Source: Chitinophagaceae bacterium
GTDB lineage: Bacteria; Bacteroidota; Bacteroidia; Chitinophagales; Chitinophagaceae
NCBI GenBank assembly: GCA_025449935.1
Contig: JANWIJ010000065.1
Span: 1 to 39,470 of the forward strand
Direction: 5' to 3'
Length of the DNA: 39,470 nucleotides
A program made the translations under genes and the position numbers. The notes below the pieces were generated by a model, which did not search any database, was not told the DNA's origin, and worked only from the letters and a program-made list of their open reading frames with translations. This document shows, piece by piece, positions 1 through 39,470 of the stretch; position 1 is the stretch's first letter; each line of letters begins with the position of its first letter.

Positions 1-126
1 ACCGGCTTACTTGCCCCTGAGCAATGACCTGCATCAGCCGGGTGCAAAGGTTTTGCTAAAGTGCTCCGTAAACCAGCCTGGCAATCCGGTAGGCAGGTTC
101 TTCGGCACGCATATTAGAAAACCCCA

Positions 127-145
127 TGTTGTGCGTTCCACAACA
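127..145. repeat. Short inverted repeat with a GTTGTGC core
   Basis: TGTTGTG (127-133) and CACAACA (139-145) form a 7-bp perfect inverted repeat around a 5-nt loop. The GTTGTGC heptamer at 128-134 also occurs at the attC-like site near 2408. It may be a remnant of the same kind of recombination site, but no longer arms were found. The rest of 1-181 shows no gene that I can support. Confidence 0.3.
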
Positions 146-181
146 GCTATTTTTTGCCTTCGCCATTGCAGTCGGGACATG

Positions 182-568
182 TTACAGGTCTCCGAAAAAT
201 GGAATCTTCCAAAATGGCATATATTCTGTCCAACCTAAAAAGAAAGAAAATAAAGCATGAATAAAGGGTGCCGACAGGAAACTTAATATCAGATATAAGA
301 TAGTCTGTTGCTTTTTAAATGCCAATAACAGGGGTGGAAGTAAAACGGTTAGCAGCATAGGTACGGGGTAGTAAAGCCACCAGGGCAGCCCCGAGGAGGC
401 GCCATACTTTCCGAATAGCATTCCAAAGACTACAACAAGCAGTGACAAGAGAAATATTTTATTCCTTTTTAACCTGAAATCATTTTTAGGCAGGACAATT
501 CTCACGATTAAGAAAAATATCGCCATGGATGCGACGATCATAACCGGGAAATGCCATTCTGTATTCAC
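182..568 (-). CDS. Hypothetical small integral membrane protein
   Basis: This 128-residue protein is mostly hydrophobic. Membrane segments lie at about residues 9-27, 39-55, 64-84 and 90-110, with a short charged loop after the first (KNDFRLKRNK). The C-terminus is aromatic and proline-rich (WTEYMPFWKIP). I do not recognise a family. The longest frame starts with GTG at 568; an in-frame ATG at residue 10 (541) is an alternative that would shorten the first helix. It stands alone, with 107 bp to the next gene upstream. It is likely an inner-membrane protein of unknown role. The product is real on the basis of its consistent membrane pattern, not homology. Confidence 0.6.
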   Translation of the reverse strand: MNTEWHFPVMIVASMAIFFLIVRIVLPKNDFRLKRNKIFLLSLLVVVFGMLFGKYGASSGLPWWLYYPVPMLLTVLLPPLLLAFKKQQTILYLILSFLSAPFIHALFSFFLGWTEYMPFWKIPFFGDL

Positions 569-675
569 AAGCCTGGTTTATAATGAGTAATTTCCTCGTC
601 GGTACAACGGGCAGGGCTTACTAATCCAGTAAGCGGGAAAACTTGTACTGCTACCTGCCATAAGCAAGAAGAAAT

Positions 676-1071
676 TTACAACTTTAGTCTTACTGATATT
701 GATGGATTAAACCGGAAACTTACAGCATGGTGAATAGTTGGAGTGTTTTCAAACTTAAAAAACACGGAAGCCTGCTTTGCTTTTCTTTTATTTATCCCGG
801 AAGCAATAAAAAAAGGAATACTGGCTGCCTGGGACAGCAGGCCGGCGCCAAACAGGAAAAGACCGGCATTCCCCTTTTGATAGGCGATAGCGCCAGCAAT
901 TTCCAGCACAACACCCCCGCCCGCCAATATCCAGGCCGTGACTTTCTGGTTTTTACTTTTTTGAAGGTAGTCTTGTTTTGTAAAAGTCTGGTTGGGGTTT
1001 GTTTGCTGACTGGCAGAAATTGTTGAAAGAACCAGCAGCATGGTGCAAAGCGTAATTAGTTTCATAACCAT
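676..1071 (-). CDS. Hypothetical exported/membrane protein
   Basis: This 131-residue protein has an N-terminal signal-peptide-like segment (MKLITLCTMLLVLSTISASQ) followed by a polar stretch. Two hydrophobic stretches come next, at about residues 45-64 (AWILAGGGVVLEIAGAIAYQ) and 69-91. The C-terminus alternates polar and hydrophobic residues (FRFNPSISVRLKL), like a short beta-strand ending in an outer-membrane-type motif. The ATG at 1071 is followed two codons later by a second ATG (1065), which gives the more typical signal peptide start. No family was recognised. Such small proteins of two glycine-rich helices after a signal peptide are common in Bacteroidota and mostly uncharacterised. The 264-bp gap upstream (1072-1335) holds no gene that I can support. 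Confidence 0.55.
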   Translation of the reverse strand: MVMKLITLCTMLLVLSTISASQQTNPNQTFTKQDYLQKSKNQKVTAWILAGGGVVLEIAGAIAYQKGNAGLFLFGAGLLSQAASIPFFIASGINKRKAKQASVFFKFENTPTIHHAVSFRFNPSISVRLKL

Positions 1072-1335
1072 TTGTTTTACTCAAATGAAAAAGAAACGAC
1101 AAATATTCAAAGCAAGAGGCAGGCCTTGGCGATGTGGGAGCATTTGAAAACCGTCAGCCTGTAACCGCTGTTAAATTTATAATTAAAAGTTCATTGTATG
1201 TCCAAAATTTCAAGTTGCTTTTCAAGCCCAAACTGAAGACTGGCTTTACTTTTAGCTGACGATTGCCGGGACTGCCCGGTGACATAAAACCCCCTGTTGC
1301 GGGAAGTGTGCAGGCAATAACTTATGTTGTTCATC

Positions 1336-2424
1336 TTATTTCCTAATCCTGTTCCTGACCTCATCAACTATGAATTTAATAGCGCTTGAAGGAAAGGGTG
1401 AAACACAGCTAACATTTATCTCGCAAAGTGTATATTTTTCAACAGCTGTTGGGCTATTTATTTTATTGATAAAAAAATCAGCATCCCATATAACCGGCAT
1501 CATGTCTTCTGTGATAGATAAATTGTTCCGTAATTGGAACACCCAGCTGGTTTCCATTATTTCTTTTAAATCGCTAAATAAACCACAATTTTCTGTAAAA
1601 TAATACCTCTTGCCTGGTGGAAAATGAGTTTGTGTGTTATAGTTTTTTAGTTCATAAAGCGCATTAATCTCCTGGTAGCCGAAACCAGCAACTTTTGTTC
1701 CTGATAAATAACATCTCACCATACCGTTAATGGTATTTTCGTTCCATTCCTGGTCTATTAGCAATCCGTTATTTGAAAAGAAAGGTTTAAACGCAGTATT
1801 AAATTCACTCCATGAAAGCGTTCTTTCTTCATTGCCCGCTATAGCATGAACTAATGTTACTGCATCAGCCGATTTATAAATAATTTTATATACCCCATTT
1901 CCTCCGTTGCCCCGGTATTGTTTCAATACTCTTATTCCAGCTCCTAGCAAAGACGCATGAAATCGTTTAACAAAGTCTTCATGGGTTGTATACATTTTTA
2001 TATCTCCTCCCCAATCCATATCCTTTGTCTTATATAATATATCCTTTGTTCCCATTTTTATGATTATGTCAGGATGTGTGGAAACAAAGCAACCCTTTTC
2101 AGAAATTTCTGCTAATAGTAAATCAAGCTTCTTTCTGTCTCTTCCCTGTTCAATGGGATTTACCCAAACCAGGACAGCCCCAAATTTGAGAAGGTCAGTG
2201 CGTAACTTGTCAGCTAAGCCATCATTATATAAAACTGATTTAACGTTGAACCCATCGGAAGAAAAAGAACTTGCCAGGTCTTTATATTTCTCTTCCGTTA
2301 GAGCATCCCTGCCTGAATTGATGTCACCATGAATCAGTATAGCTACATCATCTGATTTCAAAATGGTTTGGCGTTTTTTAAAGTGACCAAATCTCAAAAC
2401 ATATTTCGCACAACGTTGAAGCAT
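1336..2424 (-). CDS. Cj0069-like conserved hypothetical protein (ATP-grasp-like)
   Basis: The protein opens with a strand and loop typical of the Cj0069-like hypothetical family (DDVAILIHGD). A central segment follows (FHASLLGAGIRVLKQYRGNGGNGVYKI) that resembles the glycine-rich nucleotide-binding part of ATP-grasp enzymes, then an acidic C-terminal part (DADFF, LCEINVSCVSPFP) like ATP-grasp metal-binding strands. This is family recall, not a search result. The start is uncertain. The frame is open to a TTG at 2484, and ATG 2424 is the only in-frame ATG near the family N-terminus, but both lie inside the palindrome at 2407-2500. If that palindrome is a recombination site, translation more likely starts at TTG 2397 or TTG 2361 (just before KSDDVAIL). 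The gene is visibly A+T-richer than the core genes to the right. Confidence 0.65.
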   Translation of the reverse strand: MLQRCAKYVLRFGHFKKRQTILKSDDVAILIHGDINSGRDALTEEKYKDLASSFSSDGFNVKSVLYNDGLADKLRTDLLKFGAVLVWVNPIEQGRDRKKLDLLLAEISEKGCFVSTHPDIIIKMGTKDILYKTKDMDWGGDIKMYTTHEDFVKRFHASLLGAGIRVLKQYRGNGGNGVYKIIYKSADAVTLVHAIAGNEERTLSWSEFNTAFKPFFSNNGLLIDQEWNENTINGMVRCYLSGTKVAGFGYQEINALYELKNYNTQTHFPPGKRYYFTENCGLFSDLKEIMETSWVFQLRNNLSITEDMMPVIWDADFFINKINSPTAVEKYTLCEINVSCVSPFPSSAIKFIVDEVRNRIRK

Positions 2425-2500
2425 TGGCGATGGGGCGATACCTGCCTGCCGGCAGGCAGGTTCGTTAAGCCGCCATATTGCCAATGCAATGTTGTGTGCC
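2407..2500 (-). repeat. attC-like imperfect palindrome
   Basis: The outer arms are imperfectly complementary over about 30 bp: 2407-2437 begins CGCACAACGTTG and the reverse complement of 2471-2500 begins GGCACACAACATTG. They share CACAAC, TTG, CATTGGC and GGCG blocks, with a 3-nt unpaired insertion and several mismatches. A perfect 20-bp palindrome forms the tip. The outermost conserved triplets are AAC and GTT. Total size, imperfect arms, extra-helical bases and AAC/GTT ends all match the architecture of integron attC sites. The core is GTTGTGY rather than the textbook GTTRRRY, so the identification is an inference. No integrase gene is in the window. Confidence 0.5.
2441..2460. repeat. Perfect 20-bp GC-rich palindrome
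   Basis: CCTGCCTGCC is followed immediately by its exact reverse complement GGCAGGCAGG, with no loop. It forms the tip of the attC-like structure and is far richer in G+C than the flanking sequence. Peptides translated from this motif (such as ACRQAG) recur, from memory, as odd insertions in predicted proteins of environmental Bacteroidota, which suggests a dispersed repeat. That recollection needs a database search. Confidence 0.75.
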
Positions 2501-2511
2501 GTACATTTCTG

Positions 2512-3912
2512 TCAATATTTTGCTTTTACACTATTGGAAAAGCTACCTGAACTTTTGTTGCCTTTATAGCTAATCTTTACTCGGTATTCTTTGCCTTGTT
2601 CAAGTTTGTCGGCATGAACTATAAGTGAGTTCAGTCCTTGTTTTGCTGACGATTTTAGTTGTCCGAGTGCTTTGTTGGTGTCAAAACCCTGGATTTCTAT
2701 TTCAACGTCCGCTTTGTCGACAAAATAGATGATTACTTCAACTTCGTTTTTCGACTTGCTAATGATGTCTCTGATGTTGTTCTCGGTTGTGATGTATGTT
2801 CTTTCTCTTTTCTTGCCTTTTTCAACTCCTTTGATTTTGGTGTATGTAATTATTCCCTGAACATTTCCAAATTCAATGAATGGCATAGGAAAGAATGGCA
2901 AAATGAAATATCTGTACGGGTCATTGGCTTTTGCCTGAACGATTTTTGAATAAGTGTTGGCTCCAACCGTATCAATAGTTACTCCTTGTAAAAAGAACTC
3001 TTTGCTTCCGTTGTTGTCAACAAGTTTAAGTTCAGTTTTGTGGTTCTTGAACGGCACAAATTGATAGCCTACGTTGTAGCCACTATCTGCCATAGAAACC
3101 AAAAAATCTTCGGGATTATCTTTAGAGCCGCTCAAATAATTGTAGCCTTCTATTTCCAACTTCAGTGCTTTGGTGTTATTTACAGTTGTGTCACCTAAGT
3201 ACTTTATATTTTTAAACTGCTTGTCTTCATATTCAGCAAGGTTTGTTGTATCGTTATACCATTTTCTTCTGTAGAACAGTTGTATTTCGTCGCCCTTTTG
3301 AATGTCGAACTTTGTTGACGCCTGGTAACTGTTTTTCAGTCCTTTAGTGATGTCATTATAATTGTCACCAAAAAGCTGCTTCGTATAAAACTGTCCATTG
3401 CTTGAAACCGCAACCGTCTGCAAGTCTGGAATAATTACAACATAGATTTCTGAATTGTCTTTCTGGTAATATCTTCTTGGTGTTTTTTCTGTCGGAATTA
3501 AACTGTCTTTTGGAAAACTATTTCGAGTTTCCATAAATTCCAATAAAACTTGTGTCGGTTTGCCGAAAAATATGGCTTGTTGCTCTTTCGCAGTTTGGTA
3601 GTTTATCTTATGAACTGTGTTTAGCTTATTGTCAAGCAACGTATAAAGTCCGTCTGCAAACGCTTCATAATAAGTTATTGAATTGTGCTTGTCTGAATAG
3701 TCTGTAAAATCTTCGGTTTGGATTTTCTTAAACTTAATGCTATTTATAATCGTGTCAGACAGGTCGCTCCTTGTTTGAAGTCCAATGAACTTATTTTTCT
3801 TGTCAAAGTAGGTGGCACGAACATAAAGTTTTGAATTAGAAAGTTCACTTCGTGTCTGTCCGAAAGTAGAAATGGTGCAAAGCAGTGAGATGGTTAGTAA
3901 TATTTCTTTCAT
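2512..3912 (-). CDS. Hypothetical secreted protein, putative cassette gene
   Basis: This 466-residue protein has a signal peptide at residues 1-19 (MKEILLTISLLCTISTFGQ) with a probable cleavage after the Gln-rich end. The mature part is polar and beta-strand-like. It contains YRRKWYND, GYNYLSG and a C-terminal segment with a fibronectin-like feel (HADKLEQGKEYRVKISYKG). The start at 3912 is preferred over the upstream frame start at 3963, because the signal peptide begins exactly there and the upstream part lies across the GTTGTGT core. No family was recognised and no enzyme motif was seen. It is likely periplasmic or surface-exposed. Base composition is A+T-richer than nadA and the genes beyond, consistent with later acquisition. 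Confidence 0.65.
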   Translation of the reverse strand: MKEILLTISLLCTISTFGQTRSELSNSKLYVRATYFDKKNKFIGLQTRSDLSDTIINSIKFKKIQTEDFTDYSDKHNSITYYEAFADGLYTLLDNKLNTVHKINYQTAKEQQAIFFGKPTQVLLEFMETRNSFPKDSLIPTEKTPRRYYQKDNSEIYVVIIPDLQTVAVSSNGQFYTKQLFGDNYNDITKGLKNSYQASTKFDIQKGDEIQLFYRRKWYNDTTNLAEYEDKQFKNIKYLGDTTVNNTKALKLEIEGYNYLSGSKDNPEDFLVSMADSGYNVGYQFVPFKNHKTELKLVDNNGSKEFFLQGVTIDTVGANTYSKIVQAKANDPYRYFILPFFPMPFIEFGNVQGIITYTKIKGVEKGKKRERTYITTENNIRDIISKSKNEVEVIIYFVDKADVEIEIQGFDTNKALGQLKSSAKQGLNSLIVHADKLEQGKEYRVKISYKGNKSSGSFSNSVKAKY

Positions 3913-4049
3913 TTTAGGGTGTCGTCTTGTATGGCACACAACACTTAAATATACGATAGTCAAGCGGCCAGTAAAAAAAGTAGAAATTGAGATTCAACTT
4001 GTTGCCATTCGCCTTGTTTATTGCAATTACAGCAAGCCAAACCATTTTC

Positions 4050-5069
4050 TCACAACCCGGCCGCCTTGCTGATCTCCAGCATCCGGTCAATCGGTCTTTT
4101 AGCAGCCAGCCGCAATTCCTCGTCCATAAAAATAGCCGGCGTTTCATACTCCATGCAGAGATATATTTTCTCCAGGGTGTTCCGCTTCATGTGCGGGCAA
4201 TCATTACAGGCGCAGCTGTTATTGGGCGGCGCGGGGATAAATGTTTTTTCCGGCGAAGCCTTCATCATCTGGTGCAGGATACCCGTCTCCGTGGCCACGA
4301 TATATGCCTGCGAAGAATCTGTTTGTGTATACTTCAGCAGGCCCGTAGTGGAACCAATAAAGTCCGCCAGCCGCAGGATGGGATCCTCGCATTCGGGATG
4401 GGCGATTAGTTTGGCTTCGGGATGCCGCACTTTTAATTTCGTTATTTTTTCCAGGCTGAATATCTCGTGCACCATACAAGCTCCGTTCCAGAGTACCATA
4501 TCCCTTCCTGTAACCTTGCTGATATAAGCCCCCAGGTTTTTATCCGGCGCGAAAATTATTTTTTGCTCTTTCGGAAAACTTTCCACGATGATCTTTGCAT
4601 TGCTGCTGGTACAAATCACATCACTCAGCGCTTTGATACCGGCGCTGCAGTTGATATAACTCACCACCACATGCCCCGGGTGCTGCTCTTTGAATCGTTT
4701 GAACAGGGGAGGCGGGCAGCTGTCGCTGAGTGAACAACCGGCTTTCAGATCCGGAATCACCACTTTTTTGGAAGGGTTCAGTATCTTGGCTGTTTCAGCC
4801 ATGAAGTGGACCCCGGCGAAAACGATCATGTCGGCTGTTGTTTTTTCCGCCTGTTGGGCCAACCCCAGGCTATCCCCGATATAATCCGCCACATCCTGGA
4901 TATCCGGCTCCTGGTAGTAATGCGCCAGTATCACGGCATTTTTTTCCTTCTTCAACCGCTCTATCTCCGCGAATAGATCCAGCGTTGGATCCAAGTTAAT
5001 ATCGAGGAACCCGTTGATGGCAAGATTTTCTTTGGCGGCAGGCAGGCTTGTGGAAGTGTCGTTGTTCAT
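4050..5069 (-). CDS. nadA: Quinolinate synthase NadA
   Basis: NadA condenses iminoaspartate with dihydroxyacetone phosphate to make quinolinate in de novo NAD synthesis, using a [4Fe-4S] cluster. From the ATG at 5069 the protein has 339 residues, the usual length. Diagnostic segments are AVILAHYYQ (45-53), [10 protein letters not shown] (65-74), [12 protein letters not shown] (86-97), [13 protein letters not shown] (106-118), WNGACMVHE (194-202) and CNDCPHM (288-294). The cluster ligands are probably C112, C198 and C291. A frame extension to 5123 exists, but MNNDTS fits the family start better. nadB and nadC are not adjacent. The upstream region is the candidate replication origin, and the promoter must lie inside its A+T-rich edge. 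Confidence 0.95.
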
Positions 5070-5126
5070 CACCAGGCTTTTTTTCAATGGAGCAATATTC
5101 AACCAACTCCAGCGATTTTTCAAAAC

Positions 5127-5545
5127 AAAATTTTTTAAACCCTGTATTAATACAATAATAGTATTAATATATATTTATAAAAAAGAGTTTATTATTATTA
5201 CAGCTGTGGATTCGTGGAAAACTCTTTTGCTTTATTCCCTGCAAAGTTATCGATTTGTGGTTATGCACATTAACGGCAGTGGAATCCACAGGTAGATTTA
5301 GCAACAGCCCTGTATTCCATAGGTATTATCCACAGCGCTGTGCATTACCGGGAAGGATAACTATTTTTCATTTTTTCAAAATCCGGGTGTGCACAGTTGC
5401 CGCATAAACCGTGAATTACCTACACCCATAATGAGTGCTGGTTGCTTTTCACCATTTGGGCTCCATGAATACTCTTTTATATTAACGTTCCACAGCGGGT
5501 TATACACAGCTATTGTAATCTGTTCACAAGCTTCCGGGGATAAAT
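5127..5545. other. Candidate replication origin (oriC)
   Basis: This is the largest gene-free stretch of the window (5070-5638). At 5127-5200 only 8 of 74 bases are G or C, which would suit a DNA unwinding element. Beside it is a cluster of DnaA-box-like 9-mers. TTATCCACA at 5326-5334 is a perfect match, and TTATGCACA (5261-5269) and TTATACACA (5500-5508) each have one mismatch. Two-mismatch copies include 5205-5213, 5282-5290, 5256-5264, 5339-5347 and 5535-5543. The five genes to the left read leftward and the first three to the right read rightward, as expected for leading-strand genes around an origin. dnaN lies 11 kb away. Evidence is pattern-based only; GC skew was not computed. Confidence 0.55.
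5205..5290. repeat. Inverted pair CTGTGGATTC / GAATCCACAG
   Basis: CTGTGGATTC (5204-5213) recurs as its exact reverse complement GAATCCACAG (5282-5291). Both are two-mismatch DnaA-box relatives and flank the TTATGCACA copy. They could be weak initiator-binding sites in the candidate origin. Confidence 0.4.
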
Positions 5546-5638
5546 AGTGGGGCCGGGACTTGATCCGGGTTATTCTTTGACCTGGAAATGCTATAAATAA
5601 GAAAGACCTAATTTTAAAGCCTCAAAAAAAATTGTCAT

Positions 5639-7798
5639 ATGAATCATCTGAAACACCTGCTGGTTGGTTTTTGTTTATTGATAGGGTCATTGGTTAAGGC
5701 GGACGAGGGAATGTGGCTCCCGCTCCTGCTACAGAAAATGAACGAGCAGCACATGAAAAGCCTGGGCATGAAGATCAGCGCCAAAGACATCTATAATATT
5801 AATACCGGCAGTTTAAAAGATGCCATCGTCAGTTTTGGAGGTTTCTGTACCGGCGAAGTGATCTCTTCAAAAGGCCTGGTGCTTACCAATCACCACTGCG
5901 GGTTTGATGTGGTGCAAAATCATTCTACCCTTGAACATAATTATATCCGGGATGGGTTCTGGGCGAAAAATAACGGGGAGGAGATCCCGGAAAAAGGATT
6001 GTTTGTAACGTTTATTGTACGGATAGAAGATGTGACCAAACAGGCGCTCAGTGGTGTATCGGTTACGATGAGTGAGAGCGAAAGACAGTCGGCAATCGAC
6101 AGGAATATCGCGGAACTGAGAAAGAACATAAAAAAAGAAAGCTACCAGGAAAATTTTGTCCGTGGTTTTTTTGAAGGCAACCAGTATTATTTATTTGTAA
6201 CGGAAACTTACAGGGATGTGCGCCTGGTGGGAGCCCCGCCGGCCGCGATCGGGAATTTTGGAAAAGACACGGACAACTGGATGTGGCCACGCCATACCGG
6301 TGATTTTTCGATGTTCCGCATCTATGCCGGCAAAGACAACAAGCCGGCTGAGTATGCCGCTGATAATGTTCCTTATGTTCCCAAACGCTCCTTGTCTATT
6401 TCACTGGACGGTGTAAAAGAAGGAGACTTCACGCTGGTATTTGGTTTTCCGGGCAGAACAATGGAATACCTGCATTCTTCCGCGGTAGATCAAACTGTGC
6501 GGGTAAACGACCCGGTAAAAATTGCTATCCGGGATAAAGCACTGGCCGTGATCGACGACTTTATGCGGAAAGATGAAACCATTAAGATCCAGTATGCTTC
6601 CAAGTATGCAGGCATCAGTAATTCCTGGAAAAAATGGCAGGGTGAAGTGCTCGGGTTAACCCAGACCAACGCGGTGGCGAAAAAGAAAATATACGAAGCG
6701 GAATTTCAAAAAAGAGTGAATGCCAGCCCGGCATGGGCCAAACAATATGGTTCACTGTTGGGGGACCTGGAATCAGCATATGCCGAGCTGGAACCGCTCG
6801 GCCGCTCCAGGGATTATTTCAACGAGATTATCAGCCGGATCGAACTGTTCACCATGGCCGCCCAGCTGAACAATGCCCTTAATGCGCAGGGAAAAAATAA
6901 TTATGATGCAACGCTGGCCCGGACAAAAGAAAGACTCAGGGACCTTTATAATGAATACAATCCCGAAGTAGACAAGAAACTTTTTGCCGTGCTGATGGAA
7001 ATGTTTTACAAAGATCAGCCCAACGAAAAAATGCCCGCGGAGTTTACGCAGCGGGCCAAAGAATCCGATTTTGACTTTGCAAAAATGGCAGAGCAGCTTT
7101 TCAAAGAAACCGACCTGGATGACGGCGAAATAATATTAAAAGCACTGGAAACCGATCCCGCAGCTTTGCTGGCAAAGCATAAGACCGATAAAGCCAACGA
7201 AGTTTACCTCGCACTCGTGACTGGTTTTTCCGCCAATACTTCAGGTAAACTGAATGAAGTGCAGGGCAGGATCAACAAGCTGCAAAGAACCTATATGCAG
7301 GCACAGATGGATGTTTTTAAAGAAAAGAAATTTTATCCCGATGCAAACAGCACGCTCCGGGTTACCTATGGCAATGTAAAAGGATACAACCCGCGGGACG
7401 CTGTCCGGTTTGATTATTATACCTACCTCGACGGGTTAATGGACAAATACAAACCGGGCGACTATGAATTTGACGTCCCGGAGAAATTGCGCACCCTGTA
7501 TCAAAACAAAGACTACGGCCCTTACGGCAGCAACGGGAAGATGCCGGTTTGTTTTATAGCCATGAACCATACCACCGGCGGAAATTCCGGAAGCCCGGCT
7601 TTGGATGCTTATGGCAACCTGGTGGGCCTGAATTTTGACCGGGTTTGGGAAGGAACGATGAGCGATATAAATTATGATCCTTCTATTTGCCGGAACATTA
7701 TGGTAGATATCCGTTATGTATTATTTATTGTGGACAAATATGCCGGGGCCGGGCACCTGGTAAAAGAGATGAAACTGGTACACCCGAAAAAGAAATAA
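5639..7798 (+). CDS. Family S46 dipeptidyl-peptidase, DPP11-like (Asp/Glu-specific)
   Basis: Exported serine exopeptidase that removes N-terminal dipeptides from peptides in the periplasm, part of amino-acid scavenging in Bacteroidota. The protein has 719 residues, the family size, with a signal peptide of about 21 residues before ADEGMWLP. The catalytic triad is visible: His in TNHHCGFD (H86), Asp in GDFSMF (D222) and Ser in TGGNSGSP (S650). Residue 668 in NFDRVWEGT is arginine, 18 residues after the catalytic serine. Porphyromonas DPP11 has Arg673 and Ser655 with the same spacing; that arginine selects acidic P1 residues, while DPP7 has Gly there. It is the first gene right of the candidate origin and is followed by a strong terminator, so it is probably monocistronic. 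Confidence 0.92.
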   Translation: MNHLKHLLVGFCLLIGSLVKADEGMWLPLLLQKMNEQHMKSLGMKISAKDIYNINTGSLKDAIVSFGGFCTGEVISSKGLVLTNHHCGFDVVQNHSTLEHNYIRDGFWAKNNGEEIPEKGLFVTFIVRIEDVTKQALSGVSVTMSESERQSAIDRNIAELRKNIKKESYQENFVRGFFEGNQYYLFVTETYRDVRLVGAPPAAIGNFGKDTDNWMWPRHTGDFSMFRIYAGKDNKPAEYAADNVPYVPKRSLSISLDGVKEGDFTLVFGFPGRTMEYLHSSAVDQTVRVNDPVKIAIRDKALAVIDDFMRKDETIKIQYASKYAGISNSWKKWQGEVLGLTQTNAVAKKKIYEAEFQKRVNASPAWAKQYGSLLGDLESAYAELEPLGRSRDYFNEIISRIELFTMAAQLNNALNAQGKNNYDATLARTKERLRDLYNEYNPEVDKKLFAVLMEMFYKDQPNEKMPAEFTQRAKESDFDFAKMAEQLFKETDLDDGEIILKALETDPAALLAKHKTDKANEVYLALVTGFSANTSGKLNEVQGRINKLQRTYMQAQMDVFKEKKFYPDANSTLRVTYGNVKGYNPRDAVRFDYYTYLDGLMDKYKPGDYEFDVPEKLRTLYQNKDYGPYGSNGKMPVCFIAMNHTTGGNSGSPALDAYGNLVGLNFDRVWEGTMSDINYDPSICRNIMVDIRYVLFIVDKYAGAGHLVKEMKLVHPKKK

Positions 7799-7840
7799 AC
7801 ACCCATTACCGCTCACCCGGGTAACCGGGGACAAACCCTT

Positions 7841-7867
7841 AAAATGCCCGCCAAACGGGCATTTTTT
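7841..7867 (+). terminator. Rho-independent terminator after the S46 peptidase
   Basis: AAAATGCCCG (7841-7850) pairs perfectly with CGGGCATTTT (7856-7865) around a CCAAA loop. A run of six T follows (7862-7867). The A-rich 5' side makes it plausible in both directions, but only the S46 gene reads into it. Confidence 0.85.
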
Positions 7868-7891
7868 ATGGATTTTCCACAGTTTTTCCCC

Positions 7892-7899
7892 TATTTTTG
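7892..7899 (+). promoter_or_regulatory. Probable -7 promoter element of the PpiD-like gene
   Basis: TATTTTTG matches the Bacteroidota -7 consensus TAnnTTTG at every position and lies 29 bp before the start codon, between a terminator and the gene. A clear TTTG -33 element was not found about 20 bp upstream, so this is a partial match only. Confidence 0.45.
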
Positions 7900-7927
7900 C
7901 CATCCTTTTTAAATACAGGAAACGACT

Positions 7928-10084
7928 ATGTCTATTATTCAGGATATCAGGGAAAAGTATGCTAAAGTAACCGTGGTGCTCATTGCGCTGGCGCTGGTTG
8001 GATTTATTCTGACGGATTATTTTTCCGGGAAAGGAAGAAGCGGCGGTGGCGGCGGTTCCAATTCGATTGGCCGGGTAAACGGGAAGAGCATCGGTTATGA
8101 CGCGTTTAATATAAAAGTGGAACAAACCGAAGCCAACCTGAAAGCCCAGGGATACCCGCAAAGTGCAGGATTAACACAGCAGGCGATTGAACAAACCTGG
8201 AAAAAAGAAGTGGACCTCCTGTTGCTTTCTTCGGAGTTTGATAAACTGGGGATCCGTGTTGGTAAAAAAGAGCTGGGCGATATGCTGTATGGCGCCAATG
8301 CCCCGCAGGACCTGAGAAACCAGTTCAGTGATGAGAAGACAGGACAGTATAACGCGGCGCTGGCAAAACAGAATATTGACCAGATGCTGAAAAAAGGAAC
8401 ACAGGAACAAAAAGACAATATCAATAATTACCTGAACCAGCTGGCTGATCAGCGGATGACTGAAAAGTTCACCTCGCTGCTGGCCAACAGCGTTAACTAC
8501 CCGCGCTGGTTTATAGAAAAACAAAATGCCGACAACAGCCAGCTGGCGAAAATAGCGCTGGTAAAAGAAATTTACAGCAGCATCGCCGACAGCACGGTAA
8601 AGGTGGACGATAAGGAAATAGCTGATTATATCAGCAAGCATAAGAAAGACTTTAAACAGGAAGAGAGCCGCAGCATCAGCTATGTTACTTTCAGCGCCGC
8701 ACCCAATGCCGCCGATAGCGTTGCAACGGTCAACAACCTGCTTGCGTTAAAAGCGGAATTTGACAGCAGCAAAAATGTAGAGCAATTCCTGGCCGGTGAA
8801 GGAGTGAATAATTACTACAACGGGTTTATCAGCGGCAAGACCATCCAGATTGCGATGAAAGATTCTATTTTCCGCATACCGGTGGGCGGCATATACGGAC
8901 CTTATCTTGATGGCGGCAGTTATGTACTGGCCAAACTGGAAGGTGTTCGCCAGATGCCGGATACGGTAAAAGTCCGCCATATACTTGTCGGCACTTCTCA
9001 AATTGATCCGCAAACGGGTCAATCATTTCCAACGCGGGATACAGCAACGGCTTATAAGCTGGTGGATAGTTTGCGCAATGAAATTGCCAAAGGATCAAAT
9101 TTTGATACGCTCGTCGCAAAATTTTCAGACGATGGCGGAAGCAAGGATAAAGGAGGTTTGTACGAAGATGTTCCTTCCGGTAAAATGGTGCCGCCGTTCA
9201 ATGATTTTATATTCCTGAATCCCGTTGGGACAAAAGGCATTGTGAAAACAGACTTCGGGTATCATTATATAGAGATCCTTTCCCAGAAAGGAAATGGACC
9301 GGCTTATAAAATTGCTTATTTATCCAAAGAGATTGTTGCCAGCCAGGAAACAGATAACTCGGCATCAGACAGGGCCTTTACGTTTGCCGGCGACAGCCCC
9401 GATGCAAAAGCGTTTGATGCGAATTTTGAAAAAACATTAAAGCCAACCGGCGCTATAAAAGGAATCGCGACTGATATTAAGCCCGCGGATGCGGATATTC
9501 GCGGACTTGGCAACTCCAGGACTTTTGTGAGAAGCATCTATGATGCGGAGGGCGGTGAAGTGTTGAAACCGGAGCGTATTGGCGAAAATTATGTAGTTGC
9601 GCTGGTAACCGAAGTATACAAAGAAGGTACACAAACGCCCAATAAAGCCAGGGCTAGCGTGGAGCCGATATTACGCAATAAGAAGAAAGCTGTTTTGCTG
9701 ACTCAAAAAATAGGGAAAGTAACAACCCTGGAAGCTGCCGCCGCCGCGCTCGGTGGAAAACAAATTGAAACAGTTGATAGCCTGCGGATGAATGGTTCCA
9801 GCCCTGCACTGGGATATGAACCAAGAGTGATCGGGGCGGCATTTAACCCGGCGAATAAAGGAAAAGTAGTTCCCGCAGTTCTTGAAGGAATTAACGGGGT
9901 TTATGTGATCCGTGTGGAGAATACTTCAGCCACCGCGATAACTGAAGGAAATGTGGCGGACCAGCGGAAAATGAAATATGAGCAAATGAAGCAATATGTT
10001 TCAAACCCCAATGCCCCATTGCACCCGGTGATGATATTAAGGAATGCGGCTACTATAAAAGATAACCGGTCAAACCGGTATTAA
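7928..10084 (+). CDS. SurA/PpiD-type peptidyl-prolyl isomerase, membrane-anchored
   Basis: This 718-residue periplasmic folding factor is anchored by one N-terminal helix (residues 13-30, VTVVLIALALVGFILTDY) with a short cytosolic start, the PpiD topology. A glycine-rich linker follows (RSGGGGGSNS), then a SurA-like chaperone region beginning at GRVNGKSIGYDAF. The parvulin (PPIC) domain spans about 345-450 and opens with VKVRHILVG. It contains FSDDGGSKDKGG and ends FGYHYIEIL, all family signatures. The C-terminal third resembles the second, degenerate chaperone part of Bacteroidota PpiD proteins. It probably assists outer-membrane and secreted protein folding. Terminators lie on both sides, so it is its own transcription unit. 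The symbol ppiD is not given because Bacteroidota members are only distantly similar to E. coli PpiD. Confidence 0.88.
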   Translation: MSIIQDIREKYAKVTVVLIALALVGFILTDYFSGKGRSGGGGGSNSIGRVNGKSIGYDAFNIKVEQTEANLKAQGYPQSAGLTQQAIEQTWKKEVDLLLLSSEFDKLGIRVGKKELGDMLYGANAPQDLRNQFSDEKTGQYNAALAKQNIDQMLKKGTQEQKDNINNYLNQLADQRMTEKFTSLLANSVNYPRWFIEKQNADNSQLAKIALVKEIYSSIADSTVKVDDKEIADYISKHKKDFKQEESRSISYVTFSAAPNAADSVATVNNLLALKAEFDSSKNVEQFLAGEGVNNYYNGFISGKTIQIAMKDSIFRIPVGGIYGPYLDGGSYVLAKLEGVRQMPDTVKVRHILVGTSQIDPQTGQSFPTRDTATAYKLVDSLRNEIAKGSNFDTLVAKFSDDGGSKDKGGLYEDVPSGKMVPPFNDFIFLNPVGTKGIVKTDFGYHYIEILSQKGNGPAYKIAYLSKEIVASQETDNSASDRAFTFAGDSPDAKAFDANFEKTLKPTGAIKGIATDIKPADADIRGLGNSRTFVRSIYDAEGGEVLKPERIGENYVVALVTEVYKEGTQTPNKARASVEPILRNKKKAVLLTQKIGKVTTLEAAAAALGGKQIETVDSLRMNGSSPALGYEPRVIGAAFNPANKGKVVPAVLEGINGVYVIRVENTSATAITEGNVADQRKMKYEQMKQYVSNPNAPLHPVMILRNAATIKDNRSNRY

Positions 10085-10111
10085 ACGAACACCGAACCAA
10101 AACCAACGGTC

Positions 10112-10146
10112 ATCCCGTGCCTCCCCTGGTGGTACGGGATTTTTGT
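10112..10146 (+). terminator. Rho-independent terminator after the PpiD-like gene
   Basis: ATCCCGTGCC (10112-10121) pairs with GGTACGGGAT (10131-10140) with one G-T wobble, around a 9-nt loop. It is followed by TTTTGTTTT. Confidence 0.8.
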
Positions 10147-10210
10147 TTTCTGATGTCGCAAACAACCAGCCCCCCATAATTGTTATTTTTACAAATTGAG
10201 TTCCAGGTAT

Positions 10211-10720
10211 ATGAGCGAACCGATCATCAATAAAGTTGCCGAAAGCGGGTTAATCACGATTGACCTCGAAAAATGGTATCCCAGGGACGCTGTTGCCGTC
10301 TTTGACATGAAGGACCATTTGTTCATGGGAATGATACTGAAAGAAAAAGATTTCCGCGAAGCCCTCAAAAACCTTGACTGGGAAGCATACCGCGACAAAA
10401 ACGTAGCGGTTACCTGCACTGCCGATGCGGTTATCCCGGTTTGGGCCTATATGCTGGTAGCGGCTTACCTGCAACCAGTAGCTAAGGAAATAGTCATGGG
10501 GGATGAAAAGGAACTGCACAAATCGCTTTTCCTGAAAAATCTTTCAGGCATACAGTTAAGCGAATTTGCCGATAAAAGGATTGTCGTAAAGGGCTGTGGC
10601 GAAACGCCGATCGCGGATTATGTATACATGGAAATTACAAAGCTGTTGAGACCTGTTGTTAAAAGCATCATGTATGGCGAACCCTGCAGTACCGTTCCGG
10701 TTTTTAAAAAGAGACCATAG
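10211..10720 (+). CDS. DUF2480 family protein
   Basis: This 169-residue soluble protein of unknown function has the pattern of the Bacteroidota DUF2480 family. Recognisable blocks are NKVAESGLITIDLEKWYP near the N-terminus, FDMKDHLFMGMILKEKDFR, VTCTADAVIPVWAYMLVA in the middle, and the C-terminal KGCGETPIADYVYMEI. No signal peptide or membrane segment is seen. Conserved cysteines occur in VTCTAD, KGCGE and EPCSTVP. The start is placed at ATG 10211, not the TTG frame start at 10196, because MSEPIINKVAESGL matches the family start. A TATTTTTA sequence (10184-10191), close to the -7 consensus, lies 20 bp upstream. It ends convergently with corA, 58 bp away, with no clear terminator between them. 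Confidence 0.8.
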   Translation: MSEPIINKVAESGLITIDLEKWYPRDAVAVFDMKDHLFMGMILKEKDFREALKNLDWEAYRDKNVAVTCTADAVIPVWAYMLVAAYLQPVAKEIVMGDEKELHKSLFLKNLSGIQLSEFADKRIVVKGCGETPIADYVYMEITKLLRPVVKSIMYGEPCSTVPVFKKRP

Positions 10721-10778
10721 ATGATCTTCCTTTTCCCTTTCTGAATGATTCACGACCGGCGGTAGTCAATACACTTCT

Positions 10779-11891
10779 TCAAAACCAACCCCGGCGTTTA
10801 AAAATGTAGAGCATGATAAGCGGAACAAGGAACATGACCGCGATGGCAAAATAAAACCCCCATTCATGATGGGCGTAGGGGATGATGTCGAAGTTCATTC
10901 CAAAAATTCCCCCGATCACCGTGGCGGGCGCCAGCAAACAGGTAACAATTGTCATAACCTTCATGACTTCATTAAGCCGGAGGTTTACATTACTCATATA
11001 CAGGTCCTGCATGCTCATCATCACATCACGGTAGTTCTCACTCAGGTCAAACGCCTGGTGAATATGATCGTACACGTCTTTAAAATACTTGGTGGTCCTG
11101 TCTTCCAGCAATTCACTTTCACTGCGCATGATACCCGCCACCAGGTCGCGGACCGGGGCAATATTTCTTTTTAAAACGATGAGCTCTTTTCTTAACTGGT
11201 TTATCCGCGCCAGCGACCTCGTATTACTTTTCCTGACTACTTCTTCTTCCAGGGCCTCGATCTGGTCGCCCAGTTTTTCCATCACGATAAAATAATTATC
11301 TACGATCAGGTCCAGCATCACGTACAGCAGGTAGTCGGATGTTCGTTGCCGGATCTGGCTTTTACCCATCTTCATTTTATTCCGGATGGGATCAAAAACA
11401 TCTCGGCTGGCATCTTCCTGGAAGCTGATAACAAAATCCTTTCCAAGTACAATGCTCACCTGTTCGGTCTCAACGGTTTTCTTTGTTTCATTAAAATACA
11501 GCATGTTCAGCAGGCAATAGAGCACCCCTTCCACTTCGTCCATTTTAGGACGCTGGCCCATGCTTAATATATCTTCGATGATCAGGGGGTGAATAGTGAA
11601 ATGTGTGCAGACGGCTTCCACATCGGCTTTTCGCAAACCGTCAATATTGACCCAGGTATTATGCCCGCTGGTTTTATAGACAAAAGAATCTTCTACGGTA
11701 CGGAGCCTTTTTTCCTCTACAAGATCTGTACTGTAATCAAAAACGGAAACCTGCACTTCTTTGGCCTCCTCCCGGGAAGGAACGGCGGTAGGGTTAACAG
11801 ATAATATTTCTTTTGTCCGTTTGGTGGCAAAAAGATTGGGCAGGTACAGGTAGCGGAGATATTTTTCAGGCCTCAGTTTTTTCATATTCAT
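10779..11891 (-). CDS. corA: CorA-type magnesium/cobalt transporter
   Basis: Pentameric inner-membrane channel for Mg2+ (and Co2+/Ni2+) uptake. The protein has 370 residues. A large cytosolic N-terminal domain contains THFTIHPLIIEDILSMGQRPK and VSIVLGKDFVISFQED. A long helix follows (YLLYVMLDLIVDNYFIVMEKLGDQIEALEEEV). Two C-terminal membrane helices sit at about 312-330 and 345-364. The signature GMN is at 331-333 in FGMNFD, and the C-terminus is basic (KRRGWF), as in the family. A second ATG lies two codons in (11885). No Mg2+ leader element was recognised in the short upstream gap. Confidence 0.93.
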   Translation of the reverse strand: MNMKKLRPEKYLRYLYLPNLFATKRTKEILSVNPTAVPSREEAKEVQVSVFDYSTDLVEEKRLRTVEDSFVYKTSGHNTWVNIDGLRKADVEAVCTHFTIHPLIIEDILSMGQRPKMDEVEGVLYCLLNMLYFNETKKTVETEQVSIVLGKDFVISFQEDASRDVFDPIRNKMKMGKSQIRQRTSDYLLYVMLDLIVDNYFIVMEKLGDQIEALEEEVVRKSNTRSLARINQLRKELIVLKRNIAPVRDLVAGIMRSESELLEDRTTKYFKDVYDHIHQAFDLSENYRDVMMSMQDLYMSNVNLRLNEVMKVMTIVTCLLAPATVIGGIFGMNFDIIPYAHHEWGFYFAIAVMFLVPLIMLYIFKRRGWF

Positions 11892-11928
11892 AACTGGAAG
11901 TTAGGAAAAGAAATTTAGCGGTAACCCA

Positions 11929-13002
11929 TCAGAGCTTTTCAAACAAAGCCCGTAATTTTTCTCTTGTCATGATTTTTTCCCAGTTCTTTCCCAGGGCGTT
12001 TTCCCAGAGGGGCTTCATACCCAGGGAAACATTGATCATCGTGTCAAACTGTTCATCCGTTAACACGCGGCAGATGCCGGCCGGGATTTCTATTTTATTT
12101 TTTTCCACCATGTGCTTAAACTCTTTAACGCCATCTGGGTAATATTCTTCCAGGTGGTTCATCACGATACAATTCCCAATGCCATGCCTGGTGCCCAGCA
12201 GATAACTTAGACCATAACTTACCGCGTGCGCCACACCCACCTGTGAATAAGCGATGCTCATACCGCCAGCATAGGAAGCCATCATCAGTTTATCATCACA
12301 GTCCGCATCCCAGGTGTTTTTGTTCACAAACACATCGCGGCAGAGCTGCAGCGCTTTTTCTCCATAGCTTTTGCTGAATTCATTGAGAAAAGTTCCTTCC
12401 AGGCTTTCAATACAATGGATATAACAATCCATGCCCGTGTAGAACCGCTGGTTGACCGGGGCATTGGCGGTCAGCTCCGGGTCAAGAACGATCTGGTCAA
12501 AAGGTGTAAAGTCTGAATTCATTCCCAGTTTTTTGGTAGGCCCGGTTAGTACGGTTGTCCGGGACACTTCAGCCCCCGTACCACTCAGCGTGGGAATACC
12601 TGCCTTATAAACTCCCGGGTTTTTTACCAGGTCCCATCCCTGGTAGTCGGCCGATGAACCGGGATTGTTCATCATCAATGAAACAGCTTTGGCCAGGTCC
12701 ATGGTTGAACCGCCACCGATACCGATCACACCACTTATTTTTCCAAACTCATCCTTCAATTGCTGCGCGAGCCTGTCAACATAGGTTGTTTTTGGCTCGT
12801 AGCTAACATCAGCAAACAATATCTTATCATTCTCTCTTACCGGGATTCGATTGATGAGGGGAGACCCTTCAAAAAAATGATCCACTAAAAACACCATCGG
12901 TTTCTTTTGTTCCCGGTGCGGGGTAATGATCTCGTCAAGCTGGTTAAAAGCCCCACGCCCATATACCACATAGCCCACCATTTTAAAATTGCGAAACGTC
13001 AT
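11929..13002 (-). CDS. kdnB: Iron-containing alcohol dehydrogenase, probable Kdo 8-oxidase KdnB
   Basis: This 357-residue group III metal-dependent alcohol dehydrogenase has an NAD(P)-binding loop GIGGGSTMDLAK (94-105). Metal ligands are probably D192 and H196 (GMDCYIHCIES), H259 (VAHAVSYGL) and H273 (GTRHGIGNC). The N-terminus (NFKMVGYVVYGRGAFNQLDEI) and C-terminus (LGMKPLWENALGKNWEKIMTREKL) fit my recollection of KdnB, which oxidises C8 of 3-deoxy-D-manno-octulosonate before amination to Kdo8N. The adjacent upstream gene is a KdsB-type cytidylyltransferase, 59 bp away on the same strand, which supports that assignment. The partner aminotransferase KdnA is not in the window. Without it, the exact substrate is inference; a general Fe-ADH is the alternative. 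Confidence 0.7.
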   Translation of the reverse strand: MTFRNFKMVGYVVYGRGAFNQLDEIITPHREQKKPMVFLVDHFFEGSPLINRIPVRENDKILFADVSYEPKTTYVDRLAQQLKDEFGKISGVIGIGGGSTMDLAKAVSLMMNNPGSSADYQGWDLVKNPGVYKAGIPTLSGTGAEVSRTTVLTGPTKKLGMNSDFTPFDQIVLDPELTANAPVNQRFYTGMDCYIHCIESLEGTFLNEFSKSYGEKALQLCRDVFVNKNTWDADCDDKLMMASYAGGMSIAYSQVGVAHAVSYGLSYLLGTRHGIGNCIVMNHLEEYYPDGVKEFKHMVEKNKIEIPAGICRVLTDEQFDTMINVSLGMKPLWENALGKNWEKIMTREKLRALFEKL

Positions 13003-13061
13003 AATTTCTCAGATAAAGGGTTGAAAGATAACCGTGCAAAAATAGCAGAATAAACCAGTTA

Positions 13062-13853
13062 TCAGGAGCGGGGCGGTACCAGCTTTGCAGCTCTCTCCAG
13101 GTCCTCCGGTGTATCAATTTCCACGCCCATATACTCCACGACCACCATACGTAAGGGCACGCCGTTTTCAAGATACCGGAGACATTCAATCCTTTCCGCG
13201 GATTCCAATACCGAAAGGGGCCATTGTGAAAAATTCAATAAGGCCTGCTTACGAAAAGCATACACACCAATATGTTCATAATAAACAACCGGGGCATTCC
13301 TGTCCCTGGGATAGGGAATGGGTGAACGGCTGAAGAACAGGGAATTCATATTTTTATCGACAGCCACTTTTACAAAGTTGGGATCCATGATATCGGCTTC
13401 AGCGGTGAGCACCTGCATTAACGAAGCCACCTGTACTGAAGGATCATCAAACTGCTCCAGCAATTTCTTCAGCGGTTCTTTTCTTACGAAGGGAGTATCG
13501 CCCTGTACATTTATTATAATACCGGCCGTCATCCCGGCCGCGGCTTCGGCAATGCGGTCGCTCCCGCTTTCGTGTTCATACTGGCTCATTAACGCGTTTC
13601 CGCCCGCGGCAGTTATTTCTGTGAAAATAATATCGCTGTCAGTCACCACCACCACCTCATCAAACAAACCAGTAGCCAGCGTCGCCTCGTAGGTCTGGCG
13701 AATAACAGTTTTATCACCCAGCAACTCCATCAGCTTACCGGGAAATCGGGTGGCAGCATACCGGGCGGGAATTAATGCAACAACAGCACCACGATTCGCA
13801 GGATTTTCCAGGGGCTCCGGGGGACCGGGTTGTTTTTTATTACCAGGCGGCAT
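13062..13853 (-). CDS. kdsB: 3-deoxy-manno-octulosonate cytidylyltransferase, KdsB family
   Basis: Activates Kdo (or 8-amino-Kdo) as the CMP sugar for lipid A core assembly in the cytosol. Of 263 residues, about 22 form a Pro/Gly-rich N-terminal extension before the nucleotide-binding start VALIPARYAATRFPGK (25-40). Other motifs are SGSDRIAEA, NVQGDTPF (115-122), EHIGVYAFRKQ and VEIDTPEDLERA, each a KdsB signature. The canonical QGDEP reads QGDTP here (T120). Together with the KdnB-like neighbour, this points to the Kdo8N variant of the pathway. No ATG lies between the extension and the core, so the start at 13853 is kept. It may be co-transcribed with the dehydrogenase downstream. Confidence 0.87.
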   Translation of the reverse strand: MPPGNKKQPGPPEPLENPANRGAVVALIPARYAATRFPGKLMELLGDKTVIRQTYEATLATGLFDEVVVVTDSDIIFTEITAAGGNALMSQYEHESGSDRIAEAAAGMTAGIIINVQGDTPFVRKEPLKKLLEQFDDPSVQVASLMQVLTAEADIMDPNFVKVAVDKNMNSLFFSRSPIPYPRDRNAPVVYYEHIGVYAFRKQALLNFSQWPLSVLESAERIECLRYLENGVPLRMVVVEYMGVEIDTPEDLERAAKLVPPRS

Positions 13854-13898
13854 TTTACAAATATCCCATTAATAGGTTTATGATCGTTGAATCGCGGT

Positions 13899-14657
13899 TT
13901 ACACGCCGGAGCCAAAAGAAATGACAACCTGGTTATCCACCTGGTACATTTCAAAAGAATAAATGGCGCCATCTTCAAATTCCACGCTTATTTTTTTTAT
14001 CCAGCTAAAACCATCTTCATACTCTTCTTTATCCACCACTATTCTATATTCTCTCTCTCCCTTTTTATATGTTTTACCGGTGGAAGGGTATTCATCTGTT
14101 TCGCCAAAAATCTCTTTGAACTCCGGGAGCATGCGAACCAACAGGAAGGCCTGTTCAAGGGTGAAGTCCGGCAGGAAATAAGTATCGGAACCATATTCAT
14201 AACCCATGAATTTATGCCACTCGGCCCCGTTCTTATAGAGTTGTTTATGCAATTCCCAACCACCCTCTTCCACGTTGTTCATCGCGCCGGATTTCACAAC
14301 CAGCTTGCTGCCAAAAGGAACACTGAGCTGGGAAATATATCCCCTCATATCTTTTATTAAAGCTTTTGGCGGTGGAACCGGGAACAGGTAGGAGTTAACA
14401 ATATACCCGGTTTTATTATTGTACTTCACTTTTCGCCAATACCCGGACAATCCTTCTGTCTTAATGGAAACCCATTCTTCATCGTCTTCCAGCAACACTA
14501 CTTTAGTGCCATAGGGAATTTTGCCCAGCACCCCGGAAGCCGCATCCGGATTTTCACGAATACTCAAGCCACTTTTGGCAGCGACATAATAACCACTTGT
14601 TTGCGCAGCCAGCTGAAAGGAAGCCAGGAGGAGGGCTGCCAGCAGAATTTTTTTCAT
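13899..14657 (-). CDS. Exported SH3b-domain protein
   Basis: This 252-residue protein has a clear signal peptide (MKKILLAALLLASFQLAAQ). A bacterial SH3 domain follows at about residues 22-92: GYYVAAKSGLSIRENPDAASGVLGKIPYGTKV, a tryptophan pair region, and TGYIVNSYLFP at its end. This pattern is typical of domains that bind peptidoglycan or cell-wall peptides. The C-terminal 150 residues contain GSKLVVKSGAMNNVEEGGWELH and WIKKISVEFEDGAIYSFEMYQ, which resemble no family I know. It is likely a periplasmic accessory protein of wall or envelope function. It lies 45 bp upstream of kdsB on the same strand and could share a transcript with it. Confidence 0.7.
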   Translation of the reverse strand: MKKILLAALLLASFQLAAQTSGYYVAAKSGLSIRENPDAASGVLGKIPYGTKVVLLEDDEEWVSIKTEGLSGYWRKVKYNNKTGYIVNSYLFPVPPPKALIKDMRGYISQLSVPFGSKLVVKSGAMNNVEEGGWELHKQLYKNGAEWHKFMGYEYGSDTYFLPDFTLEQAFLLVRMLPEFKEIFGETDEYPSTGKTYKKGEREYRIVVDKEEYEDGFSWIKKISVEFEDGAIYSFEMYQVDNQVVISFGSGV

Positions 14658-14677
14658 AACAGCATTTTGAAAAGGTA

Positions 14678-15502
14678 TTATCCATCAAGTTTTTGAAACG
14701 GCTTTTTCATCAGGCTCACAAAATCTTCATCCTTTTCATCGGGGTAATAGCGATCAAGGCCGTATCGGATATTTTTTGTGTCAAGTTTCCTGAACGTGCC
14801 CAGCAGCCGGTCCCATATGGAAAATACGGCGCCATAATTACTGTCTGTATAGGGCTGCTTCCAGTGGTGATGAACCTTGTGCATGTCCGGGGAAACTACA
14901 ATATAGCTCAATGCCTTATCCAGTTTTTTTGGCAGGCTGATGTTGGCATGCGTAAAGGCTGTTGACAAAACAACCAGTGTCTGGTAGATCATCACGCTGT
15001 ACATGGGAGCACCGGAAAAAAAGATCAGCAGTAAAAAAAAGATACCACGGAGCAAACTGTCTCCGGGGTGATGCCGCAGCCCTGTAGTAACATCTACATT
15101 GGTATCACTGTGATGAATTAAATGAAAGCGCCAGAGCAGCGGAACTTTATGCATGACGAGGTGAACAAGCCAGCTGCTGAAGTCCAGCGCCAGCACCCCG
15201 ATAAGAATGGTTACCAGTACGCCGCTGTTAAACCAGTAGACCAGGCCAAACCCGCTGTCGCGGCACCAATCGGAGAGTTTGATGATAAAAATGGCCAGGA
15301 ACGTATGAATAATGAGATGAATAACCGTAAATATCAAATTTACCCCGGCATGCCGGAGCCTGGTTCTTTTGTACCGCAGCGGCAGCAAAGGAATAGCTCC
15401 TTCAATGATCCAGAAAAAAAGCAAGCCCCCCACCAGGATGGCCATTCTTTCCAGCGGTCGCTGTTCGAGGGTCTGGAAATGTTCAATTATAGTGTTCCAC
15501 AC
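14678..15502 (-). CDS. Sterol desaturase / fatty acid hydroxylase superfamily protein
   Basis: This 274-residue integral membrane di-iron enzyme has the superfamily's histidine clusters: HLVMH (114-118), HLIHH (127-131), H144-H145 and HKVHH (208-212). Together these would bind two irons. Membrane helices lie at about 20-40, 54-75, 92-110, 154-172 and 174-190. C-terminal features such as GAVFSIWDRLLGTF are typical of the family. It probably hydroxylates or desaturates a lipid tail; Bacteroidota members include sphingolipid, ornithine-lipid and carotenoid hydroxylases, and the sequence alone does not choose among them. It lies just upstream of the SH3b gene, 20 bp away. Confidence 0.85.
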   Translation of the reverse strand: MWNTIIEHFQTLEQRPLERMAILVGGLLFFWIIEGAIPLLPLRYKRTRLRHAGVNLIFTVIHLIIHTFLAIFIIKLSDWCRDSGFGLVYWFNSGVLVTILIGVLALDFSSWLVHLVMHKVPLLWRFHLIHHSDTNVDVTTGLRHHPGDSLLRGIFFLLLIFFSGAPMYSVMIYQTLVVLSTAFTHANISLPKKLDKALSYIVVSPDMHKVHHHWKQPYTDSNYGAVFSIWDRLLGTFRKLDTKNIRYGLDRYYPDEKDEDFVSLMKKPFQKLDG

Positions 15503-15538
15503 GGAAGTTCGTTTTCAGCCAAAAGATACGAAGGAAAA

Positions 15539-15985
15539 TTAAGAGCTTTCCCCCTTCTCCCTCTTTTCATTGTTATCAACGATTTTCTTTTCTTCCGTAT
15601 TGTATTCGTGGCCACAGGCAAAACAATGGTATACCTTTTCGACAGGCATGGCGTAGCTAATGAAGAAAAAACCTAAAAGGAAACTTGCCCAGTTGGAAGC
15701 TTTTCGGGGAGTAGAAACGAACTCCACATTCAGGGAGCCGCAATTCGGGCAGGGGTGTAAAGATTTGTGCTCATTTTCAACTGTTCGTAAAATACCGGCC
15801 GCTCTTTCTGCCTGGGAGGCAGTCACCATAAGTTTAATTCCACCTACCGCGTTTGTCAGGATGGGGTCAATCGTTACGGTATTCTCATCTTTGAGCCAGC
15901 ACTTGATTCCATCTTCTTCCAGCCGCCCCATGGCGATATGGGCGGATACATAATTATCATATGACCGGAGAATAACAAAATCCAT
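15539..15985 (-). CDS. DUF2007 protein with membrane-interrupted zinc ribbon
   Basis: From ATG 15985 the protein has 148 residues. Residues 1-70 are a DUF2007-type domain (FVILRSYDNYVSAHIAMGRLEEDGI, TVTIDPILTNAVGGIKLMV), a family related to GlnB-like signal folds. Two CxxC pairs follow, CPNC (79-82) and CFAC (121-124), as in a zinc ribbon. The loop between them carries a hydrophobic segment (about 97-114, NWASFLLGFFFISYAMPV) that could be a membrane anchor. The C-terminus is charged. The start at 15985 is chosen because MDFVILRSYD is the family N-terminus; the frame opens at 16003. Its function is unknown, perhaps a small sensor or adaptor. It is upstream of the fatty acid hydroxylase on the same strand. 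Confidence 0.72.
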   Translation of the reverse strand: MDFVILRSYDNYVSAHIAMGRLEEDGIKCWLKDENTVTIDPILTNAVGGIKLMVTASQAERAAGILRTVENEHKSLHPCPNCGSLNVEFVSTPRKASNWASFLLGFFFISYAMPVEKVYHCFACGHEYNTEEKKIVDNNEKREKGESS

Positions 15986-16077
15986 ATGTGTAATTGAAAG
16001 CAAACTACCCGTTTCCGGCCAGTTCAGAAAGTGGTAACGGCCATCTTCCTCACTAAAGCGAAAACAGGAAAGATGAT

Positions 16078-17193
16078 TTACTGGTTAAGCATCAGCGGCA
16101 TGACCAGCATCAGCAATTCTTCGTTGTCTTCCTGCTCCGAAGGTTTGATAATACCGGCCTTGGTCGGCGTAGAGAGTTCCACCACCACGTCGGCGGTGTC
16201 AGCTGCATTCAGCATTTCAATCAGGAATTTTGCATTGAACGCAATCATCAGGTCTTCGCCTGTATACTGGCATTTCATTCTTTCATTTCCTTCAAAACTA
16301 AAATCAATATCCTGTGCGGCTAACTGTAATTCGCTGCCACTGATACTTAACGCTACCTGGTTGGTGCTTTTATTACTGAACACACTCACCCGGCGCAGGG
16401 CACCCTGGAAATCATTTTTATTTACCGTTAGTTTATAAGGATTGTCAGCCGGGATCACCACTTTATAGTCCGGGAACCGGGCATCGATGAGCCGGCAGCT
16501 CATTTGGGTAGAGCCGTGTTTTACAAACAGGTGATTGCTGTTATAGCTTACGGTTATTTCATCTTCCGTATCAGGTATGGCGGCTTTTAAAAGACTCAAA
16601 GGTTTACGGGGAGCAATAAAAGAATCTGTTTTGGGACATTTTACATCTTTTCTTTTGTAACGAACCAGGCGGTGTGCATCCGTCGCTACGCACTGCAATC
16701 CCTTTTTATCAAGTTCAAAAAATACGCCGGTCATGGCCGGGCGGAGATCATCATTGCTGGTGGCAAAAAGTGTTTTATTGATGGCTGTTACCAGGGCAGA
16801 TGCGGTCATCGTAAATGAAGTGGTATCGTCTGCTGCCGGTTCTTTCGGGAAATTGTCCGGGTTTTCCCCCATCACTTTATACTTCCCGTTATCGCTGGTG
16901 ATCTCGATGCCGAAGTTCTTGTCAATATTAAACGTCAGCGGCTGGTCGGCAATATTTTTAAGGGAATCCATCAGGATCTTTGCGGGAATACAAACTTTTC
17001 CACTGTCCTTCGCTTCAATATCCAGTTGTACTCTCATCACCGTTTCGAGATCGGTGGCAACCACGGTGAGCTTATTTTTTTCCACTTCAAACAGGAAATC
17101 TTCCAGGATGGGTAACACCGTATTGGCATTGATTACACCGGCAATGTGCTGGAGCTGTTTCAATAAAGAAGAGGAGGAGGCAATGAACTTCAT
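16078..17193 (-). CDS. dnaN: DNA polymerase III sliding clamp (beta subunit)
   Basis: Ring-shaped dimer that tethers DNA polymerase III to DNA. From ATG 17193 it has 371 residues, the normal length, beginning MKFIASSSSLLKQLQHI. Typical blocks are VLPILEDFLFEV, KVCIPAKILMDSLKN, GEDLMIAFNAKFLIEML and the C-terminal LLMLVMPLMLNQ, where clamps end in a MPxR/ML-type tail. The longer frame to 17256 overlaps the probable promoter and is not used. It stands alone, away from dnaA and recF (neither is in the window), but its location 11 kb from the candidate origin is consistent with an origin-proximal region. Confidence 0.97.
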   Translation of the reverse strand: MKFIASSSSLLKQLQHIAGVINANTVLPILEDFLFEVEKNKLTVVATDLETVMRVQLDIEAKDSGKVCIPAKILMDSLKNIADQPLTFNIDKNFGIEITSDNGKYKVMGENPDNFPKEPAADDTTSFTMTASALVTAINKTLFATSNDDLRPAMTGVFFELDKKGLQCVATDAHRLVRYKRKDVKCPKTDSFIAPRKPLSLLKAAIPDTEDEITVSYNSNHLFVKHGSTQMSCRLIDARFPDYKVVIPADNPYKLTVNKNDFQGALRRVSVFSNKSTNQVALSISGSELQLAAQDIDFSFEGNERMKCQYTGEDLMIAFNAKFLIEMLNAADTADVVVELSTPTKAGIIKPSEQEDNEELLMLVMPLMLNQ

Positions 17194-17211
17194 AATAGTA
17201 ATTGAGTGGGG

Positions 17212-17242
17212 CGAAACTACTGATTTTTGTTTTACAGCCAAC
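17212..17242 (-). promoter_or_regulatory. Possible dnaN promoter
   Basis: On the minus strand TAGTTTCG (17219-17212) matches the Bacteroidota -7 consensus TAnnTTTG at all but one position. GTTG lies 19 bp upstream, as a near match to the TTTG -33 element. The start codon would be 18 bp downstream. Pattern match only. Confidence 0.35.
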
Positions 17243-17381
17243 ACTTTAAGAATCATGGTGGATTACTTGTTCCCGGTTGCCGGACCCCTGTAAACCCCTG
17301 CGGAAAATGCATCGGGAACACCCGGGTTATGCCTTGTTTCTACTACCTTCTTTAGTATCTTGCCTTTTATCAAAAACGCCT

Positions 17382-18704
17382 ATGTTCGATAAATTGTTTG
17401 GCAGGGGAAAGAAAAAAGAAGAACCACAGGCAGACCCGCCTATTCCTTTTGGGCGGTACTCCGATAATAACAAACCGGTTGCAAAAATTAACCGCTGGAC
17501 AGAGGCCGACAATTTATTTAAAGAAAAAAAATACCCGGAGAGCCTGGATGCTTTTTTTGATTACCTGCAGGACGAAGCGGTTAAAAATGTTGTGTATGAA
17601 CGCAACGGCGCGGAAGGCCGCTTTGAATTTTACCAGGGGTCAAAGATTGTACGGGGAAATTTTGACAGCGGGCAATTAAAAGCAGAGGTTATGCTGGCCC
17701 GGATGCCGCAGCCCTCCGTTCCCGTTATGCGGCGTTTGCTGGAAATGAATTTCAATTTGTACTACAGCAGGTTTTCACTCGATGAGGACAGGCTTTGTAT
17801 GAGTTTTGGCAGCGAAATACAAACTGCCAGCCCCAGCAAATTATATTATGGGTTTAAAGAGCTTAGTACAAAAGCCGATAAACAGGACGACCTGCTGGTG
17901 CAGGATTTTACCATCCTCGAAGCAGCGGGCAACGAACACATCGATGTGATATCCGAACAGGAAAAGGAAGTGAAATACCAGTTCCTCCAGCAATGGATTA
18001 CCCGGACACTGGATGCGGTAACGGCGGTTGACGCGGATAAATTTTCGGGTGGCATTGCTTACGTGCTGCTTGCGCTGATTTACCGGATTGATTACCTGGT
18101 TATGCCAGAAGGAAAAATGCTGCATACGCTCGAAAAGATCGGGAGTGTCTATTTTAAAAAAGATGAACGCCCGGTAGTTGAAAAAAACCGGGAAATGATC
18201 GAAGAGTTTAAAAAACTGCAGGCCATTACAAAAGAAGAAGTGTTTCAATGCCTGTTCCGGTCAAAATATACTTTTTCCATTGTAGCCCCGCAACAATATA
18301 AAACCATCGCCGATTCCATTCATGCCTCCAACCAGAACATGGCCTGGTACCGGGACAATAATTATTCCTTTATTGCCACGCAGATTTCTGAATACGGAAT
18401 TTCTTACTGCCAGTATTCTTACAGCCTCCCCAAAGCGATTACCGAGTTGTTCCAATTATACATGGAAATAAACTACCCCGATTATTTTGGTGCCCTGGGA
18501 TTCCGGGTTAGCTGGTATGACCCATCAAAAAATAAATTTAATTCGCAGGAGATCATTGAAAAAATACTGGATATACAAAGCCGGTGGCGGGAAAAATATC
18601 CCCGGATGGATTTTAAAACACAAAACCTCCGGTTTGACAGCCTGGTAAACTTTGATCTCAGTTTCACGAACGAAATGGAATTCTTAAATATGGAAGGCAA
18701 ATAA
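17382..18704 (+). CDS. Hypothetical cytosolic protein sharing a domain with the next gene
   Basis: This 440-residue protein lacks a signal peptide and starts with a basic stretch (FDKLFGRGKKK). Residues 40-70 resemble a TPR-like helical pair (RWTEADNLFKEKKYPESLDAFFDYL). Residues 78-172 align by eye with residues 254-354 of the protein of the next gene. Shared features are a GSxK strand, an ARMP/CQMP turn, LLEMN/LLQEN, FSLDEDRLCMS/CIKQNIVLSC, and KADKQDDLL/KADYYDGFL. That domain resembles YbjN/CesT-like chaperone folds, which is an inference from pattern. The C-terminal half has no recognised motif. It starts a three-gene operon with 2-bp gaps. The start at 17382 is the family-like ATG; the frame opens at 17277. 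Confidence 0.7.
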   Translation: MFDKLFGRGKKKEEPQADPPIPFGRYSDNNKPVAKINRWTEADNLFKEKKYPESLDAFFDYLQDEAVKNVVYERNGAEGRFEFYQGSKIVRGNFDSGQLKAEVMLARMPQPSVPVMRRLLEMNFNLYYSRFSLDEDRLCMSFGSEIQTASPSKLYYGFKELSTKADKQDDLLVQDFTILEAAGNEHIDVISEQEKEVKYQFLQQWITRTLDAVTAVDADKFSGGIAYVLLALIYRIDYLVMPEGKMLHTLEKIGSVYFKKDERPVVEKNREMIEEFKKLQAITKEEVFQCLFRSKYTFSIVAPQQYKTIADSIHASNQNMAWYRDNNYSFIATQISEYGISYCQYSYSLPKAITELFQLYMEINYPDYFGALGFRVSWYDPSKNKFNSQEIIEKILDIQSRWREKYPRMDFKTQNLRFDSLVNFDLSFTNEMEFLNMEGK

Positions 18705-18706
18705 TT

Positions 18707-19807
18707 ATGGACTCTAAAAGTATTATTGAGCAATACCAGAAAGCGATCATCCAGATTGCTACTGCTGGGAGTACGGGTACCGGTTTTTATATAAAGGAAT
18801 TTGACCTGATCGTCACCAACGATCATGTAGTGGCGGATAATGCAGAAGTAACCATTGCGGGAAAAGCGTTTGACAAAGCCTTATCAAGGGTCTGGTACAC
18901 CGACCGTAAACATGACCTCGCATTCCTGGAAGCTCCGAAGAATATTGAACTGCCTGAAGTCCGCCTGGGTCGCTACGAGGAAATGAAAGACGGAGACCCG
19001 GTAGTAGCCATAGGTCACCCGTACGGGTTGAACTATACTGCTACGCAGGGTGTGATCTCAAAAGTGGACAGGATACGGGAAGGATTAAAATATATACAGA
19101 TCGACGCGGCCATCAACCCGGGTAACAGCGGCGGTCCGCTGGTGAATATGAGCGGGGAAGTGATCGGCGTTAACTCTTTTATTATCCGGGGTGGCGATAA
19201 CCTGGGGTTCGCACTGCCGGTATTGTATTTACGGGAAGCCCTGCAGATGTATATGCCAAGCAGGGGTATTCCATCGGCCCGATGTTTTAGTTGCGGCTAT
19301 CTGGTGACGCAAAAAAATATTGATTCCAAAAAATACTGCCCCAGTTGCGGTACGGAAATCAAGCTCCCGGAAATACCTGAGAAGGAAACTGAACCTACCG
19401 GTGCCGCAAAAACCATTGAAGAAATATTAAAAGAACTGGGCAAAGATGTGCGCCTCGCACGGGAAGGAACGAATACCTGGAGCGTAAAAGAAGGATCAGC
19501 GAAAATAAAAATCACTTACAACGCAGAGAATTTTTTTATTGCCGGGGATGCTTACCTGTGCCAGATGCCGGCGGATGCGGCGAAAATAAAACCACTCTAC
19601 CAGTTTTTACTCCAGGAAAATTACCGCACGAACAGCCTTGTGCTGAGTTGTATAAAACAGAATATTGTGCTCAGCTGTATTATGTACGACCTGGACCTGA
19701 CCCGGGAAAACGGAACCGCTTCCTTCCGTAACCTGTTTCAAAAGGCCGACTATTACGACGGTTTCTTAAAAACTGAATATAGCTGTATTGACCGTCTTGA
19801 AGAGTAG
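18707..19807 (+). CDS. Cytosolic HtrA/S1C-type serine protease with zinc ribbon
   Basis: This 366-residue protein begins directly with a trypsin-like domain of the HtrA type and no signal peptide, so it should act in the cytosol. The triad is visible: H40 (TNDHVV), D70 (KHDLAF) and S141 (NPGNSGGPLV). The usual IGxPxG turn is present (IGHPYGL, 102-108). There is no PDZ domain. A zinc ribbon with CFSCG (193-197) and CPSCG (211-215) follows. The C-terminal domain (254-354) is shared with the protein encoded just upstream. The architecture of protease, zinc ribbon and a shared adapter-like domain suggests substrate selection by the shared domain. It lies 2 bp after the upstream gene and 2 bp before recX, so all three are probably co-transcribed. 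Confidence 0.85.
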   Translation: MDSKSIIEQYQKAIIQIATAGSTGTGFYIKEFDLIVTNDHVVADNAEVTIAGKAFDKALSRVWYTDRKHDLAFLEAPKNIELPEVRLGRYEEMKDGDPVVAIGHPYGLNYTATQGVISKVDRIREGLKYIQIDAAINPGNSGGPLVNMSGEVIGVNSFIIRGGDNLGFALPVLYLREALQMYMPSRGIPSARCFSCGYLVTQKNIDSKKYCPSCGTEIKLPEIPEKETEPTGAAKTIEEILKELGKDVRLAREGTNTWSVKEGSAKIKITYNAENFFIAGDAYLCQMPADAAKIKPLYQFLLQENYRTNSLVLSCIKQNIVLSCIMYDLDLTRENGTASFRNLFQKADYYDGFLKTEYSCIDRLEE

Positions 19808-19809
19808 CG

Positions 19810-20277
19810 ATGTATAAAAAACCACTTACCAGGGAGCAGGCCCTGCAAAAAATAAAGCACTACTGTGCTTACCAGGAACGATCGCACAGCGAGGTAAAGG
19901 AGAAACTATACGCATTGGGCGCCTGGAAAAAAGACCACGATGAGATCATAGCCACACTAATCGAAGAAAATTATCTTAACGAAGAAAGATTTGCGATCGC
20001 TTTCGCCGGTGGCCGGTGGCGGATCAAGCAATGGGGACGGGTTAAAATAATGTACGAGCTGAAGCAAAAGCAGGTCAGCGCGTATTGCATTAAAAAAGCT
20101 TTGGGGCAGATTGATGAGGACGAATATGCAAAAGTGCTTAACAACCTGGCAAAAGAAAAATACCTGGCGTTGAAGAGCGACCAGTACCTGGTGCGGAAAA
20201 AAAAGACAATGACCTACCTGTTGCAGAAAGGGTTTGAGCCGGACCTGGTAAGAAGCGCCCTGGAAAAAATTAAATAA
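19810..20277 (+). CDS. recX: Regulatory protein RecX
   Basis: RecX is a small helical modulator that limits RecA filament extension during recombination and SOS signalling. This copy has 155 residues, the usual size, and contains repeated three-helix units: ALQKIKHYCAYQERSHSEVKEKLYALG, then LIEENYLNEERFAIAFAGGRWRIKQWGR, then the LVRSALEKIK end. These are RecX signatures (one EExYLNDxRFA-like motif per protein). recA is not adjacent. It is the last gene of a three-gene operon with the HtrA-like protease. Confidence 0.88.
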   Translation: MYKKPLTREQALQKIKHYCAYQERSHSEVKEKLYALGAWKKDHDEIIATLIEENYLNEERFAIAFAGGRWRIKQWGRVKIMYELKQKQVSAYCIKKALGQIDEDEYAKVLNNLAKEKYLALKSDQYLVRKKKTMTYLLQKGFEPDLVRSALEKIK

Positions 20278-20388
20278 CAGGACCACTTTGCAACAGGCTG
20301 TGAAAAAAATGTTCCCGGTTTTATTGCTGGCCAGTTAAATCATCCGCAGCGTATCTTTATCAGGCAATCTTAATCTTGAATTGTTTAT

Positions 20389-21195
20389 ATGAATCACCCG
20401 CTGACCATTACGGTTATTCAAACTGATTTGCACTGGGAAGATAAAAAAGCAAACCTTTCCATGCTGGAGGAAAAAATCAATGGCATTAAACAAAAAACGG
20501 AAATTGTTTTATTGCCGGAAATGTTCAGCACCGGGTTTAGTATGCAGCCCGAACGCCTGGCCGAAAGCATGGAAGAGGAAACCGTGCAATGGATGAAGCA
20601 GCTGGCTGCCAGGAAAAAAATAATCCTTTGCGGCAGTCTGATCATTAAAGAAGGGGGCCATTTTTATAACCGGCTGATCTGGATGCTCCCCGACGGCGGC
20701 TATGGCTACTATGATAAGCGGCATCTTTTTGCCTACGCCGGTGAGGATAAGCATTATGCCCCCGGCTCAAAAAGACTGATCGCTTCTGTAAAAGGATGGC
20801 GGATAAATTTACTGGTGTGTTATGATCTCCGTTTCCCGGTATGGGCCAGGCAGCAAGCCGGAACCGAAGGACAGGAATACGACCTGTTGGTATATGTGGC
20901 CAACTGGCCGGAAAGACGAAGCCTTGCCTGGAAAACATTGTTGCAGGCAAGGGCTATCGAAAACCAATGTTACGTAGTTGGCGTAAACCGGGTAGGGAAT
21001 GATGGCCATGATATTCACTATAGCGGAGACAGCATGATCATTGACCCGATGGGGGAAATACTTTACACCCGGAATGAGGACGAAGATATTTACACGGCCA
21101 CACTGGATAAAACGCATTTACAGGCCACCAGGGAAAAACTTCCCTTCCTGAAAGATGGGGATGAGTTCATGATCCTTAATAATGGGGAAGAGTGA
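20389..21195 (+). CDS. Nitrilase-family amidase (omega-amidase, YafV/Nit2-like)
   Basis: This 268-residue carbon-nitrogen hydrolase has the catalytic triad E44 (LLPEMFSTGF), K110 (YYDKRHLF) and C144 (LLVCYDLRFPVWAR). The signature strings match omega-amidases of the YafV/Nit2 group, which deaminate 2-oxoglutaramate or 2-oxosuccinamate to clear products of glutamine or asparagine transamination. ANWPERRSLAWKTLLQARAIENQ is also typical of that group. It is cytosolic, with no signal peptide. It stands 111 bp after recX and ends convergently with the S41 protease, with a single base between the two stop codons. The exact substrate is inferred from family resemblance. Confidence 0.88.
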   Translation: MNHPLTITVIQTDLHWEDKKANLSMLEEKINGIKQKTEIVLLPEMFSTGFSMQPERLAESMEEETVQWMKQLAARKKIILCGSLIIKEGGHFYNRLIWMLPDGGYGYYDKRHLFAYAGEDKHYAPGSKRLIASVKGWRINLLVCYDLRFPVWARQQAGTEGQEYDLLVYVANWPERRSLAWKTLLQARAIENQCYVVGVNRVGNDGHDIHYSGDSMIIDPMGEILYTRNEDEDIYTATLDKTHLQATREKLPFLKDGDEFMILNNGEE

Positions 21196-21196
21196 A

Positions 21197-22705
21197 CTAA
21201 TTTGTTTTTCGCTCCTTATCTTTTTGAATCAGCTCCATGGCCTTTTCCACTTTAAAATCTTTGTTGCGGAGAATCGCTTCCACCGTGGGAAACGCCGGGG
21301 CTTCCGGTTGTACACCTTTCCCGTTCTTCGGGACAGACTTATCAATTACCAGCCTGAATAAGGGCAAACGAAAACGAACACCTGTTTCCGGCAATGTCAC
21401 ATCCGGTATCAGCCAGGCAGAGTTACCATAGGCGCCACCCCCGGTTTCCTCACCAACTACAATTACATTTTCCTGGTTGATAAGGGCGGAAGCAAACAGC
21501 GTAGTGGCGGAAAAAGAATTGCCACCTGTCAGTATATAAACCTTGCCGCCGAAATGGTTGGCTTTTTTCGGTTTAAAAGAATGTTTTTCAAAATAGCCGA
21601 AATGATAAAAACCGTCCCGGTGTTTTTTGGTAAAGAAGAAGATAAACAGTTTGTTCCAGAAATGATTTTGTATGTATTGCTGGTAGGGACTTTTTTTCCG
21701 GATGGCATAGAGCGAATCACTTATCTTAAACGGGTTGGCGGCGAGGTATCTTGAAATAACCGTTGAATTGCTGACACTGCCCCCGCCATTGCTTCTTACA
21801 TCAATGATAAGGTGACCGATATTATTTTTTTTGAGGGCGCGGAAGGAATGACGGAAGAATTGTGGTAATCCATAACCCCGGCCAAAAGACGCCAGGTCCA
21901 TCATGGCGGTCCGGTTAACCGTATCAATCTTCAGCAGGCGGACATTGTTCAGCTCCTGCAGTTTTCTTTCTTTCCTGGAAGGCTGCGGCACCTGCCGGAT
22001 CGGCCGGAGCACTCTCCGGCTTACCGTATCTTTCGCGGGATCATAAACCGGGACAACGATTGTTTTTAAATTGCCGGCGCTGTCTGCGTATTCGATGTGA
22101 TAGGTTTCGGATAAACCAAATACCGACGTGTATAATGACCCAAAAAAACCACGGTTGCTCAGCGACTGGTATTTATGGGTAAGGTTATAACCATCGGTAG
22201 AAACGAATTCAAACAATGTATCGATGATGGCGACGGTTGTCCGGCCATCAATTTTTGTTATTACTGTTCCCCGTTTCAGGATGCTGTCCCGCCGGTTAAG
22301 ATTCGCAGTTACTACCATCGTATCCGGCCAGGCTTTGATACTAAGCGGGAACATTTTTGCAAGCTTAACGGTGTCGCTGTACCGCCCCCATGCTTTGGAA
22401 GCGCGGATGGAAGTGTGACCGCAGCTTATTTTGGATGTCACATAACTCAGCAGCTTCCGGAATTCCGGTTCAGTCAGTGAATCCGTTAACTGCTCTTTGC
22501 CAGCACGGAAATAATAATCCATACTGTCTTTACTGGTGTACCAGTATAAACCCGGATGATGCTCTTCTAAAATCTGCTGGTAAAGGGTATAATCTTTTTG
22601 TAATTGCGAGGGGGAATATTTTTTGGCAGCCGAAACCGAAGACTTGCCAATACCGCAACTGGTAGCAATAACACAGACCACAAACACGATCAACAATCTC
22701 CTCAT
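21197..22705 (-). CDS. S41 family C-terminal-processing-type peptidase, lipoprotein
   Basis: This 502-residue protein has a lipoprotein signal peptide ending in ATSC (Cys at residue 17), so it is probably anchored in the envelope and faces the periplasm. A central region, KRGTVITKIDGRTT, resembles the PDZ-like turn of tail-specific proteases. The peptidase domain carries NIGHLIIDVRSNGGGS and the catalytic serine S399 in TGGNSFSATTLF. VGEETGGGAYGN and IPDVTLPETGVRFRLP follow, as in S41 enzymes. It is last in the suhB-thiL-S41 series on the minus strand and shows no obvious functional link with thiL. The target is unknown. Confidence 0.88.
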   Translation of the reverse strand: MRRLLIVFVVCVIATSCGIGKSSVSAAKKYSPSQLQKDYTLYQQILEEHHPGLYWYTSKDSMDYYFRAGKEQLTDSLTEPEFRKLLSYVTSKISCGHTSIRASKAWGRYSDTVKLAKMFPLSIKAWPDTMVVTANLNRRDSILKRGTVITKIDGRTTVAIIDTLFEFVSTDGYNLTHKYQSLSNRGFFGSLYTSVFGLSETYHIEYADSAGNLKTIVVPVYDPAKDTVSRRVLRPIRQVPQPSRKERKLQELNNVRLLKIDTVNRTAMMDLASFGRGYGLPQFFRHSFRALKKNNIGHLIIDVRSNGGGSVSNSTVISRYLAANPFKISDSLYAIRKKSPYQQYIQNHFWNKLFIFFFTKKHRDGFYHFGYFEKHSFKPKKANHFGGKVYILTGGNSFSATTLFASALINQENVIVVGEETGGGAYGNSAWLIPDVTLPETGVRFRLPLFRLVIDKSVPKNGKGVQPEAPAFPTVEAILRNKDFKVEKAMELIQKDKERKTN

Positions 22706-22734
22706 ATTCTTATTCTTAATGCTGTTTTAATGAC

Positions 22735-23769
22735 TTATTGGGCTAAATGATTCCATCCCTGTGCGGTGATAGCATGTTTGCCACCTCCTTTGGTAATAAT
22801 ATAAACACCCTCTTCGGGCCCTGTCATATATCCCACCACACTAATTTCTTCATTTAAAACCAATTTATCATATTCTGATTGTGGAATGGTAAAAATTAAT
22901 TCATAGTCTTCCCCCCCGCTTAATGCACAGGCGGTGGGATCTATTTCAAATTTAAAGGCGGCTTTTTTCATTTCTTCCGCTATAGGAATTTTTTCTTCGT
23001 ACAAAATACAGCCCAGCTGGCTTTGCCGGCAGATATGGAGTATTTCAGAACTGAGTCCATCACTGATATCCATCATAGCGGTCGGCACCACATCCGACGC
23101 AGCAAAAAAATCAATAATATCTTTCCGGGCTTCTGGCTTCAGCATTCTCCCTATTACATAGGACTCACCTTCCAGGTCAGGTTGCACCCCCGGGCTTTCT
23201 ATATAAATCTTTTTTTCCCGCTCAAGGAATAACAGCCCCACGTAGGCGGCACCCAGGTAACCACTTACACAAAGGAGATCTCCTTTTTGTGCGGTACTCC
23301 GTTTTACGTATTTATCCGGAGTTACTTCGCCAATAGCCGTTACAGAAATAATCAATCCTTTTTGGGAAGAAGTAGTATCACCACCGACAAGATCCACAGC
23401 ATATTTATCGCAGGCAGCATAAACGCCTTCGTAAAATTCATCCAGCGCTTCCACGCTGAACCGGTTACTGATACCAATACTTAAGGTAATCTGCGTGGGT
23501 GTAGCATTCATTGCATAGATATCACTCAGGTTGACGATGACACTTTTGTAACCCAGGTGCCTGAGCGGTGTATAGAGCAGGTCAAAATGAACCCCTTCCA
23601 CCAGCAGGTCTGTAGTAATGACCGTTTGTTTGCCAAAGTGATCAATGACGGCTGCATCATCGCCCACACCCAGGACAGAGGAGGCATTTTGCAGTTCAAT
23701 GTTTTTTGTCAGGTGTTCAATCAAACCAAATTCACCCAGGGTGGATATTTCTGTCCGTTCCGTACTCAT
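22735..23769 (-). CDS. thiL: Thiamine-monophosphate kinase
   Basis: ThiL phosphorylates thiamine monophosphate to the active cofactor thiamine pyrophosphate, in the cytosol. The 344-residue protein has the AIR-synthetase-like signature: GVGDDAAVI (34-42), TTDLLVEGVHFD (52-63) and NLSDIYAMNA (80-89) at the N-terminus. VDLVGGDTT, MMDISDGLSSE and ALSGGEDYELIF follow in the middle and C-terminal halves. Asp residues in GVGDD and NLSD probably bind magnesium and phosphates. The ATG overlaps the stop of the inositol monophosphatase by 4 bp (ATGA type), which indicates translational coupling. No TPP riboswitch was recognised nearby. Confidence 0.95.
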   Translation of the reverse strand: MSTERTEISTLGEFGLIEHLTKNIELQNASSVLGVGDDAAVIDHFGKQTVITTDLLVEGVHFDLLYTPLRHLGYKSVIVNLSDIYAMNATPTQITLSIGISNRFSVEALDEFYEGVYAACDKYAVDLVGGDTTSSQKGLIISVTAIGEVTPDKYVKRSTAQKGDLLCVSGYLGAAYVGLLFLEREKKIYIESPGVQPDLEGESYVIGRMLKPEARKDIIDFFAASDVVPTAMMDISDGLSSEILHICRQSQLGCILYEEKIPIAEEMKKAAFKFEIDPTACALSGGEDYELIFTIPQSEYDKLVLNEEISVVGYMTGPEEGVYIITKGGGKHAITAQGWNHLAQ

Positions 23770-24551
23770 AGCTCTTTCTTATTATTTATTACCGCTACCA
23801 TTTCATCATGAATTTTGCCATTTGTCGCTAACACTTTGTGCTGGTAAACGGAAAATTTATTTCCTTCATGATCAGTTACTTTACCTCCTGCTTCTTCCAC
23901 GATCAGGTAACCGGCGGCACTGTCCCAGGCTTCCAGTTTATGTTCATAGAAACCATCAAAGCGGCCGGCAGCCACCCAGCAAAGATCAATCGCCGCAGAC
24001 CCTAATCTTCTTACAGGAACACCTTTGCGGACAAAACGTTCAAAAATTTCCAGCGGGCCATTGGTGGAATTGATGTACGTATACGGGAATCCGGTTACCA
24101 GGCAGGCGTTTATGACCTGGCTTTGTTCGCTTACACGGATAGGTTTGTCATTCAGGGATGCCCCTCTTCCTTTCTCCGCGAAATAGAATTCATTTAAGTG
24201 AGGATTGTAAACGGCCGCCATGATTATTTCTCCCTCTTTTTCGATTCCGATCGACACACAGTTAAGCGGAATTCCATGTGCAAAGTTCACGGTGCCGTCA
24301 ATGGGGTCAATGATCCATTTGAAGGCCGAGTCCTGTATGATCTCACCGGCCTCCTCGCTCAAAATATAATGCCCCGGGAATTTTGATTTTATCGCACCGA
24401 TGATCGCCTCTTCCGCTGCATGGTCTGCTTCAGTCACCAGGTTATTAATACCTTCTTTATTGCTGATTTTAAAATCACTGTTAAAAAAACGAAGAATCTC
24501 GGCAGCACCGGCTTTGGTAGCTTCTATCAATGTGTGTTTGAGCATGGGCAA
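23766..24551 (-). CDS. suhB: Inositol monophosphatase family protein
   Basis: This 261-residue Mg2+-dependent phosphatase has the family motifs ILSEEAGE (63-70), WIIDPIDGTVNFAHGIP (79-95, metal ligands D82 and D85) and LEAWDSAAGYLIVEEAGG. It dephosphorylates inositol-1-phosphate or related sugars; in some bacteria the SuhB protein also acts in rRNA antitermination. The substrate cannot be told here, so the symbol follows the family and is tentative. It is the first gene of the minus-strand series, overlapping thiL by 4 bp. An ATG two codons in (24545) is an equally good start. It is divergent from the GT2 gene, with about 127 bp between them. Confidence 0.9.
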   Translation of the reverse strand: MPMLKHTLIEATKAGAAEILRFFNSDFKISNKEGINNLVTEADHAAEEAIIGAIKSKFPGHYILSEEAGEIIQDSAFKWIIDPIDGTVNFAHGIPLNCVSIGIEKEGEIIMAAVYNPHLNEFYFAEKGRGASLNDKPIRVSEQSQVINACLVTGFPYTYINSTNGPLEIFERFVRKGVPVRRLGSAAIDLCWVAAGRFDGFYEHKLEAWDSAAGYLIVEEAGGKVTDHEGNKFSVYQHKVLATNGKIHDEMVAVINNKKEL

Positions 24552-24678
24552 AGATAATAAACGCCCTATCGCGATGGCCAGGGAATCCGGGTAGGTAACA
24601 ATAAATTACAGATGCTATCAGAGAACGATTATTTTTGAGCAAATCATCCAGGATCTCCGCCCCGGCGGAGCGGTGAAC

Positions 24679-26622
24679 ATGCAGCTTTCGGTAATCATAG
24701 TCAATTATAACGTTAAACACTTTTTGGAGCAATGCCTTCATTCTGTGCTAAAAGCTGTTAAAGGGATACAAGCCGAGGTGCTGGTGATTGATAATAATTC
24801 CACGGACGGGAGTACGGCCTATCTCAAGCCGATGTTCCCGGCCATTCATTTTATCGTTAATACAGAAAACCTGGGTTTTGCCAAAGCGTGTAACCAGGGT
24901 TTGCGTAACGCGACCGGCAAATACATTCTCTTCCTGAACCCTGATACCATTGTTCCGGAAGACTGTTTCCAGCAATGCATCGCCTTTTTAGCGGCACACC
25001 CCGATGCCGGTGCCCTGGGTATTAAAATGATGGACGGCAGCGGGCAGTTTCTCAAAGAATCCAAAAGGGCTTTCCCGGGGCCCACGACTTCATTATATAA
25101 GTTATTTGGTCTTTCAAAACTTTTCCCACGCTCCAGAACTTTTTCAAAATATCACCTGGGCTACCTGGATGAAAATAAAAATAGCGAAGTAGATGTGCTG
25201 GCAGGAGCATTTATGCTGCTGAAAAAAGAGGTATTGGATAAAATAGGCGGCTTTGATGAAATTTTTTTCATGTATGGCGAAGATGTGGACCTGAGCTACC
25301 GGATACAAAAAGCCGGGTACAGGAATTACTATTTTGCGGGGAGCAGCATTCTGCATTTCAAAGGGGAAAGCACTAAAAAAGGAACCCTGAACTATGTGCG
25401 CATGTTTTATAATGCCATGAGCACATTTGTGCGCAAACATTACGGGGGCAGCCGTGCAGGCATTTTTAATTTACTTATCCACCTGGCCATCTGGTTCCGG
25501 GCTATCCTGACCGCCACGGGAAATTTTATCCGCCGTATCGGCCTCCCACTCCTGGATGCCGGCCTGATCCTGGTTTCTTTCTGGCTGGTAAAAAACATAT
25601 GGACAGACTATGTGCGAAGAGATATCCAGTATGAAAACAAATTATTGTGGATCGCCTTCCCGGCTTACACCATTTTTTTCCTGATCACGGCTTATTATGC
25701 GGGGTTATATGACCGGTGGTACAAGCGGTCAGAGTTAATTCGTTCGATGTTGATCGCTACTATTTTTTTACTGGCAGCTTACTCTTTGCTGCCGGAACAA
25801 TACCGTTTTTCAAGGGGTATTATTTTATTCGGGGCGACGCTTGCATTTGTATTCATTAGTTTATTACGATGGGCCCTGATGCAAACAAATGTTTTAAGCA
25901 GTAATAAAGAAAAGGCAGGAAGCACGGCAACGGTTGTGGCTGGAACATCCGCGGAATACGGGGAAGTGCTGCAATTATTAAAAGCAGCGGGCCTGGAGAA
26001 AAGAGTGCTGGGAAGAATATCGGTAGAAGAAACAGATAATACCGCCCTTGCTCACCTGCATCAATTGCGGAAACTTTCGGTAACCCTTCCATTCCGGGAA
26101 ATAATTTATTGCCAGGGGTTTTTATCCTTTGCTGGCATCATCAACAACCTGCAGCAATTGCCCGGGGGTGTTACGGCAAAAATACATTCCCGGGGAAGCG
26201 GGAGTATTATAGCAAGCATCTCCAAGGACAGTTTGGGAGAATCCGTTTCAAAAGAGAACGGGTACAAGCTGAGCGACCCCTATAACCGACGGCTAAAAAG
26301 ACTGATTGATGCGGGCACTGCTTTTTTTTTCCTGGTAAGTTTTCCCGTGCAACTGTTTATCGTCAAGAAACCTGTTAATTTCCTGCGCAACTGTTTAGCT
26401 GTCCTGTTTGCAAAAAAAACATGGATCGGTTATGCTATCCCTGAAAAAAATCTGCCGGCCCTCCATCCGGCTGTCATAGCCTGTAACGGGTTGCCCGCAG
26501 CAGCAGCCGGTCAATTACCAACAGAAAGTTTGCAAATGATGGATTACTGGTATGCCCGGGACTATGAACCCATGAACGATTTAAAAATGATTGGGAAAAC
26601 CTACCGCAAGCTGGGAGGTTAA
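24679..26622 (+). CDS. GT2 glycosyltransferase fused to a degenerate sugar-phosphotransferase-like module
   Basis: From ATG 24679 it has 647 residues. Residues 1-245 are a GT2 domain of rhamnosyltransferase/WbbL type: LSVIIVNYNV, NNSTDGS (39-45), LNPDT (86-90) and the ED motif GEDVDLSYRI. Five hydrophobic helices span about 263-400. A Rossmann-like segment (about 417-515, STATVVAGTSAEYGE) resembles the CoA-binding-like domain of WcaJ/WbaP-type transferases. The end resembles the last part of the bacterial sugar transferase domain (RRLKRLIDAG, a hydrophobic segment, then DYWYARDYEPMNDLKMIGKT). The catalytic core of that family (FRQ.RVG, KFRSM, DELPQ, LVGPRP blocks) is absent. The GTG at 24673 is an alternative start. 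It is likely an inner-membrane enzyme of surface-polysaccharide or LPS assembly. Confidence 0.83.
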   Translation: MQLSVIIVNYNVKHFLEQCLHSVLKAVKGIQAEVLVIDNNSTDGSTAYLKPMFPAIHFIVNTENLGFAKACNQGLRNATGKYILFLNPDTIVPEDCFQQCIAFLAAHPDAGALGIKMMDGSGQFLKESKRAFPGPTTSLYKLFGLSKLFPRSRTFSKYHLGYLDENKNSEVDVLAGAFMLLKKEVLDKIGGFDEIFFMYGEDVDLSYRIQKAGYRNYYFAGSSILHFKGESTKKGTLNYVRMFYNAMSTFVRKHYGGSRAGIFNLLIHLAIWFRAILTATGNFIRRIGLPLLDAGLILVSFWLVKNIWTDYVRRDIQYENKLLWIAFPAYTIFFLITAYYAGLYDRWYKRSELIRSMLIATIFLLAAYSLLPEQYRFSRGIILFGATLAFVFISLLRWALMQTNVLSSNKEKAGSTATVVAGTSAEYGEVLQLLKAAGLEKRVLGRISVEETDNTALAHLHQLRKLSVTLPFREIIYCQGFLSFAGIINNLQQLPGGVTAKIHSRGSGSIIASISKDSLGESVSKENGYKLSDPYNRRLKRLIDAGTAFFFLVSFPVQLFIVKKPVNFLRNCLAVLFAKKTWIGYAIPEKNLPALHPAVIACNGLPAAAAGQLPTESLQMMDYWYARDYEPMNDLKMIGKTYRKLGG

Positions 26623-26700
26623 TACGGTCATTTCTCCCCTATATTCGCACAAATCCAACTTAAACATTACGTAACTTTAAATAAATCCTTTTCTTATCTC

Positions 26701-28233
26701 ATGGCGACGATCATTGAATTTAAGCTTCCAAAGGCATTAGCGGCCGCACTGCGTATTCCGCCAAATGACCCACGCCGCCAGCAAATAAGAGTACTGAAGA
26801 AGCTATTGAAAAAAGCAAGATTTACTGAATTCGGGCAGCATTACCGCTTTGACGAGATTCTATTAAGCAAAAACCCCGGGAAAAAATTCCAGGAACTGGT
26901 GCCCGTTCATGATTACAATAAAATTTACCAGGAATGGTGGATGAAAACACTGGATGGTGTACCCGATGTGGCCTGGCCCGGGAAGATCAAATACTATGCA
27001 TTAAGCTCGGGCACTTCAGAAGCAGCCAGTAAATACATTCCTGTCACCAGGGAACTGTTGCGGAGTAATACCGTAAATTATTTACGCCAGTTGCTGAGTT
27101 TGATACGCTATGAAGACGCGAATAAAAGAGCGATGACCAAGGGTTTCCTGATGCTCGGCGGCGCCACCGATCTTAAGAAAGGAAAAGCGGGCTGGTATGC
27201 GGGCGATCTCAGCGGGATATTGGCTAAAAAAAGACCCTTTTGGTTCCAGACATTTTATAAACCGGGCGGACGGATCGCAGCCATGACGGACTGGAACCAG
27301 AAACTAAATGAAATCGTAGAACATGCCCGGGAATGGGATATCGGTTATATCGTCGGCGTACCGGCCTGGTGCCAGATGTGCATGGAAATGGTGATCGATC
27401 ATTACAAGGTCAGTAACATTCATGAGATATGGCCCAACTTCAGTTTTTTTGTTCACGGGGGAGTAGCCTTTGAGCCCTATAAAAAGGGGTTTGAAAAATT
27501 ATTGGGGAAACCGATTGTCTATATAGAAAACTATCTCTCCAGCGAAGGCTTTATCGGCTATAAAACCAGGGAGCATGCCCGGGGTATGCAGCTTATTTTA
27601 AACAATAATATTTTTTTCGAATTTGTTCCTTTTGATAATACCAACTTCGATACCGAGGGAAGAATAGTGGATAATCCGGAAGTAAAAATGGTTCACGAAG
27701 TGGAGGAAGGAAAGGAATATGCGCTGTTGATGAGCACCAATGCCGGGGCCTGGCGTTACCTGATCGGCGATACCATCAAATTTGCCGACGTGGAAAAATG
27801 CGAAGTAACGATCACGGGCCGTACCAAGCATTACCTCAGTCTTACGGGCGAACACCTGAGCGTGGAGAATATGAATAAAGCAGTAGAACTCGTCAGCGAA
27901 GAATTTAACATCAGTATTCCGGAATATACCGTAGTCGGGTTTCCATATGAAAATTTCTTTGCACATAAATGGTATGTGGCAACAAACGATCCCGTGGACC
28001 CGGCCCAGTTGAAAAAGAAAATTGACGGGCACCTGCGGCTTTTAAATGATGACTATGCTACAGAAAGGGATAGTGCATTGAAAGAAGTTTTCCTGCAGGT
28101 GCTGCCCGAAGAAAAGTTTATGAAATTCATGGAGATAAAAGGAAAAATCGGCAGCCAGCATAAATTTCCCCGGGTAATGAAAGGCAAAATGCTGGAAGAA
28201 TGGACTCGTTTTATTGAAACCGGCACTATTTAA
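26701..28233 (+). CDS. GH3-family acyl-acid adenylating enzyme
   Basis: This 510-residue protein has the GH3/auxin-responsive-type fold, a branch of the acyl-adenylate superfamily that joins an acid to an amino acid or amine. Motifs are the ATP-binding loop YALSSGTSEAASKYIPVT (99-116), HGGVAFEPYKKGFE, ENYLSSEGFIGYKT, and RYLIGDTIKF plus ITGRTKHYLSLTGEHLS near the hinge. No signal peptide. The bacterial substrate is not known. LysE follows, 50 bp downstream on the same strand, which may suggest that the product is a small amino-acid-like metabolite to be exported; this is only an association. TAACTTTA (26672-26679), close to the -7 consensus, lies 22 bp before the start. Confidence 0.85.
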   Translation: MATIIEFKLPKALAAALRIPPNDPRRQQIRVLKKLLKKARFTEFGQHYRFDEILLSKNPGKKFQELVPVHDYNKIYQEWWMKTLDGVPDVAWPGKIKYYALSSGTSEAASKYIPVTRELLRSNTVNYLRQLLSLIRYEDANKRAMTKGFLMLGGATDLKKGKAGWYAGDLSGILAKKRPFWFQTFYKPGGRIAAMTDWNQKLNEIVEHAREWDIGYIVGVPAWCQMCMEMVIDHYKVSNIHEIWPNFSFFVHGGVAFEPYKKGFEKLLGKPIVYIENYLSSEGFIGYKTREHARGMQLILNNNIFFEFVPFDNTNFDTEGRIVDNPEVKMVHEVEEGKEYALLMSTNAGAWRYLIGDTIKFADVEKCEVTITGRTKHYLSLTGEHLSVENMNKAVELVSEEFNISIPEYTVVGFPYENFFAHKWYVATNDPVDPAQLKKKIDGHLRLLNDDYATERDSALKEVFLQVLPEEKFMKFMEIKGKIGSQHKFPRVMKGKMLEEWTRFIETGTI

Positions 28234-28283
28234 ACAACGACTTCCGGCAGTTCCAGGCTGCCACGGTTGCTTACTCTTAGGAT

Positions 28284-28916
28284 ATGCTTGAGGTAATGCT
28301 CAAAGGGCTGACATTTGGTTTACTGCTGAGCATTTCAGTAGGACCCGTTCTCTTTTCTATCATCAAGCAAAGTCTCAATAATGGTCACCGGGGTGGTTTT
28401 GCTTTTGTTATCGGCGTCTCCGCGAGTGATGTAACCCTGTTGCTGGTCAGCAATGTTTTTACCGAATTATTCAATAGCCTGGTTACTTATAAAACGGAAG
28501 TAGGAGTGGCCGGATGCATTTTCCTGGTATCCATGGGCATCTATTTTCTTTTTTTTAAAAAAGTCAAAGTAAACGAACAGGGAAAACAGGTATTTAAGTT
28601 CCGGAAACGGGATTACGCTAAAATATTCTTCTCGGGTTATTTTATGAATACCCTGAACCCCGCCGTTTTTATTTTCTGGATTACCACCTCCACAGCGGTC
28701 GTTACCCACAGTATCAATGACCGGATCATCATTTTCTCTACCTGTCTTATCTGGATGCTGGGCACCGATATTTTGAAAGTGTTGCTGGCCGGTAAGATCC
28801 GTAACCGGTTAACGCCGCACAATATTCACATCATAAACCGCGTGAACGGGATCATCCTTATTGTTTTTGGAATAGCCCTGATCTGGGGCCTGCTGGTATA
28901 TGGGAAACGTCTTTAA
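28284..28916 (+). CDS. LysE/RhtB family transporter
   Basis: This 210-residue inner-membrane exporter has about six hydrophobic helices: 5-28, 38-58, 68-90, 112-135, 145-165 and 186-206. The conserved N-terminal motif GLLLSISVGPVLFSIIKQSLNNG is typical of LysE-type exporters of amino acids or related compounds. GYFMNTLNPAVFIFWI is the second characteristic motif, with its asparagine-proline turn. The substrate is unknown. It follows the GH3-type enzyme by 50 bp on the same strand and may be co-transcribed. Confidence 0.88.
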   Translation: MLEVMLKGLTFGLLLSISVGPVLFSIIKQSLNNGHRGGFAFVIGVSASDVTLLLVSNVFTELFNSLVTYKTEVGVAGCIFLVSMGIYFLFFKKVKVNEQGKQVFKFRKRDYAKIFFSGYFMNTLNPAVFIFWITTSTAVVTHSINDRIIIFSTCLIWMLGTDILKVLLAGKIRNRLTPHNIHIINRVNGIILIVFGIALIWGLLVYGKRL

Positions 28917-28999
28917 TTCCAGGTTCAGCTGCCAGCTTTTATTTCAGTACTTCGGTCAATTTTATACCTGCGGGAGCAGCGTGTTAAAAATTAGCTTCT

Positions 29000-29007
29000 T
29001 ATTTTTA
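29000..29007 (+). promoter_or_regulatory. Possible -7 promoter element of mtgA
   Basis: TATTTTTA differs at one position from TAnnTTTG and lies 23 bp before the mtgA start codon, as at other genes in this window. No convincing -33 element was seen. Confidence 0.3.
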
Positions 29008-29029
29008 TCGCTTAATAGAAGGAAACCCC

Positions 29030-29758
29030 ATGACCAGCAGGGAATTTTTTTTAAAAGGATGGCGATGGATAAAAAAAATATTCATTGTCCTGTTTATTGC
29101 ACAGCTGGTTTATATCCTGCTGTTAAAATGGGTGAACCCGCCGGTTACAGTTACTCAATTCGTAAGCTGGGTTAGCGGGCATGGTTTGAAAAGGGATTAT
29201 ATTGGCCGGAAGGCTATTTCGCCCAATGCAAAACTGGCGGTGATCGCAGCGGAAGACCAGTTGTTCCCTGATCACAGCGGGTTCGACTGGAAAAGTATTA
29301 AAAAAGCCATGCGGTATAATGAAAAAAAACCGGGGCGGGTAAGAGGCGGAAGCACGATCAGCCAGCAGGTAGCCAAAAATGTTTTCCTGTGGCAGGGCCG
29401 GAGCTGGATCCGGAAAGGAATGGAAACCTATTTTACCTTTATGATAGAACTATTGTGGAGCAAAAAAAGAATACTGGAAGTATACCTGAATGTGGTGGAG
29501 ATGGGGGAAGGAGTTTTTGGTATTGAAATGGCGGCTCGCGAATTCTTTAATAAGACCGCCGGGAATTTATCCCGCCAGGAAGCCGCTCTTATTGCAGCCT
29601 GTTTGCCAAACCCCAAGCGTTTTAAAGCCAAGACCCCTTCGGGGTCTATCCTGTCAAGATCAAAAACGATTATGCGGCAAATGAACAACCTGCTCACCGA
29701 CCCCGATATACAAAGAGTGATTGGCGCGGCTCCACCCGGATCAAAACGACCTATTTAA
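29030..29758 (+). CDS. mtgA: Monofunctional peptidoglycan glycosyltransferase
   Basis: Polymerises lipid II glycan chains on the periplasmic face of the inner membrane. The protein has 242 residues, the usual length for MtgA, with one N-terminal membrane anchor (about 15-33) and then a GT51 domain. Motifs: VIAAEDQLFPDHSGFDW (71-87, catalytic Glu at E75), RGGSTISQQVAKNVFL (105-120) and EVYLNVVEMGEGVFGIE (150-166). No transpeptidase domain is present, which separates it from bifunctional PBPs. It ends convergently with the GT39 gene, with 8 bp of overlap. Confidence 0.95.
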   Translation: MTSREFFLKGWRWIKKIFIVLFIAQLVYILLLKWVNPPVTVTQFVSWVSGHGLKRDYIGRKAISPNAKLAVIAAEDQLFPDHSGFDWKSIKKAMRYNEKKPGRVRGGSTISQQVAKNVFLWQGRSWIRKGMETYFTFMIELLWSKKRILEVYLNVVEMGEGVFGIEMAAREFFNKTAGNLSRQEAALIAACLPNPKRFKAKTPSGSILSRSKTIMRQMNNLLTDPDIQRVIGAAPPGSKRPI

Positions 29759-31418
29759 TCAGCAGTTCAACCTTATCACTGTTATGCGTTGGAATATGGA
29801 AACTGCTGTTGATGGCAAAGCGGAGGTAATATTTTCCAACCGGTAAACCCGGGTAGAGAACCACTTGTTTTTCTTTATTCTCCACCATATCCTTCAAGGA
29901 GACGGGGATAAAAACGTCTTTCATCCATCCACCCGCATTAAAAATCCCGATCCTTACTGTGTCTTTTGTGGGGGATTTTTTTTCAATAAAACGTGCATAT
30001 GATTCCGGAACCTGGAATGAACAGGCCAGTATAATACTATCTCCCGGCATCCCTTTGAGCTTTTTATGCGGAGTGGCAATATTTATTTTAGCAAAAGAAG
30101 AAAAGGCGGAATCATATTTATAACCAACCCACCCGATGGGAGTTTTGAGTGAATCTGGAAACAAAAACATGTCGTGGTTGTCCAGGATGTAAACGGGTTT
30201 GCCAAGCAGGGAATCTTCAAGTGGCCAGGCATTGTAATTGTTTTTTCTTTCTTTATACAAATTCTGCGAATAAGTGGGCTGGCCCGAATAGAACCAGTAT
30301 TTGGATGCCCGCTGGTAGGAATTTCTGAAGACAACCGGCAGGGCATGTGTTTTTTCTCTCATTTCCTGCGGCCAGCTTTCCCAGGAATGATATCTTTTTT
30401 GGATTTCTTTCAGGGGTACGATGTCGGCAATCATCACGATCCGCCCCAGCAGCACAAGCATAAGCGTAAGAGGAAGTAATTTATAAAGCAACCGCTGCCA
30501 TTTCAGTTTTTCAAGCAGGAACTGGTGGGTTAAAACAACCAGGGGTACCAGCGCCGGGGAGGTCCAGTTGCCTTCTATATGTCCCCGGAACGACATGAGA
30601 AAAAAGAAAATATAAATTCCCCACAACGTAACACGAAGTGAATGCTCCAGCTGGTTTTTAGGTCTATACAGCAGGGCGGCGGGAAATAAGATAAACCCGG
30701 CAACAGGACCCGCCAGTAATACCTGCCCGATAATATAATCGGCCGTAAAAGAGAACTTATAGGAGCTTACATTGCTTTCAAATAAATGATACCGGAAACT
30801 CACCCAGTCATGCTGGTATTGCCACCAGAGATGGGGAGCGAATAATAACAGGGCAACCAGCCCGGCCACCCAGGTTTTATAATTAAGCAATAATTTCCAG
30901 TTTGATAAAATAGTAAATACAACAATCAGCACAGCATGGTATTTACTGTAAAAAAGCAGGGCCGTTGCCAGGCCAAGTAAAATAGCCGGTAAAACCGACC
31001 GGTTGGCGAGGAAGCGTTTGTAGCACAAAAAATATAAGGCGGTAAAAAAAATCGAGGGATTATCCGGCACCGCAATAAACCCGCTTACCTGGAAGGCTGC
31101 AATAGAAAGCATGATGCCATAGAATAAAAAAGGGTTTTTTTTATCGAGCAGCTTTTCAATAATGAACAACGAACAAATATTCAGCAATAAAGGAAAAAGA
31201 CGGACGCCCAGCTCATCCGGGAAAATAGCATACCCCATTTTTATCAGCAGGGCGGTCATTGGCGGGTGATCGAAATAGCCCCAGTCTAAAAACCTGGAAT
31301 AGACCCAGTAATAAGCTTCATCATCCTGCAGTTCCGTGAGACCCGATTGAACCAGTCCGAGTAAAAGCCATAAGCCGTAGAAAAGGAGCCGGTGATTTTT
31401 TTGTAAAATCTCTTTCAT
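29751..31418 (-). CDS. GT39-type membrane glycosyltransferase (ArnT/PMT-like)
   Basis: This 555-residue polytopic protein has the acidic first-loop motif TELQDDEAYYWVYSRFLDWGYFDHPP (28-53) that GT39/ArnT-like enzymes use to bind polyprenyl-phosphate sugars. Ten or more hydrophobic helices follow. The C-terminal 200 residues are soluble, probably periplasmic, and contain VYILDNHDMFLFPD. Such enzymes transfer a sugar or aminosugar from an undecaprenyl carrier to lipid A, protein or glycan; the acceptor cannot be told from sequence. Its 3' end overlaps mtgA by 8 bp in the convergent arrangement. The NadR-like gene lies just upstream on the same strand. Confidence 0.85.
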   Translation of the reverse strand: MKEILQKNHRLLFYGLWLLLGLVQSGLTELQDDEAYYWVYSRFLDWGYFDHPPMTALLIKMGYAIFPDELGVRLFPLLLNICSLFIIEKLLDKKNPFLFYGIMLSIAAFQVSGFIAVPDNPSIFFTALYFLCYKRFLANRSVLPAILLGLATALLFYSKYHAVLIVVFTILSNWKLLLNYKTWVAGLVALLLFAPHLWWQYQHDWVSFRYHLFESNVSSYKFSFTADYIIGQVLLAGPVAGFILFPAALLYRPKNQLEHSLRVTLWGIYIFFFLMSFRGHIEGNWTSPALVPLVVLTHQFLLEKLKWQRLLYKLLPLTLMLVLLGRIVMIADIVPLKEIQKRYHSWESWPQEMREKTHALPVVFRNSYQRASKYWFYSGQPTYSQNLYKERKNNYNAWPLEDSLLGKPVYILDNHDMFLFPDSLKTPIGWVGYKYDSAFSSFAKINIATPHKKLKGMPGDSIILACSFQVPESYARFIEKKSPTKDTVRIGIFNAGGWMKDVFIPVSLKDMVENKEKQVVLYPGLPVGKYYLRFAINSSFHIPTHNSDKVELLIK

Positions 31419-31444
31419 GTCGGTTACGAAAATAACTACAAATA

Positions 31445-31990
31445 TCAGGGGAGGTTACTTACGGCGGCAATGGCTTTTTGCAATCTTTCTTCCTCCACAC
31501 CACTGATATCGGCCCACGGCACCGCCTGGTTGATCATGCTATCTTTATAAATAGCATACAGCTTCCTGCGGCTTTCAATGTCCGGGTATTCCCGTAACTC
31601 ATCGGGTGTCCAGGGCAGGTCTGTATTGCATAAAAGGTACAGATCATATTTTCTTTCCACGATCTGCTCCAGGATGAACCGGTGACATTTGCCAAATACA
31701 AACTCACACCAGACTTTCATAACATACATATCCGTGTCTATGAAGAGAGGAGGATGGGGAATGGATATGGAGGAATGGGATGCGGTTAGCATGGCTGTAT
31801 ACTCATCTTCAAGCGCTAACTGCCCCCGGGCGATACTTAACAGGTCGTCATAAGTATAATCCGTTCCGTTCGTCAGCAGGTATTCCCGGGCAAACTCCGG
31901 GCACCACATCGTTTCGTACTGTTGGGCCAGTTGCTCACACAAGGTGCTCTTGCCGGTGCTTTCGGGTCCTATGATCACAATTTTTTTCAA
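31445..31990 (-). CDS. NadR-like ATPase (probable ribosylnicotinamide kinase)
   Basis: This 181-residue soluble P-loop protein contains GPESTGKST (8-16) and EFAREYL, and FIDTDMYVMKVWCEFVFG in the middle. The last is the Walker B-like part of the ribosylnicotinamide kinase domain of NadR. The C-terminus with YDLYLLCNTDLPWTPDELRE matches the same domain. The adenylyltransferase and DNA-binding domains of full NadR are missing. It probably phosphorylates nicotinamide riboside imported by PnuC, whose gene lies two genes away on the same strand. No riboswitch was seen. It is divergent from the hsp20 gene. Confidence 0.85.
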   Translation of the reverse strand: MKKIVIIGPESTGKSTLCEQLAQQYETMWCPEFAREYLLTNGTDYTYDDLLSIARGQLALEDEYTAMLTASHSSISIPHPPLFIDTDMYVMKVWCEFVFGKCHRFILEQIVERKYDLYLLCNTDLPWTPDELREYPDIESRRKLYAIYKDSMINQAVPWADISGVEEERLQKAIAAVSNLP

Positions 31991-32080
31991 CGGCTTGTTC
32001 CGATTAGTGCGGAGACAACTTTTTACCTGCTGTAACTGTTATTGTAATGTTATTCAATTTTTTCACTAAAACAAAAAAAC

Positions 32081-32500
32081 ATGAACTACAATCAGTCATG
32101 TGCCGCAAAAGGCAATCAGTACGGAAGCAGGAACCTGTCTGCCGGCCAGGGAGGCCGTCACCTGTACATCCGGTCAGCGCAAAGAGCTGCCGTAAACATT
32201 TACCGGACCGAGACCAGTTTTGAAATGCTGGTGTTCGCCCCCGGCCGGATCAAAGAAAACTTTCACCTCGGTGTAAAGGGAAACGAACTCACTGTTTCCT
32301 ATACGCCACCGGAAGGCTTTCCACGGTTTGAATGGATACAGCGGGAATACAGCCGCGGAGGTTTTGTAAGAACCTTTACGATCAGTGACAGCATTGATAC
32401 TTCGAAGATCAGTGCCAGGTATGAGGCGGGGGTATTACAGGTAAGCCTGCCGGTCATCGCCGGTAAGGAAACCAATCCGCAGGAAATCCCGATTCAATAG
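32081..32500 (+). CDS. Hsp20/alpha-crystallin family small heat-shock protein
   Basis: This 139-residue protein has an alpha-crystallin domain at about 36-125. AAVNIYRTETSFEMLVFAPG is the entry strand, LGVKGNELTVSYTPPEG is in the middle, and FVRTFTISDSIDTSKISARYEAGVLQVSLPVI ends with the family's characteristic GVLxVxLP. The N-terminus is Gly/Ser/Asn-rich and disordered, typical of small heat-shock holdases. The C-terminal IPIQ resembles the IxI anchor that caps the neighbouring subunit. It sits in the opposite orientation between the NadR-like gene and pnuC. Its terminator lies within the pnuC coding sequence. Confidence 0.88.
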   Translation: MNYNQSCAAKGNQYGSRNLSAGQGGRHLYIRSAQRAAVNIYRTETSFEMLVFAPGRIKENFHLGVKGNELTVSYTPPEGFPRFEWIQREYSRGGFVRTFTISDSIDTSKISARYEAGVLQVSLPVIAGKETNPQEIPIQ

Positions 32501-32522
32501 TATCAGAAGTTGGTTGGTTGGT

Positions 32523-33173
32523 TTAAGGAAGGTGGCGGTCCGCAGGGACGGTCACCTTTTTTGTTCTTTGTATCCACTCCTTCAATCCAAAGAAAGCCAT
32601 CACCAGCAGAACCAGGTAATACACACTGGTAAACACGTATGCCTTTACAAAGTATAATGGAATGGAAGCAATATTGGTGGCAATCCACCAATACCAGCTT
32701 TCTACTTTCTTTTTTGTCATCAGCCACATAGCGGTGAAGGCCGTTGCGGAAGCAAAAGCATCCGCCCAGGGAATGGCACCCGTTGCAAAGGATTTTTTCA
32801 GGTAAGTAAGTGAAAAAAATATGGCCGCGTAAAAAATGCTGAAGAATAAAACCTGCTGCCCCCATTCCTTTTTATTGGAAAAAGTAATGCTGACAACGGG
32901 GTGCAGCTGCGCGTCTTTTTTAGCCCAGAGCAACCAGCCGTAAAGACTCATGACCGTATAATAAAAATTTACCGCGGCTTCGCCCAGCAGGTGACCTTTA
33001 AAACTCAAATAGATATAGATAATCGTATTGATCAGCCCGACCGGGTACACCAGGATATTTTCCAACCGGCTGAACCATACACTGGCAATACCGGCAAACA
33101 CGGCAAGGTATTCCAGCCAGCCGGTGTGTTTGATTCCTTCAATGAACTGGTGATAGATTTCCTGTAATGACAA
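32523..33173 (-). CDS. pnuC: PnuC nicotinamide riboside (or related) transporter
   Basis: This 216-residue integral membrane protein has about seven hydrophobic helices. Family motifs include VYPVGLINTIIYIYLSFKG, NFYYTVMSLYGWLLWAKKD and, near the C-terminus, SWYWWIATNIASIPLYFVKAYVFTSVYYLV. The last resembles the substrate-binding W-W/N motif of PnuC. It probably imports nicotinamide riboside by facilitated diffusion, trapped by the NadR-like kinase. The relatives PnuT (thiamine) and PnuX (riboflavin) cannot be fully excluded, but the nearby kinase supports the NAD role. The last dozen codons (KKVTVPADRHLP) fall within a hairpin that looks like the hsp20 terminator on the other strand. Confidence 0.9.
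   Translation of the reverse strand: MSLQEIYHQFIEGIKHTGWLEYLAVFAGIASVWFSRLENILVYPVGLINTIIYIYLSFKGHLLGEAAVNFYYTVMSLYGWLLWAKKDAQLHPVVSITFSNKKEWGQQVLFFSIFYAAIFFSLTYLKKSFATGAIPWADAFASATAFTAMWLMTKKKVESWYWWIATNIASIPLYFVKAYVFTSVYYLVLLVMAFFGLKEWIQRTKKVTVPADRHLP
32529..32562 (+). terminator. Rho-independent terminator of hsp20 within pnuC
   Basis: 32529-32541 pairs with 32546-32558 (12 of 13 pairs including one G-T wobble; one G-G mismatch) around a GCAG loop. A run of T follows (32557-32562). The structure serves hsp20 on the plus strand. On the other strand the same bases encode the last residues of PnuC. Confidence 0.7.
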
Positions 33174-33228
33174 GCGGGTTCTTTGCTGTAAACTTAATTA
33201 ATAAAAAAGCAAACCTTACAGGGATAAT

Positions 33229-33837
33229 CTAGTTGATTGTTTTGTTTTGATACTTTTTCCAGCCCTTCAAATATTTAATTCCTTTCGAAGTCTGGAAGCG
33301 TGTGGCAATTTGCTGCCAGTTCCCGTTTTTTGAAGTCCATACCAGGAAATGAAGATGCGGTACCATGGCATAACCCGTTTTACCACTCAGCGCAATGGTC
33401 TGTCCTTTTTTCACCGAATCCCCGACATTTACCAGGGCGCCGTTGTGCTGCAGGTGCCAGTACCCGGCCCTTGAACCATCGGGATGCTGTATTACAATAT
33501 TATTACCATGTGAACGGTACTTGCTTTTCAGCCCGCCACGGGTACCATCTTCTTTTACCCTAACCACCACACCTTCCCGGGCGGCCAGCACTTTTGTCCC
33601 GCGCTTCATATTGAAATCCAGTGCTGCTCTTTCTTTGTGGGTAAAAGGGCTGAAATAGCCCTGGATGACCCGGAAGGTTTTCCCTTCTTCATAAGGTAGG
33701 GCATAGACATAGCTGGTATCATCTTTAATAACCCCTTTCTGCAACAGCTTTACCTCTTTACGCAACGGATTTTTACTGGCATTGCATCCTGCAAGAACAA
33801 TAAGTAAAGAACCCACAAATAGTTTTACCACCATCAT
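33229..33837 (-). CDS. M23 family metallopeptidase, lipoprotein (paralogue A)
   Basis: This 202-residue protein has a lipobox VLAGC (Cys at 18), so it is probably membrane-anchored in the envelope. The M23 (LytM) domain contains FTHKERAALDF (H67 and D74), GTKVLAAREGVVV, SHGNNIVIQHPDGSRAGYWHLQ (H128) and VPHLHFLVW (H161, H163). These enzymes cleave peptide cross-links of peptidoglycan. The first histidine stands 7 residues before the Asp rather than 4 as in LytM, a variant also seen in the paralogue at 36530-37117. Both proteins start their domain with DSSYIY- or DTSYVY-ALP/TLPFE, so they are clearly homologous. Confidence 0.88.
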   Translation of the reverse strand: MMVVKLFVGSLLIVLAGCNASKNPLRKEVKLLQKGVIKDDTSYVYALPYEEGKTFRVIQGYFSPFTHKERAALDFNMKRGTKVLAAREGVVVRVKEDGTRGGLKSKYRSHGNNIVIQHPDGSRAGYWHLQHNGALVNVGDSVKKGQTIALSGKTGYAMVPHLHFLVWTSKNGNWQQIATRFQTSKGIKYLKGWKKYQNKTIN

Positions 33838-33970
33838 TGTTTTATACCATCCCTATCCGGTAAAAATAAGTTCATCCTGAAAATTTCCGGCTTCATAATT
33901 ATTTAATTTTTAGCCAAACTAAAATAACGTAGCTTATCTGTCCGATTTAATAACCTAAAAACCTAAAATT

Positions 33971-34354
33971 ATGCCAACAACAGAAGCCGTCATGACAACC
34001 CAGGATGTTGCCAACCGTTTCAATGAACTGGCCCAGACTGGCCAGTGGGACAAGGTACAGGAAGAATTGTATGCGGATGATGCCGTAAGTATCGAACCGG
34101 AGAAAGCGGCTGCCATGGGAATGACAAACGCAAAAGGACTGGATGCGATCCGGAAAAAAGGAGAAGCCTTTAACCAGATGGTAGAAGAAATGCATGGAGG
34201 CTACTCTACGCCCCCGGTGGTTGCAGGAAACCATTTCAGCGTGGCGATGGGGATGGATGTGACCCTGAAAGGCGCCGGCCGTACAAAGATGGATGAGATT
34301 GCTGTGTATGAAGTAAAAGATGGAAAAATCGCGAAAGAACAATTCTTCTTTTAA
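33971..34354 (+). CDS. NTF2/SnoaL-like protein
   Basis: This 127-residue soluble protein has a cone-shaped NTF2-like fold signature: DVANRFNELAQTGQWDKVQEELYADDAVSIEP at the start, KGLDAIRKKGEAFNQMVEEMHGG in the middle, and MDEIAVYEVKDGKIAKEQFFF at the end. Many such proteins are uncharacterised, some bind small molecules, and others are limonene-epoxide-hydrolase-like. No catalytic residues are obvious. The gene is transcribed alone, with a good terminator downstream. Two repeats of AACCTAAA lie 10-25 bp upstream of the start, in an A-rich leader. Confidence 0.75.
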   Translation: MPTTEAVMTTQDVANRFNELAQTGQWDKVQEELYADDAVSIEPEKAAAMGMTNAKGLDAIRKKGEAFNQMVEEMHGGYSTPPVVAGNHFSVAMGMDVTLKGAGRTKMDEIAVYEVKDGKIAKEQFFF

Positions 34355-34373
34355 CGGTTCTCAACGGGTTAGT

Positions 34374-34402
34374 AAGCGATTCCGGTTAGGGGTCGCTTTT
34401 TT
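34374..34402 (+). terminator. Rho-independent terminator after the NTF2-like gene
   Basis: AAGCGATTCC (34374-34383) pairs with GGGGTCGCTT (34389-34398) using two G-T wobbles, around a GGTTA loop. A T run follows. It separates the NTF2-like gene from purT, whose start is 16 bp beyond. Confidence 0.8.
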
Positions 34403-34417
34403 ATTTTACTTTGTACC

Positions 34418-35581
34418 ATGCACAAAAAAATATTACTGCTGGGCAGCGGTGAACTGGGCAAGGAATTGACGATCTCCTTAAAACGGCTGGGCCAGACCGT
34501 GGTGGCGGTGGATAGTTATGCCGGTGCCCCGGCCATGCAGGTCAGCGATGATTTTGAAGTGATCGACATGCTGAATGGGGAACAGCTGGATGCCCTGGTT
34601 GCCAAACACCAGCCCGACCTCGTTGTTCCTGAAATAGAAGCGATCCGCACGGAACGGTTTTATGCCTATGAAAATCAAAACATTCACGTAGTGCCCAGTG
34701 CTAAGGCGGCCAACTTTACCATGAACCGCAAACTGATCAGGGACATGGCCAGCCAGGAATTGGGCTTGCGTACCGCCCGGTATTTTTATGCTACCAGCTT
34801 CGCCCAATTTAGCGAAGCGGTTGATAAAATTGGAATGCCCTGTGTCGTAAAACCATTGATGTCTTCATCGGGCAAAGGACAAATGGTATTAAAAGAAACC
34901 GGGGACAGGCAAACAGTATGGGATTATGCTATCCGTAATTCCCGCGGCGACATACAGGAAGTGATCATCGAGGAATTTATTTCTTTTCACACGGAAATTA
35001 CGTTGCTGACCGTGACGCAGAAAAACGGGACAACCCTCTTCTGCCCGCCGATCGGCCACCGGCAGGAGAGAGGCGATTACCAGGAAAGCTGGCAACCGGT
35101 AGCGATCAGTGAAAATGATTATGCAGCGGCCTGCGATATGGCCAGGAAAGTTACCACAGCGTTGACCGGTGCAGGAATCTGGGGGGTTGAGTTTTTCCTG
35201 ACAGACAAGGGAGTTTATTTTTCTGAACTCAGCCCAAGGCCGCATGACACGGGCATGGTGACCCTGGCCGGCACGCAAAACCTTTCTGAGTTTGAGCTCC
35301 ATGCAAGAGCGATCCTCGGGTTACCCATCCCGGATATTAAACTTGAAAGAGCGGGCGCCAGTGCTGTAGTATTAGCCAACAAAATGGCAGATCATTTTAC
35401 CATAAACGGTATGGAAAAAGCATTGGAACAAACCAACACTGATATCCGGGTATTTGGAAAGCCAACCACAAGACCATACCGCCGGATGGCCGTAGCATTG
35501 GCCTATGACCTGCCCGGTGCGGATACCAGCTTATTAAGACGAAAAGCCAAAGCAGCGGCTGATAATATTTCTATTGAATAA
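34418..35581 (+). CDS. purT: Formate-dependent phosphoribosylglycinamide formyltransferase
   Basis: PurT makes formyl-GAR from GAR, formate and ATP in purine synthesis. The 387-residue ATP-grasp protein has the N-terminal motif [49 protein letters not shown], a P-loop-like SSSGKGQ (151-157) and [27 protein letters not shown]. Each of these is typical of PurT rather than PurK. It is cytosolic. A formate supply system is not evident nearby. It is followed by the cupin gene after 11 bp and so is likely co-transcribed with it. Confidence 0.96.
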
Positions 35582-35592
35582 ATACTTGCAGC

Positions 35593-35952
35593 ATGGAAAA
35601 AATAAACCTCGCAGAAAAACTATCCCAGTTCAGCGATTACTTCAACCCGAGAATTGCCGGGGAGCTGAATGGCCAGCAGGTAAAGCTGGTAAAATTCAGG
35701 GGAGAATTTGTCTGGCATCACCATGATAATGAGGATGAATTGTTTTATGTAGTAAAAGGATCTTTTGATATGCACGTAAAAGACAGGATCATTACGGTTA
35801 ATGCCGGGGAATTTCTAATCATGCCCCGTGGTATTGAACACAAACCCGTGGCACACGAAGAAGTGGAGATCATGTTGTTTGAACCGGCCAGTACCTTAAA
35901 TACCGGCAACGTGGAAAATGAAATGACCCGGAGAGAATTAAAACACCTGTAA
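35593..35952 (+). CDS. Cupin-domain protein
   Basis: This 119-residue single-domain cupin has the metal-binding motif WHHHDNEDELFYVVKGSF (His-x-His pair and Glu) and the second motif PRGIEHKPVAHEEVEIMLFEP. Proteins of this size often isomerise or bind small sugar-like or acid metabolites, but nothing here specifies the substrate. It follows purT after 11 bp. Its stop codon abuts that of the convergent SRPBCC gene (35952 and 35953). Confidence 0.85.
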   Translation: MEKINLAEKLSQFSDYFNPRIAGELNGQQVKLVKFRGEFVWHHHDNEDELFYVVKGSFDMHVKDRIITVNAGEFLIMPRGIEHKPVAHEEVEIMLFEPASTLNTGNVENEMTRRELKHL

Positions 35953-36471
35953 TCAGGCTTCACACATTTTTTTGAGGTTTTCCAGTCCTGTACCAAACTG
36001 GTGCGTTAGATTCTTAGTGATTATTGGCCCCATCAATCTTGCCATTGGCCAGGGAAGACCGCCACTGTTTTGCCAGGTCACTTTGGTTTCATTCCCATCA
36101 CCCCAGGGTTCAAAAAGCCAGTTGTCTTTCGCTTTGGATTTCCAGGGTTTCAGGAATTCCAATATAAAATGAATATGCCTGTCATCAATGCTTGAAACGG
36201 TCAGGCTGCCCACGCCAATTTTTTTTCCTTCCCAGGCATAGCGGTGCCCTGGTGTATTGGGTGTACCGGTGATCGTTTTCGCAGACAGGGGTTCTGATTG
36301 TTGCCAGGGATTCCAGGCGGCATAATCATTCAGGTTGCCCACTCTTTTTTTTACTTCATCCGCCGGTTTGCTGATGACGATCGATTTTTCAATATTATAG
36401 GTCTTTGGCATCAGGGCGGCAGCCATCAGTAATAATACAATCAGCCCTCCTATAATATAAACGATGATCAT
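35953..36471 (-). CDS. SRPBCC-superfamily protein with N-terminal membrane helix
   Basis: From ATG 36471 the protein has 172 residues. Residues 1-20 (MIIVYIIGGLIVLLLMAAAL) form a membrane anchor or uncleaved signal. The SRPBCC fold starts with YNIEKSIVISKPADEVKKRVGNLNDYAAWNPWQ, the first strand and helix of polyketide-cyclase/START-like domains. LEFLKPWKSKAKDNWLFEPW and TKVTWQNSGGLPWPMARLMGP follow. The family binds hydrophobic ligands; the ligand is unknown. The longer frame to 36648 overlaps the M23 gene and is rejected. Confidence 0.8.
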   Translation of the reverse strand: MIIVYIIGGLIVLLLMAAALMPKTYNIEKSIVISKPADEVKKRVGNLNDYAAWNPWQQSEPLSAKTITGTPNTPGHRYAWEGKKIGVGSLTVSSIDDRHIHFILEFLKPWKSKAKDNWLFEPWGDGNETKVTWQNSGGLPWPMARLMGPIITKNLTHQFGTGLENLKKMCEA

Positions 36472-36529
36472 AACAGGAAATTTAGGAAAGTCAAGGTAGC
36501 GAATTGAAGCGGCTGCGACAAACCGTTTA

Positions 36530-37117
36530 TCATTGGTGGAAGCTGCGGTAAAATTTCCCGGGCCGCAAATAAATAATTCCCTGCTGTGTATAAAACCGGG
36601 TAGGAAGCTGCACATGTTCTCCCGATGAGTTATACCCCTGCACTTCAAAATGCAAGTGCGGGAATGCAGAGTACCCGGTGTTCCCGCTCAGGCCAATCAG
36701 CTGACCTGTTTTGACGGTATCGCCGCTGCTGACCAACACACCCTCCTGCTGAAAATGCCAGTACCAGGCAGAAGAACCATCGGCGTGCAGGATCACCACG
36801 TAATTTCCATCTGTAAGATTCTCCGGTTTTAATCCCCCTTTATCAGAATCTTTTCTTGTCGCAGTCACAATGCCCTCCCTGGCCGCACAAACCCGGGTTC
36901 CATTCTTTACTTTAAAATCCAGCGCTCTTTCTCCTTTGTGGCTGAACATACTTTCATAGCCCTGCACCAGGAACACTTTCTTCTTATGTTCAAAGGGCAG
37001 TGTATAAATATAACTGCTGTCGTTCCTGAATTTCCCGTCTTTAAGTTCGCGGGTGGAATAATTCTGTTGTGAGAAAACAACGAGGGGCAGTAAAATAAAA
37101 AATAGAACAAGCTTCAT
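36530..37117 (-). CDS. M23 family metallopeptidase (paralogue B)
   Basis: From ATG 37117 it has 195 residues with a signal peptide (MKLVLFFILLPLVVFSQ). The M23 domain carries FSHKGERALDF (H60, D67), GTRVCAAREGIV, DGNYVVILHADGSSAWYWHFQ and FPHLHFEVQ (H154, H156). Its similarity to the 33229-33837 protein extends from the first strand (DSSYIYTLPFEHKKKVFLVQGY against DTSYVYALPYEEGKTFRVIQGY), which shows duplication within a few kilobases. The two differ in their N-terminal sorting: this one appears secreted, the other lipidated. It is probably a peptidoglycan endopeptidase. The start at 37183 in the longer frame is rejected, as it overlaps the end of the xanthine dehydrogenase gene. Confidence 0.87.
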   Translation of the reverse strand: MKLVLFFILLPLVVFSQQNYSTRELKDGKFRNDSSYIYTLPFEHKKKVFLVQGYESMFSHKGERALDFKVKNGTRVCAAREGIVTATRKDSDKGGLKPENLTDGNYVVILHADGSSAWYWHFQQEGVLVSSGDTVKTGQLIGLSGNTGYSAFPHLHFEVQGYNSSGEHVQLPTRFYTQQGIIYLRPGKFYRSFHQ

Positions 37118-37130
37118 AGAGAATTGCGAT

Positions 37131-39428
37131 TTACGTGGATGACTTCTGCCCTGCTTTGGATTTTTCATTGGGAGTTGTGGCATATAAACTCATCAATACC
37201 TTTTCCGGTGTCATCGGGGCATCATAAGGTATACTGGCAGTAGGATTAAAAGCTGTTACCGCGTTACGCAAGGCAAAATACGCACCGATCCCATACAGCA
37301 GGGGTGGTTCACCGACTGCTTTACTCCGGAAAATAGCCAGGTTTTCTTTTTCTGTTTCCAAAAAATGAATGGCAATTTCCTTTGGGACGGAATAGATATC
37401 CGGCACTTTGTAGGTGCTCAGTGCATTTGATTTTAGCCGTCCTTCCTTGTCATAGACAATTTCTTCCATCGTCATCCAGCCGATGCCCTGCACCAATCCC
37501 CCCTCGCACTGCCCGATATCAATGATGGGGTTCATGCTCTTGCCAAAATCGTGAACAATTTTTACCGAGTCAATTTCATAAATCCCCCGCAGGCAATCGA
37601 TCGTTGTGGTAATGATGGCCGTGCCATATACATGGTAGGTAAAGGGGTGGCCTTTCTCTTTTTTATTATCAAAATAAATACCCGGCGGGGCATAGTGAGC
37701 ATGTTCAGTAAGACTTACTCTTTTTTCAAAAGCAACCCAGGCCAGTTCGTTCCAGGGCCAGTCTGTTTTTTTCCCATCGATATATAACCAGTCATCTTTT
37801 ATTTCAACAGCTTCCGGTTTTGTCTTCCATGCATCGGCAGCCACCTGTTTCAATCGTTGCAGTATAGCCTGGCAAGCCAGCTCTGTTGCCTTCCCGTTCA
37901 GGTCAGAAGACGCACTGGCAGCCGTGGGCGAACTGTTGGCAATGCGATAGGTATTGGTCGTATTTATTTTTACCCTGGAGGGGTCAATGGATAAAGTGGC
38001 CGCTGCTACCTGCAATATTTTTGTATTCAACCCCTGCCCCATTTCCACCCCCGCGGTACTCACGCCCACACTTCCGTCATTGTATACATGCACCAGCGCC
38101 CTTGCCTGGTTCATATGTGTTTTGGTAAAGGAGATACCAAAACAGATGGGCATTAGTGCCAGCCCTTTTTTGTATAATTTATTTGCCGCATTAAAATCGT
38201 TTACTTCCTGCTGTAATTTTTTTACATCATAAAGTTCAGCGGCTTTGTTCCAGCATTCATTCGCTTCACTTTGCGCTATTTGTCCATAGGGAAATTCATC
38301 GCCCGACCGTAACAAGTTTTGTTGCTGGATCTGGGATGCCGGGATCTTTAACTGTTCGGCTGCTTTGGCGATAGCGGCTTCAATTACAAACATTCCCTGC
38401 GGACCGCCAAAGCCCCTGAAAGCGGTATTTGGGGGTAAATGCGTTCTGCAACTGTAGGCCGTTGCTTTTACATGGGGAACAAAATAGGAGTTGGTGCAAT
38501 GAAACAATGTTCTTTCCATTACCGCCGGCGATAAATCAGCAGCCGCTCCTGCGTTCTGGTAAAAAGTTACTTCGTAAGCAATGATCTTTAAATCTTTGTT
38601 CAACCCGATTTTAAAATCAGCGGAATAAGGATGCCGTTTCCCGGTCATGCGCATATCTTCCATTCGGTGAAGACAATACTTGACAGGTTTTTTTAAATGG
38701 AAGGATGCCAGTGCACACATCATCGCCCAGGTTGTTGCCTGGTCTTCTTTACCACCAAAACCCCCGCCCAGCCGGGTGGTATCTACCTCTATTAAACTCA
38801 TGGGAATGTTCAGTATTCTTGCGGCAGTCCTTTGCACGGCTGTCGGGCCCTGCGTTGAAGAATAGATCCGGGTGGCGCCGTTTTCCTGCGGAACCGCGTA
38901 AGCTCCCTGCGTTTCGATGTATAAATGTTCCTGCCCGTTGGTTTCGGTATTGCCTTCAATAATAAGATCACATGCACGCCAGGCATTTTCGGTATCACCC
39001 AGCCGGAATGTCCTCGGCGGAATGATCAGCTCTCCTTTTTCCTTTGCTTCCCGAGGATCGGTGATAACTGGCAAAGGGTCTATTACCACTTTTATTTTTT
39101 TCACAGCTGCCTTTGCTGCTTCATCTGAAGTGGCGATGACGAGGGCTACCGGCATTCCGCAAAAATGAACATGTTTATCCGCCAGCAATTCTTCATCTGC
39201 AATGATGCCCCCGACCTGGTTTTGCCCCGGGATATCCTTAGCAGTAAAAATGCGTACGACACCAGGCATCCCGGCCGCTTCTGTCATATCCAGTGATTTG
39301 ATTTTACCATGTGCCACTGGTGAATCAAACACGGAGGCATAGAGGGTGCCATTTACCAGGGGAATATCATCCAGGTAAACCGACTCCCCGCGGACATGTG
39401 TGTATGAATCAATATTCTTCATGATCAA
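37131..39428 (-). CDS. xdhB: Xanthine dehydrogenase-like molybdenum subunit
   Basis: This 765-residue large subunit of the xanthine oxidase family carries the molybdopterin-cytosine dinucleotide or molybdopterin cofactor. Motifs: RGESVYLDDIP at the start, STQGP (191-195), GGGFGGKEDQ (221-230), NTAFRGFGGPQG, GVEMGQGLNTKI and, near the end, SKAVGEPPLLYGIGAYFALRNA, whose Glu is the catalytic base in the family. It hydroxylates purines such as xanthine and hypoxanthine, or related aromatics; the substrate cannot be told by eye. The small FAD/Fe-S subunit should lie upstream, to the right of the window. The symbol is by family and tentative. The next frame upstream runs off the window edge. Confidence 0.9.
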   Translation of the reverse strand: MIMKNIDSYTHVRGESVYLDDIPLVNGTLYASVFDSPVAHGKIKSLDMTEAAGMPGVVRIFTAKDIPGQNQVGGIIADEELLADKHVHFCGMPVALVIATSDEAAKAAVKKIKVVIDPLPVITDPREAKEKGELIIPPRTFRLGDTENAWRACDLIIEGNTETNGQEHLYIETQGAYAVPQENGATRIYSSTQGPTAVQRTAARILNIPMSLIEVDTTRLGGGFGGKEDQATTWAMMCALASFHLKKPVKYCLHRMEDMRMTGKRHPYSADFKIGLNKDLKIIAYEVTFYQNAGAAADLSPAVMERTLFHCTNSYFVPHVKATAYSCRTHLPPNTAFRGFGGPQGMFVIEAAIAKAAEQLKIPASQIQQQNLLRSGDEFPYGQIAQSEANECWNKAAELYDVKKLQQEVNDFNAANKLYKKGLALMPICFGISFTKTHMNQARALVHVYNDGSVGVSTAGVEMGQGLNTKILQVAAATLSIDPSRVKINTTNTYRIANSSPTAASASSDLNGKATELACQAILQRLKQVAADAWKTKPEAVEIKDDWLYIDGKKTDWPWNELAWVAFEKRVSLTEHAHYAPPGIYFDNKKEKGHPFTYHVYGTAIITTTIDCLRGIYEIDSVKIVHDFGKSMNPIIDIGQCEGGLVQGIGWMTMEEIVYDKEGRLKSNALSTYKVPDIYSVPKEIAIHFLETEKENLAIFRSKAVGEPPLLYGIGAYFALRNAVTAFNPTASIPYDAPMTPEKVLMSLYATTPNEKSKAGQKSST

Positions 39429-39470
39429 TGGCCGCGGTCTTAAGCGTGGGATAATTTAAATTCCATAAAA

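Follow-up and report, generated by a model that had tools for sequence, protein, structure and literature searches.

Does the gap between nadA and an S46 peptidase gene in a Chitinophagaceae bacterium contain the origin of chromosome replication (oriC)? The question arises within a contig of 39,470 nucleotides (C65, hereafter the window), which is one of 118 contigs in a genome of 3.50 Mb and for which a preliminary description had proposed a probable chromosomal origin. Our analysis strongly supports that proposal through a cluster of DnaA boxes, a minimum in GC content, a basal unwinding system (BUS), conservation of the locus, and the GC skew of relatives. Based on these elements, their conservation, their single copy, their linkage to neighboring genes and the position of the skew switch in relatives, we predict with a probability of about 95% that positions 5127-5545 are oriC.

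The intergenic gap and its DnaA boxes

Counted from the start of NadA at 5069, the gap spans 5070-5638 (569 bp) and is the longest between listed genes, with a runner-up of 264 bp, which agrees with the earlier remark that it is the only sizeable gene-free stretch of the window. Also as described, the genes on its left point left (open reading frames at 182, 676, 1336 and 2512, and nadA) and the first three on its right point right (S46, a SurA/PpiC-type isomerase and DUF2480), after which CorA is encoded leftward. Three of the five left-hand frames (182-568, 676-1071 and 2512-3963) had no match in Pfam/NCBIfam, which is a weak point of the argument from gene orientation. The dnaN gene was found at 16078-17256, about 10.5 kb from the gap. 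No dnaA gene is adjacent, as had been stated; the dnaA of this genome is on another contig (C12). Querying a plasmid collection with the gap sequence returned no matches.

The perfect DnaA box, the two single-mismatch boxes and the exact inverted pair (CTGTGGATTC at 5204-5213 and GAATCCACAG at 5282-5291) that had been proposed are all present (Table 1), and the AT tract contains exactly the 8 G/C bases reported. We compared the numbers of boxes in the gap with those in 5000 dinucleotide shuffles. The single exact box compares with 0.006 expected (28 shuffles contained one), the three boxes with at most one mismatch compare with 0.20 expected (3 shuffles reached three), and the 11 boxes with at most two mismatches compare with a mean of 2.3, a number that no shuffle reached. 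Across the whole window, 17 boxes with at most one mismatch were found versus 10 expected (4 of 100 shuffles reached 17), which is a mild enrichment and indicates that the signal is the cluster within the gap. Elsewhere in the window, 400-bp stretches hold at most two such boxes. However, two related genomes (G078 and G260) contain other 400-bp stretches with three such boxes 16-22 kb away, so box count alone is not decisive.

A predicted basal unwinding system next to nadA

The most diagnostic part of the locus, which is absent from the preliminary description, is a BUS at approximately 5127-5221. Read on the minus strand from 5222 toward nadA, two overlapping DnaA boxes are followed by a 3-bp spacer, TAATAATAATA-type triplets and the AT tract, which is the order of elements in a BUS. 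This order is reported as broadly conserved in bacteria (PMC8287927; PMC6669920), and the BUS of bacterial oriC consists, as here, of DnaA boxes that are often in tandem, a short spacer and at least three 3'-NAN-5' triplets, which are expected within 16 bp of a DnaA box (PMC8287927). In the window, four triplets follow the proximal box across the spacer. After an initial CAT (replaced by GAT in some relatives), 3'-TAT-5' predominates, whereas PMC8287927 found GAT to be the most frequent triplet. Each of the two BUS boxes has 2 mismatches, which counts against the assignment.

Table 1. Features of the nadA-S46 gap and its flanking genes (window coordinates)
Feature	Coordinates	Strand	Remarks
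nadA (quinolinate synthase), left neighbor	4050..5069	-	
AT-rich tract, predicted DNA unwinding element, 8 G/C in 74	5127..5200		GC minimum among 74-mers of the window; many of 18 genus rows share the core around AATACAATAATAGTATTAATAT
Four DnaA-trio-like triplets (TAT TAT TAT TAC on +, read 3'->5' away from the boxes)	5190..5201	+	TATTATTATTA in 18/18 genus rows
Short spacer between boxes and trios	5202..5204		equal distance in 18/18 genus rows
BUS-proximal DnaA box GAATCCACA, 2 mismatches	5205..5213	-	
Second, overlapping BUS DnaA box TTTTCCACG, 2 mismatches	5213..5221	-	
DnaA box TTATGCACA	5261..5269	+	<=1-mismatch box at +70..72 from motif in 20/30 family loci
DnaA box GAATCCACA, 2 mismatches, inverted partner of 5205-5213	5282..5290	+	
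Perfect DnaA box TTATCCACA	5326..5334	+	<=1-mismatch box at +134..137 in 10/30 family loci
Box-like TAATGCACA, facing 5326-5334	5339..5347	-	
TGTGNA half box	5388..5395	-	partly conserved
Distal element, local variant TATATTAACGTTCCACA of genus consensus CATATCCACGTTTCACA	5478..5494	+	genus loci L369-L386
DnaA box TTATACACA	5500..5508	+	<=1-mismatch box at +310..314 in 18/30 family loci (22 allowing +299)
Weak box-like CTGTTCACA, 3 mismatches	5520..5528	+	
Conserved GGGGANAAA	5536..5544	+	distal edge of footprint
S46 peptidase (Dpp7-like), right neighbor here and in many relatives	5639..7798	+	

The anatomy and conservation of the locus are observed, and from work on the BUS we infer how proteins would act on it, from DnaA binding through unwinding to firing. 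DnaA would bind the overlapping minus-strand boxes at 5205-5221, cross the short spacer onto the + strand triplets at 5190-5201, and extend as a filament toward nadA, which would melt the AT tract at 5127-5189 and allow helicase to be loaded there. The + strand boxes at 5261, 5282, 5326, 5500 and 5520, several of which are spaced by 20-22 or 44 bp (approximately two or four helical turns), may recruit DnaA and tune loading. The oriC of E. coli features an AT tract at one end and boxes in both orientations, and the gap resembles it in both respects. Unlike in E. coli, the boxes on the AT side are followed by trios here, and the neighboring genes differ. The letters of the window's BUS resemble those of the B. 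subtilis BUS, and we know of no unwinding assay in Chitinophagaceae.

Conservation and linkage of the locus in relatives

The preliminary description had proposed examining whether the locus is conserved between nadA and S46 genes in related genomes. The arrangement is kept in 17 other loci of the same genus, with S46 present in all 17 and NadA seen in 15; the two loci where NadA was not seen (L009 and L011) begin at a contig end. In an alignment of 18 genus rows, the distance between TATTATTATTA and the TGTG of the box is identical in every row. Among 294 genomes of the family (completeness filter 90, own genome included), the exact BUS pattern occurred in 65, once in each, and a control with the pattern written backwards gave 0 matches. 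The exact pattern is absent from the other 229; variants account for some of these, a minority of which was inspected. The 30 inspected loci of exact-pattern genomes all adjoin nadA, and 28 of them have S46 or PpiC across the gap. In the window's own genome (G000), the motif occurs once at up to 3 mismatches. Six further family loci from a search allowing at most 2 mismatches (L309-L314) likewise adjoin nadA.

We also approached the locus from its neighbor, using a GTDB scan with NadA from which the best 80 of at least 592 loci were kept. Of these best 80, 26 have a relaxed form of the motif no more than 350 bp upstream of nadA; 23 of the 26 belong to the first 27 loci (L062-L088), and the remaining three are L092, L132 and L136. 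Controls, for which we used the opposite strand of that stretch and 950 bases from within nadA, gave 0 matches. Genera named among the matches are Terrimonas, Chitinophaga, Niastella, Foetidibacter, Hydrotalea, Ferruginibacter, Niabella, Ilyomonas and Gynurincola. Within L062-L088, the relaxed motif is missing from L072 (Chitinophaga sp.), L075, L078 and L082 (Sediminibacterium), and no locus of the best 80 with Pedobacter or Saprospiraceae in its title has it; one of these loci (L093) includes only 71 bases upstream. No BUS was found within 350 bp of nadA in the Pedobacter/Mucilaginibacter loci; several of these (within L095-L107) share single DnaA boxes approximately 970 and 630 bp upstream of nadA. 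At the level of the class, a search allowing at most 2 mismatches matched 11 of 396 genomes (completeness filter 95), including 9 of the 15 family genomes. We do not claim the two matches outside the family (L315 and L316), which have no nadA nearby; the control pattern matched twice in one genome.

Within the genus, the motif was found at up to 3 mismatches in 29 of 42 genomes and was missing in 13. Among 28 genus loci examined, 21 adjoin nadA, 2 have S46 at a contig end, 4 have PpiC without nadA, and 1 has neither neighbor; this last locus (L348, 3 mismatches) is probably a chance match. These findings indicate that the motif occurs both without nadA and without S46. Six of the motif-negative genomes (G016, G003, G029, G034, G011 and G026) contain TAATARTAATA and a drifted box upstream of nadA, and TAATARTAATA was present in 10 of the 10 loci examined for drifted forms. 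No form of the motif was seen in the other seven (G002, G006, G008, G017, G023, G030 and G733), of which G023 also gave no match to NadA or to PpiC.

The four loci with PpiC (L324, L331, L344 and L346) belong to genomes in which a whole-genome search did not find NadA (G007, G024, G014 and G737, with completeness 94, 100, 100 and 72). Retention of the motif without NadA in these genomes argues against a control element of nadA. The four genomes measure 1.8-2.1 Mb, and the genus also has genomes of up to 5.5 Mb. They appear to have undergone genome reduction in which nadA was lost beside a retained origin.

Approximately 275-290 bp from the BUS, genus origins also feature a strongly conserved distal element of 19 bp, with the consensus TTTCATATCCACGTTTCAC and a TTTCA direct repeat 13 bp apart. 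At no more than one mismatch, TTTCAYNNCCACGTTTCAC was found at 20 places in 18 of 41 genus genomes, and coordinates put 18 of these places at the origin; controls gave 4 matches, spread over four genomes. The copy in the window has diverged too far to match TTTCAYNNCCACGTTTCAC at that threshold. The element could represent weak DnaA sites in tandem or be bound by another factor. A further reading, which we regard as speculative and rather unlikely, is that genus origins have two parts, unlike described models, with the distal element bound by an undescribed factor that controls the origin or hosting a second mode of DnaA assembly.

GC skew, alternative readings and implications

Within the window, cumulative skew reaches a low near 5 kb (-0.16) and a near-equal low at 16-17 kb (-0.15), which makes the local skew uninformative by itself. 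The whole-chromosome skew comparison that had been suggested was run in relatives, and it places a switch at or near the motif. Four of the nine single-contig genomes were used, G078, G260 and G166 (genus label g44) and G329 (g99), with 20 stretches of 18-20 kb sampled per genome. With the motif taken as the origin, the skew had the expected sign in 20, 19, 18 and 17 of the 20 stretches in G078, G260, G166 and G329, respectively, versus 4, 11, 5 and 9 with dnaA taken as the origin, which disfavors dnaA as an origin marker in these genomes. The best step fit for G078, G260 and G166 falls within the 22-26 kb that separate the midpoints of the two stretches flanking the motif. In G329, positive skew in the stretch immediately to the left moves the best switch to a position 9-178 kb leftward of the motif. 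A 2.26-Mb contig from a three-contig genome of the same genus (G302:C1) showed negative skew in 11 of 15 stretches on the left and positive skew in 6 of 7 on the right. Its best change point is offset from the motif by one stretch to the left (roughly 10-30 kb), and 4 of the 15 left stretches are not negative. This count leaves out the stretch that spans the motif (L182), as well as nine stretches of contigs C2 and C3, which were excluded because they could not be placed relative to the motif.

A single dnaA match was obtained in each of the 25 genomes searched. By the shorter way round, the distance of dnaA from the motif is 1.44 Mb in G078, 1.32 Mb in G260, 1.20 Mb in G329 and 1.77 Mb in G166. 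In one Chitinophaga chromosome labelled complete (CP079103.1; G728:C1:108782-109266, L320), dnaA matched in two pieces, one with an internal stop, which is possibly a sequencing error.

Several features that characterize a DnaA-dependent oriC are present at the locus: a box cluster, an adjacent AT-rich element and a single occurrence per chromosome (in the 65 of 294 genomes with a match). The position of the skew switch was determined in relatives only, within brackets of 22-26 kb in G078, G260 and G166, and proximity to dnaA, which is common for oriC and is not required, was not found. We considered whether the conserved elements are instead regulatory DNA of nadA or S46, such as an NAD-responsive or DnaA-regulated promoter. 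A gap between divergent genes must contain their promoters, and a conserved GCAATATT block lies near nadA. However, PpiC replaces S46 as the neighbor in many relatives, the motif stands beside PpiC in the four genomes without a detectable NadA, which disfavors a nadA regulator in particular, and the motif lies at or near the skew switch in relatives, all of which makes regulation of either gene a very improbable account of the conservation.

The several boxes of mixed orientation, together with the other three-box stretches 16-22 kb away in two relatives, would also fit a cluster that titrates or reactivates DnaA in the manner of datA or DARS. Sites of this kind are not known to require an AT tract with trios, whereas the gap contains one, and the motif is single copy where found and sits inside the 22-26 kb bracket in three single-contig genomes; we consider a datA/DARS-like role highly unlikely. 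The origin might instead lie nearby, with the gap as a mere neighbor, for example around dnaN, which is a classic neighbor of origins and is present 10.5 kb to the right. The skew resolves the switch to 22-26 kb at best, and the switch falls left of the motif in G329 and slightly so in G302. Yet boxes, trios and AT tract come together at the gap, once per matching genome, and the rest of the window contains no 400-bp stretch with more than two boxes of at most one mismatch, which leaves very little weight for an origin beside the gap rather than in it.

Our assignment of oriC to the gap rests on the same kind of evidence as origins predicted by Ori-Finder and DoriC, namely skew, a box cluster, trios and an intergenic place, and origins are not always near dnaA (both from PMC10225481). 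An oriC and its trios are known kinds of element; what appears to be new is the location beside nadA across Chitinophagaceae with dnaA far away. We did not find an origin at nadA in this family in titles and abstracts of the open-access literature, nor in the accessible portions of PMC7111523 and PMC13342612, and complete genomes may have DoriC predictions there. For a large family in which dnaA misleads as a marker, the assignment gives the position of the origin. The motif also provides a DNA tag that remains recognizable when a genome is fragmented, with uses in orienting assemblies and in estimating growth rate from coverage. Furthermore, the family lends itself to a natural test of the model for the BUS, as the boxes drift in reduced genomes and the triplets stay.
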